Below, one piece after another: positions 1 to 64,000 of a DNA stretch of 64,000 nucleotides (position 1 is the stretch's first letter; the number at the start of each line of letters is the position of its first letter). The notes under the pieces were generated by a model that did not search any database, was not told where the DNA came from, and saw nothing but the letters and a program-made list of their open reading frames with translations. The DNA is from Alphaproteobacteria bacterium (GTDB lineage: Bacteria > Pseudomonadota > Alphaproteobacteria > Rhodobacterales > Rhodobacteraceae). The position numbers and the translations under genes were made by a program. The DNA lies in the NCBI GenBank assembly GCA_030425145.1, contig JAUHVK010000003.1:1-64000 (forward strand). Direction: 5' to 3'.

Positions 1-121
1 CGTGTGGCCATCGGCGAAAGCGGGCAAGATCGCCCTGACTGCGGCCCAATTGGCGATGCTGCTGGAAGGGATCGATTGGCGTGTGCCGCAGCGCAGTTGG
101 ACACCGCTCAAGGCGGGATAA
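1..121 (+). pseudogene. IS66 family TnpB (ORF2), C-terminal fragment
   Basis: Reading frame 2 from the window edge gives about 39 residues ending at a TAA at 119-121. It contains LTAAQLAMLLEGIDW and ends WTPLKAG, the usual tail of the small IS66 accessory protein TnpB. In complete IS66 elements the tnpC transposase gene follows closely. Here the next gene, at 248, is a metabolic phosphatase, so the element is broken on this side, or only this end lies here. The upstream part is outside the window. The function is inactive or unknown. Confidence 0.7.
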
Positions 122-247
122 ATGCGCTATTATGGTCTAATTCCAACAGTATTCCCGGCTCAAATCAACAAATTTCAACGTTTTGATGTCGATTGGCCGC
201 TGGAAGCGCTATAGTTTGGGGCAAATAGAATCCGGGATCTTCATTTT

Positions 248-1024
248 ATGAGCACTCAGACACGCCAGGAGCGCCTGCGCGCAGCCATCGAAATCACTGA
301 CTTAGCAGCTCAAACCGCGATGCGGCACTTCAGACGCGTCTGTCAATTTGACACCAAATCCGATGAAAGCCCTGTCACGATTGCAGATCGGGAAACCGAA
401 CGTCGAATCCGCGATTTGCTGGCAAAACGCTTTCCCGACGAACACATTTTTGGCGAAGAGATGGGGCGCTCCGGGAATTCTGATCGCACATGGATCATCG
501 ATCCAATCGATGGCACGCGGTCGTTCATCGCTGGGCTGCCTCTGTTCGGAATGCTGCTTGGCTTTCAGGATCCTTCAGAACCACCTGTTGGAGTCATTCG
601 AATGCCCGCTCTTGACGAGGTTTATGCCGGCTCACCCGGGCTGGGGGCGACACGCAATGGAGAGGCCATCCATGTCAGTCAATGCACACGTCTCGACGAG
701 GCCCGACTTTTTATCAATGAGGGCGACAAACTGGCCGTGCAAGAGCCCCATGTATTCAGGCGCCTTGTCGGTGCAGGCCAGTTGCGCCGCATGGGCGCGG
801 ATTGTTACGCCCATGCGCTGGTGGCAGCTGGTTCGATTGATGCGGTCGTGGATTTCGATCTGCAACCCTATGATTACCTTCCGGTTGCGGCAGTGGTCGA
901 AGCAGCGGGCGGGGTGATGACCGATTGGAACGGCGCCCCCCTGACCCTGAACTCCGATGGTCGCACCCTGACCGCGTCAACCCCCGAACTACATGCAGAG
1001 CTTATGGCGTTGGTCACGGCCTAG
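248..1024 (+). CDS. hisN: Inositol monophosphatase family protein, probably histidinol-phosphatase (HisN-like)
   Basis: A 258-residue Mg-dependent phosphatase of the inositol monophosphatase fold. The metal-binding motifs are visible: GEE at about residues 69-71, DPIDGT at 85-90, and the second-site motif YDYLPVAAVVEAAGG near 208-222. The sequence IDPIDGTRSFIAGLP resembles alphaproteobacterial HisN, which removes phosphate from L-histidinol phosphate in histidine synthesis. No other his gene is nearby, so the substrate is inferred. It could also act on another sugar or inositol phosphate. Its stop overlaps the convergent kinase-like gene by 4 bases. Confidence 0.75.
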   Translation: MSTQTRQERLRAAIEITDLAAQTAMRHFRRVCQFDTKSDESPVTIADRETERRIRDLLAKRFPDEHIFGEEMGRSGNSDRTWIIDPIDGTRSFIAGLPLFGMLLGFQDPSEPPVGVIRMPALDEVYAGSPGLGATRNGEAIHVSQCTRLDEARLFINEGDKLAVQEPHVFRRLVGAGQLRRMGADCYAHALVAAGSIDAVVDFDLQPYDYLPVAAVVEAAGGVMTDWNGAPLTLNSDGRTLTASTPELHAELMALVTA

Positions 1025-1944
1025 CCGCGACGCACCGCCTCCACATGCCCCGAAAAGCTCGGGTCTTGCATCAATGCCTTGCAGCGTTCAAACCGCCCCG
1101 TCGCGTACGCCCAGAAATCTTCAGCTGGGTTGTCATCGGCATGCTGGATCAGGCCCCAAAGCGTCCACAGCAGGTCACACATGGCTTTGTAGATGATCAT
1201 CCGACCGGTTTCAGCCGCTGTCGGCTCCCGGCCGAAATAGGCCCGCATCAATTCCGCATCTTGCTGACGATCCATGCCCGCTTCGACCGAGAGATCACCG
1301 ACATCCCACAGCGGGTCGTTCATGCCGGAATATTCCCAGTCGACAACCCACATGATCGTGCCGTCATCCAGAAAATTCTCGCATAACGGATCGCAGTGAC
1401 ACGGGCTTAGCGGAAGATCGGCATTAGCCAGCACTTCCTTGACCGGCTTGGCGGCTTCTACCACATCATGATAGCCGACTGGCAGATCGACTTCCTTGGT
1501 CGAAAGAACCTTCAGATAATCGTCGATCATCGCAAAAAGCTCGAACCGAAACTCAAACGTCTGGCCCGAGTTGTGCAATTTGGCCAAAGCTGCCCCAGCG
1601 CGCGCCGGAGACCCTTCGCGCGATTTGAACAGGTCAGGGGTCATTGTTTCGATGTTCGGGACCGTCTCGGTGATCATCAAACCGGTCGCCGGATCAGCAT
1701 GGATCACCTTCGGCGACACACCTGCTCGGGCGGCGGCCTCAGCGTTATGAGCTTCGACACCACGATCGATATAATCTTCGGTTCCCGCGCCAGGGATACG
1801 CACGATAACCGAGCGATCAGCCATATCAACCCGATGCACCAGATTGGTCATTCCACCAAGTCGCGTGATCGTCAGCGCTTCGGCATTTTCCAATCCAGGG
1901 GCATTACGCAGCGCCGCCTTCACCTGTTCTGCGTGTTCCGTCAT
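1021..1944 (-). CDS. Choline/ethanolamine kinase-like phosphotransferase (APH family)
   Basis: A 307-residue cytoplasmic protein of the aminoglycoside phosphotransferase/choline kinase fold. The catalytic loop HCDPLCEN (about 173-180) and the metal-binding DWEYSG (about 192-197) are both present. It starts 3 bases after the stop of the upstream flavoprotein gene, so the two form one minus-strand operon. With a demethylating flavoprotein beside it, phosphorylation of choline, ethanolamine or a related amino alcohol is a reasonable guess, but the substrate is not shown by the sequence. Confidence 0.75.
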   Translation of the reverse strand: MTEHAEQVKAALRNAPGLENAEALTITRLGGMTNLVHRVDMADRSVIVRIPGAGTEDYIDRGVEAHNAEAAARAGVSPKVIHADPATGLMITETVPNIETMTPDLFKSREGSPARAGAALAKLHNSGQTFEFRFELFAMIDDYLKVLSTKEVDLPVGYHDVVEAAKPVKEVLANADLPLSPCHCDPLCENFLDDGTIMWVVDWEYSGMNDPLWDVGDLSVEAGMDRQQDAELMRAYFGREPTAAETGRMIIYKAMCDLLWTLWGLIQHADDNPAEDFWAYATGRFERCKALMQDPSFSGHVEAVRRG

Positions 1945-1947
1945 CGT

Positions 1948-4371
1948 TCACTCCTCGTCTTTCAGCGCTTTGTTTTCCGGATCATACAACGGCCCTTCAA
2001 CCTTGGTGATGGGATGCTGTTCACCAAAGACCTCCAGCATGAAGTCTGTTTTGTCCCAGTGATCCTTGTCGAGGTAGCCGCGCAAAATGGTCTTACCCAC
2101 GCTGTGACCAAAGCCCACAGATGTCGCCAGTGAGACGACCCGATTGCCGTCAAGGATGGTCTCTCCCCCGGTCAGCGGCAAATTGGCTTCCGTCGCAAAC
2201 GTGCAAAGCTTGCGCGAGAGGTTGCCAGCCTTCTGCTGTTCAAAAACGGCACGGCCCATAAAGTCACCCTTGGATTTCAAGTGCACCCGAAAGCCCACTC
2301 CCGCCTCGACCGGCGAATAGTCTGGGGTCACATCACCGGACCAGTAGATATAGCCTTTTTCCATCCGCAGGCTTTCAATCGCGCGGTAGCCGACATTGGC
2401 AATGCCCGCGCTTTGCCCGGCTTGCCACAGCTGGTCATAGACATGGGCGGCAAATTCAGTGGGGATGTGCAACTCATAGCCCAGTTCCCCGACATAGCCG
2501 ATCCGTGCGGCCAGAACCGGCGCCGCGCCCACGATGATTTCGCGCGCGCTGGAAAATGGAATGGCTTGGTTCGAAACATCCGATTCCGACGCTTTTGCCA
2601 AAACGTCTCGCGCCCGGGGGCCGACAATATTTACCACCGCCTTGCCAGAAGTGACCTCTATCAGGTGGACAGTCCCATCTTTGGGCATATTGCGCTTGAT
2701 CCAGTCGCTGTCATGCACCCCAAAACCAGAGCCGGTAACCATATAGAACCGATCCTGCGCAAGACGGATGAAGGTCACATCCGCCTCGGTCCCACCCTGC
2801 TCATTGCACATCTGGGTGTAAATGACCGACCCAAGCGGCTTGTCCATATTTGAGACGCACAACCTTTGCAGCAGATCCAACGCACCTGGCCCAAGGATTT
2901 CGAACTTTGCAAAAGAACTCTGGTCAATCAGGGCCACACGTTCGCGCACAGCTTTATGTTCCTGTGCCGCATAAGCCTTCCAGCCGGGGTTGAGGAAGTC
3001 GAGCTGGTCAACCGGGGCAATGCCCTCCGGAGCAAACCACAACGGCCGCTCCCACCCATTTTTCGAGCCATAGACAGCGCCTGCGTCCTTGAGGCGTTGA
3101 TACAACGGCGACAGTCGCAGCTGACGCGCCGTCTCATGCTCCTGCCCAGGATAGCGCATTTTGTAATGGTGGGCGTAGTGCTCCACCGCCCGAGGATACA
3201 TGAAGGCCCGAGTGCCGTGATGCGGCCCAAACCGGCGCACATCCAATGGCCACAAATCCAATGACGGCGCACCATCGACAATCCATTCAGCGATCATCTC
3301 GCCAGCGCCGCCACCGGCCGCGATGCCGTAGAGGAAGCCTGTCGCCAACATGAGATTGTCGAATCCGGGCTGCCACCCCATGACAAAATCGCCATCTGCG
3401 GAATATGGGATCGGTCCATTGATCACCTGACGGATACCGACTTCGTTGACAATCGGCGTCACCTTTCCGGCCAGTTCGGCCAACGGCAGGAAACGGTCAA
3501 GGTTCTCAGGCAATAGCTGACGCACAAAGCGGCCGGGAATTTTCGGATCGCCAAATGGCAGCGTATCGTCTTCGTAACCGCCAATCACGAGACGGCCACC
3601 CACGTCAGGCTTGTAATAGACCAGTCTTTCAGGATCACGAAGGGTTGGATAATGGCCGATCTCACCGCCTGTGGACTCGGTGATGATATACTGGTGTTCA
3701 ACAGCGCAGGCTGGCACTCGGATTCCCAGCTTTTCACCAATCTCACGGCTCCACATGCCGGTCGCGAGGATCACCGTATCCGCCTCATAGATGCCGTCGC
3801 TGGTGATGACTTCAGTGATGCGGCCATTGTTGACAGTGAAATCCGTGACCTCAACGCCTTGCTTGATCACAGCGCCCTGTTTGCGGGCCGCGCCAGCGAC
3901 CGCCTGACACAGCGACGCCGGATCCACATAACCATCGGAGGGAATATACGCCGCCCCCTCAAGCCCATGCGCTTCGATCAATGGAAAAAGCTCTTTTGCC
4001 TCAGCCGGAGAGATGATCGACATTTCAAGATCAAAACTGCGCGCCATCGTCGCCAGACGCTTGGCTTCAAGCATCCGCTCTTTGGTCGCCGCCAACCGCA
4101 GCGAGCCCGTCTTTTTCCAATCGAACTGCAAACCTTCTTCGTTTTGCAGGCGGTCATACATCTCGACCGACTTCTTCAGCATGCGCGTGGTGTTGCGCGA
4201 CGATCGAAGTTGACCGACCAGACCTGCCGCGTGCCACGTGGCCCCTTCGGTCAAGCCGGCGCGCTCCAGCAAGACCACGTCTTTTTCACCATTTCGCGTC
4301 AGATGATAAGCGATGGAGCAGCCGATAATGCCTCCACCGACAATAAGATGCTTCACCGTCGTTTTTGCCAT
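1948..4371 (-). CDS. FAD-dependent oxidoreductase with GcvT domain (dimethylglycine/sarcosine dehydrogenase family)
   Basis: About 807 residues. The N-terminal half is a DAO-type FAD domain with the dinucleotide motif VGGGIIG near residue 11 and TWHAAGL at 45-51, where this family carries FAD on a histidine. The C-terminal half is a GcvT/aminomethyltransferase domain that would pass the released one-carbon unit to tetrahydrofolate. Family members oxidatively demethylate dimethylglycine, sarcosine or similar N-methyl amines. I chose the ATG at 4371 (MAKTTVKHLI) because the FAD fold begins there; the frame stays open to 4410. It is divergent from a DeoR regulator, across a region with repeats, and is followed by a kinase-like gene. 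Confidence 0.8.
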   Translation of the reverse strand: MAKTTVKHLIVGGGIIGCSIAYHLTRNGEKDVVLLERAGLTEGATWHAAGLVGQLRSSRNTTRMLKKSVEMYDRLQNEEGLQFDWKKTGSLRLAATKERMLEAKRLATMARSFDLEMSIISPAEAKELFPLIEAHGLEGAAYIPSDGYVDPASLCQAVAGAARKQGAVIKQGVEVTDFTVNNGRITEVITSDGIYEADTVILATGMWSREIGEKLGIRVPACAVEHQYIITESTGGEIGHYPTLRDPERLVYYKPDVGGRLVIGGYEDDTLPFGDPKIPGRFVRQLLPENLDRFLPLAELAGKVTPIVNEVGIRQVINGPIPYSADGDFVMGWQPGFDNLMLATGFLYGIAAGGGAGEMIAEWIVDGAPSLDLWPLDVRRFGPHHGTRAFMYPRAVEHYAHHYKMRYPGQEHETARQLRLSPLYQRLKDAGAVYGSKNGWERPLWFAPEGIAPVDQLDFLNPGWKAYAAQEHKAVRERVALIDQSSFAKFEILGPGALDLLQRLCVSNMDKPLGSVIYTQMCNEQGGTEADVTFIRLAQDRFYMVTGSGFGVHDSDWIKRNMPKDGTVHLIEVTSGKAVVNIVGPRARDVLAKASESDVSNQAIPFSSAREIIVGAAPVLAARIGYVGELGYELHIPTEFAAHVYDQLWQAGQSAGIANVGYRAIESLRMEKGYIYWSGDVTPDYSPVEAGVGFRVHLKSKGDFMGRAVFEQQKAGNLSRKLCTFATEANLPLTGGETILDGNRVVSLATSVGFGHSVGKTILRGYLDKDHWDKTDFMLEVFGEQHPITKVEGPLYDPENKALKDEE

Positions 4372-4410
4372 CGCACAGCCCCTGAATTCGACACGATCAA
4401 AATAACCCAA

Positions 4411-4450
4411 AGCAACAAACGTGCAATATTTTTGTTGATTTTTGTTGATT
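4411..4450. promoter_or_regulatory. Tandem and inverted repeats in divergent promoter (candidate DeoR operator)
   Basis: The 10-base unit TTTGTTGATT occurs twice in perfect tandem (4431-4440 and 4441-4450). Its core is also inverted upstream: CAACAAA at 4413-4419 faces TTTGTTG at 4431-4437. This lies between the start of the flavoprotein gene (4371, leftward) and the DeoR regulator (4515, rightward). Autoregulation plus control of the divergent operon is the usual DeoR arrangement; binding itself is inferred. Confidence 0.45.
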
Positions 4451-4514
4451 TACGGCGAATTCCCCTATGACGCCAAGTAAAATCCCGCTATATTTCGATC
4501 AAAAAGCTAGAACG

Positions 4515-5276
4515 ATGTCGAAATATGAGTCGCAGATAATAGAGATCGTGAATCTCCGTGGCAGCATCAGCGTGCTGGACCTCGCCCATGAATTGCAGGT
4601 TTCAGATCAGACCATCAGGCGAGTCGTCAAACCCTTGGTTGAACGTGGCGACATCAGCAAAGTCCATGGGGCGCTGGTATCCAACCGTTCGGCCCTTGAT
4701 CCACCTTTTCTGGCACGCATGTCGCAAAACCGAGCCGCGAAAATCGCTATCGCACGTGAAGTCGCACGCTTGGTCAAGGATGGGGACAGTATCGCGATCG
4801 ATACCGGCTCTACATCAGGCTTCGCTGCTCAGGCCCTGCGCGAACGCAAAAACCTGACGGTCGTCACCAATTCCGCCTTCGTGGCCAGCACGTTGGCAAT
4901 GATTCCCGGCAACAACGTTTCCATGGCAGGCACACAGTTGCGCGACCATGATGGCGCCGCGTTTGACCGATCCGCCTTTGAGGTGATTGAGCGAATGCAG
5001 GTTGACTATGCACTTCTGTCAGCCTCAGTCGTGGATGCGCAAAAAGGGTTTTTGGTGCATGAACAATGTGAGGTGGATATCGCCACTGCGATGATGCGCA
5101 ATGCCTCGCGCACCATCATGGCCGTCGACGCATCCAAATTCTCACCACAAGATCGCCGACCGGCCATGCGCCAGCCAAATCTGCGCTCGGGTGATATCTT
5201 GGTCACAGACCGGCCAGTTCCTGCCGGCTTTGAAATGATAACCGCCTCGCTCAACATTATCGTCGCGCACAGCTGA
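4515..5276 (+). CDS. DeoR/GlpR family transcriptional regulator
   Basis: 253 residues from the ATG at 4515 (MSKYESQIIEIV). The N-terminus is a DeoR winged helix-turn-helix (ISVLDLAHELQVSDQTIRRVVKPL, about residues 15-38). The rest is the sugar-phosphate-isomerase-like sensor domain, with DGDSIAIDTGSTS and VVTNS motifs that bind a phosphorylated effector in this family. It is divergent from the flavoprotein/kinase operon, which it probably controls. An upstream in-frame start at 4467 would overlap the repeats, so it is less likely. Confidence 0.85.
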   Translation: MSKYESQIIEIVNLRGSISVLDLAHELQVSDQTIRRVVKPLVERGDISKVHGALVSNRSALDPPFLARMSQNRAAKIAIAREVARLVKDGDSIAIDTGSTSGFAAQALRERKNLTVVTNSAFVASTLAMIPGNNVSMAGTQLRDHDGAAFDRSAFEVIERMQVDYALLSASVVDAQKGFLVHEQCEVDIATAMMRNASRTIMAVDASKFSPQDRRPAMRQPNLRSGDILVTDRPVPAGFEMITASLNIIVAHS

Positions 5277-5725
5277 TTACGGCATTGTCATGCCCGAAAG
5301 GGTTTTGTCAGACGAATGCGAACCGGTCTCTGCGAAGACGGTTACGCTGATCATCATGCCGCGCAGAGACCGCGCCACTCAGCCAGAGCAGATCTGCAGG
5401 CTGGCTTTGCGCTGCCGCGACGGGGAGTCGAAGGAAAGAGCAGTTTACTAACAGAGACTGGGGAAGTGGCGGAGGGAACGGGTCCAAAATCGAACCTTCT
5501 ACAACACATAACGCGTTGAATAACAACGAGTTCGGATTGCAGCTAGGTGTCAGCGGCTATCACGACTGGGCTCGAACTTCACGAAGAAGTTCCAGTCAAA
5601 CGCCTTGTAATGTCTCAGCCTCGATACGAGTTCTAACTGAGTAGGTTAGCGCTCTGAGCGCGGTTGGCCGACGGCGGGCGGTCAAGGACCATCTGGTTTG
5701 CAAAAGGCGATTGTGGGTCACGGCG

Positions 5726-6694
5726 ATGGGCGCATCATCCGGTACAGATCGTGGGGTGACCGATGTCAGCCGCTCCTTCGAGCTTGACGGTTTCGCATGT
5801 CGCAGAGCGGCTGTGGACCGCTTCGTCGACCGGCACTTCACCTGGCCGGGGACATTCTGCATCCATCGCGCGGCCATTGGGTGCGACATCCTTCGAGCGC
5901 CCGTGAACGTGGTACTGTCGCTCCTTCTCGTGCTTATACGCATCGTGGCATTCGTCGCGCGCCTCGCTGGTCTTCATCACTTCGCCAACTGGCTCATGGC
6001 ACGACAGATCCTCTTGCGCACCTCTGTCGCGCGAAGGGTAGAAACGCTCGTTCTCACCGATCTGCTGGATCTACCCGGCGGCCCAGACGGCGCCGACCGG
6101 GGTCGGCCAGCCCTTGCCGCCGCGATCGTCAGTGCGCCATGGTTTCGCGCGATGCACCCAGCAGACCGGCCGGCCGAAGCCGCCGAGGCGATTGTGGAGC
6201 GGATTCTGCGGGACGTGCGCGAGTATGCCAGCGCGCGGACCGCCGTGGCGGAGATGACCACGACCCTCATGGTGATCATCGTGGGCGCAATTGTCTTTCA
6301 GGCCCTCACACCAGGCATGATCTCGATGGCACCCGACGTCGCCGGCGCGGCTGCGCGCATGACCGCCATCGCGGACTTCCCGCTGGGCCAGAGGCTCGGC
6401 GGCGCCTGGTACAGTGTCTTCGCGCCGAAGACGCCCGCCTGGTTGGTGTCAGTTGCAGTCGCTGGGTTGATCGCGATCGGCGCGACTTTTTCGGCTTTCG
6501 CAGGTATACTTGCCGATCCCTTCCAAGCCCGGTTTGGCATCCACCGCCGCAGGCTCATGCGCCTTCTCGGTACGATCGAACGGCACTGCATGGCGGATGC
6601 GGACAGCGCTTTCGTGGCGCGTGAGCATTTCCTTGCCCGTATTCTGGATTTCTGGGACGCTTTCATCGGCGTCCTTCGGATATTCAGGGGCTGA
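5726..6694 (+). CDS. Membrane protein of unknown function inside IS6 remnant
   Basis: 322 residues if it starts at the ATG at 5726; a TTG at 5711 is also in frame. There are hydrophobic stretches around residues 60-85 (PVNVVLSLLLVLIRIVAFVA), 180-200 (MVIIVGAIVFQALTPGMI) and 240-265 (VSVAVAGLIAIGATFSAFAG), separated by charged Arg-rich segments. No catalytic motif is recognised. From memory it resembles a Rhodobacteraceae family of unknown function (possibly DUF6635), but I cannot confirm this. It is flanked on both sides by IS6-transposase debris and reads away from it, so it looks like passenger DNA or a gene uncovered by nested insertions. Confidence 0.6.
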   Translation: MGASSGTDRGVTDVSRSFELDGFACRRAAVDRFVDRHFTWPGTFCIHRAAIGCDILRAPVNVVLSLLLVLIRIVAFVARLAGLHHFANWLMARQILLRTSVARRVETLVLTDLLDLPGGPDGADRGRPALAAAIVSAPWFRAMHPADRPAEAAEAIVERILRDVREYASARTAVAEMTTTLMVIIVGAIVFQALTPGMISMAPDVAGAAARMTAIADFPLGQRLGGAWYSVFAPKTPAWLVSVAVAGLIAIGATFSAFAGILADPFQARFGIHRRRLMRLLGTIERHCMADADSAFVAREHFLARILDFWDAFIGVLRIFRG

Positions 6695-6720
6695 GCGGGG
6701 GCATACAGGTCCAAGTCCCC

Positions 6721-6807
6721 GAACCAGACATAGAACATCACCGCCAGGCGGATGATCTCTGAGATCGTCTTGAAATAGCGGAAGGGGCTGCGTTTTGTGA
6801 TCTGCAA
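6721..6807 (-). pseudogene. IS6-family transposase, N-terminal fragment
   Basis: About 29 codons read TKRSPFRYFKTISEIIRLAV, then MFYVWF. This parallels the start of the intact transposase at 18775-19482 (TKRSPFKYFKTCPEIIRLAV, then MLYVRF). The similarity stops abruptly at about 6721 and the frame continues antisense to the membrane-protein gene with no transposase content. It is inactive. Confidence 0.7.
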
Positions 6808-6944
6808 ACGCTAGCCAGCGCCTTGCAACCCCTCAAGCCAAGTTCACCTGACAGGATCCAAGGTATTCCTGTCGGCCATCGCCCTCGCGGAGATCATCAT
6901 CTATTGGGTATGTATCCCCACCCCAAGCTTCTCCCTTTCTCATC

Positions 6945-7508
6945 TCAGACAAACGGATCGTCGATCACACCGATGAGCTGAATCAGAAACTCTCCGGTTC
7001 CTAGTGCACTGGCCTCCGAGGCTAGAACATCGATCTGTTCTTTTACCTCCAGCAGGCTCCCCTCACGATCGGCGGTGTCATAGAGCGCCAGCGTGGTCGT
7101 GGCATCGGACACATCGGACAGGCCGTTGATCACCGCGAAATAGAGCCCGATATCGACCTGGTCCTGCAGGGTCTGCGCGTCGCGGGGCGACCCGGTCCGG
7201 GCAGCGGCGCCGTCGTCGAGGAAGGTGAAGAACTCCGAGACCGTGATGATCCCGGGGTTCAGAAGGCTGGTCCAGAAGACGCGCCCGGCGAGGTCCACGT
7301 CGCGGTCGAAGAAATTCTGGTAGGCCGCCTCGACGATTTCGGAGTTGCTTGGCGCCGCCCCGTAGAGCGCGATCGCTTCCGGGCTGTCGATGAAGGCCTG
7401 AGCGATCGTCGCCTCGTCGACGCCGTTGGCCAGCTGGGTGGCCCAGTAGAACAGGCCGAACGCATCCGGGTTGCGTTCGAAGAGGCCGACGTAGAACTGC
7501 GTGATCAC
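6945..7508 (-). CDS. C-terminal part of giant RTX protein, DUF4214 domain (separated by frameshift)
   Basis: 187 residues from the ATG at 7508, but the frame is open upstream to about 7645 and reads DGSDLLIDIETIRFGS, the usual end of an RTX block. This is therefore the C-terminus of the giant protein encoded at 7625-16850 rather than a separate gene. The body holds DUF4214-type repeats (FYVGLFERNPDAFGLFYWATQL; AYQNFFDRDVDLAGRVFWTS), found at the C-terminus of many secreted calcium-binding surface proteins. One base inserted in the C5 run at 7645-7649 would restore the frame. Upstream to 6859 there is only the IS6 border. Confidence 0.75.
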   Translation of the reverse strand: MITQFYVGLFERNPDAFGLFYWATQLANGVDEATIAQAFIDSPEAIALYGAAPSNSEIVEAAYQNFFDRDVDLAGRVFWTSLLNPGIITVSEFFTFLDDGAAARTGSPRDAQTLQDQVDIGLYFAVINGLSDVSDATTTLALYDTADREGSLLEVKEQIDVLASEASALGTGEFLIQLIGVIDDPFV

Positions 7509-7624
7509 CTCCAGCTGCGCGGCGCTCAGCTCGGTCGCGCGTGCATAGCTGGCGAGATCGAACTCCGTCCCGTCATCCGGTGCCCCCGCGGGATTGGACC
7601 CGAACCGGATCGTCTCGATGTCGA

Positions 7625-10600
7625 TCAGCAGGTCGCTCCCGTCGCCCCCGCCCGCCGGTCGGTGACCCGTACCCCCTCCGGCGTCAGCGCAATCGAATAG
7701 GCTCCGGCGGGGCCGGTGAAGACCGCGACATCCGCCGCACCCGGTCCGCCGTTGAGCAGGTCGTCGCCCTGCAGACCGACCAGCGTATCATTGCCGCCCA
7801 GGCCCCACAGGTGGTCTTCGATCGCGGTGCCGATCAGCAGGTCGTCGGTGTCGCCGCCGGCTTGATCCGTATCCGGCACATCGAAGGACAGCAGCACGCT
7901 GTCCTCGGGGCCGGACCCCAGCGACGGGTCGTCAAGCTCGATCCGCAGCTGAAGCTGCGGCGTCAGCACCGAGTCCAGCGCCACGCCCCACCGAAGGTAG
8001 AGCGTGCCCGCGTCCAGCTCGAACGCCGCCGCATCCGCGCCCGCCAGGCTCAGCAGATTGCTGCCGGTGCCGTCGTCGACAACCGCCACGCTGGCCACCG
8101 CAAGCCGCGCCGGACCGCTGGTTCCCTCGGGCAGCGCGGCCACCGTCTGCGACACAACGAGGTCCGGTGCCTCGTTCACATCGGTCACGGCGATGCTCAG
8201 CGGCAGGCTGGCCCCGGCCCCGCCCACCGTCGGATCGCTGACCGTCACCGTCACGTCGAGCACCGGGTTGGTCTCGAGATCCAACAGCGCCCCGGCGCGC
8301 AGGAAGAGGGTAAAGCCATCCAGTTCAAACAGGCCCACGTCCGGCCCCGAGAGCGACAGGTCACCAAGCCCCAGCGCGTCGTCATAGACCGCCACCGTGG
8401 CCACCCGCAGGCGCTCGGAGGTGTCGGTGTCTTCGGCCAGCTGCGCGGTCGTGGCCCGCAGGTCCAGCACTGGTGGCTCGTTCACATCGAGGACGCTGAA
8501 AACGAACTCCTCCCGGTCCTCGAAGGAGACACCGAGGGTCGGATCGTCAAGCTCGATGGCGATCTCGAGCGTCGGGTTCGTCTCGAAGTCGAGCAGTGTG
8601 CCCGCTCTGAGAAAGAGCCCGGTCCCGACGATCTCGAACAGGGGTGCGTCGGGGCCCACGATACTGAGTGTGTTGGGGCCGAGCGCATCGTCGACGATCG
8701 CTAGGTTCGCCACCTTGAGCCCGGTCGGGACCGGCGTGTTCTCGTCGAGCGCCGTCACGACGGGCGTGAGCGTCAGGAACGATCGTTCGTTGACATCGAG
8801 GACGGTGACGGCGAAGGCGTCGCTGTCCTCGACCCCTGCCCCTAGGGTAGTGTCATCCACCTCCACCACCACGTCCAGACCCGGGTTCGCCTCGAAATCG
8901 AGCACGGCGCCCGCCCGCAGGTAGAGCCCTGTGGCATCCACCTCGAAGAGTCCCGCATCGGCCCCGCTCAGCGACAGCACGTTGGTGCCCGGAACATCGT
9001 CCTCGGTGATGACGACATCCGCCACCTTGAGGCGGGTCGGCAGGGTGGTGTTCTCGGCCACCTCAGCCAGAACCGGCGTCAGATCGAGGCTCGGCGGATC
9101 GTTCACGATCCCGCCCTGCAGCTCGTAAGCCCCGAGGTCCGAGATGTTCGCGCCGTTGTTGGCCGCAAAGACTTGGTCGAACCGCGCCTCGCCACGCGCA
9201 TCGGGCGCCGTGTCCCGCGCATCGTCGCCCGCATCGAGCGCCGGGTTCCGCGCATCCGCCAGAAGCGCCATCGTCGCGACCGGTCCGCCATTGTCGGCGA
9301 GTTTGTTGCTTCCAAAAACCTCGCCGTATGTCGCATCCGATCCGATCAGGTTGGGACCGGTTTCATTGACCGTTGCGCCGAAAGTCAGGAAATCGGCGTC
9401 GCCGGTTCCAGCCGTATTGTTGCCAACAATGATCGAGTTGGCGATGTCTATTGTTGCACCCTGAACTGATACACTCCCGCCTCCTGGCGCGGTGTTGTTC
9501 GTGATTGTGACGTTGGTCAGGCTTCCAGAGCCTGCCGCAATTATCGCGCCACCGACATTATCCGCTTCATTTGCAAAGAAAGTGCTGTTGCTGATCGAAA
9601 ATGTGCCCGAACCGCCGGAGATCTGAAGTGCGCCCCCGGAAAAGCCTGTCGCCACAACAGAGTTTCCGTTGAACGTGCTGTCGGAGACGGTCAGGGTCGC
9701 GTTTCCGGCATTGATCGCGCCACCGCCACCGCTCGTGATGCTGGTGCCCGCAACGTTGTCAGAAAAGGTGCTGCGCTCAACGGTCAGGGTTGTCCCCGAC
9801 TGCAGATTGATGGCCCCTCCCACGTTGCTGGCAGAGTTTCCATAGACACTGCTGTCTCGCAGCAAAAGATGCGCGCCCGAGGTGACGACACGGATTGCGC
9901 CACCCTCGTTCGAAACGCCACCTGTCAGGTTCAGGCTGTCGAGTATGACATCAGACGTGTCCGCATTGATCTCGAGAATGCGGCCCGTACCATCTGCGTC
10001 AATAGTGACATCGGCAACGTCGTCGCCATTCACATCGCCATCAATGGTCAGTTCGGTCGTCAATGCCGGCAATTGGCTCAACAAAGTGATTGTCCCACCG
10101 GTCTCGAACGCCTCGCCTGCCCCGCTGGCGAAGGTGATCGTACTCTGATCCGGGTCGGAATTGGCAAATGCCACCGCCTCACGCAGGGAGGTTTCACCGT
10201 CGTACCGATCAACAACGTCATTGGTTGTAGTGACAACGAGACCAGGCGTCTCGGCGACAACCGCAGTCGATTGTAGAGCCGGGTTTGTCGTGTTGACACT
10301 CGGCGCTGTGTTAGAACCGCTGTCCACGATTTCGATGATTGTCACCGTGCGCGCGCCCAAGGTTGGATCGGCAGAAGCGTTGTTGTAGGACAGACCGCCC
10401 ACCAACGTCTCAAGCTCAGCTTCCGTGAGGGGTCCCGTGATGGTGACAGTCGCCGTTCCCGTCGTCACTGACACGCCCACAGCAAGACCGTTGGTGGTTG
10501 TTGACGCAACAAGGCTTCCATCGGTCAGCGCAACGGTGCTGCCGTCGATCGTCAGCGTCTCGTCCGAGCCATCGGTCAGGTTGGACACCGTCAACGTCAT

Positions 10601-13600
10601 CGACGTGAAGGTTTGCCCTGGCTCGATGGTGTCTGCCGTCACCGTGTTGAACAAATCCGAAGGCGTGCCCGGTTGATGATCAGGGTCGTTTCCTGATGCG
10701 GTCAGCGTCGGGGCTTCGTCGATTGCCGTCACTGCGATAGAGGCGGTGGCGCTGTTGGCGGAGAAGGCGTCGGTGCCACCAGTCGAGGCAGAACTTGATT
10801 TGGTAAACGCGGTACCGGTCGTCTGGTCCCAACCACGCCAGCTAAAGGTGGCGGTTTCGCCATCAATTCCGTCCGGCACATACCTTACAGACGCTGTTGC
10901 AGGTAGCAATAGCGACGCGGCTGGGGACACGGCTCCGAAAGCTGTCCACGGGGCCATTCCATCGACCGAGTATTCCCAAGTGCCGTTAGCCCCGACTCCG
11001 GTGACAGCAATTCCGTTCGAGTTGCCCGTATCCACATCACCAAAACTGCGGTCGGTCAGCAGGGAAGAGACAAGCGTCCCGGAGGAGGTTGTGTCCTCGT
11101 TGGTCGCTCCCAGGTTCGTGGTGCCAGCCGTGATCGTCGGTGCATCATTGACCGCCGAGACCGTAACGCCTGCCGTATCGGACGCCAACGAAAAGGCGCT
11201 CGATCCGCCTCCGCTGCCCGGGTTTGCCGTACCTCCGACGGAGCCAGAGCTTTTGTCCCATCCGCGGAATGTGAACGTCGCCGATCCGTTGTAATTGGCA
11301 TCCGGAACGAACCGGATCTGGTTGGCAGAATCGAGAAGGCGCGCAGTAGACGAGATATCGACAGACGCGCCGGTGGTCCCGCTGAAATCTGTCCAGCTCG
11401 CCCCCCCATCTGTGGAGTACTGCCAAACGCCGTTCGTGTTGTCGACGGCCGTCACCGCAATGGCCTCAACCGCACCGTCAGAATCGGTGATACTGCCGTC
11501 GACCACGATGCTGGCAACCGTTGTGCCGCTGTTGTTGGCGTTGTCCGTTGCATCGTCGTCCGGTTCGGCGCCAGAGCCATCATCGTCACCAGCATCTTCG
11601 GTGATCGCGGTCAGTGCTGGGCTCAATGCGGGGTCGAGTACGGGCGCGGAACTCGAAACCGGTACCGTCGCCGCCAGCGCGGCGGTGGACAGAACGGTAT
11701 CACGGAACACGAGGCTCTCCACGTCGAGATCGACGAGATCCGTTCCGTCATTCCCGTCCGAGAGGTCTGTATCCGTCACCCGCAGCCGAGTTCCGCCGTC
11801 CACCAGTGCAAAGGCAAAGTTCGTCGACAGTCCGAAGTAGAATGCTTGGTCGTTGCCGTCTCCGCCGGTCAATGTATCGTCGCCGACCGATCCTTCGAGC
11901 CTGTCATCGCCGGCCCCACCGTCGAGACTGTCATCCCCGACACCACCATCCAGCGAGTCGTCGTCTGCACCACCCTGAAGGTCATCGTTGCCCGCTCCGC
12001 CCCAGAGCGAGTCGTTTCCGCCATGTCCGCGCAGGCTGTCGTTGCCGCCGCGCGAGTCGAGCAGTTCGCCGACCGCGTCGCTGCCGGACAGGATGTCACC
12101 GGCAGAGCCGCCGACGACTGCCTCGATCCCGACCAACTGGTCATTGCCCTCGCCGCTTGCCGTTCCGGCGGCCAGATCGACGATCAACTGGTTGGTGACC
12201 GAGATATACATGGCGAAGTCGAGTTCGCCATCGTTGCCGCTGCCGTCAAGAAAGTCGTCGCCAGCGCCGCCATAGAGCAGGTCCCGACCATCGCCGCCGA
12301 TCAACGTGTCATTGCCGCCTTTGCCGATCAGGGTATCGTTGCCAAGCTGGCCATCCAACACTTCGTCGTACGCGTCGGTACCGGTGATCGAGTCGGAATG
12401 CTGGCTGCCCAGGACATGCTCGATCCCACTGAGGCTATCCTCGCCTTCGCCTGTGGAGGTGCCCGCGACGAGGTCAACGAGAACACGGACAGCAGCCCCG
12501 GAAAAATCGGCAGTGTCCATCCCCGCACCACCGATCAGCGTGTCATCGCCGGTGCCGCCGATCAGCGTGTCATTGCCGCCATTGCCGCGCAGAATATCGT
12601 TGCCGTCCTGGCCGTCCAGTTCTTCGCCCGTACCATCGGTTCCGGTGATTGCGTCGCCGGACTGGCCACCCAGAACGCGCTCGATCTCGGTGATGCTGTC
12701 GGTGTATTCGCCCAACGCAGTGCCAGCAACAAGGTCGATGGTCAGCCCGGCGGTGACCGCCGAGAAATCCGCGGTGTCGAAGCCGACGCCGCCCTCCAGC
12801 ACATCGTCGCCCGCACCACCGATGAGGGTGTCGTCCCCGTACCCGCCAAGCAAACGGTCATGGCCTGCGCCACCGTCGAGAGTGTCATTGCCGTCTGCGC
12901 CGCGCAGGTAGTCGCTGTCCTCCTCACCCAGCAGCAGGTCGTTGCCGCCCCCGCCGGTCAGCTGGTCCCGCCCGGTGCCGCCAACCAGCGTATTGTTCCC
13001 GCCGACACCGATCAGCAGGTCGTTGCCGCCCCCGCCAATAAGTTCGTCACCTGCCGTCGCGGTACCGATGATCGTGTCGTTGCCAAAGCCGCCGAGCACC
13101 CGCTCGATCCCGCCAAGGGTGTCGTTGCCGTCACCCGAGGCGGTGCCATCGAGCAGGCTAATCGTCAGGTCACCAAAGAACGACGAGAAATCGGCGGTGT
13201 CGATGCCCGCGCCACCGGTCAGCGTGTCGTCTCCGCCACCACCTTCCAGTGTGTCGTCGTCATCGCCGCCGAGCAGCAGGTCATTGCCCGTGCCGCCGTC
13301 GAGATCGTCGTTCCCAGTGCCGCCGTCCAGCGTGTCGTTCCCGTCGCCGCCGAACAGCCTGTCGCCGCCGTCGAGACCCAGAAGGGAATCGTTACCGCCG
13401 AAACCTGCCAGCCGGTTGTCGTTGGCATCGCCGGTAAACGTGTCATCCCCCGAACCGCCGTCGAGGTTCTCGATCCCGCGCAGCACGTCGGTGCCGGTCC
13501 CGGTGCTGCGGGCGGTGCCCACACCAGTGCCCACGTCAAGGTTGGCGGTCACCGCCGTGGTGGCTGCGCGGTAGCCCGCGGTGTCGCTGCCGTCCCCGCC

Positions 13601-15997
13601 GTCAAGAACGTCGAACCCGGCCCCGCCGATCAGCGTGTCGTTGCCCGAGCCGCCTGTCAGCGAGTCCTCGCCGCCGTTACCGTCAAGAAGGTTGTTCTTC
13701 GCATCGCCGGACACCGTGTCATCGCCCGACCCCAACCATGCGCCTTCGAAGCCGCTGATCGTATCGGTATTGCCGGTGGCAACCGAAACCATGCTGGCGT
13801 TGATCGCGAAACTCAGCGCAGTCGTCGCGTCAGAATAGTCGAGGATGTCGAAGCCAGACCCGCCGTTGAGCGAGTCGTTTCCGTCGCCGCCGGAAATCGT
13901 GTCGTTGCCGGAAAAGCCGAAGATCGTATCCGCGCCCCCGTTACCCCGCAGCAGGTCGTCAGCATTGGTCCGCCCCAGCAGCGTGTCGCCCTGCGCGCCG
14001 CCCAGGACGCCCTCGAACCCGATGAGAGTATCGGTCCTTGCGGTGGCGCCGCTGCCCTTGGTCGCTGTCCCGGTGTCGAGGTTGACGGACACCGACACGC
14101 CCAACGCCGAGTAATCGACGCGGTCGACGCCGTCACCGCCGGTCAGGGTGCTGTCGCCGGCCCCCGCCACAACCGTATCGTCGCCTCCCAGCGCATCAAT
14201 GTTTTGGGTGATGTCCAGATTGAGCGAGCCGGTCAGGACATCATCGCCTTCGGTGCCGGTCAGAAAACGGACCTGCCGGTCATCAACCAGCGGCTGATCG
14301 CCGGTAAAGCTGTCGCCGGGAAGGAACTGGACCTGTACCTCGACCCGTTCCAGAACCCGGTCGCTGCCGTTCAGTACCTCCAGTTCGATCGAGACCTGCG
14401 TGCTGTCCCAGAAACCGGCATGGTCGGCGGAAAAGGCACCGCTCCAGATCCCGTCGCCGGTCCTCAGGTCATACCAGGTCGGAAAGAGAGAGGACCGGGC
14501 GTTGGCGCCGAACATCGACAGCGCGTTTTCAACCGTCTGGTAGGTCGAGGTCACCCGTGTCAGGGTCTCGGTCCTGGTATAGCTGTCGCCTTCGCTGTTG
14601 GTGTAGGTAAAGCGCACCTTTCGCGCGCCTGTCGACGGGTCGAGATCCACCACCAGCGTCGGGTTCTGGTTGGCCTCCAGAACATAGGTCGCCCCGGCAG
14701 TGACGCTGGCGCTTACGGCGCCCTCAGGCGTCAGGAGCGACTCCCTGACGTATAGGTCGTTGTAGACTTGATCGTAGGTGGTGGCATCGCCGCTTGCCGC
14801 ATCGAGGAATATGAGCTGCCGGATGTAGTGGCTGTGATCGGCATAGTCGGTGCCGGGGGCGACATTGCTGGCCGAGAGGGTCGTGTGGACCGTGCCGCCG
14901 GAATCGAGCCGGGTGTTGAAATACATGCCCTCCGGCCGGCCGGTGGTCGCGTCCAGCGCGTGCCCCACCAGCAGGATCGAGGCGTCTGCCTGCCCCCAGG
15001 TGACGCGCACGCCTTCCGGATCCGCAGCAAAGACCACATCCCCCTCGACGATTCCCGCAGCGAACTGCAGCGTGTCACCGCCGCCCTTTGCCGGATCGTC
15101 GCCGAAATCGAAGTCAAGGATGACGTCATGGCCGCCACTGGTCACGAAAACGTCCGCGCCCTTGTCAAAGCCGTAATCCGCGGCGAACTGCATGGCGCCG
15201 GTGAAGCGGTCGGTCGCCGTGTCGTAGTTTGCCGCGGAAGCGCCGCCGATCAGGATGTCATCGCCGCTGCCACCGACAAGGGTATCGTCGCCCGCACCGC
15301 CGAAAAGGCGGCTGAGACCGGTGTCGCCCGGATCGGCATCAGCCGCCAGCAACAGGTCGTTGCCCGACAGACCGAACAGGTTGACCCGGTCATTGCCGAT
15401 GGTCTCGGCATCGGCCGGTGCGCCGAATTGCTCGTTTCCGCCGACGGACAGCAGGGTATCGTGATAGGCTCCGCCGAGCACGAAGGTCTCGTTGCGCGAC
15501 GTCGTGGGGTCGAGGATCGGTGCCGCAGCGTTCTTGCCCTCGACATACACGTTACCCATTGACCCGAAGACGAAATACGCCTCGCCCGGACCGATCGAGC
15601 TGCCGATGCTGTCGAACACTGCCGCGACCGACACAGCCACATCGGGATCGGTCAACGAGAGTTCCGCGAGGGTCTTGTAGGTTCCGGCGCTGTCGCGGAC
15701 CTTGAGGATCGTGGCGCCCGAAGCCGAATCCTCGAACCCACGGAAGCTGAGCACACGGTCGGGCCCGGTCAGCGAGTCGATGACGCTATGCGCGAGGGCA
15801 ATGTTCGCGGTCTGCCCGGTGACATCGATGGCGCTGAAGAAGGCGTCGTCGAACGCGATCTTCAGGACCGGATCGACGACGGCAAGACCGCCGACGACGG
15901 TGTCGGCGGTGATGTCAAGATAAGGTTGCCCGCCCGCACCGGTCACGGTGGAAATCATCAGCCCGTCCGCCTCGCCGTCGAGCGCGGTATGGAACAC
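7625..15997 (-). CDS. Giant RTX / cadherin-like / beta-helix secreted protein, central part
   Basis: An open frame of about 2,790 codons whose first ATG (15997) is internal; it is the middle of a protein starting at 16850. Approximate order: a first RTX nonapeptide block (residues 180-270), a spacer domain, then about 800 residues of repeated GGxGxDxLxGG calcium-binding blocks. Two Ig/VCBS-like repeats ending SAVNDAPTITAG and AIDEAPTLTASG follow, then a right-handed beta-helix region rich in NxGGAI and STFSDN motifs, four cadherin-like repeats (AENTTLPTRLKVADV and relatives) and a last RTX block. Such proteins are exported by type I secretion and act as adhesins or biofilm factors; no HlyB/HlyD/TolC gene is in the window. 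It ends prematurely at 7625 by frameshift. IS6 elements flank the locus. Confidence 0.8.
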   Translation of the reverse strand: MFHTALDGEADGLMISTVTGAGGQPYLDITADTVVGGLAVVDPVLKIAFDDAFFSAIDVTGQTANIALAHSVIDSLTGPDRVLSFRGFEDSASGATILKVRDSAGTYKTLAELSLTDPDVAVSVAAVFDSIGSSIGPGEAYFVFGSMGNVYVEGKNAAAPILDPTTSRNETFVLGGAYHDTLLSVGGNEQFGAPADAETIGNDRVNLFGLSGNDLLLAADADPGDTGLSRLFGGAGDDTLVGGSGDDILIGGASAANYDTATDRFTGAMQFAADYGFDKGADVFVTSGGHDVILDFDFGDDPAKGGGDTLQFAAGIVEGDVVFAADPEGVRVTWGQADASILLVGHALDATTGRPEGMYFNTRLDSGGTVHTTLSASNVAPGTDYADHSHYIRQLIFLDAASGDATTYDQVYNDLYVRESLLTPEGAVSASVTAGATYVLEANQNPTLVVDLDPSTGARKVRFTYTNSEGDSYTRTETLTRVTSTYQTVENALSMFGANARSSLFPTWYDLRTGDGIWSGAFSADHAGFWDSTQVSIELEVLNGSDRVLERVEVQVQFLPGDSFTGDQPLVDDRQVRFLTGTEGDDVLTGSLNLDITQNIDALGGDDTVVAGAGDSTLTGGDGVDRVDYSALGVSVSVNLDTGTATKGSGATARTDTLIGFEGVLGGAQGDTLLGRTNADDLLRGNGGADTIFGFSGNDTISGGDGNDSLNGGSGFDILDYSDATTALSFAINASMVSVATGNTDTISGFEGAWLGSGDDTVSGDAKNNLLDGNGGEDSLTGGSGNDTLIGGAGFDVLDGGDGSDTAGYRAATTAVTANLDVGTGVGTARSTGTGTDVLRGIENLDGGSGDDTFTGDANDNRLAGFGGNDSLLGLDGGDRLFGGDGNDTLDGGTGNDDLDGGTGNDLLLGGDDDDTLEGGGGDDTLTGGAGIDTADFSSFFGDLTISLLDGTASGDGNDTLGGIERVLGGFGNDTIIGTATAGDELIGGGGNDLLIGVGGNNTLVGGTGRDQLTGGGGNDLLLGEEDSDYLRGADGNDTLDGGAGHDRLLGGYGDDTLIGGAGDDVLEGGVGFDTADFSAVTAGLTIDLVAGTALGEYTDSITEIERVLGGQSGDAITGTDGTGEELDGQDGNDILRGNGGNDTLIGGTGDDTLIGGAGMDTADFSGAAVRVLVDLVAGTSTGEGEDSLSGIEHVLGSQHSDSITGTDAYDEVLDGQLGNDTLIGKGGNDTLIGGDGRDLLYGGAGDDFLDGSGNDGELDFAMYISVTNQLIVDLAAGTASGEGNDQLVGIEAVVGGSAGDILSGSDAVGELLDSRGGNDSLRGHGGNDSLWGGAGNDDLQGGADDDSLDGGVGDDSLDGGAGDDRLEGSVGDDTLTGGDGNDQAFYFGLSTNFAFALVDGGTRLRVTDTDLSDGNDGTDLVDLDVESLVFRDTVLSTAALAATVPVSSSAPVLDPALSPALTAITEDAGDDDGSGAEPDDDATDNANNSGTTVASIVVDGSITDSDGAVEAIAVTAVDNTNGVWQYSTDGGASWTDFSGTTGASVDISSTARLLDSANQIRFVPDANYNGSATFTFRGWDKSSGSVGGTANPGSGGGSSAFSLASDTAGVTVSAVNDAPTITAGTTNLGATNEDTTSSGTLVSSLLTDRSFGDVDTGNSNGIAVTGVGANGTWEYSVDGMAPWTAFGAVSPAASLLLPATASVRYVPDGIDGETATFSWRGWDQTTGTAFTKSSSASTGGTDAFSANSATASIAVTAIDEAPTLTASGNDPDHQPGTPSDLFNTVTADTIEPGQTFTSMTLTVSNLTDGSDETLTIDGSTVALTDGSLVASTTTNGLAVGVSVTTGTATVTITGPLTEAELETLVGGLSYNNASADPTLGARTVTIIEIVDSGSNTAPSVNTTNPALQSTAVVAETPGLVVTTTNDVVDRYDGETSLREAVAFANSDPDQSTITFASGAGEAFETGGTITLLSQLPALTTELTIDGDVNGDDVADVTIDADGTGRILEINADTSDVILDSLNLTGGVSNEGGAIRVVTSGAHLLLRDSSVYGNSASNVGGAINLQSGTTLTVERSTFSDNVAGTSITSGGGGAINAGNATLTVSDSTFNGNSVVATGFSGGALQISGGSGTFSISNSTFFANEADNVGGAIIAAGSGSLTNVTITNNTAPGGGSVSVQGATIDIANSIIVGNNTAGTGDADFLTFGATVNETGPNLIGSDATYGEVFGSNKLADNGGPVATMALLADARNPALDAGDDARDTAPDARGEARFDQVFAANNGANISDLGAYELQGGIVNDPPSLDLTPVLAEVAENTTLPTRLKVADVVITEDDVPGTNVLSLSGADAGLFEVDATGLYLRAGAVLDFEANPGLDVVVEVDDTTLGAGVEDSDAFAVTVLDVNERSFLTLTPVVTALDENTPVPTGLKVANLAIVDDALGPNTLSIVGPDAPLFEIVGTGLFLRAGTLLDFETNPTLEIAIELDDPTLGVSFEDREEFVFSVLDVNEPPVLDLRATTAQLAEDTDTSERLRVATVAVYDDALGLGDLSLSGPDVGLFELDGFTLFLRAGALLDLETNPVLDVTVTVSDPTVGGAGASLPLSIAVTDVNEAPDLVVSQTVAALPEGTSGPARLAVASVAVVDDGTGSNLLSLAGADAAAFELDAGTLYLRWGVALDSVLTPQLQLRIELDDPSLGSGPEDSVLLSFDVPDTDQAGGDTDDLLIGTAIEDHLWGLGGNDTLVGLQGDDLLNGGPGAADVAVFTGPAGAYSIALTPEGVRVTDRRAGATGATC

Positions 15998-16850
15998 GAC
16001 GTCGCCGTTCGGGTTGAAATCCGCGACCTCGGTATGATCCCCCCCCCGGCGTGTCGCCGGTCGGCGGCTCGTCGCCGCGGGCGTCGCTCAGGTTGGCGAT
16101 CGTTTCACCAAGGAATTCGGAGCCGAAGCCGGCGGCAAAGGCCGCGATGGGCGAGATGGCATAATCCGGAAACGCGCTGCCGTCGACGCCGTTGAAGGCC
16201 GTCCGGACGGCCGAGCTGGTCAGGGTGAGGGTGTAATCCGCCCAGTTCCAGGTGCTGCCGCGGAAGCTCTCGACCGCGTTGCCGGAAAAGAACAGGTCGG
16301 CCCCCGCGCCGCCCACCAGCGTGTCGATGTCGCCGTTGTTGCGCAGGCCCGGATCGAGCACATCGGCCCCAGCCCCACCTTCGAGGTAGTCGCCGCCCTT
16401 GCCGCCATAGAGGATGTCGTTGCCGATGCCGCCATAGCCGAGGTCGCCGCCGCCGTTCATCACGATCAGGTCGTCGCCCTGTTGGCCGTAGACGGTGTCG
16501 GTATTGCTGCGGTTGGTCAGAAGAAAGACCTGGTCGTCCCCCGTACCGGCCTCGACGTAGACCGTGTAGTTTGTCGATGGATTCCAGATGTCTTCCTTCA
16601 GTATATCGTCCCCGCCGAAAAGATAGGAGGTGAGACTCTCTGTGATCTTTGTTTTTGAAAAATCAATGTCTCTGCCCGTAGCACCCTTGATGAGATCGTA
16701 ATTGGACAGATCGTTGCCATAGTGGATATAGTTCCAACGGTCTGGATCACTACCGTCTAGCCGCGATTTGATCTTGAAGAAGTCCGGGTTGCCGTCACTG
16801 TCGAGAGGTCCGTCCAGGTACGGGTCGGAGTTCAGAATTCCTTGTGCCAT
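15915..16850 (-). CDS. N-terminal part of giant RTX protein (separated by frameshift)
   Basis: The ATG at 16850 (MAQGILNSDPYLDGPL) has a GAGGG ribosome site about 6 bases upstream and is the likely start of the whole RTX gene. About 270 residues are genuine: a leader region and an RTX block (GGIGNDILYGGKGGDYLEGG, then AGADVLDPG), ending at NLSDARGDEPPTGDTPGG. At the C9 run 16039-16047 the correct frame is lost, and the last 40 or so residues to 15915 are Arg-rich nonsense. Removing one base restores DHTEVADFNPNGDVVFHTAL and joins the central part. Counting from 16850 to 6945 gives 9,906 bases, divisible by 3, so the two shifts compensate. It is divergent from the LysR-TPR regulator across 226 bases. 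Confidence 0.75.
   Translation of the reverse strand: MAQGILNSDPYLDGPLDSDGNPDFFKIKSRLDGSDPDRWNYIHYGNDLSNYDLIKGATGRDIDFSKTKITESLTSYLFGGDDILKEDIWNPSTNYTVYVEAGTGDDQVFLLTNRSNTDTVYGQQGDDLIVMNGGGDLGYGGIGNDILYGGKGGDYLEGGAGADVLDPGLRNNGDIDTLVGGAGADLFFSGNAVESFRGSTWNWADYTLTLTSSAVRTAFNGVDGSAFPDYAISPIAAFAAGFGSEFLGETIANLSDARGDEPPTGDTPGGGSYRGRGFQPERRRRVPYRARRRGGRADDFHRDRCGRATLS
16039..16047. repeat. C9/G9 homopolymer at frameshift in RTX gene
   Basis: Nine consecutive C on the plus strand (nine G in the coding strand) lie exactly where the RTX reading frame breaks. With eight or eleven G the N-terminal and central frames join. Runs of this length slip readily during replication and are also prone to sequencing error. 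Confidence 0.85.
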
Positions 16851-17076
16851 CGGCGGTCCCTCGATCCTGTCGTCCCAGACCCGGAAGACCCGCCCATGTT
16901 TCGGGGACGGGTCATACCGATGACGTCTGGGTGTGTGTTGCCCGTATTCCATTTCGCGAATACTGTTCGGCTCGGGCGCGGGTCCATTGCGAATTCGTCA
17001 ACGGATGGGTGGGCAAACCCTTGCGAGAGACCATACTCCACTTGCATCCCGGCGCTCCTTTTGGAATTTGCAGCAC

Positions 17077-18540
17077 ATGGACATCAAGGCACTCAGCGAT
17101 TTTCTCTGCCTCGCGGAAACGCGAAACTTCGGCGTTGCCGCGCGTATGCGCAACATCACCGTCTCGGGCCTCAGCCGGCGGATCAAATCGCTGGAAAACT
17201 GGGTAGGGGCCGATCTGGTCGACCGAAGCGCAACGCCGATCGCGCTGACCGAAGCAGGGGACGAGTTCAGAATACTCGCGGCCGAGATCATCGGACACCT
17301 GCGCGCGGCAGAAACCGGCGGGCGGCTCAAGTTTCTGCCTGCCCTGTTTCCGCCAAAAGCCCTGACGTCAGGTCTGACAGGTCCACGGACGACGCCGCCG
17401 GAACTTGCTTCCATCACCGACAGCCGACCCACACTTGCCATCAAGCCGTTCCACAGCCTGTCCCACAGGCCATTGGACATGGGTTACAGCCGATCACTGA
17501 CCGACGCCCTGACAAATCATCTGTCACAGTCGCCGTTCATCGAGCCGTTGCCTTCGGATCAGGACAGCGAATACCTCGTCGACGGCTCGCTGATTTGTAA
17601 CGAGTTGTCGGGCAACGTGACGCTTCAGATGACCCGTGCAAGTACGGCACGCTTGATCCTGTCGCGCAAGTACAAACTGAAGGCGGCACAGTTTGCCGAG
17701 GAAATGGACGACATCGCCGCCGATTTCGCCTGGACGATTTCCACGAAGATACGCGGGCAAGTATACGCCACGGCCAAGCGGTGCGAGCCCAAGGACCGGT
17801 CCAACCTCGAAAACTATATCTTCGTCCATGAGGCCGTGACCGCGGCTGCCACTCGGTCGGCATCCATTGAGGATGCCATAGCGCACCTGCGGCAACGAGA
17901 ACCTGACACCTGGTGGACGGATCACATCGCGGCCTATGCCGACCTGATGCGTTGGGCTATGTCGCCCGGTAACCGAGAGCGCCTCCTGAGCGCACGCGCA
18001 TATGCCGATGCAGCAACGTCGGCCAATCCGGACTTCCACCCGACAAAGATCGCGACGGCCCTGACCGCCTGCCTGATGCGAGAATTCGACCTTGCCGAAC
18101 GTGCCCTGGACAGGGCGCTGGCGCTTGCTCCCAACGACACGATGAACACCCTGCCCGCCGGGATCATCAACCTGGCGCTCGGCCGCAGCGAAACGGCGCT
18201 GGACCTGATCCGAAAGGCGCGGAAATACGAACCCGGTTTGTTGTCTTACTCCTCGGTCTTCGCGGCGGTGGCGCTCTACCAGCTCGGACGCTACCGAGAG
18301 GCCGCGGCGGAGATCGACTTGAGGCGGTCGCCCTTTCCGGACGCCATCGCCATACGGCTTGCTGCGCTGGCGCAAGCCGACGCGCTTGAAGACGCGCTGG
18401 CGCTAAAGGCCACCCGCAGCTATCTGCTTCCTACGCGCTGGAAGGTCTTCCATCTCGAACGGTTTCCCTTCGCTGACCCTGCAGCAACGGAAAACCTTCG
18501 CGAGGGGCTGCAGAAGGCCGGTATAGAAACCGCGCCGTGA
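17077..18540 (+). CDS. Fusion regulator: LysR-type HTH with TolB/CadC-like and TPR C-terminal body
   Basis: 487 residues from the ATG at 17077 (MDIKALSDFLCLAETR). Residues 1-65 are a LysR-type DNA-binding domain (NFGVAARMRNITVSGLSRRI). The rest is not the LysR substrate-binding domain. Residues about 110-210 resemble the TolB/adenylate-cyclase-associated N-domain (RPTLAIKPF, EYLVDGSLICNELSGNVTLQM, SRKYKLKAAQFAEEMDDIAADFAW). Residues about 300-450 form tetratricopeptide-like helices (FDLAERALDRALALAPND; GRSETALDLIRKARKYEP). CadC-type activators have the same body behind an OmpR-type domain. It is divergent from the giant RTX gene, which it probably regulates. No membrane segment is obvious. 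Confidence 0.8.
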   Translation: MDIKALSDFLCLAETRNFGVAARMRNITVSGLSRRIKSLENWVGADLVDRSATPIALTEAGDEFRILAAEIIGHLRAAETGGRLKFLPALFPPKALTSGLTGPRTTPPELASITDSRPTLAIKPFHSLSHRPLDMGYSRSLTDALTNHLSQSPFIEPLPSDQDSEYLVDGSLICNELSGNVTLQMTRASTARLILSRKYKLKAAQFAEEMDDIAADFAWTISTKIRGQVYATAKRCEPKDRSNLENYIFVHEAVTAAATRSASIEDAIAHLRQREPDTWWTDHIAAYADLMRWAMSPGNRERLLSARAYADAATSANPDFHPTKIATALTACLMREFDLAERALDRALALAPNDTMNTLPAGIINLALGRSETALDLIRKARKYEPGLLSYSSVFAAVALYQLGRYREAAAEIDLRRSPFPDAIAIRLAALAQADALEDALALKATRSYLLPTRWKVFHLERFPFADPAATENLREGLQKAGIETAP

Positions 18541-18721
18541 CAGGAGCGCAAAGCAGCGGTTTTCTGGAAATGCACCCGTCCGCGGGCACTGTTCAATTTC
18601 AGTTGGAGCGAGTATGGGCGCCGTGCCTGTGTGACCTTTCGCTATTGCTGCGGTGCGGGATGTTTCTTGGCCAGTTTACATAAACTTAACCTTTCTTGCC
18701 CCCCAAGAACACGGTCTGCAA

Positions 18722-19539
18722 GGTGGTGTCAGACCAATTCTAACCAGTCTCCGCAGGGACAGTGATGCTGTCTCCTATGCCGCGCAGAGACCGCGCCACT
18801 CTGCCAGAGCGGCGGTTCGGTTCTGCTTAAAGTGATCTCGTTTGGAGAGGCTGCGATCCTGGTTGAAGTGGTTGAAGACAGAGGAATGGACGGACACGAA
18901 TTTCTGCAAACTTCGCATCCGACGAAAGCGCTGCATCGCCCGCTCTCGTCGTCGGAATGGCAGGTGTGAGTTCTCAACCCGGTTGTTCAGCCAACGACCA
19001 CAAGCTTGTCGATCTTCACACCCCAAGTCGCGAATTGCGGCTCGGTATGAAGCAAACCGATCGGTGACCAAAACGTCCGGCGAACCATACCGACGCATCA
19101 ATTTCCTGAGCATTTTTAATGCAGCGCGCTTGTTGCGCCGCTTCGTGACAACGCTCTCAAGCACCTCACCTTCGTGATCGACGGCCCGCCACAGGTAGTG
19201 CCGCTCACCATTGATTTTCACAAAAACCTCATCGACATGCCACTGCCATCGTGAAAAGGCGCGCAGTTGCTGAACACGCCGCCGCCGGATCTCGGAGGCA
19301 AACATCGGCCCAAACCTGTTCCACCAAAACCAGATGGTTTCATGACTGACGTCGATGCCACGTTCGTGCAGCAGATCCTCGACATTGCAGAGTGACAGCG
19401 GGAACCGCACATAAAGCATCACCGCGAGCCGGATGATCTCGGGGCAGGTCTTGAAATACTTGAATGGGGAACGCTTGGTCATCTTTAGAGACTACGAAAG
19501 CCCCCTGCCCGGCTCGAGCGAAGTTCCTCTGACATGACC
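18722..19539. mobile_element. IS6-family insertion sequence (intact)
   Basis: An 818-base element with one transposase gene. Terminal inverted repeats are GGTGGTGTCAGACCAAT at the left (18722-18738) and, reading inward from the right, GGTCATGTCAGAGGAAC (19539 down to 19523), 12 of 17 matching. Size and organisation fit the IS6 family. No 8-base target duplication is seen (flanks GTCTGCAA and TTCGCGAG), as expected if flanking DNA was lost by recombination between copies. Its right end lies 14 bases from the 3' end of tRNA-Ser. Between the regulator stop (18540) and the left end there is no gene. Confidence 0.75.
18775..19482 (-). CDS. IS6 family DDE transposase
   Basis: 235 residues, full length for the family. 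The catalytic triad is D84 (WHVDEVFVKI), D141 (TDRFASY) and E170 (NNRVENSH). The N-terminus has the helix-turn-helix region typical of IS6 (VEDLLHERGIDVSHETIWFWW), and the C-terminal tail is ALAEWRGLCAA. The coding sequence is intact and may be active. Remnants of a related copy lie at 5349-5381 and 6721-6807, so copies of this family frame the RTX locus. Confidence 0.9.
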   Translation of the reverse strand: MTKRSPFKYFKTCPEIIRLAVMLYVRFPLSLCNVEDLLHERGIDVSHETIWFWWNRFGPMFASEIRRRRVQQLRAFSRWQWHVDEVFVKINGERHYLWRAVDHEGEVLESVVTKRRNKRAALKMLRKLMRRYGSPDVLVTDRFASYRAAIRDLGCEDRQACGRWLNNRVENSHLPFRRRERAMQRFRRMRSLQKFVSVHSSVFNHFNQDRSLSKRDHFKQNRTAALAEWRGLCAA

Positions 19540-19553
19540 TTCGCGAGGGTAAG

Positions 19554-19643
19554 TGGCGGACAGGAAGGGATTCGAACCCTCGAGACGGTCTCCCGCCTAC
19601 GCACTTTCCAGGCGCGCGCCTTCGACCACTCGGCCACCTGTCC
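19554..19643 (-). tRNA. tRNA-Ser (GGA)
   Basis: 90 nucleotides on the minus strand including an encoded CCA (19554-19556). The acceptor 5' strand GGACAGG starts at 19643. The anticodon stem-loop is CGCGC-CTGGAAA-GTGCG with anticodon GGA, a long variable arm follows (GTAGGCGGGAGACCGTCTC), and the T arm is GAGGGTTCGAATCCCTT. The long variable arm confirms a serine type II tRNA. An IS6 element sits 14 bases beyond its 3' end. Confidence 0.95.
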
Positions 19644-19712
19644 GAGGCGGTGTTTAGAAGAAAGCGTTGGGGGGATGCAAGGGCGATTGTTGGGATATTG
19701 TACAAGTTTCGC

Positions 19713-20086
19713 TCAAAGCTTGCGCATTCGCATCCCAAGCACAAGGAACACGCCCGCGATCACGATCTCCGACACGGCAGCGCCGAGGATCAGCGGTCGA
19801 ACCACACCCGCCAGCCAGACCTGCCCCCCGGTGGCGGCGACGCCCAGAAACGCCAAGCCGCAGATCAGACACAGCGTGGCAAGAAACCGGCCCGGCTCAA
19901 GCTGCCGTGCAAAGATCAGCACCGCACCAAGCGCCAGGACGGCGGGCGCAAAGCGGCGCGCGGGGAAATCCATCCCCGGATCGTAGCTCGCCGCGTAAAA
20001 CTGGAAATAGCTGTGTGGCGCAATGAACAGTACCAATCCGATCAGATCACGAACGCCCCGACCAGCCAGAAAATCCCGCGGTGCAT
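19713..20086 (-). pseudogene. Small membrane protein of unknown function, frameshifted
   Basis: The ATG at 20086 overlaps the alaX stop (TAATG) and begins MHRGIFWLVGAFVI, then hits TGA. The continuation LIGLVLFIAPHSYFQFYAAS through several hydrophobic segments to the end RMRKL lies one frame over, and the span is 374 bases, not a multiple of 3. One missing base near 20045 (for example GATCTG for GATCCTG) explains it. The repaired product would be about 124 residues with four membrane helices, vaguely like DUF4345 proteins. It is either a real lesion or a sequence error. Confidence 0.6.
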
Positions 20087-20814
20087 TATGCCTCCAGCGC
20101 GATATTGACCCTGCGGTTCTGCTTGCCCTTGTTCTCGATCTTTCCGAACACCACTCGGCCGATTTCGCCGGTCCGCGCCACATGAGTGCCGCCACAGGGT
20201 TGAAGGTCAACCTGATCGCTGCCTTCGCCGATCCGCACAAGACGCACACGTCCGCTACCCCGAGGCGGCTGCACGGACATGGTCTTGACCAGGGTCGGGT
20301 TGGCATCCAGTTCGGCATCGGTGATCCAGCTGTCGCTCACCACCAGATCGCGGTCGACCAGTCGGTTCAACGCATCTTCCAAAGCGTCCCGGTCCTCTGG
20401 CGGCTCTGGCATCATGAAATCAAGACGCCCCCGCCCCGGCCCGATCGCGCCACCGGTCACTGGAAGAGGGATGACAACCGAAAGCAGGTGCAGGGCCGTG
20501 TGCACCCGCATGTGTTTGTAGCGCCGATCCCAATCCAACCGCTGCGCCACATGCGCGCCGACAGGGGGCAGCCGCGACGGCTCTGACGGCACCAGAACAC
20601 TTTCGCCATTCGGCCCCTTCACCGTCGTCGCAATTGCGAGTGTTGTCCCGTCCCAGTCGATCCAACCGCTGTCACCGGGTTGGCCACCCCCCGTGGGGTA
20701 GAACAGTGCCGTATCGACAATGATCCCGCCTTCTTCGGTGTGGCCCAGCACACGGGCAGCCACATCGCGGGCATATGCATCGCTACGATATAGAGCGGTG
20801 TCGGCGTCAGTCAC
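20086..20814 (-). CDS. alaX: Alanyl-tRNA editing protein (AlaX family)
   Basis: 242 residues from the GTG at 20814. The family hydrolyses Ser or Gly mischarged on tRNA-Ala and corresponds to the editing domain of AlaRS/ThrRS. The zinc/catalytic motif HTALH (in RVHTALHLLSVV) and the second motif CGGTHV (PCGGTHVARTGEIGRV) are both present. It overlaps the end of the upstream channel gene by 8 bases, and a small membrane gene follows by TAATG overlap, so translation is likely coupled. Confidence 0.85.
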   Translation of the reverse strand: MTDADTALYRSDAYARDVAARVLGHTEEGGIIVDTALFYPTGGGQPGDSGWIDWDGTTLAIATTVKGPNGESVLVPSEPSRLPPVGAHVAQRLDWDRRYKHMRVHTALHLLSVVIPLPVTGGAIGPGRGRLDFMMPEPPEDRDALEDALNRLVDRDLVVSDSWITDAELDANPTLVKTMSVQPPRGSGRVRLVRIGEGSDQVDLQPCGGTHVARTGEIGRVVFGKIENKGKQNRRVNIALEA

Positions 20815-23170
20815 TTGAGGGTTCCTCGGGTTCGGCAGGCGGGGTCGACGCGGGGCGCGCGCCGGTCAGGCTTTCGGGGTTGCGCAACCAGATGTCCCGC
20901 TGGGCAAATGGAATCTCGATGCCCTCACGCTTGAAGACTTCGGCGATCTGGTGATTAATCTCCGTCCGGACGACATTGATCTGGGTCACGTCATAGAGGA
21001 TCATCCGCACATCGAAATCGAGCGAATCTGCGCCGAACCCCTTGAAGTGCACAAAGGGTTCCGGGTTCATCAGAACCATCTCGTGGTTGCGAGCAATCTT
21101 GTAAAGGACCTCTTCGACTTTGCGGGTGTCGGTGCCATAGGCGACGCCCACGTCGACCACCAGACGCCCCAGCGTGTTGCCACGGGTGTAGTTGGTCACC
21201 GAAGTCGACACCAGATCGGCGTTCGGCACGATCACTTCTGTCCGGTCAAAGGTTTCGATCCGCGTGGATCGGACAGAGATGTCGCGTACCGTACCATGCT
21301 GTCCGTTGACCTCGATCCAGTCACCTTCGGAAATCGGCCGTTCGATCAGAAGGATGATCCCCGATACAAAGTTCTGAACGATGTTCTGAAGGCCGAAACC
21401 GATACCGACTGACAACGCACCGGCAACGAAGGCCAGTGCTGTCAGGTCGATCCCCGCCGCCGTGATCGCGATGATGGCCGACAGGAAGATCCCCAAATAC
21501 CCGGTGCCGGAGACAATCGCGGTCTGCCCCCCTTTGTCGAGCCGGGTCTTGGGTAGAACCGATCCGCGCAACCCACTCTGCAGCAAGCGGGTCAGGATGT
21601 AGCCGATCACGAAAACAAGGGCGAAGGTCAGGAAGTCGGTTGGCGAAATCCGCGTTTCCCCAAACGAGTACCCCGCTTGGAACCGCGACCAAAGTTCGGT
21701 CAGGTCCGCCACTCGCGCGCCCGAAATCAACGCCAGAACGGGCAAAGCGACCAATGTAAGTACAGAGCCCGACAACACGGGCAGCAGGCTTTGTTTTTCA
21801 TCAAGCTCGTGCCCGGTGATCAGATGATAAAGATCCCGGGTCAGCCGCTGCAGGATAAGCAGCAGCGCAAACAGTCCCAAGGTCAGAATCGTCGGAAAGA
21901 TCAGCCCTTCGGCAATGTTGAAATAGCCGATTGCCGACAGGATCGGCCCGAACACGCCGACCAGCATCGTCCCCTGCCCGGCAAGCCGTGCCAGTCGCGA
22001 CGGGAAGGTCAATTGTTGCGTTTCGTCGGACGGCTCCGCTTCCGGATCAGGCTGTGGCCCGGTGCGACGCAGGATTTGTCCCAGCCGGAATAGAATCAAC
22101 CCGCACAGCAGATGAATGACAAAGCCGACAACCGCACGGGTCTCGCTTGTCCATTCTCCTGTCTCGAGCATGTAGGTAAACAGCGCGTTCAGAGCCAGAA
22201 GCCAGGACAGGGAATTCACATAGTACCGCGCTTCGGTTCGACGCTGCTGCGACAGCGCAATCGTATTGATGCTGTCGTCGCTCGAGAAGGTTTCCGCCGC
22301 CAGCCAACGCGCAACAAGCACGACGAAGAGCATGAAGGGCAGAACGAAAATGATCTGGGTGCCTCGAGTCCCCAATAACCCACTAGTCGTCAGCGCCAGA
22401 ACAAAAAGCAGCAACCCAACCGTCGGAAGCGTCAGCCGCAACAAAGACAGTAAGGAACTCCAGACACCCGTGCCCCGCTGCGTCTTTGACCGCAGCCATA
22501 CCCCCAACCGATCGATCAGTTTGGGCGCGCGGAACAGCAAGAGCAGCGCGACCGCGATCAGCAGCAAAATCACCGGCAACTGATCCTGAGCCGACTTGCG
22601 CAGGTCTTCATTATTCCAGTTCGTCGTGACTTCAGCTGTAATTTCTTCGATCGGATCGAAGAGATTGGCAATCGCCGGCGCCCAAAGCCGAGGATTGAGC
22701 GGGCCTTCATCGCGACGCAACAAGCGTTCGGTTTCACGCGCGCGGATGATTTCGTCGATGGCAGTGATCAACCCGTCTGCACGGCTATAGGCCTCTTCGG
22801 CACGCAAAAGCGGTGCTTGTACCTCGTTGATCTGACGCTGCAAATCCGCGCGTCGTTGCACAATCTCTTCGGGCTCTTCCCCGCTTTCAGGCGGGGCTCC
22901 CAATGCGGCGAGCTGCGATTGCAGCGTGGTAAGCCGGGGATCACCAGCATCGTGCAAGGCGAACAGCTGATCCCGAAACGACGACAGCTCGGTCCGCAGG
23001 CGCTCAAGGTCATCCGTGGACGTTTCGGCGGCATCAATAGCCTGCTCCACACGCGAGGCAACTTCCTCCCATGCGTCGTAATTCATTGATGCGCTCTGCG
23101 CCCAGACAGCAGAAGCCACGATCAAGAAAGATAGGATCGCCGCCCGAAGTGCTGTGAAGAGCCGCGTCAT
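20807..23170 (-). CDS. Large mechanosensitive ion channel, MscS family (DUF3772 type)
   Basis: 787 residues. It has an N-terminal signal peptide (ILSFLIVASAVWAQSA), then a periplasmic coiled-coil region with many Glu/Arg and Leu (about 30-190), roughly ten membrane segments and a C-terminal MscS core. The pore-lining helix and beta domain are clear (GIGFGLQNIVQNFVSGIILL; ERPISEGDWIEVNGQHGTVR; PNADLVSTSVTNYTRGN). The channel releases solutes on hypo-osmotic shock from the inner membrane. It starts within the cysK stop (ATGA overlap) and overlaps alaX, so it is part of one long operon. Confidence 0.85.
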   Translation of the reverse strand: MTRLFTALRAAILSFLIVASAVWAQSASMNYDAWEEVASRVEQAIDAAETSTDDLERLRTELSSFRDQLFALHDAGDPRLTTLQSQLAALGAPPESGEEPEEIVQRRADLQRQINEVQAPLLRAEEAYSRADGLITAIDEIIRARETERLLRRDEGPLNPRLWAPAIANLFDPIEEITAEVTTNWNNEDLRKSAQDQLPVILLLIAVALLLLFRAPKLIDRLGVWLRSKTQRGTGVWSSLLSLLRLTLPTVGLLLFVLALTTSGLLGTRGTQIIFVLPFMLFVVLVARWLAAETFSSDDSINTIALSQQRRTEARYYVNSLSWLLALNALFTYMLETGEWTSETRAVVGFVIHLLCGLILFRLGQILRRTGPQPDPEAEPSDETQQLTFPSRLARLAGQGTMLVGVFGPILSAIGYFNIAEGLIFPTILTLGLFALLLILQRLTRDLYHLITGHELDEKQSLLPVLSGSVLTLVALPVLALISGARVADLTELWSRFQAGYSFGETRISPTDFLTFALVFVIGYILTRLLQSGLRGSVLPKTRLDKGGQTAIVSGTGYLGIFLSAIIAITAAGIDLTALAFVAGALSVGIGFGLQNIVQNFVSGIILLIERPISEGDWIEVNGQHGTVRDISVRSTRIETFDRTEVIVPNADLVSTSVTNYTRGNTLGRLVVDVGVAYGTDTRKVEEVLYKIARNHEMVLMNPEPFVHFKGFGADSLDFDVRMILYDVTQINVVRTEINHQIAEVFKREGIEIPFAQRDIWLRNPESLTGARPASTPPAEPEEPSSD

Positions 23171-24201
23171 ACGTTCTCGAAAACCGTGGGAATATCGAGC
23201 GGGGCCTTATCCATCCACTGCGGAACCGGAAGACCCTTTTCCTTCAGGAAGGTGGGGTTGAACAACTTGGACTGGTACCGCGTGCCATAATCACAGAGGA
23301 CGGTGACGATGGTGTGGCCCGGCCCCAGTTCGCGCGCAAGGCGCATGGCACCCGCGATGTTGATCCCCGAAGACCCGCCAAGGCAAAGTCCCTCGTCGGC
23401 CAGTAGATCAAAGACGATCGGCAGCGCCTCGTCATCCGGGATCTGGTAGGCATAATCCGGTTTGAACCCTTCGAGGTTCGCCGTCACGCGGCCCTGCCCG
23501 ATCCCTTCGGTGATCGACCCACCTTCGGATTTGAAGTCGCCAGTCGTGTAATAGGAATAAAGCGCGGCCCCCATCGGATCGGCCAGACCGATTTTCACGC
23601 CTTTGGGCTGCAATGCTTCGGCAACGCCCGCCAATGTGCCGCCAGAGCCAACCGCACAGATGAACCCATCCACCTTGCCGTCGGTCTGCTCCCAAATCTC
23701 GGGACCAGTGGTTTCGATATGGGCCTGTCGGTTCGCAACGTTGTCGAACTGGTTTGCCCAGATCACACCCTCATTGCTGCGCCGTGCCATTTCCTCGGCC
23801 AGACGTCCGGAATACCGCACGTAGTTGTTCGGGTTCTTGTAGGGAGCCGCCGGAACCTCGACCAACTCCGCCCCCGCGAGGCGCAGCATGTCTTTCTTTT
23901 CCTGGCTCTGGGTTTCAGGGATCACGATCACCGTCTTAAAGCCCATCGACGCGCCCACCAACGCCAGACCGATGCCGGTATTGCCAGCTGTGCCTTCCAC
24001 GATCGTGCCACCGGGTTTGAGCGTACCCTTCGCGATCGCATCCTTGATGATGTACAGCGCCGCGCGGTCCTTAACCGACTGGCCAGGGTTCAGAAACTCC
24101 GCCTTACCAAGAATGGTGCACCCAGTCGCTTCGCTGGCCTTACGCAGCTTGATCAAAGGAGTGTTGCCGACAGCCTCGGCCAGTTCGCCCGCAAAACGCA
24201 T
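23167..24201 (-). CDS. cysK: Cysteine synthase A (O-acetylserine sulfhydrylase)
   Basis: 344 residues, a PLP enzyme making cysteine from O-acetylserine and sulfide. The PLP lysine lies in NPGQSVKDRAALY (about residue 44), the substrate loop is GTAGNTGIGLA (about 70-80), and the phosphate-binding loop is GSGGT near 185. In Rhodobacter sphaeroides cysK lies beside trgAB and contributes to tellurite resistance; the same neighbours are found here. The stop overlaps the MscS gene start by 4 bases. Confidence 0.9.
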   Translation of the reverse strand: MRFAGELAEAVGNTPLIKLRKASEATGCTILGKAEFLNPGQSVKDRAALYIIKDAIAKGTLKPGGTIVEGTAGNTGIGLALVGASMGFKTVIVIPETQSQEKKDMLRLAGAELVEVPAAPYKNPNNYVRYSGRLAEEMARRSNEGVIWANQFDNVANRQAHIETTGPEIWEQTDGKVDGFICAVGSGGTLAGVAEALQPKGVKIGLADPMGAALYSYYTTGDFKSEGGSITEGIGQGRVTANLEGFKPDYAYQIPDDEALPIVFDLLADEGLCLGGSSGINIAGAMRLARELGPGHTIVTVLCDYGTRYQSKLFNPTFLKEKGLPVPQWMDKAPLDIPTVFENV

Positions 24202-24256
24202 GGTATCCCCTGTGAGATGTGTTTTTTTCAGGGTGTAGGCCCGCAGGCCGCGGAAC

Positions 24257-25393
24257 TCAAGCCGAGGCGCGCAATCTGCTGCGCTCTGCCGCCAGCCAAT
24301 ACAGCATCATGATCAGTGGCCCCGCATTGATCTCACCGCTTTGAACCAGCGCCATCGCGGTGTCGAACGGCATGACGTGGCTGCAAATATCCTCATGTTC
24401 GGCTTCAACGCCGTTGGTCGATGCGCTGTAGTCCGAAAGATCCACAACCCCAAGAAAACAATGGAAAAACTCAGTGGAGTATCCAGGAGATGCATAGACC
24501 TGAACCATCGGCTCCAATGCCCCGAGGTGAAGGCCGCTCTCTTCCATCGCCTCTCGCCGTGCCGTGTCAGCTGGGTCTTCACCCGCATCCACCAACCCCG
24601 CAATCGGTTCGAAAACCCACGGTTGCGGGTCCTTTCGCCATAAAGGGCCAAAACGCAATTGTTCGATCAGAAGAATGTGATCCGTCGCGGGATCATAGGG
24701 CAGAACCAGAGCCGCATCGAACGCCAGAAACGCTTCGCGCGTCACACGCGGGGTTCGGTTTCCATCAAATCGCCGGTGATCAAACTCGAATTCCGCCAAC
24801 TCGAAGAACCCGCGATACCCTTCCAAACGATCATGAACGCTGACATCGCCCGCCTCGGTTCGATGGCGCCGTGTCGTCGGCCCAGCCCCTTCCCGTGCCA
24901 GCATCCGCGACCAATGCCGCGCCATCAGGAATGGCCGAAGGCTGGCGGCGGTCTCTGCATCATATCGCGCCCGACGCGCCATGACGTCACGCGCTGCCCC
25001 AACAGCCATTTCACCCCAACCGCGCACCCAATCGCCCAATACCCAATCCGCACCACGCTGCTGGTCTTGCGACATCGGATAGAAACACAGTGCACGGACA
25101 GGTCCGGCGTCAGTGGCAACAGTGACTTCGCTCAAATGATAAGAAAACGCGCCTTCATAATAACTTAGCCGCGCCTCCTCATCTTCCGTGACAGCATCCA
25201 GAATGACCCCCTGCGCCGCGTGTCCGGGCACCTTGGCAATCATCGGATAAGGTTGGTCCTTGACCCAATAGACGGCGTGATCTGGCAAGGCACCAACCGT
25301 CAAACGGTCAGACAGCAATTCCGAAGAACTGCCCAACACGGCTTCCAGCAGTGGAATGTGGCACAGGGTGCCGTAGAAAAACAGCTTGGACAA
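24257..25393 (-). CDS. trgB: TrgB-like protein: gamma-glutamylcyclotransferase-like domain fused to NUDIX hydrolase
   Basis: 378 residues. The N-terminal 150 or so resemble the AIG2/gamma-glutamylcyclotransferase fold (FFYGTLCHIPLLEAVLG). The C-terminal 200 are an ADP-ribose-pyrophosphatase-type NUDIX domain with a full NUDIX box, GLVDAGEDPADTARREAMEE followed by SG. The two-domain layout and position between trgA and cysK match the Rhodobacter tellurite-resistance protein TrgB. Substrates are not shown by sequence. It lies 6 bases downstream of trgA. Confidence 0.8.
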   Translation of the reverse strand: MSKLFFYGTLCHIPLLEAVLGSSSELLSDRLTVGALPDHAVYWVKDQPYPMIAKVPGHAAQGVILDAVTEDEEARLSYYEGAFSYHLSEVTVATDAGPVRALCFYPMSQDQQRGADWVLGDWVRGWGEMAVGAARDVMARRARYDAETAASLRPFLMARHWSRMLAREGAGPTTRRHRTEAGDVSVHDRLEGYRGFFELAEFEFDHRRFDGNRTPRVTREAFLAFDAALVLPYDPATDHILLIEQLRFGPLWRKDPQPWVFEPIAGLVDAGEDPADTARREAMEESGLHLGALEPMVQVYASPGYSTEFFHCFLGVVDLSDYSASTNGVEAEHEDICSHVMPFDTAMALVQSGEINAGPLIMMLYWLAAERSRLRASA

Positions 25394-25399
25394 AACGGA

Positions 25400-25840
25400 T
25401 TACTTCCAGCGCCGCGCCGCGTATTCCGCGAAATAGCCTGTAAGAAGCGCACCGATTAGCAGGGTCGAAATCATCATCGGATTGATGAGCAACCCGGCAT
25501 ATTCAATGCCGATCTCGAATATCGCCGAAAACGCCTCAACCGGCCCATCATACCGCCGTTTCATCGACAGGTTGAACATCTCAAGGCTGGCGTGCACAAA
25601 GATGCACCAAAAAAGCAAAGCAGCCACACCGGTCAACCCATTGGCAATGGCATCCCTGGTTCCCCGCCCAGCCCGATTGCCCACAACGATCCAACCTACA
25701 AACGCACCGATCACGGCGTTGTAGATCGAGAAATTGCCGAAATATGTGCTGGAAGGCAGAAGAGTCTTGACGACTTCCGATGCAAGATACCCCAAAGCGG
25801 CGAGGCAGAGAGCTGCAACGGCTTTGGCGGCGGTGGGCAT
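25400..25840 (-). CDS. trgA: TrgA-like tellurite-resistance membrane protein
   Basis: 146 residues with four predicted membrane segments (ALCLAALGYLASEVV; IYNAVIGAFVGWIVVGN; GVAALLFWCIFVHASLEM; MMISTLLIGALLTGYFAEYA). The central FNLSMKRRYDGPVEAF loop is hydrophilic. It is named by its place directly before the trgB-cysK pair, as in Rhodobacter. Its ATG abuts the stop of the cfa gene (TAA then ATG), indicating one transcript. The molecular function is unknown. Confidence 0.7.
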   Translation of the reverse strand: MPTAAKAVAALCLAALGYLASEVVKTLLPSSTYFGNFSIYNAVIGAFVGWIVVGNRAGRGTRDAIANGLTGVAALLFWCIFVHASLEMFNLSMKRRYDGPVEAFSAIFEIGIEYAGLLINPMMISTLLIGALLTGYFAEYAARRWK

Positions 25841-27049
25841 TTAGCTTGGTCTCGTAATGGTGATCTGCGTCACATCGCAGTTTCCGCTATGGAAAGTCGC
25901 CGCGCAAGAGGTGAGATAAAAATTCCACATGCGGCGAAATCTTTCGTCGAAGCCAAGCTTGGCCACCTGATCCCATTTCTCGTTGAACGTCTCGTGCCAG
26001 CGCCGCAGCGTCTGGCTATAGCTTTCCCCAAACTCGATCGACCGCGCCACGTCTAGACCCGCGGCCTCGATTTCCTTCCGCAACACATTGGGGCTAGGTA
26101 GCATTCCGCCGGGGAAGATATATTTCTGAATAAAATCAACGCCCCGATTATAAATTTCCCAACGCGCGTCTTCGACTGTAATGATTTGCAACGTCGCGTG
26201 CTTGCCGGGTTTCAGGCAATTCTTCACCGATTTGAAATAGGTCGGCCAATACTTCTGGCCCACCGCTTCAAACATTTCGATCGACGCGATGCCGTCATAT
26301 TGGCCTTTTTCATCGCGGTAATCCTGCAGCTTGAATGTCACACGATCAGACAAACCGGCCCGCGAAATCCGGTCCACCGCGTACTTATATTGCTCCTCAC
26401 TGATGGTCAGGCCGGTGACTTTGAGCCCCCGTTCCTTGGCGGCATATTCGGCAAATCCACCCCAGCCACAGCCGATTTCCAAGACATGATCGCCAGGCTG
26501 CGCGCCCATCTGATCGACCATACTTTTATACTTGGCAATCTGAGCCTTTTCCGTACTTTCCTGACCGCTTTCGAACAGGGCAGAGGAATAGGTCATCGTA
26601 TCGTCCAGCCAAAGCGAATAAAAATCGTTGCCTAGGTCGTAATGGTAACTGATGTTTTTCTTCGCTTGGCGTTTGGAATTGGATTGCATCCAGAACCGCA
26701 TCTGCTCGTACCAGCGAATAAACTTCATCCCCGGAAAGCCGTCATAGACTTCGTTATTGTCGCCATGCACGAAATCCATGAACGCTTGCAAATCCGGCGT
26801 GCTCCACCAGCCTTCCAGATAGGCATCGCTGAAACCCAGATCCCCGTCGCGGATCAGCCGTGCAAACAGATCACTGTTGTGAACATGAACCTCTGCTACC
26901 GGCCCCGGCTCCTTGCCTTCAGCCCGAAAATGGCGACCGTCCGGCAGAATGAAATCAATCCGTCCCTTTTGCAGCCTGTCTGCCATCGCAAAGACCTGAG
27001 CGAAATAGCGCGGCAAATTGGATTGAGTTTCGGTGGATGTCAGGATCAT
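25841..27049 (-). CDS. cfa: Cyclopropane-fatty-acyl-phospholipid synthase family methyltransferase
   Basis: 402 residues from the ATG at 27049 (MILTSTETQSNL). An N-terminal lipid-binding region is followed by the SAM-binding domain with LEIGCGWGGFAEYAA, then the family hallmarks YDLGNDFYSLWLDDTMTYSS and QKYIFPGGMLPS. The enzyme methylenates double bonds of membrane phospholipid acyl chains. An in-frame start at 27088 would add 13 residues without homology. First gene of the run cfa-trgA-trgB-cysK-mscS-alaX. The gap 27050-27214 holds no gene. Confidence 0.85.
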   Translation of the reverse strand: MILTSTETQSNLPRYFAQVFAMADRLQKGRIDFILPDGRHFRAEGKEPGPVAEVHVHNSDLFARLIRDGDLGFSDAYLEGWWSTPDLQAFMDFVHGDNNEVYDGFPGMKFIRWYEQMRFWMQSNSKRQAKKNISYHYDLGNDFYSLWLDDTMTYSSALFESGQESTEKAQIAKYKSMVDQMGAQPGDHVLEIGCGWGGFAEYAAKERGLKVTGLTISEEQYKYAVDRISRAGLSDRVTFKLQDYRDEKGQYDGIASIEMFEAVGQKYWPTYFKSVKNCLKPGKHATLQIITVEDARWEIYNRGVDFIQKYIFPGGMLPSPNVLRKEIEAAGLDVARSIEFGESYSQTLRRWHETFNEKWDQVAKLGFDERFRRMWNFYLTSCAATFHSGNCDVTQITITRPS

Positions 27050-27214
27050 GCAAGCCTTCCACTGTCTAATGCAAATGACACTAGCCAAAGCCCCCCGAGC
27101 CAGGCAAGTGTTAACCCAAGGTAGTCCCCATCCGGCAAAGGCAAGACGGAACTGACGTTAAGTCACGGATTTTGTTCACCTTGCGATGAATTCTTAGCTA
27201 TCGCCAAACCGGCG

Positions 27215-28630
27215 TCAGAAATCCCGGTTCTCATAGGCCGAGAGCGCACGCTGGCGCCCCTGATCCGGCCCGACGATTGGGTCGGGATATGCATCCTCGG
27301 CAGACATCGACCACGAACGCGGAATTGCCTTGAAATAGGCCAGCGCGTCTTCATGCGGCGCTCTGTACTCTTCGGCGATCCACCGGCTCACGTAATCCCG
27401 ATCCTTGTCGAACTTGTCGAGCTGCGTCACCGGGTTGAACACCCGAAAATAGGGTGTGGCATCCGGGCCAGACCCCGCCGACCATTGCCACCCCATCGCG
27501 TTCGACGCCGGATCCCAGTCGATCAGACAGTCCTCAAACCACCGCAGGCCAATCTGCCAATGACACATCAGGTGCTTTGTCAGATAGCTGGCGACGATCA
27601 TCCGGCCGCGGTTGTGCATCCGCCCGGTGACATACATCTCGCGCATCGCTGCATCGACAAAGCGGATGCCGGTGCGCCCCTGCTTCCAAGCCTTGACCTC
27701 GGCCTTCCGCTCATCCTCGTTCCACGGGAAGGCAGCCCATTCCTCGCGCCAATTGGCACTCAGAATACGCGGCGTGTGCCACATCAGGTGATAGGCAAAC
27801 TCACGCCAGACCAGCTCTTTCAGAAAGGTCTCTGCCCCCGCTTTACCCTCTTCCATCGCGCGCTGACCCGCGTGCCAGCACTGCGCCGGGCTGATCTCGC
27901 CCAGCGCAAGGTTCTCCGACAGGTTCGACGTGCCATCCACCGCCGGAATGTCCCGCGTCCGGTCATACTGCGCCACCTTGCTCGCCATGAATGCGCCCAG
28001 CCGGGACTGCGCCGCCTGCTCACCCAACTGAACAAAGGGGCGTACCACGTCCGCCCCCCGGTTCATCGCCGCACCAAGCGCCCAATCCTCCAGCGCCTCG
28101 CTCTCGGGCCAGGCCTCCGGCGCGGGCAATGACGACGGTGCCGCCAACGACGCTTCCACCGCCCGGTCGCGCACCGACTTCCAGAAGGGCGTGTAAACCT
28201 TGTAGAAGTCGCCCTGCTTCGTCTCCACGGTCCACGGCTCGAACAACAGGTGCCCGGCAAAGCTCCTGGCCTCGACACCCGCCTCCTTCAACACCGCCTT
28301 CACATCGGTATCCCGCTCAACCGAAGCCGGATCATAGGCCCGCTGCCAATAAACCGCCCCCGCCCCAAGTTCCTGCGCCAGCGCCGGGATCACCGCGCGC
28401 GCATCGCCTGACCGAAGAATCAACCGGCTGCCTTTGCTCGCCAACGTTTCCGCAAAATGCCCCAGCCCAAGGCTCAGCCGCCACTTTGGAGCGGCCCCTA
28501 AATCATCCACCAGATCGTCCCGCAGAAACACAGGAATGACCGGCCCGCCGCGCGCCACCGCTGCCGTCAAAGCTGCGTGATCGCTCAGCCGCAGGTCGCG
28601 CCGGATCCAGACCAGTGTCGGAGATGTCAT
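27215..28630 (-). CDS. phrB: Deoxyribodipyrimidine photolyase (class I, FAD)
   Basis: 471 residues. The N-terminal antenna-binding alpha/beta domain starts TLVWIRRDLRLSDHAALTAA. The C-terminal FAD-binding helical domain contains the conserved stretch NAMGWQWSAGSGPDATPYFR followed by VFNP, and WREFAYHLMWHTP. The enzyme uses blue light to split cyclobutane pyrimidine dimers in DNA. It appears monocistronic, with a 131-base gap before the aminotransferase. Confidence 0.92.
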   Translation of the reverse strand: MTSPTLVWIRRDLRLSDHAALTAAVARGGPVIPVFLRDDLVDDLGAAPKWRLSLGLGHFAETLASKGSRLILRSGDARAVIPALAQELGAGAVYWQRAYDPASVERDTDVKAVLKEAGVEARSFAGHLLFEPWTVETKQGDFYKVYTPFWKSVRDRAVEASLAAPSSLPAPEAWPESEALEDWALGAAMNRGADVVRPFVQLGEQAAQSRLGAFMASKVAQYDRTRDIPAVDGTSNLSENLALGEISPAQCWHAGQRAMEEGKAGAETFLKELVWREFAYHLMWHTPRILSANWREEWAAFPWNEDERKAEVKAWKQGRTGIRFVDAAMREMYVTGRMHNRGRMIVASYLTKHLMCHWQIGLRWFEDCLIDWDPASNAMGWQWSAGSGPDATPYFRVFNPVTQLDKFDKDRDYVSRWIAEEYRAPHEDALAYFKAIPRSWSMSAEDAYPDPIVGPDQGRQRALSAYENRDF

Positions 28631-28729
28631 CTGCTGCCCCTCAGAAAAGCGTTTTCCCGCGACCTAGCCGCGCAGCGTCAAAGGTCAAACACACCAAGGG
28701 TCTTCTCTGTTTCAAAAATACCTCGGGGG

Positions 28730-28761
28730 AGTCCGCCGCAGGCGGACGGGGGCAGAGCCCC
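28730..28761. repeat. Tandem-hairpin extragenic repeat / terminator
   Basis: Two adjacent perfect hairpins: GTCCGCC-GCA-GGCGGAC (28730-28746) and GGGGGC-AGA-GCCCCC (28747-28761), right after the aminotransferase stop. From memory the surrounding text (CAAAAATACCTCGGGGGAG) matches a short element scattered between genes in many Rhodobacteraceae genomes, so it probably acts as a terminator or REP-like element. Only one copy lies in this window. Confidence 0.55.
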
Positions 28762-29961
28762 CTACAGCACCGCGTCCAAAGCCTCGATCGCTTTCGCCAC
28801 TTCAGCTTCCGACGTGTAATGCACGAAGCTCAAGCGCAGCACGCCCTTGTTCATCTCCACACCCATCGCCTCGAGCGCACGTACCGCGTAGAAATCCCCG
28901 CCGCCGCACATGATCCCATGCTGGGCCAGCTCGGCGGCCACATCTTCGCCCGGGCGGTTCAGCGCCAGCGCCACCGTGGGCGCGCGTACAGACGCATCGG
29001 CCGGCCCGATCAGACGCACGGAATTGCGGTCCTTCACCGCATCCAGCAACGGCTGCAAAAGAGCCACCTCATGCGCCCGCATGACATCATGCACCCCATG
29101 CGCGGACACCCCATGATGTGCCGCCAGCGCATCCATGTAATCCGCCATCCCGGCACAGGCCGCCACCTGCGCATGATCCGGACCCGCAGGCGTAAACCGT
29201 TTGAAAAGCGTATCCGCGTTGAAATAGTGACCCTGGTTCGGCAGGAGCTGCCCCAACCCGCGCCGCATCACCATGATGCCCTGATGGGGGCCATAGGTCT
29301 TGTAGCTTGAGAACAGATAGATATCCGGGCCAAGTTCACCCACATTGACGAAGCCGTGCGGCGCATAGCTCACCCCATCCACACAGACGAACGCGCCTGC
29401 GGCATGGCACATCGCGGTGATGTCCAGAACCGGGTTGATCTCACCAACCACGTTCGAGCAATGCGGGAAACAGACCAGCCGGACACTCTCGTCCAGCAGG
29501 TTCTCCAGTTCATCCGTGTCCAGATGCCCGGTGTCCGGGTCCACTTTCCATTCCCGAACCTCGATCCCTTCATCCGCCAGCCGCCGCCACGGCCCGGTAT
29601 TGGCCTCGTGATCCTGATTGGTGACGATGATCACCTCACCGGGTTTCAGAAACTGCCGGAACGCCTGCGCCAGCACATAGGTGTTCTGCGTGGTCGACGG
29701 CCCAAAGCTCACCTCGTCCGTTTCGACACCCAACAGCGCCGCCATCCGCGACCGCGCCTCGTCCATCTCTTCCCCACCCAGACGTGACGCCTCATAGGGC
29801 GCATAAGGCTGCACCTTCCGCTCGCGGTAGAAGCGTGTCAGCCGGTCAATCACCTGACCACAGGTATAAGAGCCGCCCGCGTTCTCGAAAAACGCCTGCC
29901 CTTGAAGCGAAGGCTCGGAAAAGGCCGGAAACTGTGCCCGGACGAAGTCGATATCAAGCAT
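28762..29961 (-). CDS. Class V aminotransferase (cysteine desulfurase / selenocysteine lyase-like)
   Basis: 399 residues from the ATG at 29961 (MLDIDFVRAQFPAF), preceded by the ribosome site GGGAGA. It is a fold-type I PLP enzyme. The probable PLP lysine is in YLFSSYKTYGPHQGIMVMRR. Other family marks are FENAGGSYTCGQV, FGPSTTQNTYVLAQAF and VCVDGVSYAPHG. IscS/NifS relatives take sulfur from cysteine, but this branch also includes other lyases, so the substrate is uncertain. It lies 117 bases downstream of the BCCT transporter on the same strand. Confidence 0.8.
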   Translation of the reverse strand: MLDIDFVRAQFPAFSEPSLQGQAFFENAGGSYTCGQVIDRLTRFYRERKVQPYAPYEASRLGGEEMDEARSRMAALLGVETDEVSFGPSTTQNTYVLAQAFRQFLKPGEVIIVTNQDHEANTGPWRRLADEGIEVREWKVDPDTGHLDTDELENLLDESVRLVCFPHCSNVVGEINPVLDITAMCHAAGAFVCVDGVSYAPHGFVNVGELGPDIYLFSSYKTYGPHQGIMVMRRGLGQLLPNQGHYFNADTLFKRFTPAGPDHAQVAACAGMADYMDALAAHHGVSAHGVHDVMRAHEVALLQPLLDAVKDRNSVRLIGPADASVRAPTVALALNRPGEDVAAELAQHGIMCGGGDFYAVRALEAMGVEMNKGVLRLSFVHYTSEAEVAKAIEALDAVL

Positions 29962-30078
29962 ATGGATCTCCCTTGCGGGCAAGTGACCCCGCCGAGCGCG
30001 CAGGGTCAAGAGACCGGACACAGAAAACCCCGCCCCGGCACACGCCGGGACGGGGCGCGATGATCCGATCCGATCAGC

Positions 30079-31722
30079 TCAGAGCGCGCGGCGCTCCGCA
30101 AGCAGACCTTTCCAGATCGCCCAGCACATGATGAGCAGCACGACCGTGAACGGCAGACCGGTGGAAATCACCATGGATTGCAGCGACTGCAAACCGCCCG
30201 CCGACAGCAGCAGAACGATGGCCACGGCGCCCTCGAAGATGCACCAGAACACCCGCTGCGGCACCGGCGCATCGACCTTGCCCCCTGCCGTGATCGTGTC
30301 GATCACAAGCGACCCCGAATCCGAGGAGGTCACAAAGAACACGATCACAAGGATGATGCCGATAAAGCTGGTGATTCCCGCCAATGGCAGTGCATCCAGC
30401 ATCTTGAACAGCTTCAATTCAAGCGGAGCTTCCTGCGCCGCCGTGTATCCGTCCTGCACAACCTGCTGGATCGCCACGCCGCCAAAAACCGACATCCACA
30501 GCACGCAGACCAGTGACGGGATGAGCAGCACGCAGATGACGAACTCGCGCACGGTGCGGCCCCGGCTGACGCGGGCGATGAACATGCCTACAAACGGCGA
30601 CCAGCTGATCCACCACGCCCAATAGAACGAGGTCCAGCCCTGGCTGAAGTTGACATCCTCCCGGCCCACCGGGTTCGACAGTGCCGGCAGGTATTGCAGA
30701 TAGGCAGCAAGATAATCGACAAAACCTGTCAGGATGGCCAGCGTAGGCCCGGCAAACAGCACAAACAGCAGCAGAAGTGCTGCCAGCCCCATATTGATCT
30801 CCGACAGAACCTTCACCCCGCCATCCAGACCGCGCACCACCGAAATCAGCGCGACGGCCGTTATGGCCGAGATCAGGATCACTTCGGTGGTCGAGCCAAT
30901 CGGCACGCCGAAGAGTTCGTTCAGACCGGCATTCGCCTGCGTCGCGCCAAAGCCCAGCGATGTCGCCAGACCGAACAGCGTGGCAAACACCGCCAGAATG
31001 TCGATCACGTGGCCCGGCCAGCCCCAGACACGGTCACCCAACAGCGGATGGAACGCCGACCGGATCGTCAGCGGCAGACCCTTGTTGTAGGAAAACAGCG
31101 CCAGCGCCAATGCCACCACGGCATAGATGGCCCAAGGGTGCAATCCCCAGTGAAAGATCGTCGCTGCAAAAGCCAGACGGATGGCGGCCTGCTCGTCCCC
31201 GGCAGCCGCCCCCAAAGGTGCCCAGTCCGTGCGCACGCCTCCATCCGCCGCCGTGCCCCCCATCGATGAACCGAAGTGGCTCATCGGCTCGGACACACCG
31301 TAGAACATGAGTCCGATGCCCATGCCTGCGGCAAACAGCATCGCAAACCAGCCCACATAACTGTAATCCGGCGTCGCCTCCGCACCGCCAAGCCGCACTG
31401 ATCCAACCGGCAAAACGATCAGCAGCAGGCAGAACAGCACAAATATGTTCGCCGACCCGAGGAAGAACCAGTCAAATCCCTTGGTGACCGCGCTGAACAT
31501 CCAGCTGAACGCGGCCCCGGCCTGTTCCGGAAGCGCCAGCGTGTAGAAGACGAAGGCAATGATGCTGATCCCGGACACCAGAAAGACCGGGTTATGAATA
31601 TCAAGCCCGAACGGCCCGATCTGTGTTTCGATATTGTCCTGACCGATCTCGTAGTCGGTCTCAATGATCTGGGACGTCCCCTCCGGTTCGGGTATCCCCT
31701 GATTTGCTGAAGTGTCGGCCAT
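30079..31722 (-). CDS. BCCT family transporter (betaine/carnitine/choline; possibly DMSP)
   Basis: 547 residues with about 12 membrane segments, the normal size for the family. The conserved segments include GWFAMLFAAGMGIGLMFYGV SEP, FHWGLHPWAIYAVVALALAL, and the substrate-cage region WTSFYWAWWISWSPFVGMFI. It imports quaternary ammonium or tertiary sulfonium compounds with sodium or protons. Some BCCT carriers of marine bacteria take up DMSP. Its place downstream of acuI/dmdA and a universal stress protein makes DMSP or glycine betaine likely substrates; this is inference. Confidence 0.88.
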   Translation of the reverse strand: MADTSANQGIPEPEGTSQIIETDYEIGQDNIETQIGPFGLDIHNPVFLVSGISIIAFVFYTLALPEQAGAAFSWMFSAVTKGFDWFFLGSANIFVLFCLLLIVLPVGSVRLGGAEATPDYSYVGWFAMLFAAGMGIGLMFYGVSEPMSHFGSSMGGTAADGGVRTDWAPLGAAAGDEQAAIRLAFAATIFHWGLHPWAIYAVVALALALFSYNKGLPLTIRSAFHPLLGDRVWGWPGHVIDILAVFATLFGLATSLGFGATQANAGLNELFGVPIGSTTEVILISAITAVALISVVRGLDGGVKVLSEINMGLAALLLLFVLFAGPTLAILTGFVDYLAAYLQYLPALSNPVGREDVNFSQGWTSFYWAWWISWSPFVGMFIARVSRGRTVREFVICVLLIPSLVCVLWMSVFGGVAIQQVVQDGYTAAQEAPLELKLFKMLDALPLAGITSFIGIILVIVFFVTSSDSGSLVIDTITAGGKVDAPVPQRVFWCIFEGAVAIVLLLSAGGLQSLQSMVISTGLPFTVVLLIMCWAIWKGLLAERRAL

Positions 31723-31803
31723 GAACAGGCCCCCCTGATTGAATTACTCTGTGATTATGTCGCGTGACCTACGCCTGAAACCGGCTTCGGTTCCCCTCTG
31801 GCG

Positions 31804-32217
31804 CTAGCGCACCACCATGACGGACACCTTTGCCCGCCGCGCCACCGTCCCGCCATTCGATGGCCAGACATAGTCCGACAGGTTGGGTATATGGCTTGCC
31901 ATGACCACCAGATCGGCCCCGGTATCCTCGATCGCCCTGAGCAGAGTCGGATCAAGGTCCACCGCAGGGTCATGGCTCGTCAGCGCCAGCCCTTCCGAGG
32001 GCACCCCGGTGGTCTCGGCCTGAGAAGCGGCAAAGCTCTCCATCTTTCGGGCGAATTCCTGCGGCGTGTGTGCCACCGATCCCGGCGTCGCCGCCGACAC
32101 CCCGACATAGACAAGGCTCGCACCGTAGCGCTGCGCCAGATCGGCGGCACAACGCAGCGCGCGGTCAAGCTTGTCTGCATGCGCCAGGTCGACGGGCACC
32201 ATGATTTTTTTGAACAC
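31804..32217 (-). CDS. Universal stress protein (UspA family)
   Basis: 137 residues from a GTG at 32217 (VFKKIMVPVDLAHADKL), which has the strong ribosome site AGGAGG just upstream; the frame is open to 32256. A Rossmann-like nucleotide-binding fold with ADLVVMASHIPNLSDYVWPS near the C-terminus. Such small Usp proteins often accompany osmolyte transporters and tune their uptake, and the BCCT gene follows after 81 bases. Between this gene and acuI (32218-32512) I see no gene, only a hairpin CCGAT-GCAA-ATCGG at about 32376-32389 that may end the acuI transcript. Confidence 0.8.
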   Translation of the reverse strand: MFKKIMVPVDLAHADKLDRALRCAADLAQRYGASLVYVGVSAATPGSVAHTPQEFARKMESFAASQAETTGVPSEGLALTSHDPAVDLDPTLLRAIEDTGADLVVMASHIPNLSDYVWPSNGGTVARRAKVSVMVVR

Positions 32218-32512
32218 TCTCGTCCCTCCTGCGTGTCTTGCCAGAATGCCTGGCATGCTGGACTTCGGGGTCAGAGGATGACGGGCGACCCCCGTCTTTT
32301 TAGTTTGCCTGCTGGCCCCCGGTTGCGGTGCCTATGGACTCCGCAATGATCCAACCCTAAACGGAACCGCCGCCCCGATGCAAATCGGAGCGGCGATCCA
32401 TGTCGTTTTTGCGACATTCGACTCTCGCGAAATACCCTTAATTCAAAGGGTGATTTCGGCGTATCTGTCTCGAAATGGTCGTTTTCAGACCGCGCCTCGC
32501 GAAGACCTCCCG

Positions 32513-33502
32513 TCAGCCAGCCGCGACGTCGACCACAACCCGGCCTTTGACCTGCCCCTTCAGAATATCTGCCCCAAGCTTCGGCAGATCGGCCAGCGTC
32601 GCCGGTGTCACCATCGCGTCCAGCTTGTCCATCGGCAGGTCTTTGGCAATCCGCTGCCACGCGCGGACGCGGTTGTCATAAGGCTGCATCACGCTGTCGA
32701 TGCCCAGCAGGTTCACACCTCGCAGCAGGAACGGAATCACCGTCGCCGGCAGGTTTGCACCACCCGCCAGACCGACGGCAGCCACCGACGCGCCGTATTC
32801 CATCTGACCCAGCACACGGGCCAACATCGCGCCGCCCACGGCATCAACACAGCCACCCCAGGTCTCGGACTCCAGCGGCCGCTTCACGGTCTCGTTGATC
32901 TCTTCCCGCGCCACGATCTGCGTCGCGCCCAGCGATTCCAGATAGGCAGCCTGCTCTGGCCGCCCGGTGACCGCCGCCACTTTATGGCCGAGATTGGCCA
33001 GGATCGCCGTCGCGACCGATCCGACACCGCCCGCAGCACCTGTCACCAGAACCGGACCCGGCTTGATGCCGTGATCCTCCAGCGCCATCACGGCCAGCAT
33101 CGCGGTAAAGCCCGCCGTACCCACAGCCATCGCCTGACGGGTGTCCATCCCATCGGGCAACGGTACCAGCCAATCGGCCTTGACCCGCGCCTTCTGGGCA
33201 TAACCACCCCAATGCGCCTCACCGACACGCCAGCCGGTCAGAACCACCTTGTCACCCGGCTTGTAGCGGTCGTCATCCGACGACTCGACTGTCCCGGCAA
33301 AGTCGATCCCCGGAATATGAGGATACTTGCGGACAAGCCCGCCCCCCGGCCCGATGCAGAGCCCGTCCTTGTAGTTCACCGTCGAATACTCGACCGACAC
33401 CGTCACCTCGGCGTGAGGCAGATCCTCGAGACCGATCTCTTCCACCGCCGCAGATGTCTTGCCGCTCTCTTCGTCCTTGCGGACCATCAATGCCTTGAAC
33501 AT
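32513..33502 (-). CDS. acuI: Acryloyl-CoA reductase AcuI (MDR, NADPH)
   Basis: 329 residues, a zinc-independent medium-chain reductase of the YhdH/AcuI type. The family start MFKALMVRKDEE, the segment TVNYKDGLCIGPGGGLVRKY and the Rossmann loop VTGAAGGVGSVATA are visible. AcuI reduces acryloyl-CoA to propionyl-CoA, detoxifying acrylate made from DMSP. It lies 77 bases downstream of dmdA on the same strand, the arrangement known in Roseobacters. The start has an AAGGAG ribosome site. Confidence 0.9.
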   Translation of the reverse strand: MFKALMVRKDEESGKTSAAVEEIGLEDLPHAEVTVSVEYSTVNYKDGLCIGPGGGLVRKYPHIPGIDFAGTVESSDDDRYKPGDKVVLTGWRVGEAHWGGYAQKARVKADWLVPLPDGMDTRQAMAVGTAGFTAMLAVMALEDHGIKPGPVLVTGAAGGVGSVATAILANLGHKVAAVTGRPEQAAYLESLGATQIVAREEINETVKRPLESETWGGCVDAVGGAMLARVLGQMEYGASVAAVGLAGGANLPATVIPFLLRGVNLLGIDSVMQPYDNRVRAWQRIAKDLPMDKLDAMVTPATLADLPKLGADILKGQVKGRVVVDVAAG

Positions 33503-33579
33503 GCCTTGCTCCTTTTCATCTTGTCAAAAACTCCGGGAAGCGTGACGGGCTAATCCCTCACGCCCCAGCTTCATCGCGC

Positions 33580-34683
33580 TTAAAGCCAGAAGGTCTCCCA
33601 GACCTGTGCCGCGCGTACCTCGTTCGGCAGCACGACATCGAGGTCGGTGCCTTCGTCCCAATGGGTCATCCGCACCATGCCGATGGCGACGTTGGTGTTG
33701 AAATCCGGCGACCATGCCGCGCTTGTCACCTGTCCCACCTGTTTGTCGCCCGACATCAGCGGCCACGGACGGTCACAGATCGGCACGCGGTCCCCATGAA
33801 TCTCGATCGCCCGGATTTGCCGGATCGGCCCTTCCTGCGCCACCCGCAGCAGCGCATCACGCCCCACGCAACCAATGGCGGTTTGCGTGTTGCAGAACTT
33901 GCCCAGCCCACATTCATGCGGGGTGTTGTTATCGGTCATGTCATTGCCGTAGCTCAGCAACCCGCCCTCGATCCGCTCGATCAGGTTGGGGCAGCCCGCA
34001 TGGACATCCAGATCCTTGCCAGCCTCCATCAGCGCATTCCACAGCGGCATACCCAGATCGCTGCCCTCCACGTAGATCTCGAACCCGCCCTGCCGCGAAT
34101 AGCCCGACCGCGCGACCGCCAGAGACCGGCCCTGGAAGTCGAGCATCTTGTAACGGAAGAACCGGATGTCCCGCACCTGATCGCCAAACACCCGCGCCAT
34201 CAGGTCGTCGGATTTCGGCCCCTGCACCGCCAGCGGCGACACGTCCGGTTCATCCACCAGCACATCCAGCCGGAACCCGTAGGCCAGCCCTTTCACCCAA
34301 TAAAGCAAATCGCTGTCGGCAATCGAAATCCACCACCGATCCTCGGCCAGTTTCACCGCCACCGGATCGTTGAGCATCCCCCCGGTCTCATCGACGATAG
34401 GCACATAGAAACACTGCCCCGGCAGCATCGACCGCAAATCGCGCGGCGTCAGCATCTGCATCAACCGCCCGGCATCCGGTCCGCGCAGCTCGACCTGCCG
34501 TTCGCAGGCCACATCCCAGACCTGCACCGCATCTTTCAGATGGCGGTAATCTTCTTCCACCGACCGGAAGACCGTCGGCAGAAGCATCCGGTTGTACACC
34601 GTATACGCCTTAACTCCGGCGGCCTCATTGCCCTCGGAGAACGGGGTCCGGCGTACCCGCCGGGACGGAGAAATCATAGCCAT
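33580..34683 (-). CDS. dmdA: Dimethylsulfoniopropionate demethylase DmdA
   Basis: 367 residues of the GcvT fold. The sequence follows Ruegeria DmdA closely as recalled: SPSRRVRRTPFSEGNEAAGV, HLKDAVQVWDVACERQVELR, SPLAVQGPKSDDLMARVFG, YSRQGGFEIYVEGSDLGMPL, GLLSYGNDMTDNNTPHECGL. DmdA moves a methyl group from DMSP to tetrahydrofolate, giving methylmercaptopropionate. I chose the ATG at 34683 because GAGGT sits 6 bases upstream; a GTG at 34689 and an ATG at 34676 are alternatives. Followed by acuI. The later demethylation genes dmdBCD are not in the window. Confidence 0.93.
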   Translation of the reverse strand: MAMISPSRRVRRTPFSEGNEAAGVKAYTVYNRMLLPTVFRSVEEDYRHLKDAVQVWDVACERQVELRGPDAGRLMQMLTPRDLRSMLPGQCFYVPIVDETGGMLNDPVAVKLAEDRWWISIADSDLLYWVKGLAYGFRLDVLVDEPDVSPLAVQGPKSDDLMARVFGDQVRDIRFFRYKMLDFQGRSLAVARSGYSRQGGFEIYVEGSDLGMPLWNALMEAGKDLDVHAGCPNLIERIEGGLLSYGNDMTDNNTPHECGLGKFCNTQTAIGCVGRDALLRVAQEGPIRQIRAIEIHGDRVPICDRPWPLMSGDKQVGQVTSAAWSPDFNTNVAIGMVRMTHWDEGTDLDVVLPNEVRAAQVWETFWL

Positions 34684-34763
34684 GCGCACACCTCATGCAC
34701 AGAACTCGGGATGGTGGGTGGGGCGACGCGCAGCGCGCGAGCGCCGTCCAGCAGACCGATGGG

Positions 34764-35273
34764 TTACAACCAAGGCCCGTCTTCGGGCATAAAAAGGATA
34801 TCGGTGACGGGGGCCGAGGCGCCCGCCGCAGTCAGCATCGCGTGGATCTGTCCACGATGATGGGTTTGGTGATTGAACAGATGCGTCACACACAGATCGA
34901 AAGGGTGCTCAAATTCCCGGTCCATCATCACCGACCGCCACTTGACCACACTCTTGAGATCGACAGCGTTCAGCTTTTCTGCCCAATGCAGCAGGCGCGC
35001 GTCAGTCTTATACCGCTCACCGGCCCAAGCAGCCGGCGTCGGTGTCAGGGTCAGATGATCCCCATCCGGCGCCTCTCCGGCACCCAAACGCGCCATCCAC
35101 TTGCGGTCGGCCCACAGAATGTGGTTCGCCGTGTTGAAGATCGACCCGAAAAACGCCTTCCGATCCTTGCGCAACTCTGCATCGGACAACGTGTCGAAGG
35201 CGGCGCGCAGCTGTTTGTTCTGCCACGCATTGTACCGCGCCATCTCCACGCAATACTCCGGGAACACCCGCAT
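34764..35273 (-). CDS. DinB family protein
   Basis: 169 residues from the ATG at 35273 (MRVFPEYCVEMARYNAW). A four-helix DinB/YfiT fold with metal-ligand histidines in FNTANHILWADRKW and FNHQTHHRGQIHAML. Members bind Zn or Ni, and some are thiol-dependent transferases; no specific role is known here. The start follows the DUF1326 stop by one base (TAAGATG), so the two are co-translated. dmdA begins 80 bases downstream. Confidence 0.85.
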   Translation of the reverse strand: MRVFPEYCVEMARYNAWQNKQLRAAFDTLSDAELRKDRKAFFGSIFNTANHILWADRKWMARLGAGEAPDGDHLTLTPTPAAWAGERYKTDARLLHWAEKLNAVDLKSVVKWRSVMMDREFEHPFDLCVTHLFNHQTHHRGQIHAMLTAAGASAPVTDILFMPEDGPWL

Positions 35274-35274
35274 C

Positions 35275-35979
35275 TTACTTCGGCCCGTGCCAATCGATTG
35301 GGCAGATCTCGGCCGACTTGCCTCCGAAATCCCAGATCCGGCCATAGTCGCGCACCTTGGACTTGGTCCCGCGCGCGGCAATGATGTCCGGCCCCATCCA
35401 GTATTTGGAGTTGGTGATCATCACCGGATGATCCGGGCTCGCGCCGTCGATCATCTCGATCTCACCCTGAATCTTGCGTCCGATATAAAGCCCACGCTTC
35501 TTGCCATCGCGGACGATCTCGACCTTCTCGCGCTCGGCCCCAACGATGTCGCTCACCAGCATGGTGAAAAGGCCGGTTGTACCGCCCGCCGCACCGCTGA
35601 AGATTTGCAGCAGCCCGTTATAGGCTTTGCCGCTTGCGCGCTCATCGACATAGGCCGCAACCTTCCAGCCGCCCTCGGCCATCCGCCCGGGGATCTCGAC
35701 CATCAGCCCGACATTCAGACCGGCGAGGCTTTCGCCTTCGTAGTGCCCCTCATCGATGGCAATCGCCATCCACGCATAGCAATGCCCCTCGGTCGGAGGA
35801 TGCGCACCAAGGCTGACCACGCAGGGACAGAACACTGTACACGAGCAGTTGAGGAACAACTCGCCCTTGATGGCCCACTCGGTCGGCGTCATGCGGCGCC
35901 GCTTGGGGTTGTCCATCCGCTGGTCGATCCTCTGGCTGACCGGCAACCGGTCCGCGTCGGGGCGTCTCTTTACGGCCAT
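35275..35979 (-). CDS. DUF1326 domain protein
   Basis: 234 residues from the ATG at 35979, which has a perfect GGAGG 5 bases upstream within the end of the preceding gene. A later start near MTPTEWAIKGEL is possible. The N-terminus has the cysteine cluster LNCSCTVFCPCVVSLG, suggesting a metal or redox site. DUF1326 proteins are commonly found beside DUF2182 membrane proteins, as here. The function is unknown. Confidence 0.8.
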   Translation of the reverse strand: MAVKRRPDADRLPVSQRIDQRMDNPKRRRMTPTEWAIKGELFLNCSCTVFCPCVVSLGAHPPTEGHCYAWMAIAIDEGHYEGESLAGLNVGLMVEIPGRMAEGGWKVAAYVDERASGKAYNGLLQIFSGAAGGTTGLFTMLVSDIVGAEREKVEIVRDGKKRGLYIGRKIQGEIEMIDGASPDHPVMITNSKYWMGPDIIAARGTKSKVRDYGRIWDFGGKSAEICPIDWHGPK

Positions 35980-35980
35980 C

Positions 35981-36769
35981 TTATCCTCCCATCACAACGG
36001 GCCAGCCAATCACCGCGACTCCCGCCGCAATCAGCAAAACCCCCATCGGTTTCGTTGTATAATGCCCGATCTGGGGCAATTTTTCGATCACCATGAACAG
36101 TGTCGCCAGACCCATCCACGCAAGGTTCATTACGCCGCCGACAAATCCAAGCGCCATGAAGCCCCAGCAGCAGCCGACACAGAATGCACCAAGGCCAAGC
36201 CCCATACGCAAACCACCGTCGAACCCGGTTTTCCAGCGCGTCAGGAAATAGGTCATCGGGCTGTGGCACACGCCGTGGCACACTTCCTTGGCGCGGGTGA
36301 ACTGGAACGCGCCGACGGCGATCAGCAGACCGCCCTGGAACAGCACGCTGCGCCCGATGCCCAGCATGTCGATCACTCCGCCGAACAAAAGCGCCAGTTG
36401 TACCGCCGCGATCAAAGCAGCAAAGGCGGCCCAGACGACGAAATAGCCCAGCAGCACACCCCACCAGCCGATCCGGGTGCCATTGGCGCTGACCATCAGG
36501 TCTTCATAGGCGCGCAAGGTCGGCACCATGGTCGGCAGCATCATCGCCGCCATCATCACCGCCCACATGGCAAAGAGTGGTCCGAACTCCGCCATCGGCA
36601 TGTGCATGTCCATGCGCGGATCCATGTTGCGCATGGTTTCTCCCATCGGGCCGGGGCGACCAAAAAGGTCCAGATCCATACCGATGGCCATCATGTAGAG
36701 GAACACCCAAGCCACAAGAATGGCGGCAAAGAACGACAGCCATCCGATTGTGCGCAATGTCCCCTGCAT
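35981..36769 (-). CDS. DUF2182 integral membrane protein (putative metal-binding)
   Basis: 262 residues from the ATG at 36769 (MQGTLRTIGWLSFF), preceded by GGAG. Six or more membrane segments. A Met/His-rich patch (MRNMDPRMDMHMPMAEFGP) is followed by WAVMMAAMMLPTMVPTLRAY, typical of the family and suggestive of metal binding. A TTG start at 36814 would lie inside the palindrome and is unlikely. First gene of the DUF2182-DUF1326-DinB unit; divergent from a FadR-type regulator with a shared operator. Confidence 0.8.
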   Translation of the reverse strand: MQGTLRTIGWLSFFAAILVAWVFLYMMAIGMDLDLFGRPGPMGETMRNMDPRMDMHMPMAEFGPLFAMWAVMMAAMMLPTMVPTLRAYEDLMVSANGTRIGWWGVLLGYFVVWAAFAALIAAVQLALLFGGVIDMLGIGRSVLFQGGLLIAVGAFQFTRAKEVCHGVCHSPMTYFLTRWKTGFDGGLRMGLGLGAFCVGCCWGFMALGFVGGVMNLAWMGLATLFMVIEKLPQIGHYTTKPMGVLLIAAGVAVIGWPVVMGG

Positions 36770-36804
36770 GCGGGATACTCCAAGACTCAGCTTGACGCCA
36801 TGAA

Positions 36805-36828
36805 TGTCAGACAATTAAATGTCTGACA
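36805..36828. promoter_or_regulatory. Perfect palindrome, candidate FadR/GntR operator
   Basis: TGTCAGACA (36805-36813), spacer ATTAAA, TGTCTGACA (36820-36828): two perfect 9-base arms. It ends 1 base before the regulator ATG at 36830 and lies 35 bases upstream of the divergent DUF2182 start. FadR-subfamily proteins bind short palindromes of this size. A protein bound here would block the regulator's own initiation region and the divergent promoter. Confidence 0.6.
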
Positions 36829-36829
36829 A

Positions 36830-37555
36830 ATGAAAAATCAAACCTCGACCCCCAGCCTCTCTGCCACACTCGCCGATACCATCCGCGCGGATATCGTCGA
36901 AGGCCGACTGCTTGTGGGCGACCGCCTACCGTCCGAGGCGGAACTCGCGGAACAACATGGCGTGTCCCGCGCCACCGTCCGCGAGGCGCTGAAACGGCTT
37001 GCCGCGCAATCGCTGATCCGCACCGAACGCGGCGCGTTTGGCGGGGCTTTTGTCAATCACCTGTCATACGAGGAAGCCCGCGCGCAGCAGGTCACGACCT
37101 CCACCCTTCTGCTGGGCATGAACGCCATCAGCTTTCAGGTCGCCTGTGAAGCCCGCTATGCGCTGGAGCGCAGCTGCACGTCACTGGCCGCAGAACGGCG
37201 CACCGACGCCCTGCTCGACACGATGCGGAAAGAGATCGAGACCCAATCGGCCCCCGACCTGTCAGACGAGGCGTTCTGCGCCTCTGACGTGGCCTTCCAC
37301 CGTGCGCTGGTCGATTGCGCGGGCAACGAAGTGCTCAGCTATCACCTTGCCGGAAGTGTCGAGGCGATGCAGCCGCTGATGAACATGATCACCTTCACAG
37401 CGCGCAGCCGGGCCGAAATCATCGACCTGCACCGCGCCATTGTGAGCGGGTTGGAAAGGCGGGATGTGGCGTCGGTCGACCGTGCACTTGCGACGCTTGA
37501 AGCCTATACGATCACATTGGGTCAATCGGTGCTCAAGGCCCGCGCCACGCGCTGA
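36830..37555 (+). CDS. FadR/GntR family transcriptional regulator
   Basis: 241 residues. The N-terminal GntR winged helix (GDRLPSEAELAEQHGVSRAT followed by VREALKRL) spans about residues 29-60. An all-helical FCD ligand domain follows, with metal-site histidines probable in SDVAFHRALVDCAGN and IDLHRAIVSGLERRD. Effectors are usually small organic acids. The palindrome next to its start suggests autoregulation and control of the divergent DUF2182 operon. It is convergent with ccdA. Confidence 0.88.
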   Translation: MKNQTSTPSLSATLADTIRADIVEGRLLVGDRLPSEAELAEQHGVSRATVREALKRLAAQSLIRTERGAFGGAFVNHLSYEEARAQQVTTSTLLLGMNAISFQVACEARYALERSCTSLAAERRTDALLDTMRKEIETQSAPDLSDEAFCASDVAFHRALVDCAGNEVLSYHLAGSVEAMQPLMNMITFTARSRAEIIDLHRAIVSGLERRDVASVDRALATLEAYTITLGQSVLKARATR

Positions 37556-37560
37556 GCGGG

Positions 37561-38313
37561 TTATCCCAGCAGCGCCAGCCCCGGGAAGGTCTCCAGCAGC
37601 CAGAAGGCGAACGAGGTGAACGCGCCTGTCACCAGCGCGATACCGACGATCACCAAGAGCGCACCCATCGCCAGTTCGATCTTGTGCATGTGTTTCTTGA
37701 TGCGGTTCATCAGCCCCATCGCACGGGTCATGAACATCGCTGCCAGCAGAAACGGAATGCCCAACCCCGCAGCGTAGACGCCCAGCAACACCGTGCCACG
37801 GGTCACCGAAGCCTCAGATGCCGCCAGCGACAGGATTGCGCCAAGCTGCGGTCCGATGCAGGGTGTCCAGCCAAAGGCAAAGGCAACGCCCAAGACATAG
37901 GCCCCAAACGCCGACCCACCGTGGTCCCCAGCTTCCAGTCGCTTTTCCGTGTCGAGAAACGGGATGCGAAAGACGCCCAGAAAATGCAGCCCGAACAGGA
38001 TCACGACCACGCCGGACGCTTTCGCCAGTTGCGTCTGATAATTCAGGAAAAACGCCCCGAACGCGGACGCCGTGAATCCCAACAGGATAAAGATCGTCGA
38101 CAGACCCAGCACAAAGAACAGCGCCGAAATCACGGCCTTTCTGCGCCCCGAGCCGCCCTGCTCCATATCAGCCACGCTCACGCCCGACATATACGCCAGG
38201 TACGGCGGCACGATGGGCAGCACACAGGGGCTGAGGAACGACAACGCCCCCGCCACAAGCGCGATGCTCATAGCCGGAAACAGAGCCGCGTCGATGATCT
38301 GGAATTCCAACAT
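37561..38313 (-). CDS. ccdA: Cytochrome c biogenesis protein CcdA
   Basis: 250 residues from the ATG at 38313 (MLEFQIIDAALF). A six-helix thiol-disulfide electron carrier of the DsbD transmembrane family. The two redox cysteines are in SFLSPCVLPIVPPYLAYMSG and FGWTPCIGPQLGA. It carries reducing power from cytoplasmic thioredoxin to periplasmic apocytochrome c maturation proteins. It stands alone; tusA is divergent from it. Confidence 0.9.
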   Translation of the reverse strand: MLEFQIIDAALFPAMSIALVAGALSFLSPCVLPIVPPYLAYMSGVSVADMEQGGSGRRKAVISALFFVLGLSTIFILLGFTASAFGAFFLNYQTQLAKASGVVVILFGLHFLGVFRIPFLDTEKRLEAGDHGGSAFGAYVLGVAFAFGWTPCIGPQLGAILSLAASEASVTRGTVLLGVYAAGLGIPFLLAAMFMTRAMGLMNRIKKHMHKIELAMGALLVIVGIALVTGAFTSFAFWLLETFPGLALLG

Positions 38314-38416
38314 GTTCCCGACATATGCCAAGCCTTGGGCGCTGTCACGCGACGCGCGGTCACATCCTTGTGCCAAGCCAGTGGACAGTGGCCACAGGGC
38401 AGCCTAAATCCCGGGC

Positions 38417-38638
38417 ATGAGTGAAGAATTGGATGCCACCGGCCTCTTGTGCCCCCTACCTGTTCTCAAGGCGCGCAAGCGCCTGATGGGCCTGCCGTCG
38501 GGCAGCGAATTGCATGTGCTGACGGATGATCCCGCGGCCATCATCGACATGCCGCATTTCTGCAACGAAGCCGGTCACACACTGGTCAGTAGCGAGGCCC
38601 GCGACAGCGCTATGCTCTGGGTAATCCGCAAAGCCTGA
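38417..38638 (+). CDS. tusA: TusA family sulfur carrier protein
   Basis: 73 residues. The conserved site is LDATGLLCPLPVLKARKRL, with the persulfide cysteine at residue 12. The family relays sulfur, for example to tRNA thiolation or to other sulfur pathways. The following hairpin terminator at 38652 ends the transcript against the convergent rne gene. Confidence 0.88.
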   Translation: MSEELDATGLLCPLPVLKARKRLMGLPSGSELHVLTDDPAAIIDMPHFCNEAGHTLVSSEARDSAMLWVIRKA

Positions 38639-38651
38639 CCCTGAAATGCAA

Positions 38652-38679
38652 AACGCCCCCGCGAATTCGCGAGGGCGTT
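38652..38679. terminator. Bidirectional hairpin terminator between tusA and rne
   Basis: AACGCCC faces GGGCGTT around the self-complementary core CGCGAATTCGCG (38652-38679), followed by TATTGTTTG on the plus side. It sits between two convergent stops (38638 and 38702) and can serve both genes. Confidence 0.7.
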
Positions 38680-38701
38680 ATTGTTTGTCACGCGTGGCGG
38701 G

Positions 38702-41506
38702 TCAGCGGCCCAAAGACCACCAGCCCCGACGTTTCGTTTTGGAGCTTTCCTCTTCAGCCGCATCGGCGTCAGCGCCTACCGGCTCCGGTTCCGGCTCTGG
38801 CTCCGCCGCGACCGGTTCCGCAGCAGCCGGTTCCGGCGCTTCAGCCACTTCCGGTTCCGCAACCGGCGCGGCCTCGACAACCGGTTCGGCTGCAGGTGTG
38901 GGTTCTTCCGCAGTCTCAGGCGCAACCACTTCCGCCACCGACGCGGTCTCTTCCGTCGGTGTCACCTCAGCCGGTTCGTCCTTCTTGGTGGTTTTTTTCG
39001 CGCGGGTACGCTTGGCCGGAGCTTTCTTCTTCGGCGCTTCCTCTGCGGCATCAGCCTCCGCAGCTGGTTCCGCCTCGGCCTCGACCTTCGGCTCGGCCTT
39101 TTTGCGCGAGCGACTGCGTGATTTCTTCTTCGGCGCTTCCGCCTCTTCGGCAGCCGGGGCCGGAGCTTCGCTGGCATCAGCCTCCGCAGCAGCCTCGGCA
39201 TCTGCCTCGGCCGGAGCGTCTTCGACCTTCTTGCGCGACCGGCTCCGCGCCCGTTTCGGCTTGGCAGGTGCCTCTTCGGCAGGAGCCTCTTCCGCTGCTT
39301 CTTCTGTCACAGCGTCTGCGGCCGCAGGTTCAGCAACGGGCTCTTTCTCGCCATCGGTCTCGGAGTCGCCATTATCTGTCGACGTATCCTCGTCGTCCTG
39401 TCGATCCCGGTTTCGGTTGCGACCACGGCCTCCGCGACGCGAACGACGACGGCGCTTCTTCGGCTTGGTCTCTTCCTCATCCGAAGTCTCGGTCGCGTCA
39501 TCGACCTGATCTTCTTCTTCCTCCGCCGCGTCTTCGTCGACCTGATCCATGAGCGACATGTCCACCGACACCACCGGAGCGGCTTCGGGAACAACGCGGG
39601 TCGCGGTCTTGAACTTTTCGATGGTGAAATCCGGGCTGACCAGATGCACGTCACCTTCGATCCGCACGGACAAGCCGTAGCGGGCCTCGATCTGGGCCAC
39701 GTGTTCACGCTTTTGGTTCATCAGGAAGTTGGCGATAGAGACCGGACACTTGACCAGCACCTCGCGCGACCGGCGGCGCACACCCTCTTCCTCGATCTGG
39801 CGCAGCACCTGCAACGCCATGTTGTCATCCGACCGGATCAGACCGGTGCCATGACAGGACGGGCACGGCTGTGTCGTCGCCTCGATCATGCCGGGACGCA
39901 GACGCTGGCGCGACATTTCCATCAGGCCAAAGCCGGAAATCCGGCCAACCTGAATGCGCGCGCGGTCGTTCTTGAGTTTGTCCTTGATACGCTTTTCGAC
40001 GGCGGCGTTGTTCTTGCGTTCGTCCATGTCGATGAAGTCGATCACGATCAGACCGGCAAGGTCGCGCAGACGCAACTGGCGCGCCACTTCTTCGGCGGCT
40101 TCAAGGTTGGTCTTGAGCGCTGTTTCCTCGATCGAACCTTCTTTGGTGGCCCGGCCCGAGTTCACGTCGATCGCCACCAGCGCTTCGGTCACGCCGATCA
40201 CGATATAGCCGCCGGATTTGAGCTGCACCGTCGGGTTGAACATGCCGGACAGGTAGGATTCCACCTGGTGCCGCGCGAAGAGCGGCATCTGGTCGACGTA
40301 ATGCTTCACGTTCTTCGCGTGGGACGGCATGATCATCTTCATGAAGTCCTTGGCGATGCGGTAGCCACGGTCGCCTTCGACCAGAACTTCGTCGATGTCA
40401 CGATTATAAAGATCGCGGATCGACCGTTTGATCAGGTCGCCCTCTTCATAGATCTTCGCCGGTGCGATGGATTTCAGCGTTAGCTCACGGATCTGCTCCC
40501 ACAGACGCTGAAGGTATTCGTAGTCGCGCTTGATCTCGGTTTTGGTGCGCTTGGCACCTGCTGTCCGAATGATGAGACCCGCGCCCTTCGGCACGTCGAT
40601 CTCGTTGGCGATCTCTTTCAGCTTCTTGCGGTCAGGCGCGTTGGTGATCTTGCGGCTGATGCCACCGCCGCGCGCGGTGTTCGGCATGAGCACGCAGTAC
40701 CGACCCGCCAGAGACAGATAGGTGGTCAGGGCAGCGCCTTTGTTGCCGCGCTCTTCCTTGACGACCTGCACCAGAAGGATCTGGCGCACCTTGATGACTT
40801 CCTGAATCTTGTACCGCTTGGGGCGCGGCTTGCGACGCGGACGAATGTCGTCATGCGTGTCGTCATCGGCCACCGCTTCGATGTTCTCATCGCGGTCAGA
40901 GGGCTCGGACTTGTCGTCCTCGTCGTCTTCTTCCTCGTCGACCAGAGCCGCCGGCGCTGCTGCTTCCGACGCCTCGGTTTCTTCGGGTTCTTCGACCGGG
41001 GTTTCCGCGACGGTTTCCATCGGCGACAACCCTTCGGTGTCGTCGCCATCCTCATCCGTCAGGTCGATGGTCTCCATCCCCGAGATTTCTTCCGAAACCT
41101 CTTTGGTCGCGACCGCGTCATCGCCCTCGGCCTTGGCAGCACGAGACCGGTTGCGGCCGCGTCCCCGGCGCGACTTGGGCTTTTCGTCATCATCTTCGCG
41201 CCGTGCCAGACTTTCGGCATAGGCGCGCTCTTCTTCCAACAGCGCTTCGCGGTCTGCGACCGGGATCTGATAGTAATCCGGGTGGATTTCCGAGAACGCA
41301 AGGAAACCGTGGCGGTTGCCGCCGTAGTCAACGAAGGCCGCCTGAAGCGACGGCTCGACGCGGGTTACTTTTGCGAGATAGATGTTGCCAGCGAGCTGGC
41401 GCTTGTTTTCGGATTCAAAGTCAAATTCCTCAACCTTGTGTCCGTCGACCACCACAACGCGGGTTTCCTCCGCGTGGGTGGCATCGATAAGCATTTTCTT
41501 AGGCAT
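38702..41506 (-). CDS. rne: Ribonuclease E
   Basis: 934 residues from the ATG at 41506 (MPKKMLIDATHAEETRVVVV). The catalytic half has the S1 region (IYLAKVTRVEPSLQAAFVDY) split by a long acidic insert with RRGRGRNRSR. It continues with the RNase-H-like and DNase-I-like parts (GGYIVIGVTEALVAIDVNSG, LIVIDFIDMDERKNNAAVEK) and the zinc-link CPSCHGTG. The last 300 or so residues are Ala/Glu/Pro-rich with basic patches (KKRRRRSRRGGRGRNRNRD), a degradosome scaffold-like tail. It starts mRNA decay and processes rRNA and tRNA precursors. Confidence 0.93.
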   Translation of the reverse strand: MPKKMLIDATHAEETRVVVVDGHKVEEFDFESENKRQLAGNIYLAKVTRVEPSLQAAFVDYGGNRHGFLAFSEIHPDYYQIPVADREALLEEERAYAESLARREDDDEKPKSRRGRGRNRSRAAKAEGDDAVATKEVSEEISGMETIDLTDEDGDDTEGLSPMETVAETPVEEPEETEASEAAAPAALVDEEEDDEDDKSEPSDRDENIEAVADDDTHDDIRPRRKPRPKRYKIQEVIKVRQILLVQVVKEERGNKGAALTTYLSLAGRYCVLMPNTARGGGISRKITNAPDRKKLKEIANEIDVPKGAGLIIRTAGAKRTKTEIKRDYEYLQRLWEQIRELTLKSIAPAKIYEEGDLIKRSIRDLYNRDIDEVLVEGDRGYRIAKDFMKMIMPSHAKNVKHYVDQMPLFARHQVESYLSGMFNPTVQLKSGGYIVIGVTEALVAIDVNSGRATKEGSIEETALKTNLEAAEEVARQLRLRDLAGLIVIDFIDMDERKNNAAVEKRIKDKLKNDRARIQVGRISGFGLMEMSRQRLRPGMIEATTQPCPSCHGTGLIRSDDNMALQVLRQIEEEGVRRRSREVLVKCPVSIANFLMNQKREHVAQIEARYGLSVRIEGDVHLVSPDFTIEKFKTATRVVPEAAPVVSVDMSLMDQVDEDAAEEEEDQVDDATETSDEEETKPKKRRRRSRRGGRGRNRNRDRQDDEDTSTDNGDSETDGEKEPVAEPAAADAVTEEAAEEAPAEEAPAKPKRARSRSRKKVEDAPAEADAEAAAEADASEAPAPAAEEAEAPKKKSRSRSRKKAEPKVEAEAEPAAEADAAEEAPKKKAPAKRTRAKKTTKKDEPAEVTPTEETASVAEVVAPETAEEPTPAAEPVVEAAPVAEPEVAEAPEPAAAEPVAAEPEPEPEPVGADADAAEEESSKTKRRGWWSLGR

Positions 41507-41951
41507 AAATTCCGTGCGCACAGCCGCCGCTGCCCCCTTCGTTCAGAAAGGGACCGGGATCGGGTGTGTCTTGTCATGGCGAGTGCGTGCGCAGCGGCTG
41601 GCCGGGGCGAATTGCCCCGTTGCTCTAGCCTCATGTCCTGCGCGCGTTTCATCGCGTTTCTTCTCCGATGCATGTCAAAGTAGCGACTGCATCCGTTACG
41701 AACCTGATGTTCGGAAAAACCTCAGGTGTTTGTAGAAGGCCTTTTGGGCCATACCAGCGTGCTCTGAACTCAGGACGTTTTGCCGACGCTCAGAACAGCG
41801 AAACTCTTTTGCCCGCATTCCGCGAAACGGATTGGGCTACCCGCTACAATAACGGTAGACCTGTCGATAGCACAATGGGCAATCTTACCTTTTCTGCATA
41901 TGTTCACCGTCCTATGACTGTCCGGGAACCCAAAGCAGAGAAAAGAGCCCC
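41507..41951. other. Long non-coding interval upstream of rne and ybaK
   Basis: 445 bases with no convincing gene. A hairpin CGGGGC-GAATT-GCCCCG lies at about 41603-41619. In other bacteria rne has a long 5' leader through which RNase E represses its own mRNA, so part of this interval is probably such a leader; this is inference. The ybaK promoter must also lie here. Confidence 0.4.
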
Positions 41952-42419
41952 ATGAGCAAAAGCCTTGCCCGCGTCCGTGCCGCCCTCGAAACACTGGGTC
42001 TGCCCGCAGATATCCGCGAGGTCGGACAGGCCCGCACCGCTCAGGAGGCCGCCGACAGTGTGGGCTGTCACATCGACCAAATCGCCAAATCGATCATCTT
42101 CCGTGCCGAAACCAGCGGTGATGCGGTTCTATTCCTGACCGCAGGTGGCAATCTCGTCGATTCAACCAAAGCCTCCGCCTGCGCAGACGAGCCGCTCGGC
42201 AAGGCGGATGCCAACCTGATCCGCGCTCAGACCGGCTTTGCCATCGGTGGCGTGTCCCCTATCGGACACCTCAACCCGATCCGCGCCTGGCTTGACCCCC
42301 GGCTGCTGGAATTCGACGTAATCTGGGCCGCAGCAGGCACGCCGCGCCATGTTTTCCCGCTTGATCCGGCCCATCTTCCGAAAATTTGCGCCGCGCAAAT
42401 ATCTGATTTCACATCATAA
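41952..42419 (+). CDS. ybaK: YbaK/EbsC family aminoacyl-tRNA deacylase
   Basis: 155 residues of the INS/YbaK fold. The signature regions are VGCHIDQIAKSIIFRAE, LTAGGNLVDSTKAS and FAIGGVSPIGHL. Members hydrolyse misacylated tRNAs such as Cys-tRNA(Pro). With alaX at 20086 this is the second free-standing editing enzyme in the window. The stop is followed by an A-rich tract and the promoter repeats of the next gene. Confidence 0.85.
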   Translation: MSKSLARVRAALETLGLPADIREVGQARTAQEAADSVGCHIDQIAKSIIFRAETSGDAVLFLTAGGNLVDSTKASACADEPLGKADANLIRAQTGFAIGGVSPIGHLNPIRAWLDPRLLEFDVIWAAAGTPRHVFPLDPAHLPKICAAQISDFTS

Positions 42420-42427
42420 AAAAAGTA

Positions 42428-42505
42428 AATGTAAAAAACATTCACATTACTCCTTGCAAACGAGCAGGCAAATTCCGATCTGTTCAATGTGAAAGGCATT
42501 CACAT
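42428..42505. promoter_or_regulatory. Paired CATTCACAT repeats and palindromes upstream of DUF2852 gene
   Basis: CATTCACATTAC starts at 42439 and CATTCACATCAC at 42497 (11 of 12 bases). Each lies in a palindrome: AATGT-AAAAA-ACATT (42428-42442) and ATGTGAA-AGGCA-TTCACAT (42487-42505). The copies are 58 bases apart, and the second ends 22 bases before the ATG at 42528. This looks like a two-site operator for an unknown regulator. Confidence 0.4.
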
Positions 42506-42527
42506 CACGCAAACAACGGAGTTGAAA

Positions 42528-42947
42528 ATGAGTACGATCGCCGCCCCCGCTTCTCTTCCGACCCGCATGGGTTGGTTTTCCCGCGCTGAGGCGTGGCTGG
42601 ACAACAAAGGTAAAGGTGCCTGGATCGCCGCAATGGTCCTTGGTTTCATCTTCTTCTGGCCGGTCGGTCTCGCCCTTCTCGCATACATGATCTGGAGCAA
42701 ACGCATGTTCAACAAATCCTGCAGCAGCCGCCGCATGTCCCACAAATTCGCCGCGATGCGGTCGTCCGGGAACACGGCCTTCGACGCCTACAAGAACGAA
42801 ACCCTGCGTCGCCTCGAAGAGGAGCAGGAAAACTTCGAAGCCTTCCTCAAGCGTCTGCGCGATGCCAAGGACAAGGCCGAATTCGATCAGTTCATGGACG
42901 AACGCGCCAAGGCCGCAAAGGAAAGCCGCGAAACCGAGGAAGCCTGA
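42528..42947 (+). CDS. DUF2852 protein
   Basis: 139 residues from the ATG at 42528 (MSTIAAPASLPTRMGWFSRA). One strongly hydrophobic segment (WIAAMVLGFIFFWPVGLALL) is followed by a charged, coiled-coil-like tail (NETLRRLEEEQENFEAFLKR). This is the layout of DUF2852 in alphaproteobacteria. The function is unknown. It is followed by an RDD membrane protein after 72 bases, and behind repeats that suggest specific regulation. Confidence 0.8.
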   Translation: MSTIAAPASLPTRMGWFSRAEAWLDNKGKGAWIAAMVLGFIFFWPVGLALLAYMIWSKRMFNKSCSSRRMSHKFAAMRSSGNTAFDAYKNETLRRLEEEQENFEAFLKRLRDAKDKAEFDQFMDERAKAAKESRETEEA

Positions 42948-43019
42948 TCCTTGTACACTCAACCCGTGGCCCCATATCGGGGCCACACCTCTCTCTCAGT
43001 GAAAGAACGGTATTCGACA

Positions 43020-43469
43020 ATGTACGCCACCGACACCTATCCCAATCTTCCTGACCCGATGGTCCAGCCCGAATTCTATGACAGCGTAACCATCAAGCGC
43101 GGTCTGGCCTGGCTGGTTGACGCGGTCCTGATCGCGGTCCTTCTGGTGCCCGTGGTGGTGATGACGGCGTTCATCGGAGTATTCTTCCTGCCGTTCCTGT
43201 TTTTCGTCACCGGTTTCATCTACCGCGTGGCGACGATTACCGGGCGTTCGGCCACTTGGGGCATGCGTCTGATGTCGATCGAATTCCGCGATAGCCGTGG
43301 TGAGCATTTCGACTTCAGCCAGGCATTCATGCACACACTGGGCTACACCGTGTCGATGGCAGTCTTCCCGCTGCAACTTATCTCGATCGCGATGATGTTC
43401 CTCACCGAACGGGGTCAGGGTCTGACCGACATGGTGCTTGGCACTGTCGCCATCAACCGCCGCCTTTAA
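43020..43469 (+). CDS. RDD family membrane protein
   Basis: 149 residues from the ATG at 43020 (MYATDTYPNLPDPMVQPEFY). The RDD signature reads RGLAWLVDAVLIAVLLVPVV, then GMRLMSIEFRDSRGE between hydrophobic helices and ERGQGLTDMVLGT near the end. There are three to four membrane segments. Some RDD proteins move Na+ or H+; the role here is unknown. A strong hairpin terminator follows 6 bases after the stop. Confidence 0.85.
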   Translation: MYATDTYPNLPDPMVQPEFYDSVTIKRGLAWLVDAVLIAVLLVPVVVMTAFIGVFFLPFLFFVTGFIYRVATITGRSATWGMRLMSIEFRDSRGEHFDFSQAFMHTLGYTVSMAVFPLQLISIAMMFLTERGQGLTDMVLGTVAINRRL

Positions 43470-43474
43470 GTCGT

Positions 43475-43498
43475 AGGGTGCGTGATCTCACGCACCCT
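43475..43498 (+). terminator. Hairpin terminator after RDD gene
   Basis: AGGGTGCGTGA (43475-43485) and TCACGCACCCT (43488-43498) are perfectly complementary over 11 bases, directly after the RDD stop. It separates that gene from the structured RNA region upstream of creatinase. Confidence 0.7.
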
Positions 43499-43527
43499 TC
43501 ACGAAAACCGATTGACAGACTCATCAC

Positions 43528-43662
43528 CTTTCGCCATCGAAAGCACAGATGTGCCGACGATGGCGTCGTCGGAGCAAGACCCACATCAAGCTTTCCCAAG
43601 GAAAGCGTATCGTCCTGAACGCCCGGATGTGTTGCCGGGCGTTTTGCTGTGAAGTCCCGGCA
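43528..43662 (+). ncRNA. Candidate structured leader RNA / riboswitch-like element upstream of creatinase
   Basis: A chain of perfect hairpins in 135 bases: CTTTCG-CCAT-CGAAAG (43528-43543); CCGACGA-TGGCG-TCGTCGG (43554-43572), itself enclosed by GATGTG (43548-43553) pairing with CACATC (43582-43587); CTTTCC-CAA-GGAAAG (43591-43605); and a terminator AACGCCCGG-8 nt-CCGGGCGTT plus TT (43618-43645). Alternatives exist: GAAAG 43539-43543 can pair with CTTTC 43591-43595, and TGCCGGG 43633-43639 with CCCGGCA 43656-43662, which would break the terminator. A TTGACA box lies at 43512 without a clear -10. It does not match any riboswitch I know. It could instead be a free small RNA. Confidence 0.5.
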
Positions 43663-43681
43663 GATGCACGGAGACTTTACT

Positions 43682-44899
43682 ATGTTCGATACCCCCAACC
43701 GTCCCCAGACCTTCACCTGCCACAATGGCGAAAAAGCACCCCTGCCCTTTGCGCAGGCCGAGTACGATCAGCGCGTCGCAGGTCTGCGCGCGATCATGGC
43801 CAGCCACAATCTGGATGCGGTGCTGCTCACCTCGATGCAGAACATCGCCTACTATTCAGGCTTTCTCTATTGCAGCTTCGGTCGCCCCTACGGCCTTGTC
43901 GTGACCCACGACACCTGCACCACCGTCAGCGCCAATATCGACGGCGGTCAGCCGTGGCGCAGGGCGCACTGCGACAACGTCATTTACACCGATTGGGAGC
44001 GCAACAATTACTGGCGCGCAGTCGCGGCACTGGTCGGCAACGGTCGCCGCATCGGTGTCGAAGGTGACCACCTGACGCTCGCCTCCCGTGCCACGCTGGA
44101 TGCGTTCCTGAACACGCCCGAGGTGATCGACATCGCCCCCGACACGATGCGCTCGCGCATGGTCAAGTCCCCCGCCGAAATCGCCCTGATCACCGAAGGC
44201 GCGCGCGTGGCCGATGTGGGCGGCTATGCCATCCGTGACGCCATCCGGGCCGGAGCCCGCGAGATCGACATCGCAATGGCGGGTCGCGACGCGATGGAGC
44301 TCGAGATCGCCCGCAGCTTCCCGGACAGCGAGATGCGCGACAGCTGGGTCTGGTTCCAGTCGGGCCTCAACACAGACGGCGCCCATAACCCAGTGACGAT
44401 GCGAGAACTGCAATACGGCGACATTCTCAGCCTCAACACCTTCCCGATGATCTCGGCCTATTACACCGCGCTGGAACGCACTCTGTTCCTCGGTGAACCC
44501 GACGCCGAGTCCCTCCGTATCTGGAACGCCAACGTCGCCGCGCATGAACTTGGCCTCAGCCTGATCAAACCGGGCATCTCCTGCGCCCAGATCTGCGACG
44601 AGATCAACCGCCTCTTCGCCCAGGAAAACCTGCTGCAATACCGCTCCTTCGGCTACGGTCACTCTTTCGGCATCCTCAGCCACTACTACGGCCGCGAAGC
44701 CGGTCTGGAACTGCGCGAGGATATCGACACGGTGCTGGAGCCGGGCATGGTGGTCTCCATCGAACCGATGCTCTGGATTCCGGAAGGCACGCCCGGAGCC
44801 GGTGGCTACCGCGAGCACGACATTCTGGTCGTGACCGAGGATGGGGCGACCAACATCACCGGTTTCCCGTATGGGCCGGAGCATAATGTGATCGGGTAA
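43682..44899 (+). CDS. Creatinase (creatine amidinohydrolase, M24 fold)
   Basis: 405 residues from the ATG at 43682 (MFDTPNRPQTF), with GGAG 8 bases upstream. It follows Pseudomonas creatinase closely: NIAYYSGFLYCSFGRPYGLV, SANIDGGQPWRR, SGLNTDGAHNPVT (His235 matches the catalytic histidine), YYTALERTLFL, FGYGHSFGILSHYYGREAGL, GAGGYREHDILVV. It splits creatine into sarcosine and urea in the cytoplasm. The M24 fold is shared with the DMSP lyase DddP, but the sequence is clearly of the creatinase type. It stands alone behind a terminator-containing leader. Confidence 0.9.
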   Translation: MFDTPNRPQTFTCHNGEKAPLPFAQAEYDQRVAGLRAIMASHNLDAVLLTSMQNIAYYSGFLYCSFGRPYGLVVTHDTCTTVSANIDGGQPWRRAHCDNVIYTDWERNNYWRAVAALVGNGRRIGVEGDHLTLASRATLDAFLNTPEVIDIAPDTMRSRMVKSPAEIALITEGARVADVGGYAIRDAIRAGAREIDIAMAGRDAMELEIARSFPDSEMRDSWVWFQSGLNTDGAHNPVTMRELQYGDILSLNTFPMISAYYTALERTLFLGEPDAESLRIWNANVAAHELGLSLIKPGISCAQICDEINRLFAQENLLQYRSFGYGHSFGILSHYYGREAGLELREDIDTVLEPGMVVSIEPMLWIPEGTPGAGGYREHDILVVTEDGATNITGFPYGPEHNVIG

Positions 44900-45001
44900 G
44901 ATCGCCAATCATGAGACCCGCCGTCGCGCCAGCGGCGGCGACGCGTCCACCCGCCCCAAGGCGGGCGCGTTCCGCGCCCACCCGGGCGCACGCTTGCACT
45001 A

Positions 45002-45253
45002 TTAACTTGCCGCGCTCGACGATTGCGATGGCAACTTTCCATCCCGATACCACGCCAGCACGTAGACCCGGATCGCCGAGGCCAACCCGACCTCGATGTC
45101 CCGCTCTTCGTCGATCTCCGCTGCAAGCGCGTTGATCGGCATATCCCGCGCCTCGGCAATGTCTCGAAACGCACGCCAGAACGCATCCTCAAGGGACACG
45201 CTGGTGCGATGCCCCCGCAGGGTCAGTGACCGTTTCACGGGCCGTCCGCTCAT
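45002..45253 (-). CDS. Ribbon-helix-helix domain protein
   Basis: 83 residues. The core RSLTLRGHRTSVSLEDAFWR, then AFRDIAEARDMPINALAAEI, matches the RHH_4-type domain found as short proteins in alphaproteobacteria. These are presumed DNA-binding dimers; no target is known. Its ATG overlaps the stop of the upstream DUF4169 gene by 4 bases (ATGA). Confidence 0.8.
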   Translation of the reverse strand: MSGRPVKRSLTLRGHRTSVSLEDAFWRAFRDIAEARDMPINALAAEIDEERDIEVGLASAIRVYVLAWYRDGKLPSQSSSAAS

Positions 45254-45423
45254 GTGGTGGATTTGCCGTCCAGATCGCGCTTGGCCTTCTCGGCCTGCGC
45301 TTTCTCCAACGCCTTCTGCGCCTTCGTCCGCCCGAACTTCACAGCATTCTCATCCGCTTGGGCGCGTTTGTCGGCCCGCGCTTTGGTCTTGCGAAACTGG
45401 TTGAGGTTGGTGACGTTGCTCAT
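45250..45423 (-). CDS. DUF4169 small protein
   Basis: 57 residues from the ATG at 45423 (MSNVTNLNQFRKTKARADKR), rich in Lys, Arg, Ala and Glu, ending KRDLDGKSTT. The start NLNQFRKTKAR is the mark of DUF4169, which in Rhodobacterales commonly precedes a ribbon-helix-helix gene as it does here. The length is normal for the family. The function is unknown. The upstream methyltransferase gene ends 57 bases before. Confidence 0.8.
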   Translation of the reverse strand: MSNVTNLNQFRKTKARADKRAQADENAVKFGRTKAQKALEKAQAEKAKRDLDGKSTT

Positions 45424-45480
45424 ACGCTGATCCTGACACTCCGCCTGCAGGAATTCCAGCCTTTCCCGCCGCGCATCAAC

Positions 45481-46248
45481 TCAAACCGGCTTTCTCAGCA
45501 CCCAGACCTGTTCACTCGGATAGTCCCGCGCCCAGTCCAATGATACGAAAGGCGGTGCTTCTTTCGCCCCCTCCGGCGCATAAAGCTCGTGGTAATTTTC
45601 CACCGCAAAACCGATTTCGCGAAACAGCGCGACCCAGTCCGCCATGGTCAGGTTGAAGGTAACCCCGCTCGGGTCAATCTCCACCTCGGTCCAATCCGCA
45701 CCCCACATGCCGCGATAGGACCGATGCAGCACCCGATCACTGGGTGCACCATTCATTGGCGTGCAGACCAACAACAAAGGATGGTTGCCCAGAAACACCA
45801 ACTGCCCACCGGGCCGCAACAGCCGCCACGCCTCGCGCAGCCAGACCTCCGGTCGACACCAGATAGCAGCGCCATATTCGGAGATGGCAAAGTCGAACGC
45901 CGCATCCGGCAAGCCCGTTGCCTCAGCATTGCCTTCCAGAAAGTTGATTTCGGCACCGTTTTCCGTTGCCAGCCGACGCGCTGTGGTCAATTGCCCCGCG
46001 GACACGTCGATCGCCGTCACCCTCGCACCCCGCCGCGCCAACCAGCCCGAGACATAGCCGGTTCCGCAGCCCAGCTCGATGGCATCTTGGCCCGTCAGGT
46101 CATCCGGCAACAGCCGCAGCGCGCTATCGGGCACATTCCAGATGCCCCATTGCGGGTCAGAGGACCAGAGCCTCTCCCCCAGAGCAACCCAGTTCTTGGC
46201 ATCGGCCTCCCAGACGCCGCGATTGACGGAAATATGGTCATTGGTCAT
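45481..46248 (-). CDS. Class I SAM-dependent methyltransferase
   Basis: 255 residues. The SAM site reads AIELGCGTGYVSGWLARRGA, followed by VTAIDVSAGQLTTAR and the acidic/aromatic motif AAFDFAISEYGAAIW. The family is UbiE/Methyltransf_11-like, acting on small molecules; the substrate is unknown. Between it and fumC (46249-46357) no gene is seen. Confidence 0.85.
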   Translation of the reverse strand: MTNDHISVNRGVWEADAKNWVALGERLWSSDPQWGIWNVPDSALRLLPDDLTGQDAIELGCGTGYVSGWLARRGARVTAIDVSAGQLTTARRLATENGAEINFLEGNAEATGLPDAAFDFAISEYGAAIWCRPEVWLREAWRLLRPGGQLVFLGNHPLLLVCTPMNGAPSDRVLHRSYRGMWGADWTEVEIDPSGVTFNLTMADWVALFREIGFAVENYHELYAPEGAKEAPPFVSLDWARDYPSEQVWVLRKPV

Positions 46249-46357
46249 GTCAAAAAATCACTTTGAAAAAAAGAAAAAGGGTGCCGCAGTATCCCGCGAC
46301 AGCCTGTTCTATCCTAGCAAAAACTCTGGGACTGGCCCCAAGCCGTTTCGAAACAGC

Positions 46358-47752
46358 TTACCCTTTCGGGCCGATCATGTCCTCAGGACGCACAACGCGA
46401 TCAAAGGTCTCTTCGTCAACAAAGCCCAGCGCAATCGCCTCTTCCTTGAGGGTTGTGCCGTTCTTATGCGCGGTTTTGGCTACCTTGGTGGCGTTGTCAT
46501 AGCCGATGGTCGGAGCCAGCGCCGTCACCAGCATCAACGACTCTTTCATCAGCTTGTCGATGCGCGGCTCATTGGCCTCGATGCCCAAGAGCATCCGCTC
46601 GGTAAAGCTGTCTGCCGCATCGCCCAGCAACTGCATGGACTGCAACAGGTTGTAGGCCATCATCGGGTTGTAGACGTTCAGTTCGAAATGCCCCTGCGAG
46701 CCTGCGAACTTGATCGCCGCATCATTGCCCATCACATGCGCCGCCACCTGCGTCAGCGCTTCGGCCTGCGTCGGGTTCACCTTGCCCGGCATGATCGACG
46801 AGCCCGGCTCGTTCTCCGGCAGGATCAATTCGCCCAGACCCGAGCGCGGGCCGGAACCGAGGAAGCGGATGTCATTCGCGATCTTGTAGCAAGAGCCCGC
46901 CACGGTCGCCAAAGCGCCCGACATGAACACCATCGCGTCATGCGCGGCCAGTGCTTCAAACTTGTTGGGCGCGGTTACAAACGGCAGACCGGTGATCTCG
47001 GCCATGTTCGCCGCCACGGTTTCGCCCCAGCCCTTATTGGTGTTGAGACCGGTGCCAACAGCCGTGCCGCCCTGCGCCAGTTCGTAGATGCCCGGCAGGC
47101 AAGCCTTCACCCGCGCGATGCCCTGACGGATCTGATGCGCGTAGCCCGAGAACTCCTGCCCCAGTGTCAGCGGCGTGGCGTCCTGGGTGTGTGTTCGGCC
47201 AATCTTGATAATGTCTTTGAATTCTTCGGATTTCTGCTCAAGTCCCGACGCCAGCTTTTCCAGCCCCGGCAGCAGCACGTCGCGCACCATCATGGCGGCA
47301 GCAATATGCATTGCAGTCGGGAACGTGTCGTTCGACGACTGGCCCATGTTGCAGTGATCGTTCGGGTGTACCGGGTCTTTCGAACCGATCACGCCGCCAA
47401 GAATTTCAATCGCACGGTTCGCGATAACCTCGTTGGCGTTCATGTTCGACTGGGTGCCCGACCCGGTCTGCCAGACCACCAGCGGGAAGTTGTCGTCGAA
47501 CTTGCCGTCGATCACTTCGCCGGCAGCTTGAACGATCGCATCTGCCAGATTGGCATCCAGATCGCCGGACGCCTTGTTCGCCTGTGCACAGGCTTTCTTG
47601 ATCACACCCAAAGCGCGGACAATCGCGACGGGCTGCTTTTCCCATCCGATGGGAAAGTTCATGATCGACCGCTGCGTCTGCGCCCCCCAATACTTTTCGG
47701 ACGGGACCTCAAGCGGGCCAAAACTGTCGGATTCGGTGCGGGTCTGAGCCAT
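46358..47752 (-). CDS. fumC: Fumarate hydratase class II
   Basis: 464 residues from the ATG at 47752 ([16 protein letters not shown]), preceded by GAGGAGG. Signatures are [35 protein letters not shown] and the fumarase/aspartase box [16 protein letters not shown]. It interconverts fumarate and malate in the TCA cycle; class II is oxygen-stable and iron-free. It is a core gene, transcribed alone. Confidence 0.95.
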
Positions 47753-47830
47753 CTGGGCCTCCTCGGTATGCAGTTGCATGCCGTTTAGCCGCAAGCGCCC
47801 CGCAGAGCAATTGTCAAACTGGCGCAGGGG

Positions 47831-48337
47831 CTACTTGCGGAACGTGTCGAGGCTGACGACTTCAGCGTCTTTCCGCTCGGTATTGGGCGCTTCCGGTTCC
47901 TTGACCTTGGGCATGTCCTTGGCTTCCCGCACTGGGCGGGCTGTCGGGACAAGCGCGCCCTCATCAAGCACCTCGCCTTCCATGCTTTCAAAGCGCAACC
48001 CGAACTCGACCGAAGGATCGACAAAGGTGAGGATGGCATCGAACGGAATATAGAGCCGCTCCGGCGCATCGCCGAAATTCAGCGTCACCGCAAACCCGTC
48101 TTCGGTCACTTCCAGATTGTCGAACCAATGCTGCATAACCACAGTCATTTCACCGGGATAACGGTCCGACAGCCAATCCGCGATTTCCGCGTCGGGATGG
48201 CTCGTATCGAAGGTGATGAAGAAGTGGTGATCACCCGGCAGACCATCGCGCTGAACGTCCTCAAGAACGGTGCGGATCAAGCCACGCATCGCCTGATGCA
48301 TCAGGCTGCCATAATTGATGCCAGTCGTCATCCCCAT
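47831..48337 (-). CDS. sspB: SspB, ClpXP adaptor for ssrA-tagged proteins
   Basis: 168 residues. The N-terminal dimerising tag-binding domain (GINYGSLMHQAMRGLIRTVL, HHFFITFDTSHPDAEIADWL, FGDAPERLYIPFDAILTFVD) is followed by a flexible linker and a C-terminal ClpX-binding tail (RKDAEVVSLDTFRK). It tethers ssrA-tagged proteins to ClpXP. The tmRNA gene that writes the tag lies about 2 kb away at 50280-50600. An ATG two codons in, at 48331, is an alternative start. Confidence 0.9.
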   Translation of the reverse strand: MGMTTGINYGSLMHQAMRGLIRTVLEDVQRDGLPGDHHFFITFDTSHPDAEIADWLSDRYPGEMTVVMQHWFDNLEVTEDGFAVTLNFGDAPERLYIPFDAILTFVDPSVEFGLRFESMEGEVLDEGALVPTARPVREAKDMPKVKEPEAPNTERKDAEVVSLDTFRK

Positions 48338-48426
48338 CCTCTCCCGACTCTGTCTTGATCATATAAAATAAAATTGGAAACGAAAGCCCACGCTTGCCCT
48401 AAAGTCATCAAAGCGGCAGAAAACTG

Positions 48427-49074
48427 TCAGCCGAACACCGAACTGATTTCGCGCAGGATTTTTCGACGGATCGCGCGGGCATAATCGCGGTGACCGCGCG
48501 CCGTTTCAACAAAACCGTCCGCTGTGATCACATTACGCAGGTAGAAATTCGTGATCGCCCGTCCCAGCCCTTCGATGGCCAGCCCGTTGACGGTGACCCC
48601 CGACCGTTCTGCGGACCGGCGCAACTGCCGGACTTCGCCCCCCGCATTGGGTGTGCCGTCACCCGACATGTCGATCACCCGCCGCGCACAAACCGGGCCG
48701 CGGTCGAAATGGCGCAAGGCCGCGGACATCGCTTCGGCCGGGGCTGTGTTCGACATAACAAATGCACGCGGCAACCGCTCCACCGCCGCCGCGAAAAGCT
48801 GCACATGAGCGGGGCTTATCATCTGCGTCCAGTCAAGGCTCACCTCCTGCGCATCAACCCCGGACCATTGGATCACACTCAGCGCCACCTGATCGCGCAC
48901 CAGAATCTCGGCGATTTCAGGATCGCGCAGCGCAGCGGCCAGACCGTCGATCTGCAAACGGTACTCCCCCGGGTCAACGGATTGCGACACATCCATCGCC
49001 AGAATCAGCGCCGTCCGGCAGGCTTGGGCAGGCTGCGCAAGACAAAGACATACAAGAAGACATCGCCATATCAT
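48427..49074 (-). CDS. DUF1194 secreted von Willebrand factor A-like protein
   Basis: 215 residues from the ATG at 49074 (MIWRCLLVCLCLAQPAQA), with a signal peptide ending near ACR. The von Willebrand A-like domain has DVSQSVDPGEYRLQIDGLAA (a MIDAS-like DxSxS) and VIDMSGDGTPNAGGEVRQLR. DUF1194 proteins are periplasmic and of unknown function. A second member lies at 52802-53602; the two share these motifs but are not close. Confidence 0.85.
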   Translation of the reverse strand: MIWRCLLVCLCLAQPAQACRTALILAMDVSQSVDPGEYRLQIDGLAAALRDPEIAEILVRDQVALSVIQWSGVDAQEVSLDWTQMISPAHVQLFAAAVERLPRAFVMSNTAPAEAMSAALRHFDRGPVCARRVIDMSGDGTPNAGGEVRQLRRSAERSGVTVNGLAIEGLGRAITNFYLRNVITADGFVETARGHRDYARAIRRKILREISSVFG

Positions 49075-49209
49075 CGCATCAGGTGACCCTGCCCACCCCC
49101 GCGAGGTCAAGGAAAAGAGATGTGATAGCCACCTGCCCCCTGACACTTTTTCCTTTGATCTTGGCGCGATGCCGAATTCATATGCGTCGCAAAGAGGGAG
49201 GAGACCACC

Positions 49210-50247
49210 ATGCGCGCAGCCGTGATCCGAGCGTTCAACGAAGACTTGTCCATCGAAACCGTTGCCGACCCGGCCTGCCCCGAGAATGGTGTCGTCCTCG
49301 AAGTGGCGGCCTGCGGCGTCTGCCGGTCGGATTTCCACGGCTGGACCGGCGAACACCCCAAAGTGAAACCGGGCGACATTCTGGGACACGAATATTGCGG
49401 CACCGTGGTCGAGGCCGGGCCGCTTGCCAAACACAAGGTGGGCGAGCGCCTGATCGCCCCATTCATCCTGTCATGCGGTACCTGCCCGGCATGCCAAACA
49501 GGCGTGTCCAACACCTGCGCCAGCCAGATTGTGCCGGGCTTCGGCACACCGGGCGCCTATGCTGAACTGGTGGCGGTGCCGTTCGATCACAACCTTGTTC
49601 CCCTGCCCGAGTCGATGTCACCCGCTCTGGCGGCCGGTCTGGGATGCCGCGTCACAACCGCCTGGCACGCCCTGACCGATCGCGCCAATGTCCGCGCGGG
49701 AGAATGGGTGGCCATCCACGGCACCGGAGGCATTGGGCTTTCGGCGATGCTCTTGGCCAAGATGCTGGGCGCGCAGGTCGTGGTGGTCGATGTGGTGGAT
49801 GAAAAGCTTGAGCACGCCAAAAGCCTTGGTGCTGACGCGGCGGTGAACGCCACCCAAGGCAACGTCGCCAGCGCGATCCATGACATCACCGGCGGCGGTG
49901 CCCATGTGTCGATCGAAGCACTGGGAATCGAGGCCACCACAAACGCGTCCATCGACTGTCTGCGCATCCTTGGCCGCCACGTTCAGGTCGGTATGCCCGC
50001 AGGGGAAACCGGAATGATGACCGTCAACATGCGCGGCATCTACGGCAAGCAACTGTCCTTCTTCGGCACACGCGGGATGCCCGCTTGGAAATACCCCACG
50101 CTGCTCGACATGATCGAACGCGGACAGGTGGACATTCGCCCGATGGTGTCGCGCGAGGTCACATTGTCGGAGGCCAGTGCCGAACTGGCGGCCATGCGCG
50201 GCCCGACGGCGCCGGGAACGGCGGTCATCACAGACTTCACGCAATAG
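49210..50247 (+). CDS. Zinc-dependent alcohol dehydrogenase family protein
   Basis: 345 residues, a medium-chain dehydrogenase. The catalytic-zinc cysteine is in ACGVCRSDFHGW, with GHEYCGTVVEAG. The structural-zinc cysteines lie in SCGTCPACQTGVSNTC. The NAD-binding loop is HGTGGIGLSAMLLA. It oxidises an alcohol or reduces an aldehyde; the substrate is unknown. A good ribosome site (GGGAGGAGACC) precedes the ATG. The tmRNA gene is convergent downstream. Confidence 0.88.
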   Translation: MRAAVIRAFNEDLSIETVADPACPENGVVLEVAACGVCRSDFHGWTGEHPKVKPGDILGHEYCGTVVEAGPLAKHKVGERLIAPFILSCGTCPACQTGVSNTCASQIVPGFGTPGAYAELVAVPFDHNLVPLPESMSPALAAGLGCRVTTAWHALTDRANVRAGEWVAIHGTGGIGLSAMLLAKMLGAQVVVVDVVDEKLEHAKSLGADAAVNATQGNVASAIHDITGGGAHVSIEALGIEATTNASIDCLRILGRHVQVGMPAGETGMMTVNMRGIYGKQLSFFGTRGMPAWKYPTLLDMIERGQVDIRPMVSREVTLSEASAELAAMRGPTAPGTAVITDFTQ

Positions 50248-50279
50248 GTGAAGATCGAACTGTACTGATTTGAAAATGC

Positions 50280-50600
50280 AGGCTTCTGTTGCCAGGTGCC
50301 TGCGAACCCCGCCTTACGCGGCTAGGCGCAAGGGCTTAAAGATCGGTAGATCCGACTGCTTACGCAGCCATTGCCACCGGAGCATGGTTGTCATTTGCAA
50401 CTATACTGTTTGAACCGATAACGGTGGTATCTCACCGGGACAAAGCTAACGTGTTTAGACGTTCGTCGATCCTGTTTCGGCCCCATGGTCCTGCAAATGA
50501 CAGGGTGTTGGTGGAGCCGCCGGGTACCGCCCCCGGGTCCGAGCCGCTTATTGAACGCGCGTTTATGTCCATAGTCCCCGAGGGGACATGACGAATATCG
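50280..50600 (-). ncRNA. ssrA: Transfer-messenger RNA, circularly permuted two-piece form
   Basis: On the minus strand the acceptor piece comes first (about 50600-50509), ending CGGCTCC plus ACCA (50519-50509). After a 24-base intervening segment, the coding piece begins GGGGCCG (50484-50478), which pairs with the acceptor strand with one GU, then AAACAGGATCGACG, the usual tmRNA 5' region. The tag frame at 50398-50360 reads ANDNHAPVAMAA and stop. A hairpin GCAGGC/GCCTGC plus ATTTTC near 50303-50277 ends the gene. This order (3' half before 5' half) is the permuted form of alphaproteobacteria. The outer ends are approximate. The remaining gap 50601-50683 shows nothing. Confidence 0.92.
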
Positions 50601-50683
50601 GGGTTTCGCGGCGCGAATTCAAGGGGCATCTGGCGTAATCGCACAAGCTGGCGCATGATGCCCTCAGCAAGAGGATCAAGCCA

Positions 50684-51286
50684 ATGAGCGACGCCAAAAC
50701 CGTCTCCTTCACCCAGATGAAAGATGGCACCAAGGAAGATTACGAGCTTCTGGAAAAGCTCGAAAAACCTTATCTCGCGCTGACCCCCGACCGGGTTCTC
50801 GACGAGTTGCGTCGTCAAGGCGAAACCACGCTTGAAGGCTACCGCATCACCCGCCTGCAACATGGGTTGCAATCCGCGACCCGCGCCGAGGCCGATGGCG
50901 CCGATATCGACTGGATCGTGGGCGCATTGCTACACGATGTGGGCGACGGGCTGGCACCGCAGAATCACGATCGCTTCTCTGCCGAAGTGATCCGCCCCTT
51001 CGTCCGCTGGGAGGTCGCGTGGGTTGTCGAACATCACGGCATCTTCCAGATGCTCTACTACGGCCACCACTATGGCTGGGATCGCAATGCGCGGGACCGC
51101 TTCAAGGACCACCCCTGCTTCCAATCCTGCGCCGATTTCTGCGAACGCTGGGACCAGTCCTCGTTCGACCCCGACTACCCGATGAAACCGCTCGAGCATT
51201 TTGAACCGATGGTGCGCGAGGTCTTTGCCCGCAAGGCCTACGACCCCGCTGTGATCCGCGAAGGTGTGGTTGTCGGCCTGCCCTGA
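50684..51286 (+). CDS. HD-domain protein (phosphohydrolase or diiron oxygenase type)
   Basis: 200 residues. The HD motif is GALLHDVGD, with further metal-ligand candidates RLQHGLQSA upstream, PQNHDRFSAE and VVEHHGIFQM downstream and a late Asp. The spacing is like HD oxygenases of the PhnZ/myo-inositol oxygenase group as well as HD phosphatases. The C-terminal segment GHHYGWDRNARDRFKDHPCF is conserved-looking. No phosphonate genes are near, so the reaction is unknown. A PhnB-like gene follows after 19 bases. Confidence 0.75.
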   Translation: MSDAKTVSFTQMKDGTKEDYELLEKLEKPYLALTPDRVLDELRRQGETTLEGYRITRLQHGLQSATRAEADGADIDWIVGALLHDVGDGLAPQNHDRFSAEVIRPFVRWEVAWVVEHHGIFQMLYYGHHYGWDRNARDRFKDHPCFQSCADFCERWDQSSFDPDYPMKPLEHFEPMVREVFARKAYDPAVIREGVVVGLP

Positions 51287-51305
51287 CCCTTTTGGAGTGA
51301 TCAAT

Positions 51306-51785
51306 ATGACGGCCGCAAAGAACACGATCTGCATCTGGTACGACACCGACGCTGAAGCGGCGGCTCGTATCTACGCGCAGACCTTCCCCGACAGCCATGT
51401 CGATGCCGTGTTCCATGCACCCAGTGACTTTCCATCGGGCAAGGCGGGCGATGTGCTCACCGTGCAGTTTACCGTGTTGAGCATCCCTTGCATTGGCCTG
51501 AACGGTGGCCCGATGTTCCCGCAAAGCGAGGCGTTCTCGTTCCAGGTGGCCACCGACACGCAAGAGGAAACCGACGCCTATTGGGATGCCATCGTCGGCA
51601 ATGGCGGACAGGAAAGTGCCTGTGGTTGGTGCAAGGACAAATGGGGGCTGTCCTGGCAGATCACCCCGCGCACATTGACTGATGCTCTGGCGGCGGGTGG
51701 TGACGAAGGCAAACGCGCTTTCGACGCCATGATGCAAATGACCAAGATCGACATCGCCACCATCGACGCAGCGCGGCGCGGCTGA
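51306..51785 (+). CDS. PhnB/3-demethylubiquinone methyltransferase-like VOC protein
   Basis: 159 residues from the ATG at 51306 (MTAAKNTICIWYDTDAEAAA). A single glyoxalase-fold domain with ARIYAQTFPDSHVDAVFHAP, FTVLSIPCIGLNGGPMFPQS and CGWCKDKWGLSWQITPRTL, the pattern of the PF06983 family. Despite the family name no methyltransferase activity should be assumed. Probably co-transcribed with the HD-domain gene. Confidence 0.82.
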   Translation: MTAAKNTICIWYDTDAEAAARIYAQTFPDSHVDAVFHAPSDFPSGKAGDVLTVQFTVLSIPCIGLNGGPMFPQSEAFSFQVATDTQEETDAYWDAIVGNGGQESACGWCKDKWGLSWQITPRTLTDALAAGGDEGKRAFDAMMQMTKIDIATIDAARRG

Positions 51786-51871
51786 CCCTTGTCGCGCCCT
51801 TCCAGCCAAGCTTTCCTTGCATCCAGCGCAAGGGTGGTGTGAGCTTTGCCTGTTGTTTCGAAAGGTAAAAC

Positions 51872-52468
51872 GTGACTGATAGACGCCCGTTCACGGCAAA
51901 GCAGGGCCAGACGCTGTTTCAACCCGGTCAGGAATGTCCCGGTTTTCTGAACCTGACCAAAGGGTCGATCCGGGTGATGCTCACCGGCGCGTCGGGGCGC
52001 GAAGTGGTGCTCTACCGTGTCCGCCCCGGAGAGGTCTGCCTGCAAACCTTCTCCTGCCTTGTCGACGGCCACACCTACGGTGCCGAAGGCATTGTTGAGG
52101 CGGATATCGAAGGCACGCTGATTCCCGCCGCGCGATTCCGCCAGCAACTGGAAGAGGACACCGAGTTCCGCCAGAAGGTGCTCAGCTCCGTTGCCCTGCG
52201 CTTTTCCGAGTACCAGCAGCTGGTCGAGGATGTCGCCCTGACCGGGTTCGACGCGCGGCTGGCCAAGGCACTGCTGCGACTGGCCGACCCGGATGGCACC
52301 GTCCACGCCACCCACTCCGCGCTGGCCGCCGAAACCGCCTCGGGCCGTGCCTATGTCTCGCGGCGATTGGCGGCGATGGCACGCAATGGCGTGGTGGAAC
52401 AACTGCCCGACGGCATCGCGATAAAGGACAGGCGCGCTTTGGAACAGATTGCCGCAGATCCCCGGTGA
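51872..52468 (+). CDS. Crp/Fnr family transcriptional regulator
   Basis: 198 residues. A cyclic-nucleotide-type beta-barrel sensor (QTLFQPGQECPGFLNLTKGS through GREVVLYRVRPGEVCLQTFS) and a C-terminal HTH (HSALAAETASGRAYVSRRLA). It lacks the four-cysteine iron-sulfur set of FNR, though Cys residues at PGQEC and GEVC are present. Followed after 68 bases by a DUF2892 membrane protein that it may control. Confidence 0.85.
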   Translation: MTDRRPFTAKQGQTLFQPGQECPGFLNLTKGSIRVMLTGASGREVVLYRVRPGEVCLQTFSCLVDGHTYGAEGIVEADIEGTLIPAARFRQQLEEDTEFRQKVLSSVALRFSEYQQLVEDVALTGFDARLAKALLRLADPDGTVHATHSALAAETASGRAYVSRRLAAMARNGVVEQLPDGIAIKDRRALEQIAADPR

Positions 52469-52536
52469 CTCTGTCACCGCCGATCATGCGGTTCCTTTGC
52501 TAATCTCCCCTCAGGAGCATGAAAAGGAAACCAACC

Positions 52537-52728
52537 ATGACCAAGAACGAAGGAACCATCGACCGCGCGCTGCGTGTAATTGTAGGCCTTGTCCTGCTGT
52601 CGCTCGTCTTTATCGGACCGCAGACAATGTGGGGCCTGGTCGGCATCGTGCCACTCGCCACCGGCTTGATCGGCATCTGCCCGCTTTATTCCATTCTCGG
52701 CATCAACACCTGCCCGATGAAGAATTGA
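52537..52728 (+). CDS. DUF2892 (YgaP-like) small membrane protein
   Basis: 63 residues from the ATG at 52537 (MTKNEGTIDRALRVIVGLVL); an ATG at 52519 is also in frame. Two membrane segments with the family end GLIGICPLYSILGINTCP, including the conserved CP motifs. It is often encoded beside sulfur-handling or Crp/Fnr genes. The function is unknown. Confidence 0.85.
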   Translation: MTKNEGTIDRALRVIVGLVLLSLVFIGPQTMWGLVGIVPLATGLIGICPLYSILGINTCPMKN

Positions 52729-52801
52729 GTAAAACCGGCAATAACGCCGCTCGCGCAACATGTGATTGGACCGACCGGGGTCAGATGGGCATCCTGACGG
52801 T

Positions 52802-53602
52802 ATGAAAGCCGTTCTTGCCCTCTTGATTGCGGTTGGTCTCTTCGTCCCCCACGCCGCCAAAGCGCAGGAGATCGAAGTCGATCTCGAACTGGTGCTGCTG
52901 GTCGACGTGTCGCGGTCGATGACCGAACGCGAACTGGAAATCCAGCGCAAAGGCTATGCCGAGGCGCTGCGCTCGGACGCGGTGTTCGCCGCGCTCCGGT
53001 CGGGTTTGCTGCAAACCGTCGCCATCACCTATGTGGAATGGGCTGGCACGCAAGAAGTGGTCATCGACTGGCGGCTTCTGCAAACCCGCGACGACCTTGA
53101 CGCCTTTGCCGAAATCCTTACTTCACGCTTTGATCCGGCGCTGCGGCGCACCTCGATTTCCGAGGCGCTGATCTTTGCTGAATTTCTTATCTCAAGCAAC
53201 AAATACAAAGGCTTGAGGCGCGTTATTGATGTATCAGGTGATGGCCCGAACAACCAAGGCCGCGCCGTAACAGTGGCCCGCGATGCGGTTCTGGCCGAAG
53301 GCATTATCATCAATGGTCTGCCACTCCTGACCCGCGAGGGCATGGACCTGTCCTGGCATCTCGACAATCTCGACATCTACTATGAAACCTGCGTCATCGG
53401 CGGACCGGGCTCTTTCGTCATCCCGGTGTTTGACTGGGACGATTTCGCTGATGCCGTACAGCGAAAACTGGTGCTCGAAATGGTCTCACGGCCACCCGAG
53501 GCGCAGATCATCCCCGCGCAATCCATGCGGCTCGATCCCACAGACTGTTTGATCGGCGAGAAAATCTGGCGGGAACGTCGCCGTTACTGGGACAGCCCCT
53601 GA
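52802..53602 (+). CDS. DUF1194 secreted von Willebrand factor A-like protein (second copy)
   Basis: 266 residues from the ATG at 52802 (MKAVLALLIAVGLFVPHAAKAQ), with a signal peptide cut after about residue 22. MIDAS-like motif LLVDVSRSMTERELEIQRKG, then RRVIDVSGDGPNNQGRAVTV and an extra C-terminal segment (PEAQIIPAQSMRLDPTDCLI). Longer than the copy at 48427-49074. Unknown periplasmic role. Its end overlaps the convergent gene by 19 bases. Confidence 0.85.
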   Translation: MKAVLALLIAVGLFVPHAAKAQEIEVDLELVLLVDVSRSMTERELEIQRKGYAEALRSDAVFAALRSGLLQTVAITYVEWAGTQEVVIDWRLLQTRDDLDAFAEILTSRFDPALRRTSISEALIFAEFLISSNKYKGLRRVIDVSGDGPNNQGRAVTVARDAVLAEGIIINGLPLLTREGMDLSWHLDNLDIYYETCVIGGPGSFVIPVFDWDDFADAVQRKLVLEMVSRPPEAQIIPAQSMRLDPTDCLIGEKIWRERRRYWDSP

Positions 53603-53958
53603 GCCATCGGCAGGTTCACAATCAAAAGCCAGGCCGCAAATACCGCCTCGAACAGAAAATAGAGATGCGCCTTGGGAAAAGGCGGCTTGTCGAGCAGCAG
53701 CGACAACCCGCGCCCCAGCCCCGCTCCCAGATAGACAAACCCCATCATCGCATAAGCCCAGGGCGTATCCAGCCAAAGGCACGCGGCCCCGACGATCACG
53801 AACAAAGCCCCTACCGACGCACGCAGTTCCGACAAACCCATCGTCGTCTCGCCGGTCTTCAAATCCAGAACCCCGGCCGTATAACGAGGCGCCAGCATCC
53901 CGAACGTGCCAAGCGCAATGGTCAGCAGTGCGGTAATGGCGTTCAGAATATCAATCAT
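53584..53958 (-). CDS. Small membrane protein of unknown function (DUF4345-like)
   Basis: 124 residues with four hydrophobic segments (ILNAITALLTIALGTFGMLA; LRASVGALFVIVGAACLWL; AYAMMGFVYLGAGLGRGLSL; LYFLFEAVFAAWLLIVNLP). The GLSELRASVGALFVI motif resembles DUF4345-type proteins. No function is known. The last codons lie opposite the end of the DUF1194 gene. Confidence 0.7.
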   Translation of the reverse strand: MIDILNAITALLTIALGTFGMLAPRYTAGVLDLKTGETTMGLSELRASVGALFVIVGAACLWLDTPWAYAMMGFVYLGAGLGRGLSLLLDKPPFPKAHLYFLFEAVFAAWLLIVNLPMAQGLSQ

Positions 53959-54079
53959 GGTGATCCTCTAGCTGTGCGGCGTTAACCGTCCACATAGCCC
54001 ACAGTTCCCGCACTTCACCAAACAATTGGCGCATTTTTCTGTCACTGTTACACTCCCCAAAACGCAAGAGCAGTCCGCC

Positions 54080-55342
54080 ATGCCCGCCCCGCTCCAGACC
54101 GTACGCCGCCGCAAGGTGTTCTACATTCCCGGCTACGATCCCTTCCCGGCCCGCCGGTATCGCGAGCTGTATCGCACCGAAGGCACCAAGCAGGCCGAGA
54201 TCTCGGGCTACGGTCTCAATGTCGAGGCCGCCGCTCAGGATGGTCCTTATGGCTGGCACGCTTCGGGCCTGATAGACGACACCCGCGTGACCGCCGATTT
54301 CGAGGTGCTGCTCTGGTCGGACATCGTGCGCGACAGCATGTCGAACAGCATTCCTGCCACCTATTGGCAACTGATCCGCACCAGTTGGATCTACATCGCC
54401 AGCGGCACTCTGCGCCGTCTGGCGGTCTTGCCCAAAGGACCACTGGCTGCGGCGCTTTACCCAATCGGGGTGCTGATCCTTCAACTGCTGGCGGCACTGC
54501 TTCTGGCGCATCTGGTCGGCTGGGGCTTGAGTACGCTCTTCTCGACAGCAATCCTCTGGACGCTTGGCCCGGGTGCCATTCTGAACTGGGGCGCGGCGCT
54601 GCTCTATTGGACGCCGTTATTTGTGATCGTCGTGCTGGTCCTGCGCTGGTTCCAATCGCAGGACCGCCGCATCTACGCCTATTACCTGATGCACGATTAC
54701 GCGTTTTCGGCTGGCCTCAAAGGCGCGACGCCCCCCGCCCTGCAAACCCGTATGGACGCGTTTCGCGGCACAATCGCCACGGCACTTCTGCAAGACTATG
54801 ATGAGGTTCTGGTGGTCGGCCATTCATCGGGCGCGCATCTGGCGGTGTCGATCCTCGCCGACATCCTGCGCGACAAACCCGACCTGCCCGCGCGACCTGC
54901 ACTGTCTTTCCTGAGCATTGGCCACGTGATCCCGATGGTGTCCTTCCTGCCCAATGCCTGGGAACTGCGCCGTGACCTGCAATTCCTGTCCGAACAGGAC
55001 GAAATCGTCTGGATCGACGTCACAGCACAGGGCGACGGGTGCTGTTTTCCCCTGTGTGACCCGGTCGGCGTGTCAGGCGTCGCCACCCGGGACAAGCAAT
55101 GGCCGGTGGTGTTCTCGGCGCAATTCTCGCGTACGATGGCGCCCGAACGCTGGAAAGCGCAGCGGCGGCAGTATTTCAAACTGCATTTCCAGTATCTTTG
55201 CGCTTTCGAGAACCCGGCGGATTATGATTACTTCCAGATTACCGCAGGCCCACTGACCCTCGGCCAACGCTATGCCACCCGCGCGCCCTCGCCCAGCCGT
55301 ATTGATGTGTCGGTCTCAAAATACACGAACACCGCCCCGTGA
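54080..55342 (+). CDS. Membrane-anchored alpha/beta-hydrolase-like protein
   Basis: 420 residues from the ATG at 54080 (MPAPLQTVRRRKVFYIPGYD). The N-terminal FYIPGYDPFPARRYRELY is lipase-like. Three to four membrane helices follow (residues about 120-200), then the nucleophile elbow VVGHSSGAHLAVSILADIL with Ser in GHSSG. A clear Asp/His pair completing a triad is not certain (WIDVTAQGDG; ADYDYFQITAGPL). The stop overlaps the P450 start (GTGA), so the two products probably act together. Confidence 0.75.
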   Translation: MPAPLQTVRRRKVFYIPGYDPFPARRYRELYRTEGTKQAEISGYGLNVEAAAQDGPYGWHASGLIDDTRVTADFEVLLWSDIVRDSMSNSIPATYWQLIRTSWIYIASGTLRRLAVLPKGPLAAALYPIGVLILQLLAALLLAHLVGWGLSTLFSTAILWTLGPGAILNWGAALLYWTPLFVIVVLVLRWFQSQDRRIYAYYLMHDYAFSAGLKGATPPALQTRMDAFRGTIATALLQDYDEVLVVGHSSGAHLAVSILADILRDKPDLPARPALSFLSIGHVIPMVSFLPNAWELRRDLQFLSEQDEIVWIDVTAQGDGCCFPLCDPVGVSGVATRDKQWPVVFSAQFSRTMAPERWKAQRRQYFKLHFQYLCAFENPADYDYFQITAGPLTLGQRYATRAPSPSRIDVSVSKYTNTAP

Positions 55343-56715
55343 CACCGCCCAAGCCCATATCCCGCCCAGATCGCGTGTCGCTCTGGCGATATCTGAAGCT
55401 CTTCCGGCAGGACATCCTGTCGGCCCAGCCCGACCGGCTCTACGGCGCGTGGATGGCCGAATTTCGCACGCCGTTCTTTCGCTCCTACCTCGCCAATGAT
55501 CCCCAGCTGGTGCAGACGATCCTGCGCGACCGCCCGCGCGATTTCCCGAAATCCGACCGCATCGGCGAAGGGTTACGACCGCTCTTGGGCCAATCGGTAT
55601 TCCTGACCAACGGAGCTGTCTGGGACCACCAGCGCCGCATCATCGACCCCGCGTTCGAGCGCGGACGCGTTGCCCAGAGCCTGCCTGCCATGTGGGACGC
55701 CGGTCAGGCGATGGTGGCCCGTGTTCTCGATCAGATCGGCGATGGCAAAGAGATCGAGATCGAGGAAATCGCAAGCCACGCCGCCGCCGACGTGATTTTC
55801 CGCACGCTGTTTTCGATCCCCATCGAAGACGCCATCGCGGCGCAGGTCTTCCATGAATTCCGCGCCTACCAGCGCAGCCAGCCGATCCTGAACCTTGCTG
55901 CGTTCATCCGCTTGCCCCGTTGGTTTCCCCGCTTTCACCGGGCCGAGACCAAACGCGCTGCAAAACGCATCCGCGTACTGATCACGCAGCTTGTGGATCA
56001 ACGGCGGGAAGCCATCGCGAACAACACCGCGCCGGATGATCTGGCGACCCGGATCATGATCACCCCTGACCCCGAAACCGGCCAGTGCTTCACCGCCGCC
56101 GAAATGGTCGATCAGGTCGCGATCTTCTTCCTTGCCGGACACGAAACCAGCGCCAGCGCGCTTGGCTGGGCACTTTACTGCTGCGCGGCTGCACCCGACT
56201 GGCAGGACGGCATCGCGGAGGAAGCCGCCGCCTTGACCGACCCGAAAGAGGTTAAACGCCTCACCACCAGCCGTGACGTGTTCCGTGAAACCCTGAGGCT
56301 CTATCCCCCGGTACCGATGATGGTGCGGGAAACCACGCGCCCCGAGACCTTCCGCAAACGCGCCATTCCGAAAGCCGCGCAACTGGTGCTCAGCCCGTGG
56401 CACATGCACCGGCACACAAAGCTCTGGGATGCCCCTGACACGTTCGACCCGTCCCGGTGGCAAAGCGACGACGCACGCCAATCGGCCCGCGACGCCTATA
56501 TGCCGTTCAGCGCCGGCCCCCGCGTCTGCCCCGGCGCGGGCTTTGCCATGGCGGAAGGGCCGCTGTTGTTGTCGCTCTTCCTGCGTTCGGTTGAAGTCAC
56601 CCCCGTGCCCGGCAAGTTCCCGCAACCCGTGGCCCACCTCACCGTCCGCGCCCGTGATGGCATCTGGCTGAATGCCCTACCCCGGCGCAGAGTCGACACA
56701 GACTCGGACGGTTAG
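55339..56715 (+). CDS. Cytochrome P450
   Basis: 458 residues from a GTG at 55339. The I-helix oxygen-binding motif is FFLAGHETSASALG, the K-helix ExxR is RETLRLYPPVPMM, and the heme-cysteine loop is FSAGPRVCPGAGFAMAE. The heme loop has Ser-Ala where most have Gly-x (FGxGxRxCxG). The substrate may be a fatty acyl or lipid compound, given the overlapping hydrolase gene; that is inference. No redox-partner gene is nearby. Confidence 0.9.
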   Translation: MTPPKPISRPDRVSLWRYLKLFRQDILSAQPDRLYGAWMAEFRTPFFRSYLANDPQLVQTILRDRPRDFPKSDRIGEGLRPLLGQSVFLTNGAVWDHQRRIIDPAFERGRVAQSLPAMWDAGQAMVARVLDQIGDGKEIEIEEIASHAAADVIFRTLFSIPIEDAIAAQVFHEFRAYQRSQPILNLAAFIRLPRWFPRFHRAETKRAAKRIRVLITQLVDQRREAIANNTAPDDLATRIMITPDPETGQCFTAAEMVDQVAIFFLAGHETSASALGWALYCCAAAPDWQDGIAEEAAALTDPKEVKRLTTSRDVFRETLRLYPPVPMMVRETTRPETFRKRAIPKAAQLVLSPWHMHRHTKLWDAPDTFDPSRWQSDDARQSARDAYMPFSAGPRVCPGAGFAMAEGPLLLSLFLRSVEVTPVPGKFPQPVAHLTVRARDGIWLNALPRRRVDTDSDG

Positions 56716-56802
56716 CGCTAACCTACTGACCTGCCTCTATCTTTTTGAAAACGGCTGATCTAGGACGACCGCAATCGTTTCATTCCAGCCTGGGGAATCC
56801 TC

Positions 56803-57690
56803 ATGACCGACACTGCAATGGCAGACCGTATCAAAAACGGCGCTGGCTTTATCGCCGCGCTTGACCAAAGCGGCGGCTCCACACCCAAGGCGCTGCGCCT
56901 CTACGGCATCGAGGAAGACGCCTATAACGGCGATGCCGAAATGTTCTCGCTGATCCATGAAATGCGCTGCCGCATCATGACAGCACCCGACTTCACCTCC
57001 GACAAGGTGCTCGGCGCAATCCTGTTCGAGCGCACCATGCGCGACACAGTCGAAGGTATGCCGGTGCCCACCTACCTGTGGGAAAACCGTGGCGTGGTGC
57101 CGTTCCTGAAGATCGACAAAGGCCTTGAAGACAAGGAAAACGGCGCTCAGGTGATGAAGCCAATGCCGGGCCTCGAGGCGCTGCTGGCCGATGCCAAGGC
57201 GATGGGTGTCTTTGGCACCAAGGAACGCTCAGTCATCCACGAAGCCAATGCCGCCGGCATCAAGGCCGTGGTTGCCCAGCAGTTCGAAGTCGCCAAGACC
57301 GTTTGCGCCGCCGGTCTCGTGCCGATCATCGAACCGGAAGTTGACATCAACAGCCCCACCAAAGCCGAGGCCGAAGCAATCCTGAAACAGGAAATCGCGA
57401 CCCATCTCGACGCTTTGGGCGATGGCGAGGCGGTGATGCTCAAGCTCACCATCCCGACCGAGGATGGACTTTACGTCGAATTGGCCGATCACCCCAAGGT
57501 GCTGCGCGTTGTCGCCCTGTCGGGTGGCTACACCACAGACGACGCCTGCGAACGGCTTGCCCGGAACCCCAAGATGATCGCCAGCTTCTCGCGCGCATTG
57601 GCCGAAGGTCTTTCCAAGCAGCAATCGGACGACGAATTCAACGCCGCTCTTGGTGCGAATATCGACAAGATTTTCGAAGCGTCGAAGTGA
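56803..57690 (+). CDS. Fructose-bisphosphate aldolase class I
   Basis: 295 residues, the short bacterial class I form. Motifs are GFIAALDQSGGSTPKALRLY, GAILFERTMRDTVEGMPVPT, GLVPIIEPEVDI and the Schiff-base region AVMLKLTIPTEDGLY. It cleaves fructose 1,6-bisphosphate without metal. Separate promoter region of 87 bases after the P450 gene; convergent with DUF418. Confidence 0.9.
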   Translation: MTDTAMADRIKNGAGFIAALDQSGGSTPKALRLYGIEEDAYNGDAEMFSLIHEMRCRIMTAPDFTSDKVLGAILFERTMRDTVEGMPVPTYLWENRGVVPFLKIDKGLEDKENGAQVMKPMPGLEALLADAKAMGVFGTKERSVIHEANAAGIKAVVAQQFEVAKTVCAAGLVPIIEPEVDINSPTKAEAEAILKQEIATHLDALGDGEAVMLKLTIPTEDGLYVELADHPKVLRVVALSGGYTTDDACERLARNPKMIASFSRALAEGLSKQQSDDEFNAALGANIDKIFEASK

Positions 57691-57729
57691 TGAAAAATGC
57701 GATCGGCGGGCACCTGGCCCGCCACCGCA

Positions 57730-58848
57730 TCAACGGCTGGCCTGCCCGGCATAAGTGATCCGCCGCAGCACCCATTCGAACGGCCCGAGCCGGAAGTAGC
57801 TGCGCCAGATCGCCAAGGCGACAATCAAACTGCAAGTCACGCCTATGGCGATCAAGGCCACAGCGGCGCGCGGCAGGCTATCCCAAAGTCCGAACCCATA
57901 GGCGGAAAACAGCGTCGACAGGATGATTGACTGCCCGAGATAGACACTCAGGCTCGATCCCCCGGCCGCCAGCAAACGTGACAGGATCGGACCCGGCGGG
58001 CGCGATATGGCGGCAATGCCCCCCAAGTAGCCCAGCGTCGACACCGGCGCAGCAAGCATCACCACAGCAGCGGCCGCGTTCATGCCGTCTGCGTGCAGCA
58101 GCCATGACGCCAGCAGACTTATGGCGACGCCCGGAACGAGGCACCAGCGACGGGCGCGGACCCACAACGGATTGTCCAACTGGTCGATCAGCCCGGATTT
58201 CACCGCTGCCAGCCCGAGACAGAACCAGCCCAACGCGGCCACCCCCTGAAACACCAAGACAAAAGGCGACATGATGCCATAGGCAATGGCGCGGAAGACG
58301 ATGGTCTCGACAAAGCCGCCGGTGGTCATCACCTGACGCTCCAGCGCCGTGATGTCCTCAGGAATATCGCCGGGGGACGACATGAAGACCGCAAAGGCCA
58401 GCGTCGGAAGGATCACCAGAGCCGCGCCAAGCTTGGTCATCCGCCCTGGCTGCCAGTTCCGCAAAAGGTACAGGATCGACCCGGTGATGGCATAGACCAG
58501 CAGGATGTCGCCGGGAAAAAACAGGCACCCATGCAGCGCGCCGAACAGGAACAACCCGATCATGCGGTTGCGGTAAAGCTTGCCGAACGCGTGCCCTTTG
58601 CGCTCTGCCGAGCGCATGAGAAAGCCCAGCCCAACCCCGAACATGAAGGAAAAAAGTGAATAGCTTTTATACAGCGCAAGCCCGTCGACCAGCCAAACCG
58701 TGACCAAATCGGATACGGAGTCCGCAACCGGGGTGACAAGACCACTGAGCAGCGAAAAGGCGATATACTGCACATTGACCACGACGATACCGAACAGCGC
58801 CATCAGACGTAGATAGTCCGGCATTAGGGCGCGCGTCTGACCTGTCAT
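57730..58848 (-). CDS. DUF418 membrane protein
   Basis: 372 residues with about ten membrane segments. Family marks are MPDYLRLMALFGIVVVNVQY at the start, FSFMFGVGLGFLMRSAERKG, and the C-terminal DUF418 block SLSVYLGQSIILSTLFSAYG with LGPFEWVLRRITY. Related to acyltransferase-3-like membrane proteins, probably moving or modifying an envelope compound; substrate unknown. Confidence 0.85.
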   Translation of the reverse strand: MTGQTRALMPDYLRLMALFGIVVVNVQYIAFSLLSGLVTPVADSVSDLVTVWLVDGLALYKSYSLFSFMFGVGLGFLMRSAERKGHAFGKLYRNRMIGLFLFGALHGCLFFPGDILLVYAITGSILYLLRNWQPGRMTKLGAALVILPTLAFAVFMSSPGDIPEDITALERQVMTTGGFVETIVFRAIAYGIMSPFVLVFQGVAALGWFCLGLAAVKSGLIDQLDNPLWVRARRWCLVPGVAISLLASWLLHADGMNAAAAVVMLAAPVSTLGYLGGIAAISRPPGPILSRLLAAGGSSLSVYLGQSIILSTLFSAYGFGLWDSLPRAAVALIAIGVTCSLIVALAIWRSYFRLGPFEWVLRRITYAGQASR

Positions 58849-58901
58849 AGGCTGGCCTCTCGGAATTCTGATCGGTCAGTCCGCCGAAACAGGCGGCGCG
58901 G

Positions 58902-59480
58902 TCACCCCGCCTTCTTCAATTCCTCAACCGTCGCGCCGTAGCCGCCGCCACTGACATAAGTCATCTCGGTCGCGGTCGAATTTCGCCCCAGCGCGGTATT
59001 GCGATAGGGGAAGCGACCAAACTTGCGGATCACCTCGCGATGCGCGCGGGCATGCAAAAGGTTGCTGGCCCCATGGCTGGGCATCCGCTCCAGCATCAGT
59101 CGCACACAGCGGTCCTGATCGCAGAGGTTCTCGGAATGCATCAAAGGCAGGTAGAAAAACTGCCGTGCCGGTTCGTCGATCTTCAGATCCCAATTCTTGC
59201 TGATCGCCTGCTTGGCCGCCGCAAGCGCAATCCTGTCGGACGCAAACGCCTTGCCAGTATTGCGGAACATATTGCGCGAGAACTGGTCCAGCAGGATGAT
59301 ATAGGCCAACGCACCGCTCGGGTATGTGAGCCATAGGGCATGACGCCCCTCCATGGCACCGTCCCATGCGGCCCCGAACTTATCGCGGATCTCCTGATCC
59401 AATGCCTCGTCGGATTTGTACCATCCATCGGGTCCGACTTCGTCCAGCCAGAACCCCAATATGTCGTCAGGCGTAATCAT
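58902..59480 (-). CDS. DUF924 family protein
   Basis: 192 residues, an all-helical protein. Hallmarks are DILGFWLDEVGPDGWYKSDE, LIILLDQFSRNMFRNTGKAF, FFYLPLMHSENLCDQDRCV and FGRFPYRNTALGRNSTATEM. TPR-like fold, no known activity. Normal length. Monocistronic, between DUF418 and a 128-base gap to the MFS gene. Confidence 0.88.
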   Translation of the reverse strand: MITPDDILGFWLDEVGPDGWYKSDEALDQEIRDKFGAAWDGAMEGRHALWLTYPSGALAYIILLDQFSRNMFRNTGKAFASDRIALAAAKQAISKNWDLKIDEPARQFFYLPLMHSENLCDQDRCVRLMLERMPSHGASNLLHARAHREVIRKFGRFPYRNTALGRNSTATEMTYVSGGGYGATVEELKKAG

Positions 59481-59608
59481 CCCTATCTCCCGATCCTACG
59501 CGCAGTCCCCCCTTGACCTTGGGTGACGCTACTCAAGAAACGAATCGCGAAACAGTCACTTTTGATGTCAGCGCCGACACATGACGCTTTTTCAGCCGGT
59601 TATGGCAG

Positions 59609-60904
59609 CTAGGCCGCAGTTCTGCCCGCTTTTGCGGCTTCGTCATCTTCCGGCGTATCGGCTTCCGCCTCGGCGGTTTCGACCGCCCATTCCGAAGCGT
59701 ACTCCACCGTCACCGGCGATGCGGTTGGCATCATGCTCTGATAGGCATGGGTGTCATCTGCGGACGGCGCTCGGCGCTGTGTCATCCGGTAGACCGCATA
59801 GCCCGTCAGCGTGAGCAGCACAAAGGCCAGCAGGATGAAGTATCCCGGCGGTCCCATGACCTGCATGGCGTAACCGATGATCAACGGGCCGGTGATCGCC
59901 CCTACCCCGTTCACGAACAACAACCCGGCCGAGGCGGCGGCCATGTCCTCGTGCTCAAGGAAGTCGTTGGTGTAAGCGATGAGTAGTGAATAGAGCGGGT
60001 TTGACAGTCCGCCGATCAGGAAGGCCGCTGCAACCAGCACATAGAAGCTCCCGCCAAGGAACATCCCCATTAGCGACGCGAGCCCCGCGATCAACGCCGA
60101 GAGCGCGATCAGCATACGGCGGTCAAACCGGTCCGACAGCCAGCCAACCGGATATTGAAAGATCAGCGCGCCAACATAGAAGGCCGCGGTGAAAATCGGG
60201 ATTTGCGCAATGCTCAGCCCGGCTTCGGTTGCGTAGACCGCCGCCATACCGAACTGCGCCGCAAAGACGCTGCCCATCAGGAACATGCCGACGCAACCAA
60301 GCGGCGACGTGTTGTAAAGCTCGATCAGCGTCATCCGCTTGGTGCTTTCAAAGGCCGGTGTCGGTGAAATCGAAAGCAGGATCGGCGCAAATGCGATGGA
60401 GACGAGCACCGACGGGATCACGAAAAGTAGATAGCCCGACGGGTCCGGCACCACGAGAAGACCTTGCGCGATGATGATCCCCAGCATCTGAACAATCATA
60501 TAGGCCGACAGTGCCTGCCCCCGGGTTTCGTTGGTGGCAGCGTTGTTCAGCCAGCTCTCGGCCGTCACGTAGACACCACAGAAGCAGAAGCCGATCACCA
60601 CCCGCCCGAGTATCCACGCAATCGGGTCCTGAATGGTCGGGAAGAGCAGCAGCGCCGCCGACACAAATGATCCCAGCGCCGCAAAGACCCGCACATGGCC
60701 CACCCGCCGGATCATGATCGGCGTCACCCGGGACGCGATCAGGAAGCCAGCGAAATAGGCAGACATGACCAGCGACATCTCGACTGACGAAAACCCGAGC
60801 GTGGAGCCGCGCACCCCCAAAAGCGAGCCCTGCAAGCCGTTGCCCAGCATCAGCAACAGCATCCCCAGCAGCAGCGGCCAGGAGGTTCGGATCACTGTCA
60901 GCAT
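59609..60904 (-). CDS. MFS transporter (YcaD-like)
   Basis: 431 residues with 12 membrane segments and an acidic C-terminal tail (EAEADTPEDDEAAKAG). The N-terminal half has GNGLQGSLLGVRGSTLGFSS and the loop SRVTPIMIRRVGHVRVFAAL; the middle has WLSDRFDRRMLIALSAL, the MFS loop motif. It resembles the YcaD/sugar-efflux-like branch. The substrate is unknown. Confidence 0.85.
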   Translation of the reverse strand: MLTVIRTSWPLLLGMLLLMLGNGLQGSLLGVRGSTLGFSSVEMSLVMSAYFAGFLIASRVTPIMIRRVGHVRVFAALGSFVSAALLLFPTIQDPIAWILGRVVIGFCFCGVYVTAESWLNNAATNETRGQALSAYMIVQMLGIIIAQGLLVVPDPSGYLLFVIPSVLVSIAFAPILLSISPTPAFESTKRMTLIELYNTSPLGCVGMFLMGSVFAAQFGMAAVYATEAGLSIAQIPIFTAAFYVGALIFQYPVGWLSDRFDRRMLIALSALIAGLASLMGMFLGGSFYVLVAAAFLIGGLSNPLYSLLIAYTNDFLEHEDMAAASAGLLFVNGVGAITGPLIIGYAMQVMGPPGYFILLAFVLLTLTGYAVYRMTQRRAPSADDTHAYQSMMPTASPVTVEYASEWAVETAEAEADTPEDDEAAKAGRTAA

Positions 60905-61101
60905 GGCATATCCTCTGGCTCATAACAGTCTGGCCCGTGTGCCACGGGTCGCTCCCCCGCTAGATCAGCGCAGCGACGCCCGCAACCACATGCGCGACTT
61001 TTTTCCCGTTTCGCTTGGGTTCGGATCGGTGCGGGCGCGGCTGAAATGGCTACATCGGCGGAATATCGCAAGATAGTCCGGGGTCATACTAACGACATAT
61101 T

Positions 61102-61170
61102 GATATTCCATATTCGGAATGTTTAATCCATGACTTAATATTCCACCCTTGGAATATTTTATCCACGACA
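61102..61170. promoter_or_regulatory. Duplicated 35-base unit with palindromes upstream of small secreted protein gene
   Basis: Two tandem copies: 61102-61135 and 61137-61170. They share GGAATGTTTAATCCATGAC (61116-61134) and GGAATATTTTATCCACGAC (61151-61169), 16 of 19 identical. Each contains a TATTCC...GGAAT inverted repeat; the second is perfect, AATATTCCA-CCCT-TGGAATATT (61137-61158). The second copy ends 24 bases before the ATG at 61195. Likely a double operator. The rest of the gap 60905-61101 shows no gene. Confidence 0.5.
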
Positions 61171-61194
61171 CACCTTAACGAGCAGGAATTTCCG

Positions 61195-61458
61195 ATGAAA
61201 TACGCTTTCTTGATTGCAGCCACCGTCAGCTTTGTCAGTGCGTCCGCGATGGCCGACCACGCGAACCCGTGGGCCACCGAAGACGACACCGTTCTCAGCC
61301 AGTATCACGACGAAAACCAAAGCCGCAGCGTCGATACTCCGGGCGAAGACGAAATGCGCGGCGCCATGGTGCGGAACGCGCGCGGCAAGCTCGACGCTAG
61401 CGTAGGCTCCGGTCAAGCGGGCAAGGGTCGCGGCGGCAAATCTTCGGGTAAGCGCTGA
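61195..61458 (+). CDS. Small secreted protein of unknown function
   Basis: 87 residues. A clear signal peptide (MKYAFLIAATVSFVSASAMA) is followed by a short hydrophilic mature chain of about 67 residues with acidic first half (ATEDDTVLSQYHDENQ) and a Gly/Lys/Ser-rich end (GQAGKGRGGKSSGKR). No cysteines or known domain. The duplicated palindromes upstream point to tight control. It is convergent with queA. Confidence 0.75.
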   Translation: MKYAFLIAATVSFVSASAMADHANPWATEDDTVLSQYHDENQSRSVDTPGEDEMRGAMVRNARGKLDASVGSGQAGKGRGGKSSGKR

Positions 61459-61489
61459 CGACACCTCTATGGCGACAGGCGTGCTGATC

Positions 61490-62536
61490 TCACGGGATCA
61501 ACAGTGAACTGTCGCCATAGGAAAAGAACCGGTAGCGGTGCTCGATGGCATAGGCGTAGATCTCCTTGATCCGCGCCTGTCCCATGAGCGCCGAGACCAG
61601 CATCATCAGGGTCGATTTCGGCAGGTGGAAATTGGTCATCAGACCGTCTGCCACGTGGAATTCGAAACCCGGATAGATGAAAATATCCGTGTCACCTTCC
61701 CACGGCTGAATGCTGCCAGCCCGTGCCGCGCTTTCGATCAACCGCAATGCCGTGGTGCCGACCGGGATCACCCGTCCGCCAGCCGCCTTGGTTGCGGCGA
61801 TCTCGGCAGCGGCAGTCTCTGACACACGCCCCCATTCGGCATGCATCTTGTGGGTGGTCACATCCTCGACCTTGACTGGCAGGAACGTCCCCGCGCCGAC
61901 ATGCAGGGTGACGAAACTCATGCCGATCCCGCGCGCTTTCAACTCTGCCACCAGCGCCTCGTCGAAATGCAGCGATGCGGTCGGCGCCGCCACCGCGCCG
62001 GAATTGCGCGCCCAGATGGTCTGGTAGTCTTCCTTGTCCTTCTCGTCCGCAGGCCGCTTGGCAGCAATGTACGGCGGCAAGGGCATCGCTCCAGCCTCGG
62101 CCAACGCCGTGTCGAAATCATCGCCAGTAAGGTTGAACCGCAAAAGCGCCTGCCGATCGCTGCGCCCTTCGAGGGTGGCCGACAGGTCGGACGAGAATTC
62201 CACCGCTTCGCCGTCACGCAATTTCTTGAGCGGCTTTACCAGTGCCGACCATGTGCCATCCGCCTGAGGCTCCAGCAAGGTCACTTCGATCTTGGCTTCG
62301 GTCAGCCCGGTGTCGCCCATCCGCCGACGCACCCCAAAAAGCCGTGCCGGAATCACCTTGGTGTCGTTCAGCACCAGCCGGTCCGTAGGCCGCAGGATGT
62401 CCGGCAACTCGTTCACGATCCGGTCGGCGATGCCCCCCGCCTCGGCGTGCAGAAGCCGCGCTGACGAACGCGGCGAGGCGGGCCGCGTCGCGATCAGCTC
62501 TTCAGGCAGGTGGAAATCGAAATCGCTCAGTTTCAT
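61490..62536 (-). CDS. queA: S-adenosylmethionine:tRNA ribosyltransferase-isomerase
   Basis: 348 residues from the ATG at 62536 ([20 protein letters not shown]); the frame runs open further but the enzyme begins here. Motifs are [74 protein letters not shown] and [18 protein letters not shown]. It makes epoxyqueuosine in tRNA wobble position 34. Between it and the next gene (62537-62734) nothing is seen. Confidence 0.93.
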
Positions 62537-62734
62537 GGGGTCGGTCCGGTGATCCAGTGTCGGCGCAGCCGATAGCGCACTTGGGCGCGCTGCGAAAGCA
62601 GGGAGCGCGCAATTCGCTGAGTGCATGCTGAGTGCATCAAGCGATAAGCTGGAATGGGCGTCCAGCAGGTTGACGCGTATGGCCGGACTGAGCCCACAGT
62701 TACTAATGCTGCAAGGTGTTCGAAGGTCAGCCAA

Positions 62735-63310
62735 CTATTGGTTTTTGTCCTTGGCCCGCAGGCGGCTCATTGTGACAGGTGTGACCCCCAAAAAGGAAGC
62801 GATCAGACTATGGGGAAACGTATCTTCATAGCCTGGAAATTCTCGGCGAAACCAAGCAAGCCGTTCAGCCCCGCTAAGTGCGGCGAGGCACCACTCTCGA
62901 TCCACTTTCCGGCTCAAAGCCTCCCTCAGAATACCGTTGGCCCAATTTCGGACAGGTTCAGACGAAATCATCAGTTCTGAAAGCAGGTCACTGTCCATCC
63001 TGACAAGTGAGGCATCGGTCGTTGCCACAATAGATACGAGCGACTCTCCATCCCGTGTTCTCGCGATATTAGGTGTGATAACGCAGGGGCCCACATAAAA
63101 CCCGACGCAGATCTCTTTGCCGTCCTTGCCGCAAATACAACTCGCCAGGCGTCCTTCCAAGACAATGTACTCGTCTGCTTCGGGGTGTCCCTGTCGGCTC
63201 ACCTGTTCCTCCTTGCTCAGGTGCAATGGTTTCCAGTGAGCCACAAAACCCTCCACGCAACCCACATCTGACAGGTCATGCGATTTCGTCAAAAACGTCC
63301 TCAGATTCAT
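62735..63310 (-). CDS. Crp/Fnr-type transcriptional regulator (cNMP-binding fold)
   Basis: 191 residues from the ATG at 63310 (MNLRTFLTKSHDLSDV). A beta-barrel sensor domain (EEQVSRQGHPEADEYIVLEG; VGFYVGPCVITPNIARTRDG) and a C-terminal recognition helix (FPHSLIASFLGVTPVTMSRL). Cysteines in RLASCICGKDGKEICVG form an unusual cluster in the sensor loop, possibly redox or metal related. Divergent from a membrane-protein gene across 78 bases, its likely target. Confidence 0.8.
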   Translation of the reverse strand: MNLRTFLTKSHDLSDVGCVEGFVAHWKPLHLSKEEQVSRQGHPEADEYIVLEGRLASCICGKDGKEICVGFYVGPCVITPNIARTRDGESLVSIVATTDASLVRMDSDLLSELMISSEPVRNWANGILREALSRKVDREWCLAALSGAERLAWFRREFPGYEDTFPHSLIASFLGVTPVTMSRLRAKDKNQ

Positions 63311-63388
63311 TTTGGCGAGCCTTATCAAATGATAATGCGGATGATTGCGTCGATGGGCATGTGTGGCACAGGTCAAGGAGATCACAAA

Positions 63389-63937
63389 ATGATGTTCAGA
63401 AATCTGTCAAAGCACTTTGGAAAGATCGCGATTGGTGCAGCATTGCTTGCAGCGTCGGTTTATGTCGCGATGATCAGCGTCACTCTCGCACATCTCGAAT
63501 TCATTTCGGGACAGACGCCCTTCGACATGCGACCCTTCGGCTACAAACCCGCAGATGCCGCGGAGCTTCTCGGCGGATTGGGCATAGATGGGCGCAAATA
63601 CTACCTCACTCGCCAGATACCTCTGGATACTCTCTATCCGGCCTTGCTGGCGCTGACATTGAGCAGCACAATTTGCTGGTTTGGGCGACGCATGCCAAAC
63701 AGTGGCCTTGTGCGCCTTGGCGTTACCCTCGCGGTCGGTAGCGCGCTGTTCGACTATGTTGAAAACCTTGGGATCATGGCGATGATTTGGAGTTGGCCAG
63801 ATGTTTCGGGTCCGTTGGTCTATGCCGCCAGCTTTGCGACAATCGCCAAATCCGTCATTACTACCCTGGCAGTGATGCTGATGATTGCCACAGCGTTTGT
63901 CTGGGCGCGGCTGCCCAAAGTGGCTTACCGCATCTAG
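63389..63937 (+). CDS. Membrane protein of unknown function
   Basis: 182 residues from the ATG at 63389 (MMFRNLSKHFGKIAIGAALL), with AAGGAG 8 bases upstream. Four hydrophobic segments (IGAALLAASVYVAMISVTLA; LYPALLALTLSSTICWF; LGVTLAVGSALFDYVENLGI; SVITTLAVMLMIATAFVWA). The pattern FDYVENLGIMAMI with a periplasmic Tyr/Pro-rich loop is seen in other uncharacterised membrane proteins. Faces a Crp-like regulator. The last 63 bases hold only a ribosome-site-like AGGAG and a 16-codon frame. Confidence 0.75.
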   Translation: MMFRNLSKHFGKIAIGAALLAASVYVAMISVTLAHLEFISGQTPFDMRPFGYKPADAAELLGGLGIDGRKYYLTRQIPLDTLYPALLALTLSSTICWFGRRMPNSGLVRLGVTLAVGSALFDYVENLGIMAMIWSWPDVSGPLVYAASFATIAKSVITTLAVMLMIATAFVWARLPKVAYRI

Positions 63938-64000
63938 AGGAGAAATGACCGCTAGTCCCGCGTTCCCGACTTTGGAACGATGCGAGATATAGAGCAGCAC

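Follow-up and report, generated by a model that had tools for sequence, protein, structure and literature searches.

What does the hairpin-rich DNA immediately upstream of a creatinase gene in the alphaproteobacterial genus Marivita encode, and does it control that gene? We addressed this question in a 64,000-nt stretch of DNA (the window; forward strand of contig JAUHVK010000003.1, assembly GCA_030425145.1), in which a sequence-only reading had proposed a metabolite riboswitch with creatine or another guanidino compound as ligand or, as the alternative, a free-standing small RNA.

A folded leader precedes the creatinase gene

The gene starting at ATG 43682 has three creatine amidinohydrolases as its top PDB matches (best 1CHM, E 3e-159), which confirms its earlier naming as creatinase, and a Pfam search identified the gene on the 5' side of the leader as encoding an RDD-domain protein. 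Proteins were identified by PDB and Pfam searches in place of NCBIfam, which returned nothing above cut-off for the creatinase, amidinotransferase, EamA, serine hydrolase and truncated (cut-off) SDR proteins and no match of any kind for the RDD protein. Elsewhere in the window, a tmRNA of the alphaproteobacterial type lies at 50275-50626 on the reverse strand, where a permuted-tmRNA family also matches. The leader and its gene comprise the following features, all on the forward strand.

43512..43517, + strand: putative -35 box TTGACA of the leader's own promoter; invariant in 13 of 13 Marivita
43548..43587, + strand: P1, outer stem GATGTG/CACATC (43548-43553 with 43582-43587); MFE fold and Marivita, differing in other leaders
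43554..43572, + strand: P2, hairpin CCGACGA-UGGCG-UCGUCGG with loop UGGCG, candidate aptamer core; covariation, unguided RNAalifold and covariance model
43590..43606, + strand: P3, linker hairpin GCTTTCC-CAA-GGAAAGC; MFE fold
43612..43628, + strand: P4, hairpin GUCC-UGAACGCCC-GGAU; covariation, and present in the MFE fold of the 85-nt transcript
43617..43645, + strand: expression-platform hairpin (weak terminator) with CCGGGCG arm and TTTT tail; MFE fold, the 5' arm overlapping the P4 loop and P4 3' strand
43633..43662, + strand: alternative pairing of TGCCGGG (43633-43639) with CCCGGCA (43656-43662); sequence and Marivita conservation
43649..43680, + strand: P5, hairpin GTGAAGTCCCGGC.../...CGGAGACTTTAC covering the ribosome-binding GGAG (43670-43673); MFE folds
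43682..44899, + strand: creatinase (creatine amidinohydrolase, M24 family), the presumed regulated gene; PDB 1CHM, 7YTO and 1KP0 at E <= 2.4e-148, Pfam Creatinase_N and Peptidase_M24

All stems named by the sequence-only reading were found in place, including GAAAG 43539-43543 with CTTTC 43591-43595. The segment 43512-43681 has a folding energy of -68.3 kcal/mol (z -4.8), and none of 200 dinucleotide shuffles is equally stable; 43539-43646 is likewise more stable than any of 200 shuffles (z -3.9). Transcription of the leader probably starts from a promoter of its own, because TTGAC occurs 30-70 nt upstream of P2, mostly at 40-59 nt, in 45 of 172 non-redundant leaders, where shuffles predict 4.5; a consensus promoter scan of 42500-46000 found no -35/-10 pair.

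The leader is conserved within Marivita

BLASTN with the leader matched 13 of the 17 genomes of the genus, the window's own counted, and none of the 44 genomes outside it in the set of relatives. Among the four genus genomes left unmatched, G015 has no creatinase match, and in G002 a contig end interrupts the close creatinase copy and a second copy, at 59% identity, lacks the P2/P4 motif described below; G005 and G007 encode creatinases at 70% and 68% identity whose leaders both carry it. Across the 13 Marivita leaders there is almost no variation between GATGTG (43548) and GGGCGTT; TTGACA precedes this block at an almost fixed distance, and the sequence upstream of TTGACA varies. The GCTTTC and GAAAGC arms of P3 are constant around a variable loop in these leaders, and P3 was not found by eye in the linkers of other genera.

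Comparison within the genus also separated the pairings originally proposed for this region. TGCCGGG is present in 13 of 13 congeners and CCCGGC lies downstream in 12 of 13. We rejected the competing GAAAG:CTTTC switch: CTTTC is present in 13 of 13 congeners and GAAAG in 4, and GAAAG precedes the inferred transcript start. For the predicted U-tract terminator, the hairpin was recovered at 43617-43645; its U-tract is only TTTTG in the window, where the terminator scan does not list it, and across the 13 genomes TTTT or longer is found in 8 and an interrupted tract in 5.

Two covarying hairpins form the shared core

We searched 295 genomes of the family for creatinase, which is present in 199 at E <= 1e-60, and took 30 loci, the window and the next 29 best (L028-L056), by protein score alone. 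The motif lies 5' of creatinase in 29 of the 30, L053 being the one without it, and L033 is the most divergent of the 29 at 30.2 bits. These leaders share a P2 stem capped by GA-UGGCG-UC, a variable linker, and a P4 that typically reads GUCC-UGNACGCCS-GGAY; measured from GATGGCGTC to CCTG, the linker spans 23-54 nt in the 158 sequences with enough flank. P1 was considered as a general outer stem and set aside as lineage-specific, its native duplexes averaging -13.8 kcal/mol versus -12.1 kcal/mol with mismatched partners (158 sequences).

In the 29 sequences, 95.4% of pair cells hold standard pairs, many of them invariant. Two-sided changes fill 39 cells versus a shuffled mean of 11.7 (0/500), in both stems, and this signal is lost once the partners are slid; unguided RNAalifold on the same sequences returns the P2 and P4 stems. 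A larger set was assembled from 161 candidates, reduced to 99 non-redundant sequences and then to 96 by removing L121, L148 and L174 before the alignment and the model were made. It holds 120 two-sided cells versus 43.6 (0/500), to be read with the fact that 74 of the 96 sequences come from a pattern in which loops and closing pairs are fixed, so that only the outer pairs are informative there. The covariance model matches the window at 43551-43631 with 50.7 bits (E 4.6e-11), the window sequence being part of its training set. Covarying base pairs across related genomes, which the sequence-only reading had suggested looking for, are present in both the P2 and the P4 stem, and the core is this hairpin pair, a different core from the one first drawn.

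The loops of the two hairpins are themselves complementary, GGCG of P2 (43562-43565) matching CGCC of P4 (43620-43623). These loop-loop pairs are invariant in the 29- and 96-sequence sets and so lie beyond a test by covariation; the invariance is consistent with, and not proof of, a kissing contact that P2 and P4 could make. P2 also contains the conserved ATG of GATGGCGTC, from which a leader-peptide attenuator might start. The ATG is invariant, though partly fixed by the search patterns; linker lengths are spread evenly over the three frames (54, 55 and 49 of 158), so that no reading frame to P4 is kept, and the stems flanking the ATG covary as an RNA helix. We rejected this explanation as scarcely credible.

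Rfam 15 contains no family that reaches its gathering score over the motif, either in the window or in 20 loci, and a search of window 43460-43720 up to E 10 returned unrelated sub-threshold families, none of them a guanidine family. This agrees with the earlier remark that no known class was recognisable here.

The motif recurs before creatinase and a few other genes

Named GTDB genomes scanned with a strict pattern yielded a sample of at least 121 sites in at least 118 stretches; here and below, gene associations rest on the genes adjoining each site. Among the matches listed, the next gene is creatinase at at least 99 of the 121 sites (a few open reading frames being partial), an EamA transporter at at least 9, L-arginine:glycine amidinotransferase at at least 4 (Shimia, Phaeobacter italicus, Pelagimonas and Candidatus Rhodobacter lobularis; identified by PDB 1JDX, E 5e-84) and an SDR or serine hydrolase at at least 3 (L104, L140 and L174); at at least 4 it runs beyond the stretch. 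Two unlinked pattern matches (L121 and L148) were treated as chance. Also among the matches listed, Shimia and P. italicus carry the motif before both creatinase and amidinotransferase, and creatinase is the next gene outside Rhodobacteraceae in Thalassospira profundimaris and a SAR116 genome, as well as in Rhizobiaceae and Hyphomicrobiales MAGs and in Granulosicoccus and other gammaproteobacterial MAGs, where binning errors are possible. The pattern scan of a viral collection gave 0 matches.

The covariance model found a match at E <= 0.01 in 208 of the 295 family genomes, the weakest of which may be chance. At E <= 1e-4 it matched 12 of 385 genomes in a sample of the class, 7 of them outside the family and in 5 families; in the phylum sample it matched 24 of 398, all in the window's class and 20 in its family, so that this sample lends no support to the motif outside the class. 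Creatinase is the next gene at all 29 distinct loci from the class and phylum samples, the window's own included. We also inspected 20 extra stretches at other model matches: EamA follows in 13 (L261, whose contig is as long as that of L073, is probably the same site), a shortened creatinase in 2, an SDR plus serine hydrolase in 1 and a Rieske oxygenase in 1, and three matches with no relevant gene behind them (L258, L259 and L270) were treated as chance. The neighbours of 11 EamA loci revealed no shared operon, many of the open reading frames listed there being spurious.

Several of these loci have individual features. The SDR behind the motif in L264 (reverse strand) and L174 is 7-alpha-hydroxysteroid dehydrogenase-like, and a beta-lactamase-fold serine hydrolase stands behind the motif in L264, L104 (663-2596) and L140 (1976-3834); by eye, the interval between motif and hydrolase in L104 resembles an SDR remnant. 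The Rieske oxygenase of L251 has a VanA-type C-terminal domain. Behind the motif in L260 and L265, only the C-terminal or the N-terminal part of creatinase matches, which suggests decay of the gene behind an intact leader. L206 and L209 (genomes G113 and G240) each hold creatinase and amidinotransferase genes close together and convergent, both leaders carrying the motif.

We found amidinotransferase in 47 of 248 family genomes. The motif is present at 8 of the 30 best loci and absent at 22, which include the copy in the window's own genome (L215). In other families of the class we compared 20 creatinases: the motif accompanies the 3 at >=68% identity and is absent from the 17 at <=62%; judged by these identities, the element seems to mark one creatinase lineage.

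This distribution bears on whether P2 and P4 might be a site for an RNA-binding protein, or be held by a trans-acting small RNA, that senses guanidino or nitrogen status, with no metabolite bound by the RNA itself. Short invariant loops and small size would suit such a site. The motif occurs, however, in several families and before unlinked genes, and the mutual complementarity of its loops is what an intramolecular contact would lead one to expect; we regard a protein site as unlikely.

P4 is predicted to compete with downstream pairings

In the window, P4 and the downstream hairpin CGCCCGG...CCGGGCG overlap and are mutually exclusive, the P4 loop and 3' strand sharing ACGCCCGG with the 5' arm of that hairpin. 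When the transcript is lengthened stepwise in MFE folding, as opposed to a kinetic simulation, P4 is present at 85 nt and the downstream hairpin has taken its place in the 92- and 100-nt folds.

In 188 leaders, the P4 3' strand pairs with downstream leader sequence at a mean of 0.740, versus 0.630 in shuffles (Wilcoxon p 7e-11), and competing pairing exceeds 0.5 in 165 of 188 leaders versus 166 of 188 shuffle means. For anti-SD pairing we used 131 of the 188, omitting 6 long leaders, 50 redundant ones and 1 that was too short. The duplex that the P4 3' strand, extended by the bases after it, forms with the SD region averages -7.31 kcal/mol, versus -5.73 kcal/mol shuffled (p 2e-7) and -6.52 kcal/mol with the SD regions of other leaders (p 1e-3), and falls below its own shuffle mean in 84 of the 131. 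The shifts in these averages are real but modest.

Expression platforms vary between leaders. In L054 and L055, the P4 3' strand continues into an anti-SD, GGGACCUU with AAGGAGGGUC. The downstream sequence GGGACUUUCAAUCGGGAGAUUG is nearly the same in L048, a creatinase leader, and L207, an amidinotransferase leader, which suggests that the two kinds of leader may be regulated with the same sign. A very similar ACUUUCAAUCGGGAGAUUG follows P4 in the amidinotransferase leaders L204-L207, L209 and L210 and in the creatinase leaders L048 and L052, and is possibly a common expression platform.

Could the region instead be a transcription terminator, a free-standing small RNA of about 100 nt between the RDD gene and creatinase, or both, with no effect on creatinase? 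Its promoter-like -35 box and stable hairpins ending in TTTT would fit. TTTT is found 8-70 nt after P4 in only 36 of 188 leaders, however, and the motif stays before creatinase in 29 of 30 loci, yet the leader has no BLASTN match in the 44 genomes outside the genus. Because the motif keeps the same genes while the surrounding intergenic DNA has become too diverged for BLASTN, a free-standing small RNA is the less likely reading, and we consider this explanation as a whole very improbable.

A proposed model for ligand-dependent activation of creatinase

Conserved, covarying P2 and P4 hairpins, cis linkage to creatinase and, in the window's folds, mutually exclusive pairings characterise this leader. 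A metabolite riboswitch with a creatine or other guanidino ligand, as initially guessed, is the best-supported reading, in view of the covariation, the linkage to creatinase and in a minority to amidinotransferase, and the lack of an Rfam match; kiss, ligand and ON sign are what we infer from these observations. We conclude that the leader of the creatinase mRNA probably carries a small riboswitch-type aptamer that would respond to a guanidino acid and turn creatinase on.

Creatine is the substrate of creatinase, and guanidinoacetate is the product of glycine amidinotransferase or, in the reverse reaction, its substrate. Because the two enzymes handle these compounds, creatine or guanidinoacetate is the natural guess for the ligand. 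Its binding would stabilise the P2-P4 loop-loop kiss (GGCG:CGCC, perhaps extended by a U:A pair) and with it the P4 stem. A stable P4 would exclude the downstream weak-terminator hairpin and leave CCGGG free to pair with the downstream CCCGG, which would open P5, expose the ribosome site GGAG and allow creatinase to be made. With no ligand bound, the downstream hairpin and P5 would form and expression would be low. Since locking P4 would both keep the weak terminator from forming and expose the ribosome site, the arrangement would act as an ON switch. Transport or conversion of such a compound would fit the EamA, SDR, serine hydrolase and Rieske genes, though these do not identify it as creatine.

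Taken together, we lean towards an undescribed class for creatine or guanidinoacetate, a two-hairpin kissing aptamer at creatinase, glycine amidinotransferase and EamA exporter genes of alpha- and some gammaproteobacteria. In the open-licence PMC literature we found no RNA element reported at creatinase or amidinotransferase genes (reports elsewhere are possible), and we know of no other natural RNA sensor of creatine metabolism. If confirmed, the element would reveal the means by which these bacteria sense creatine or guanidinoacetate, provide a compact RNA part for creatine biosensing, and offer clues to what the EamA, SDR and hydrolase genes behind the same kind of leader do.

Comparison with known systems

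The hairpin loops of guanidine-II are ACGR, whereas those of the creatinase leader are UGGCG and UGNACGCCS; P2 and P4 are not the two similar ACGR-loop hairpins that define RF01068, and they have no covariance-model match to it. Guanidine-II (mini-ykkC, RF01068) is described as a pair of small hairpins with loops proposed to kiss upon binding of a guanidino-type ligand (PMC7266159, PMC7544219, PMC9300104, PMC9094411). The creatinase leader resembles it in having two small hairpins with loops able to kiss, a contact that is predicted here. The mini-ykkC hairpins are called identical in PMC7266159, whereas P2 and P4 differ from each other, and unlike guanidine-II the creatinase leaders match no Rfam family and precede different genes. 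That the element might be a variant of a known guanidine riboswitch, binding guanidinium itself, would suit the general layout of two hairpins with interacting loops and the association with two enzymes of guanidino compounds. The loops are nonetheless unlike ACGR, and no Rfam guanidine family matched the window segment up to E 10 or the 20 loci at gathering score, and we hold this quite improbable. If the creatinase element is confirmed, a kissing layout of two hairpins, as in guanidine-II, may have evolved repeatedly for guanidino ligands.

A protein can also regulate how bacteria use creatine: in PMC8864220, AmtR is reported to control creatine genes in Corynebacterium glutamicum. The two systems are alike in what they would regulate, and differ in that AmtR is a protein transcription regulator and the creatinase leader an RNA.

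Unlike known metabolite riboswitches, the creatinase leader is matched by no Rfam 15 class. Like metabolite riboswitches generally, it is a leader RNA with a conserved structure ahead of a metabolic gene, and the terminator-like or SD-covering hairpins that come next exclude P4 in the folds of the window and may do so in other leaders. Its conserved, covarying 5'-leader structure recurs before metabolic genes in several families. The element is on these grounds a strong and directly testable candidate for a new riboswitch class, one with an obvious small set of ligands.
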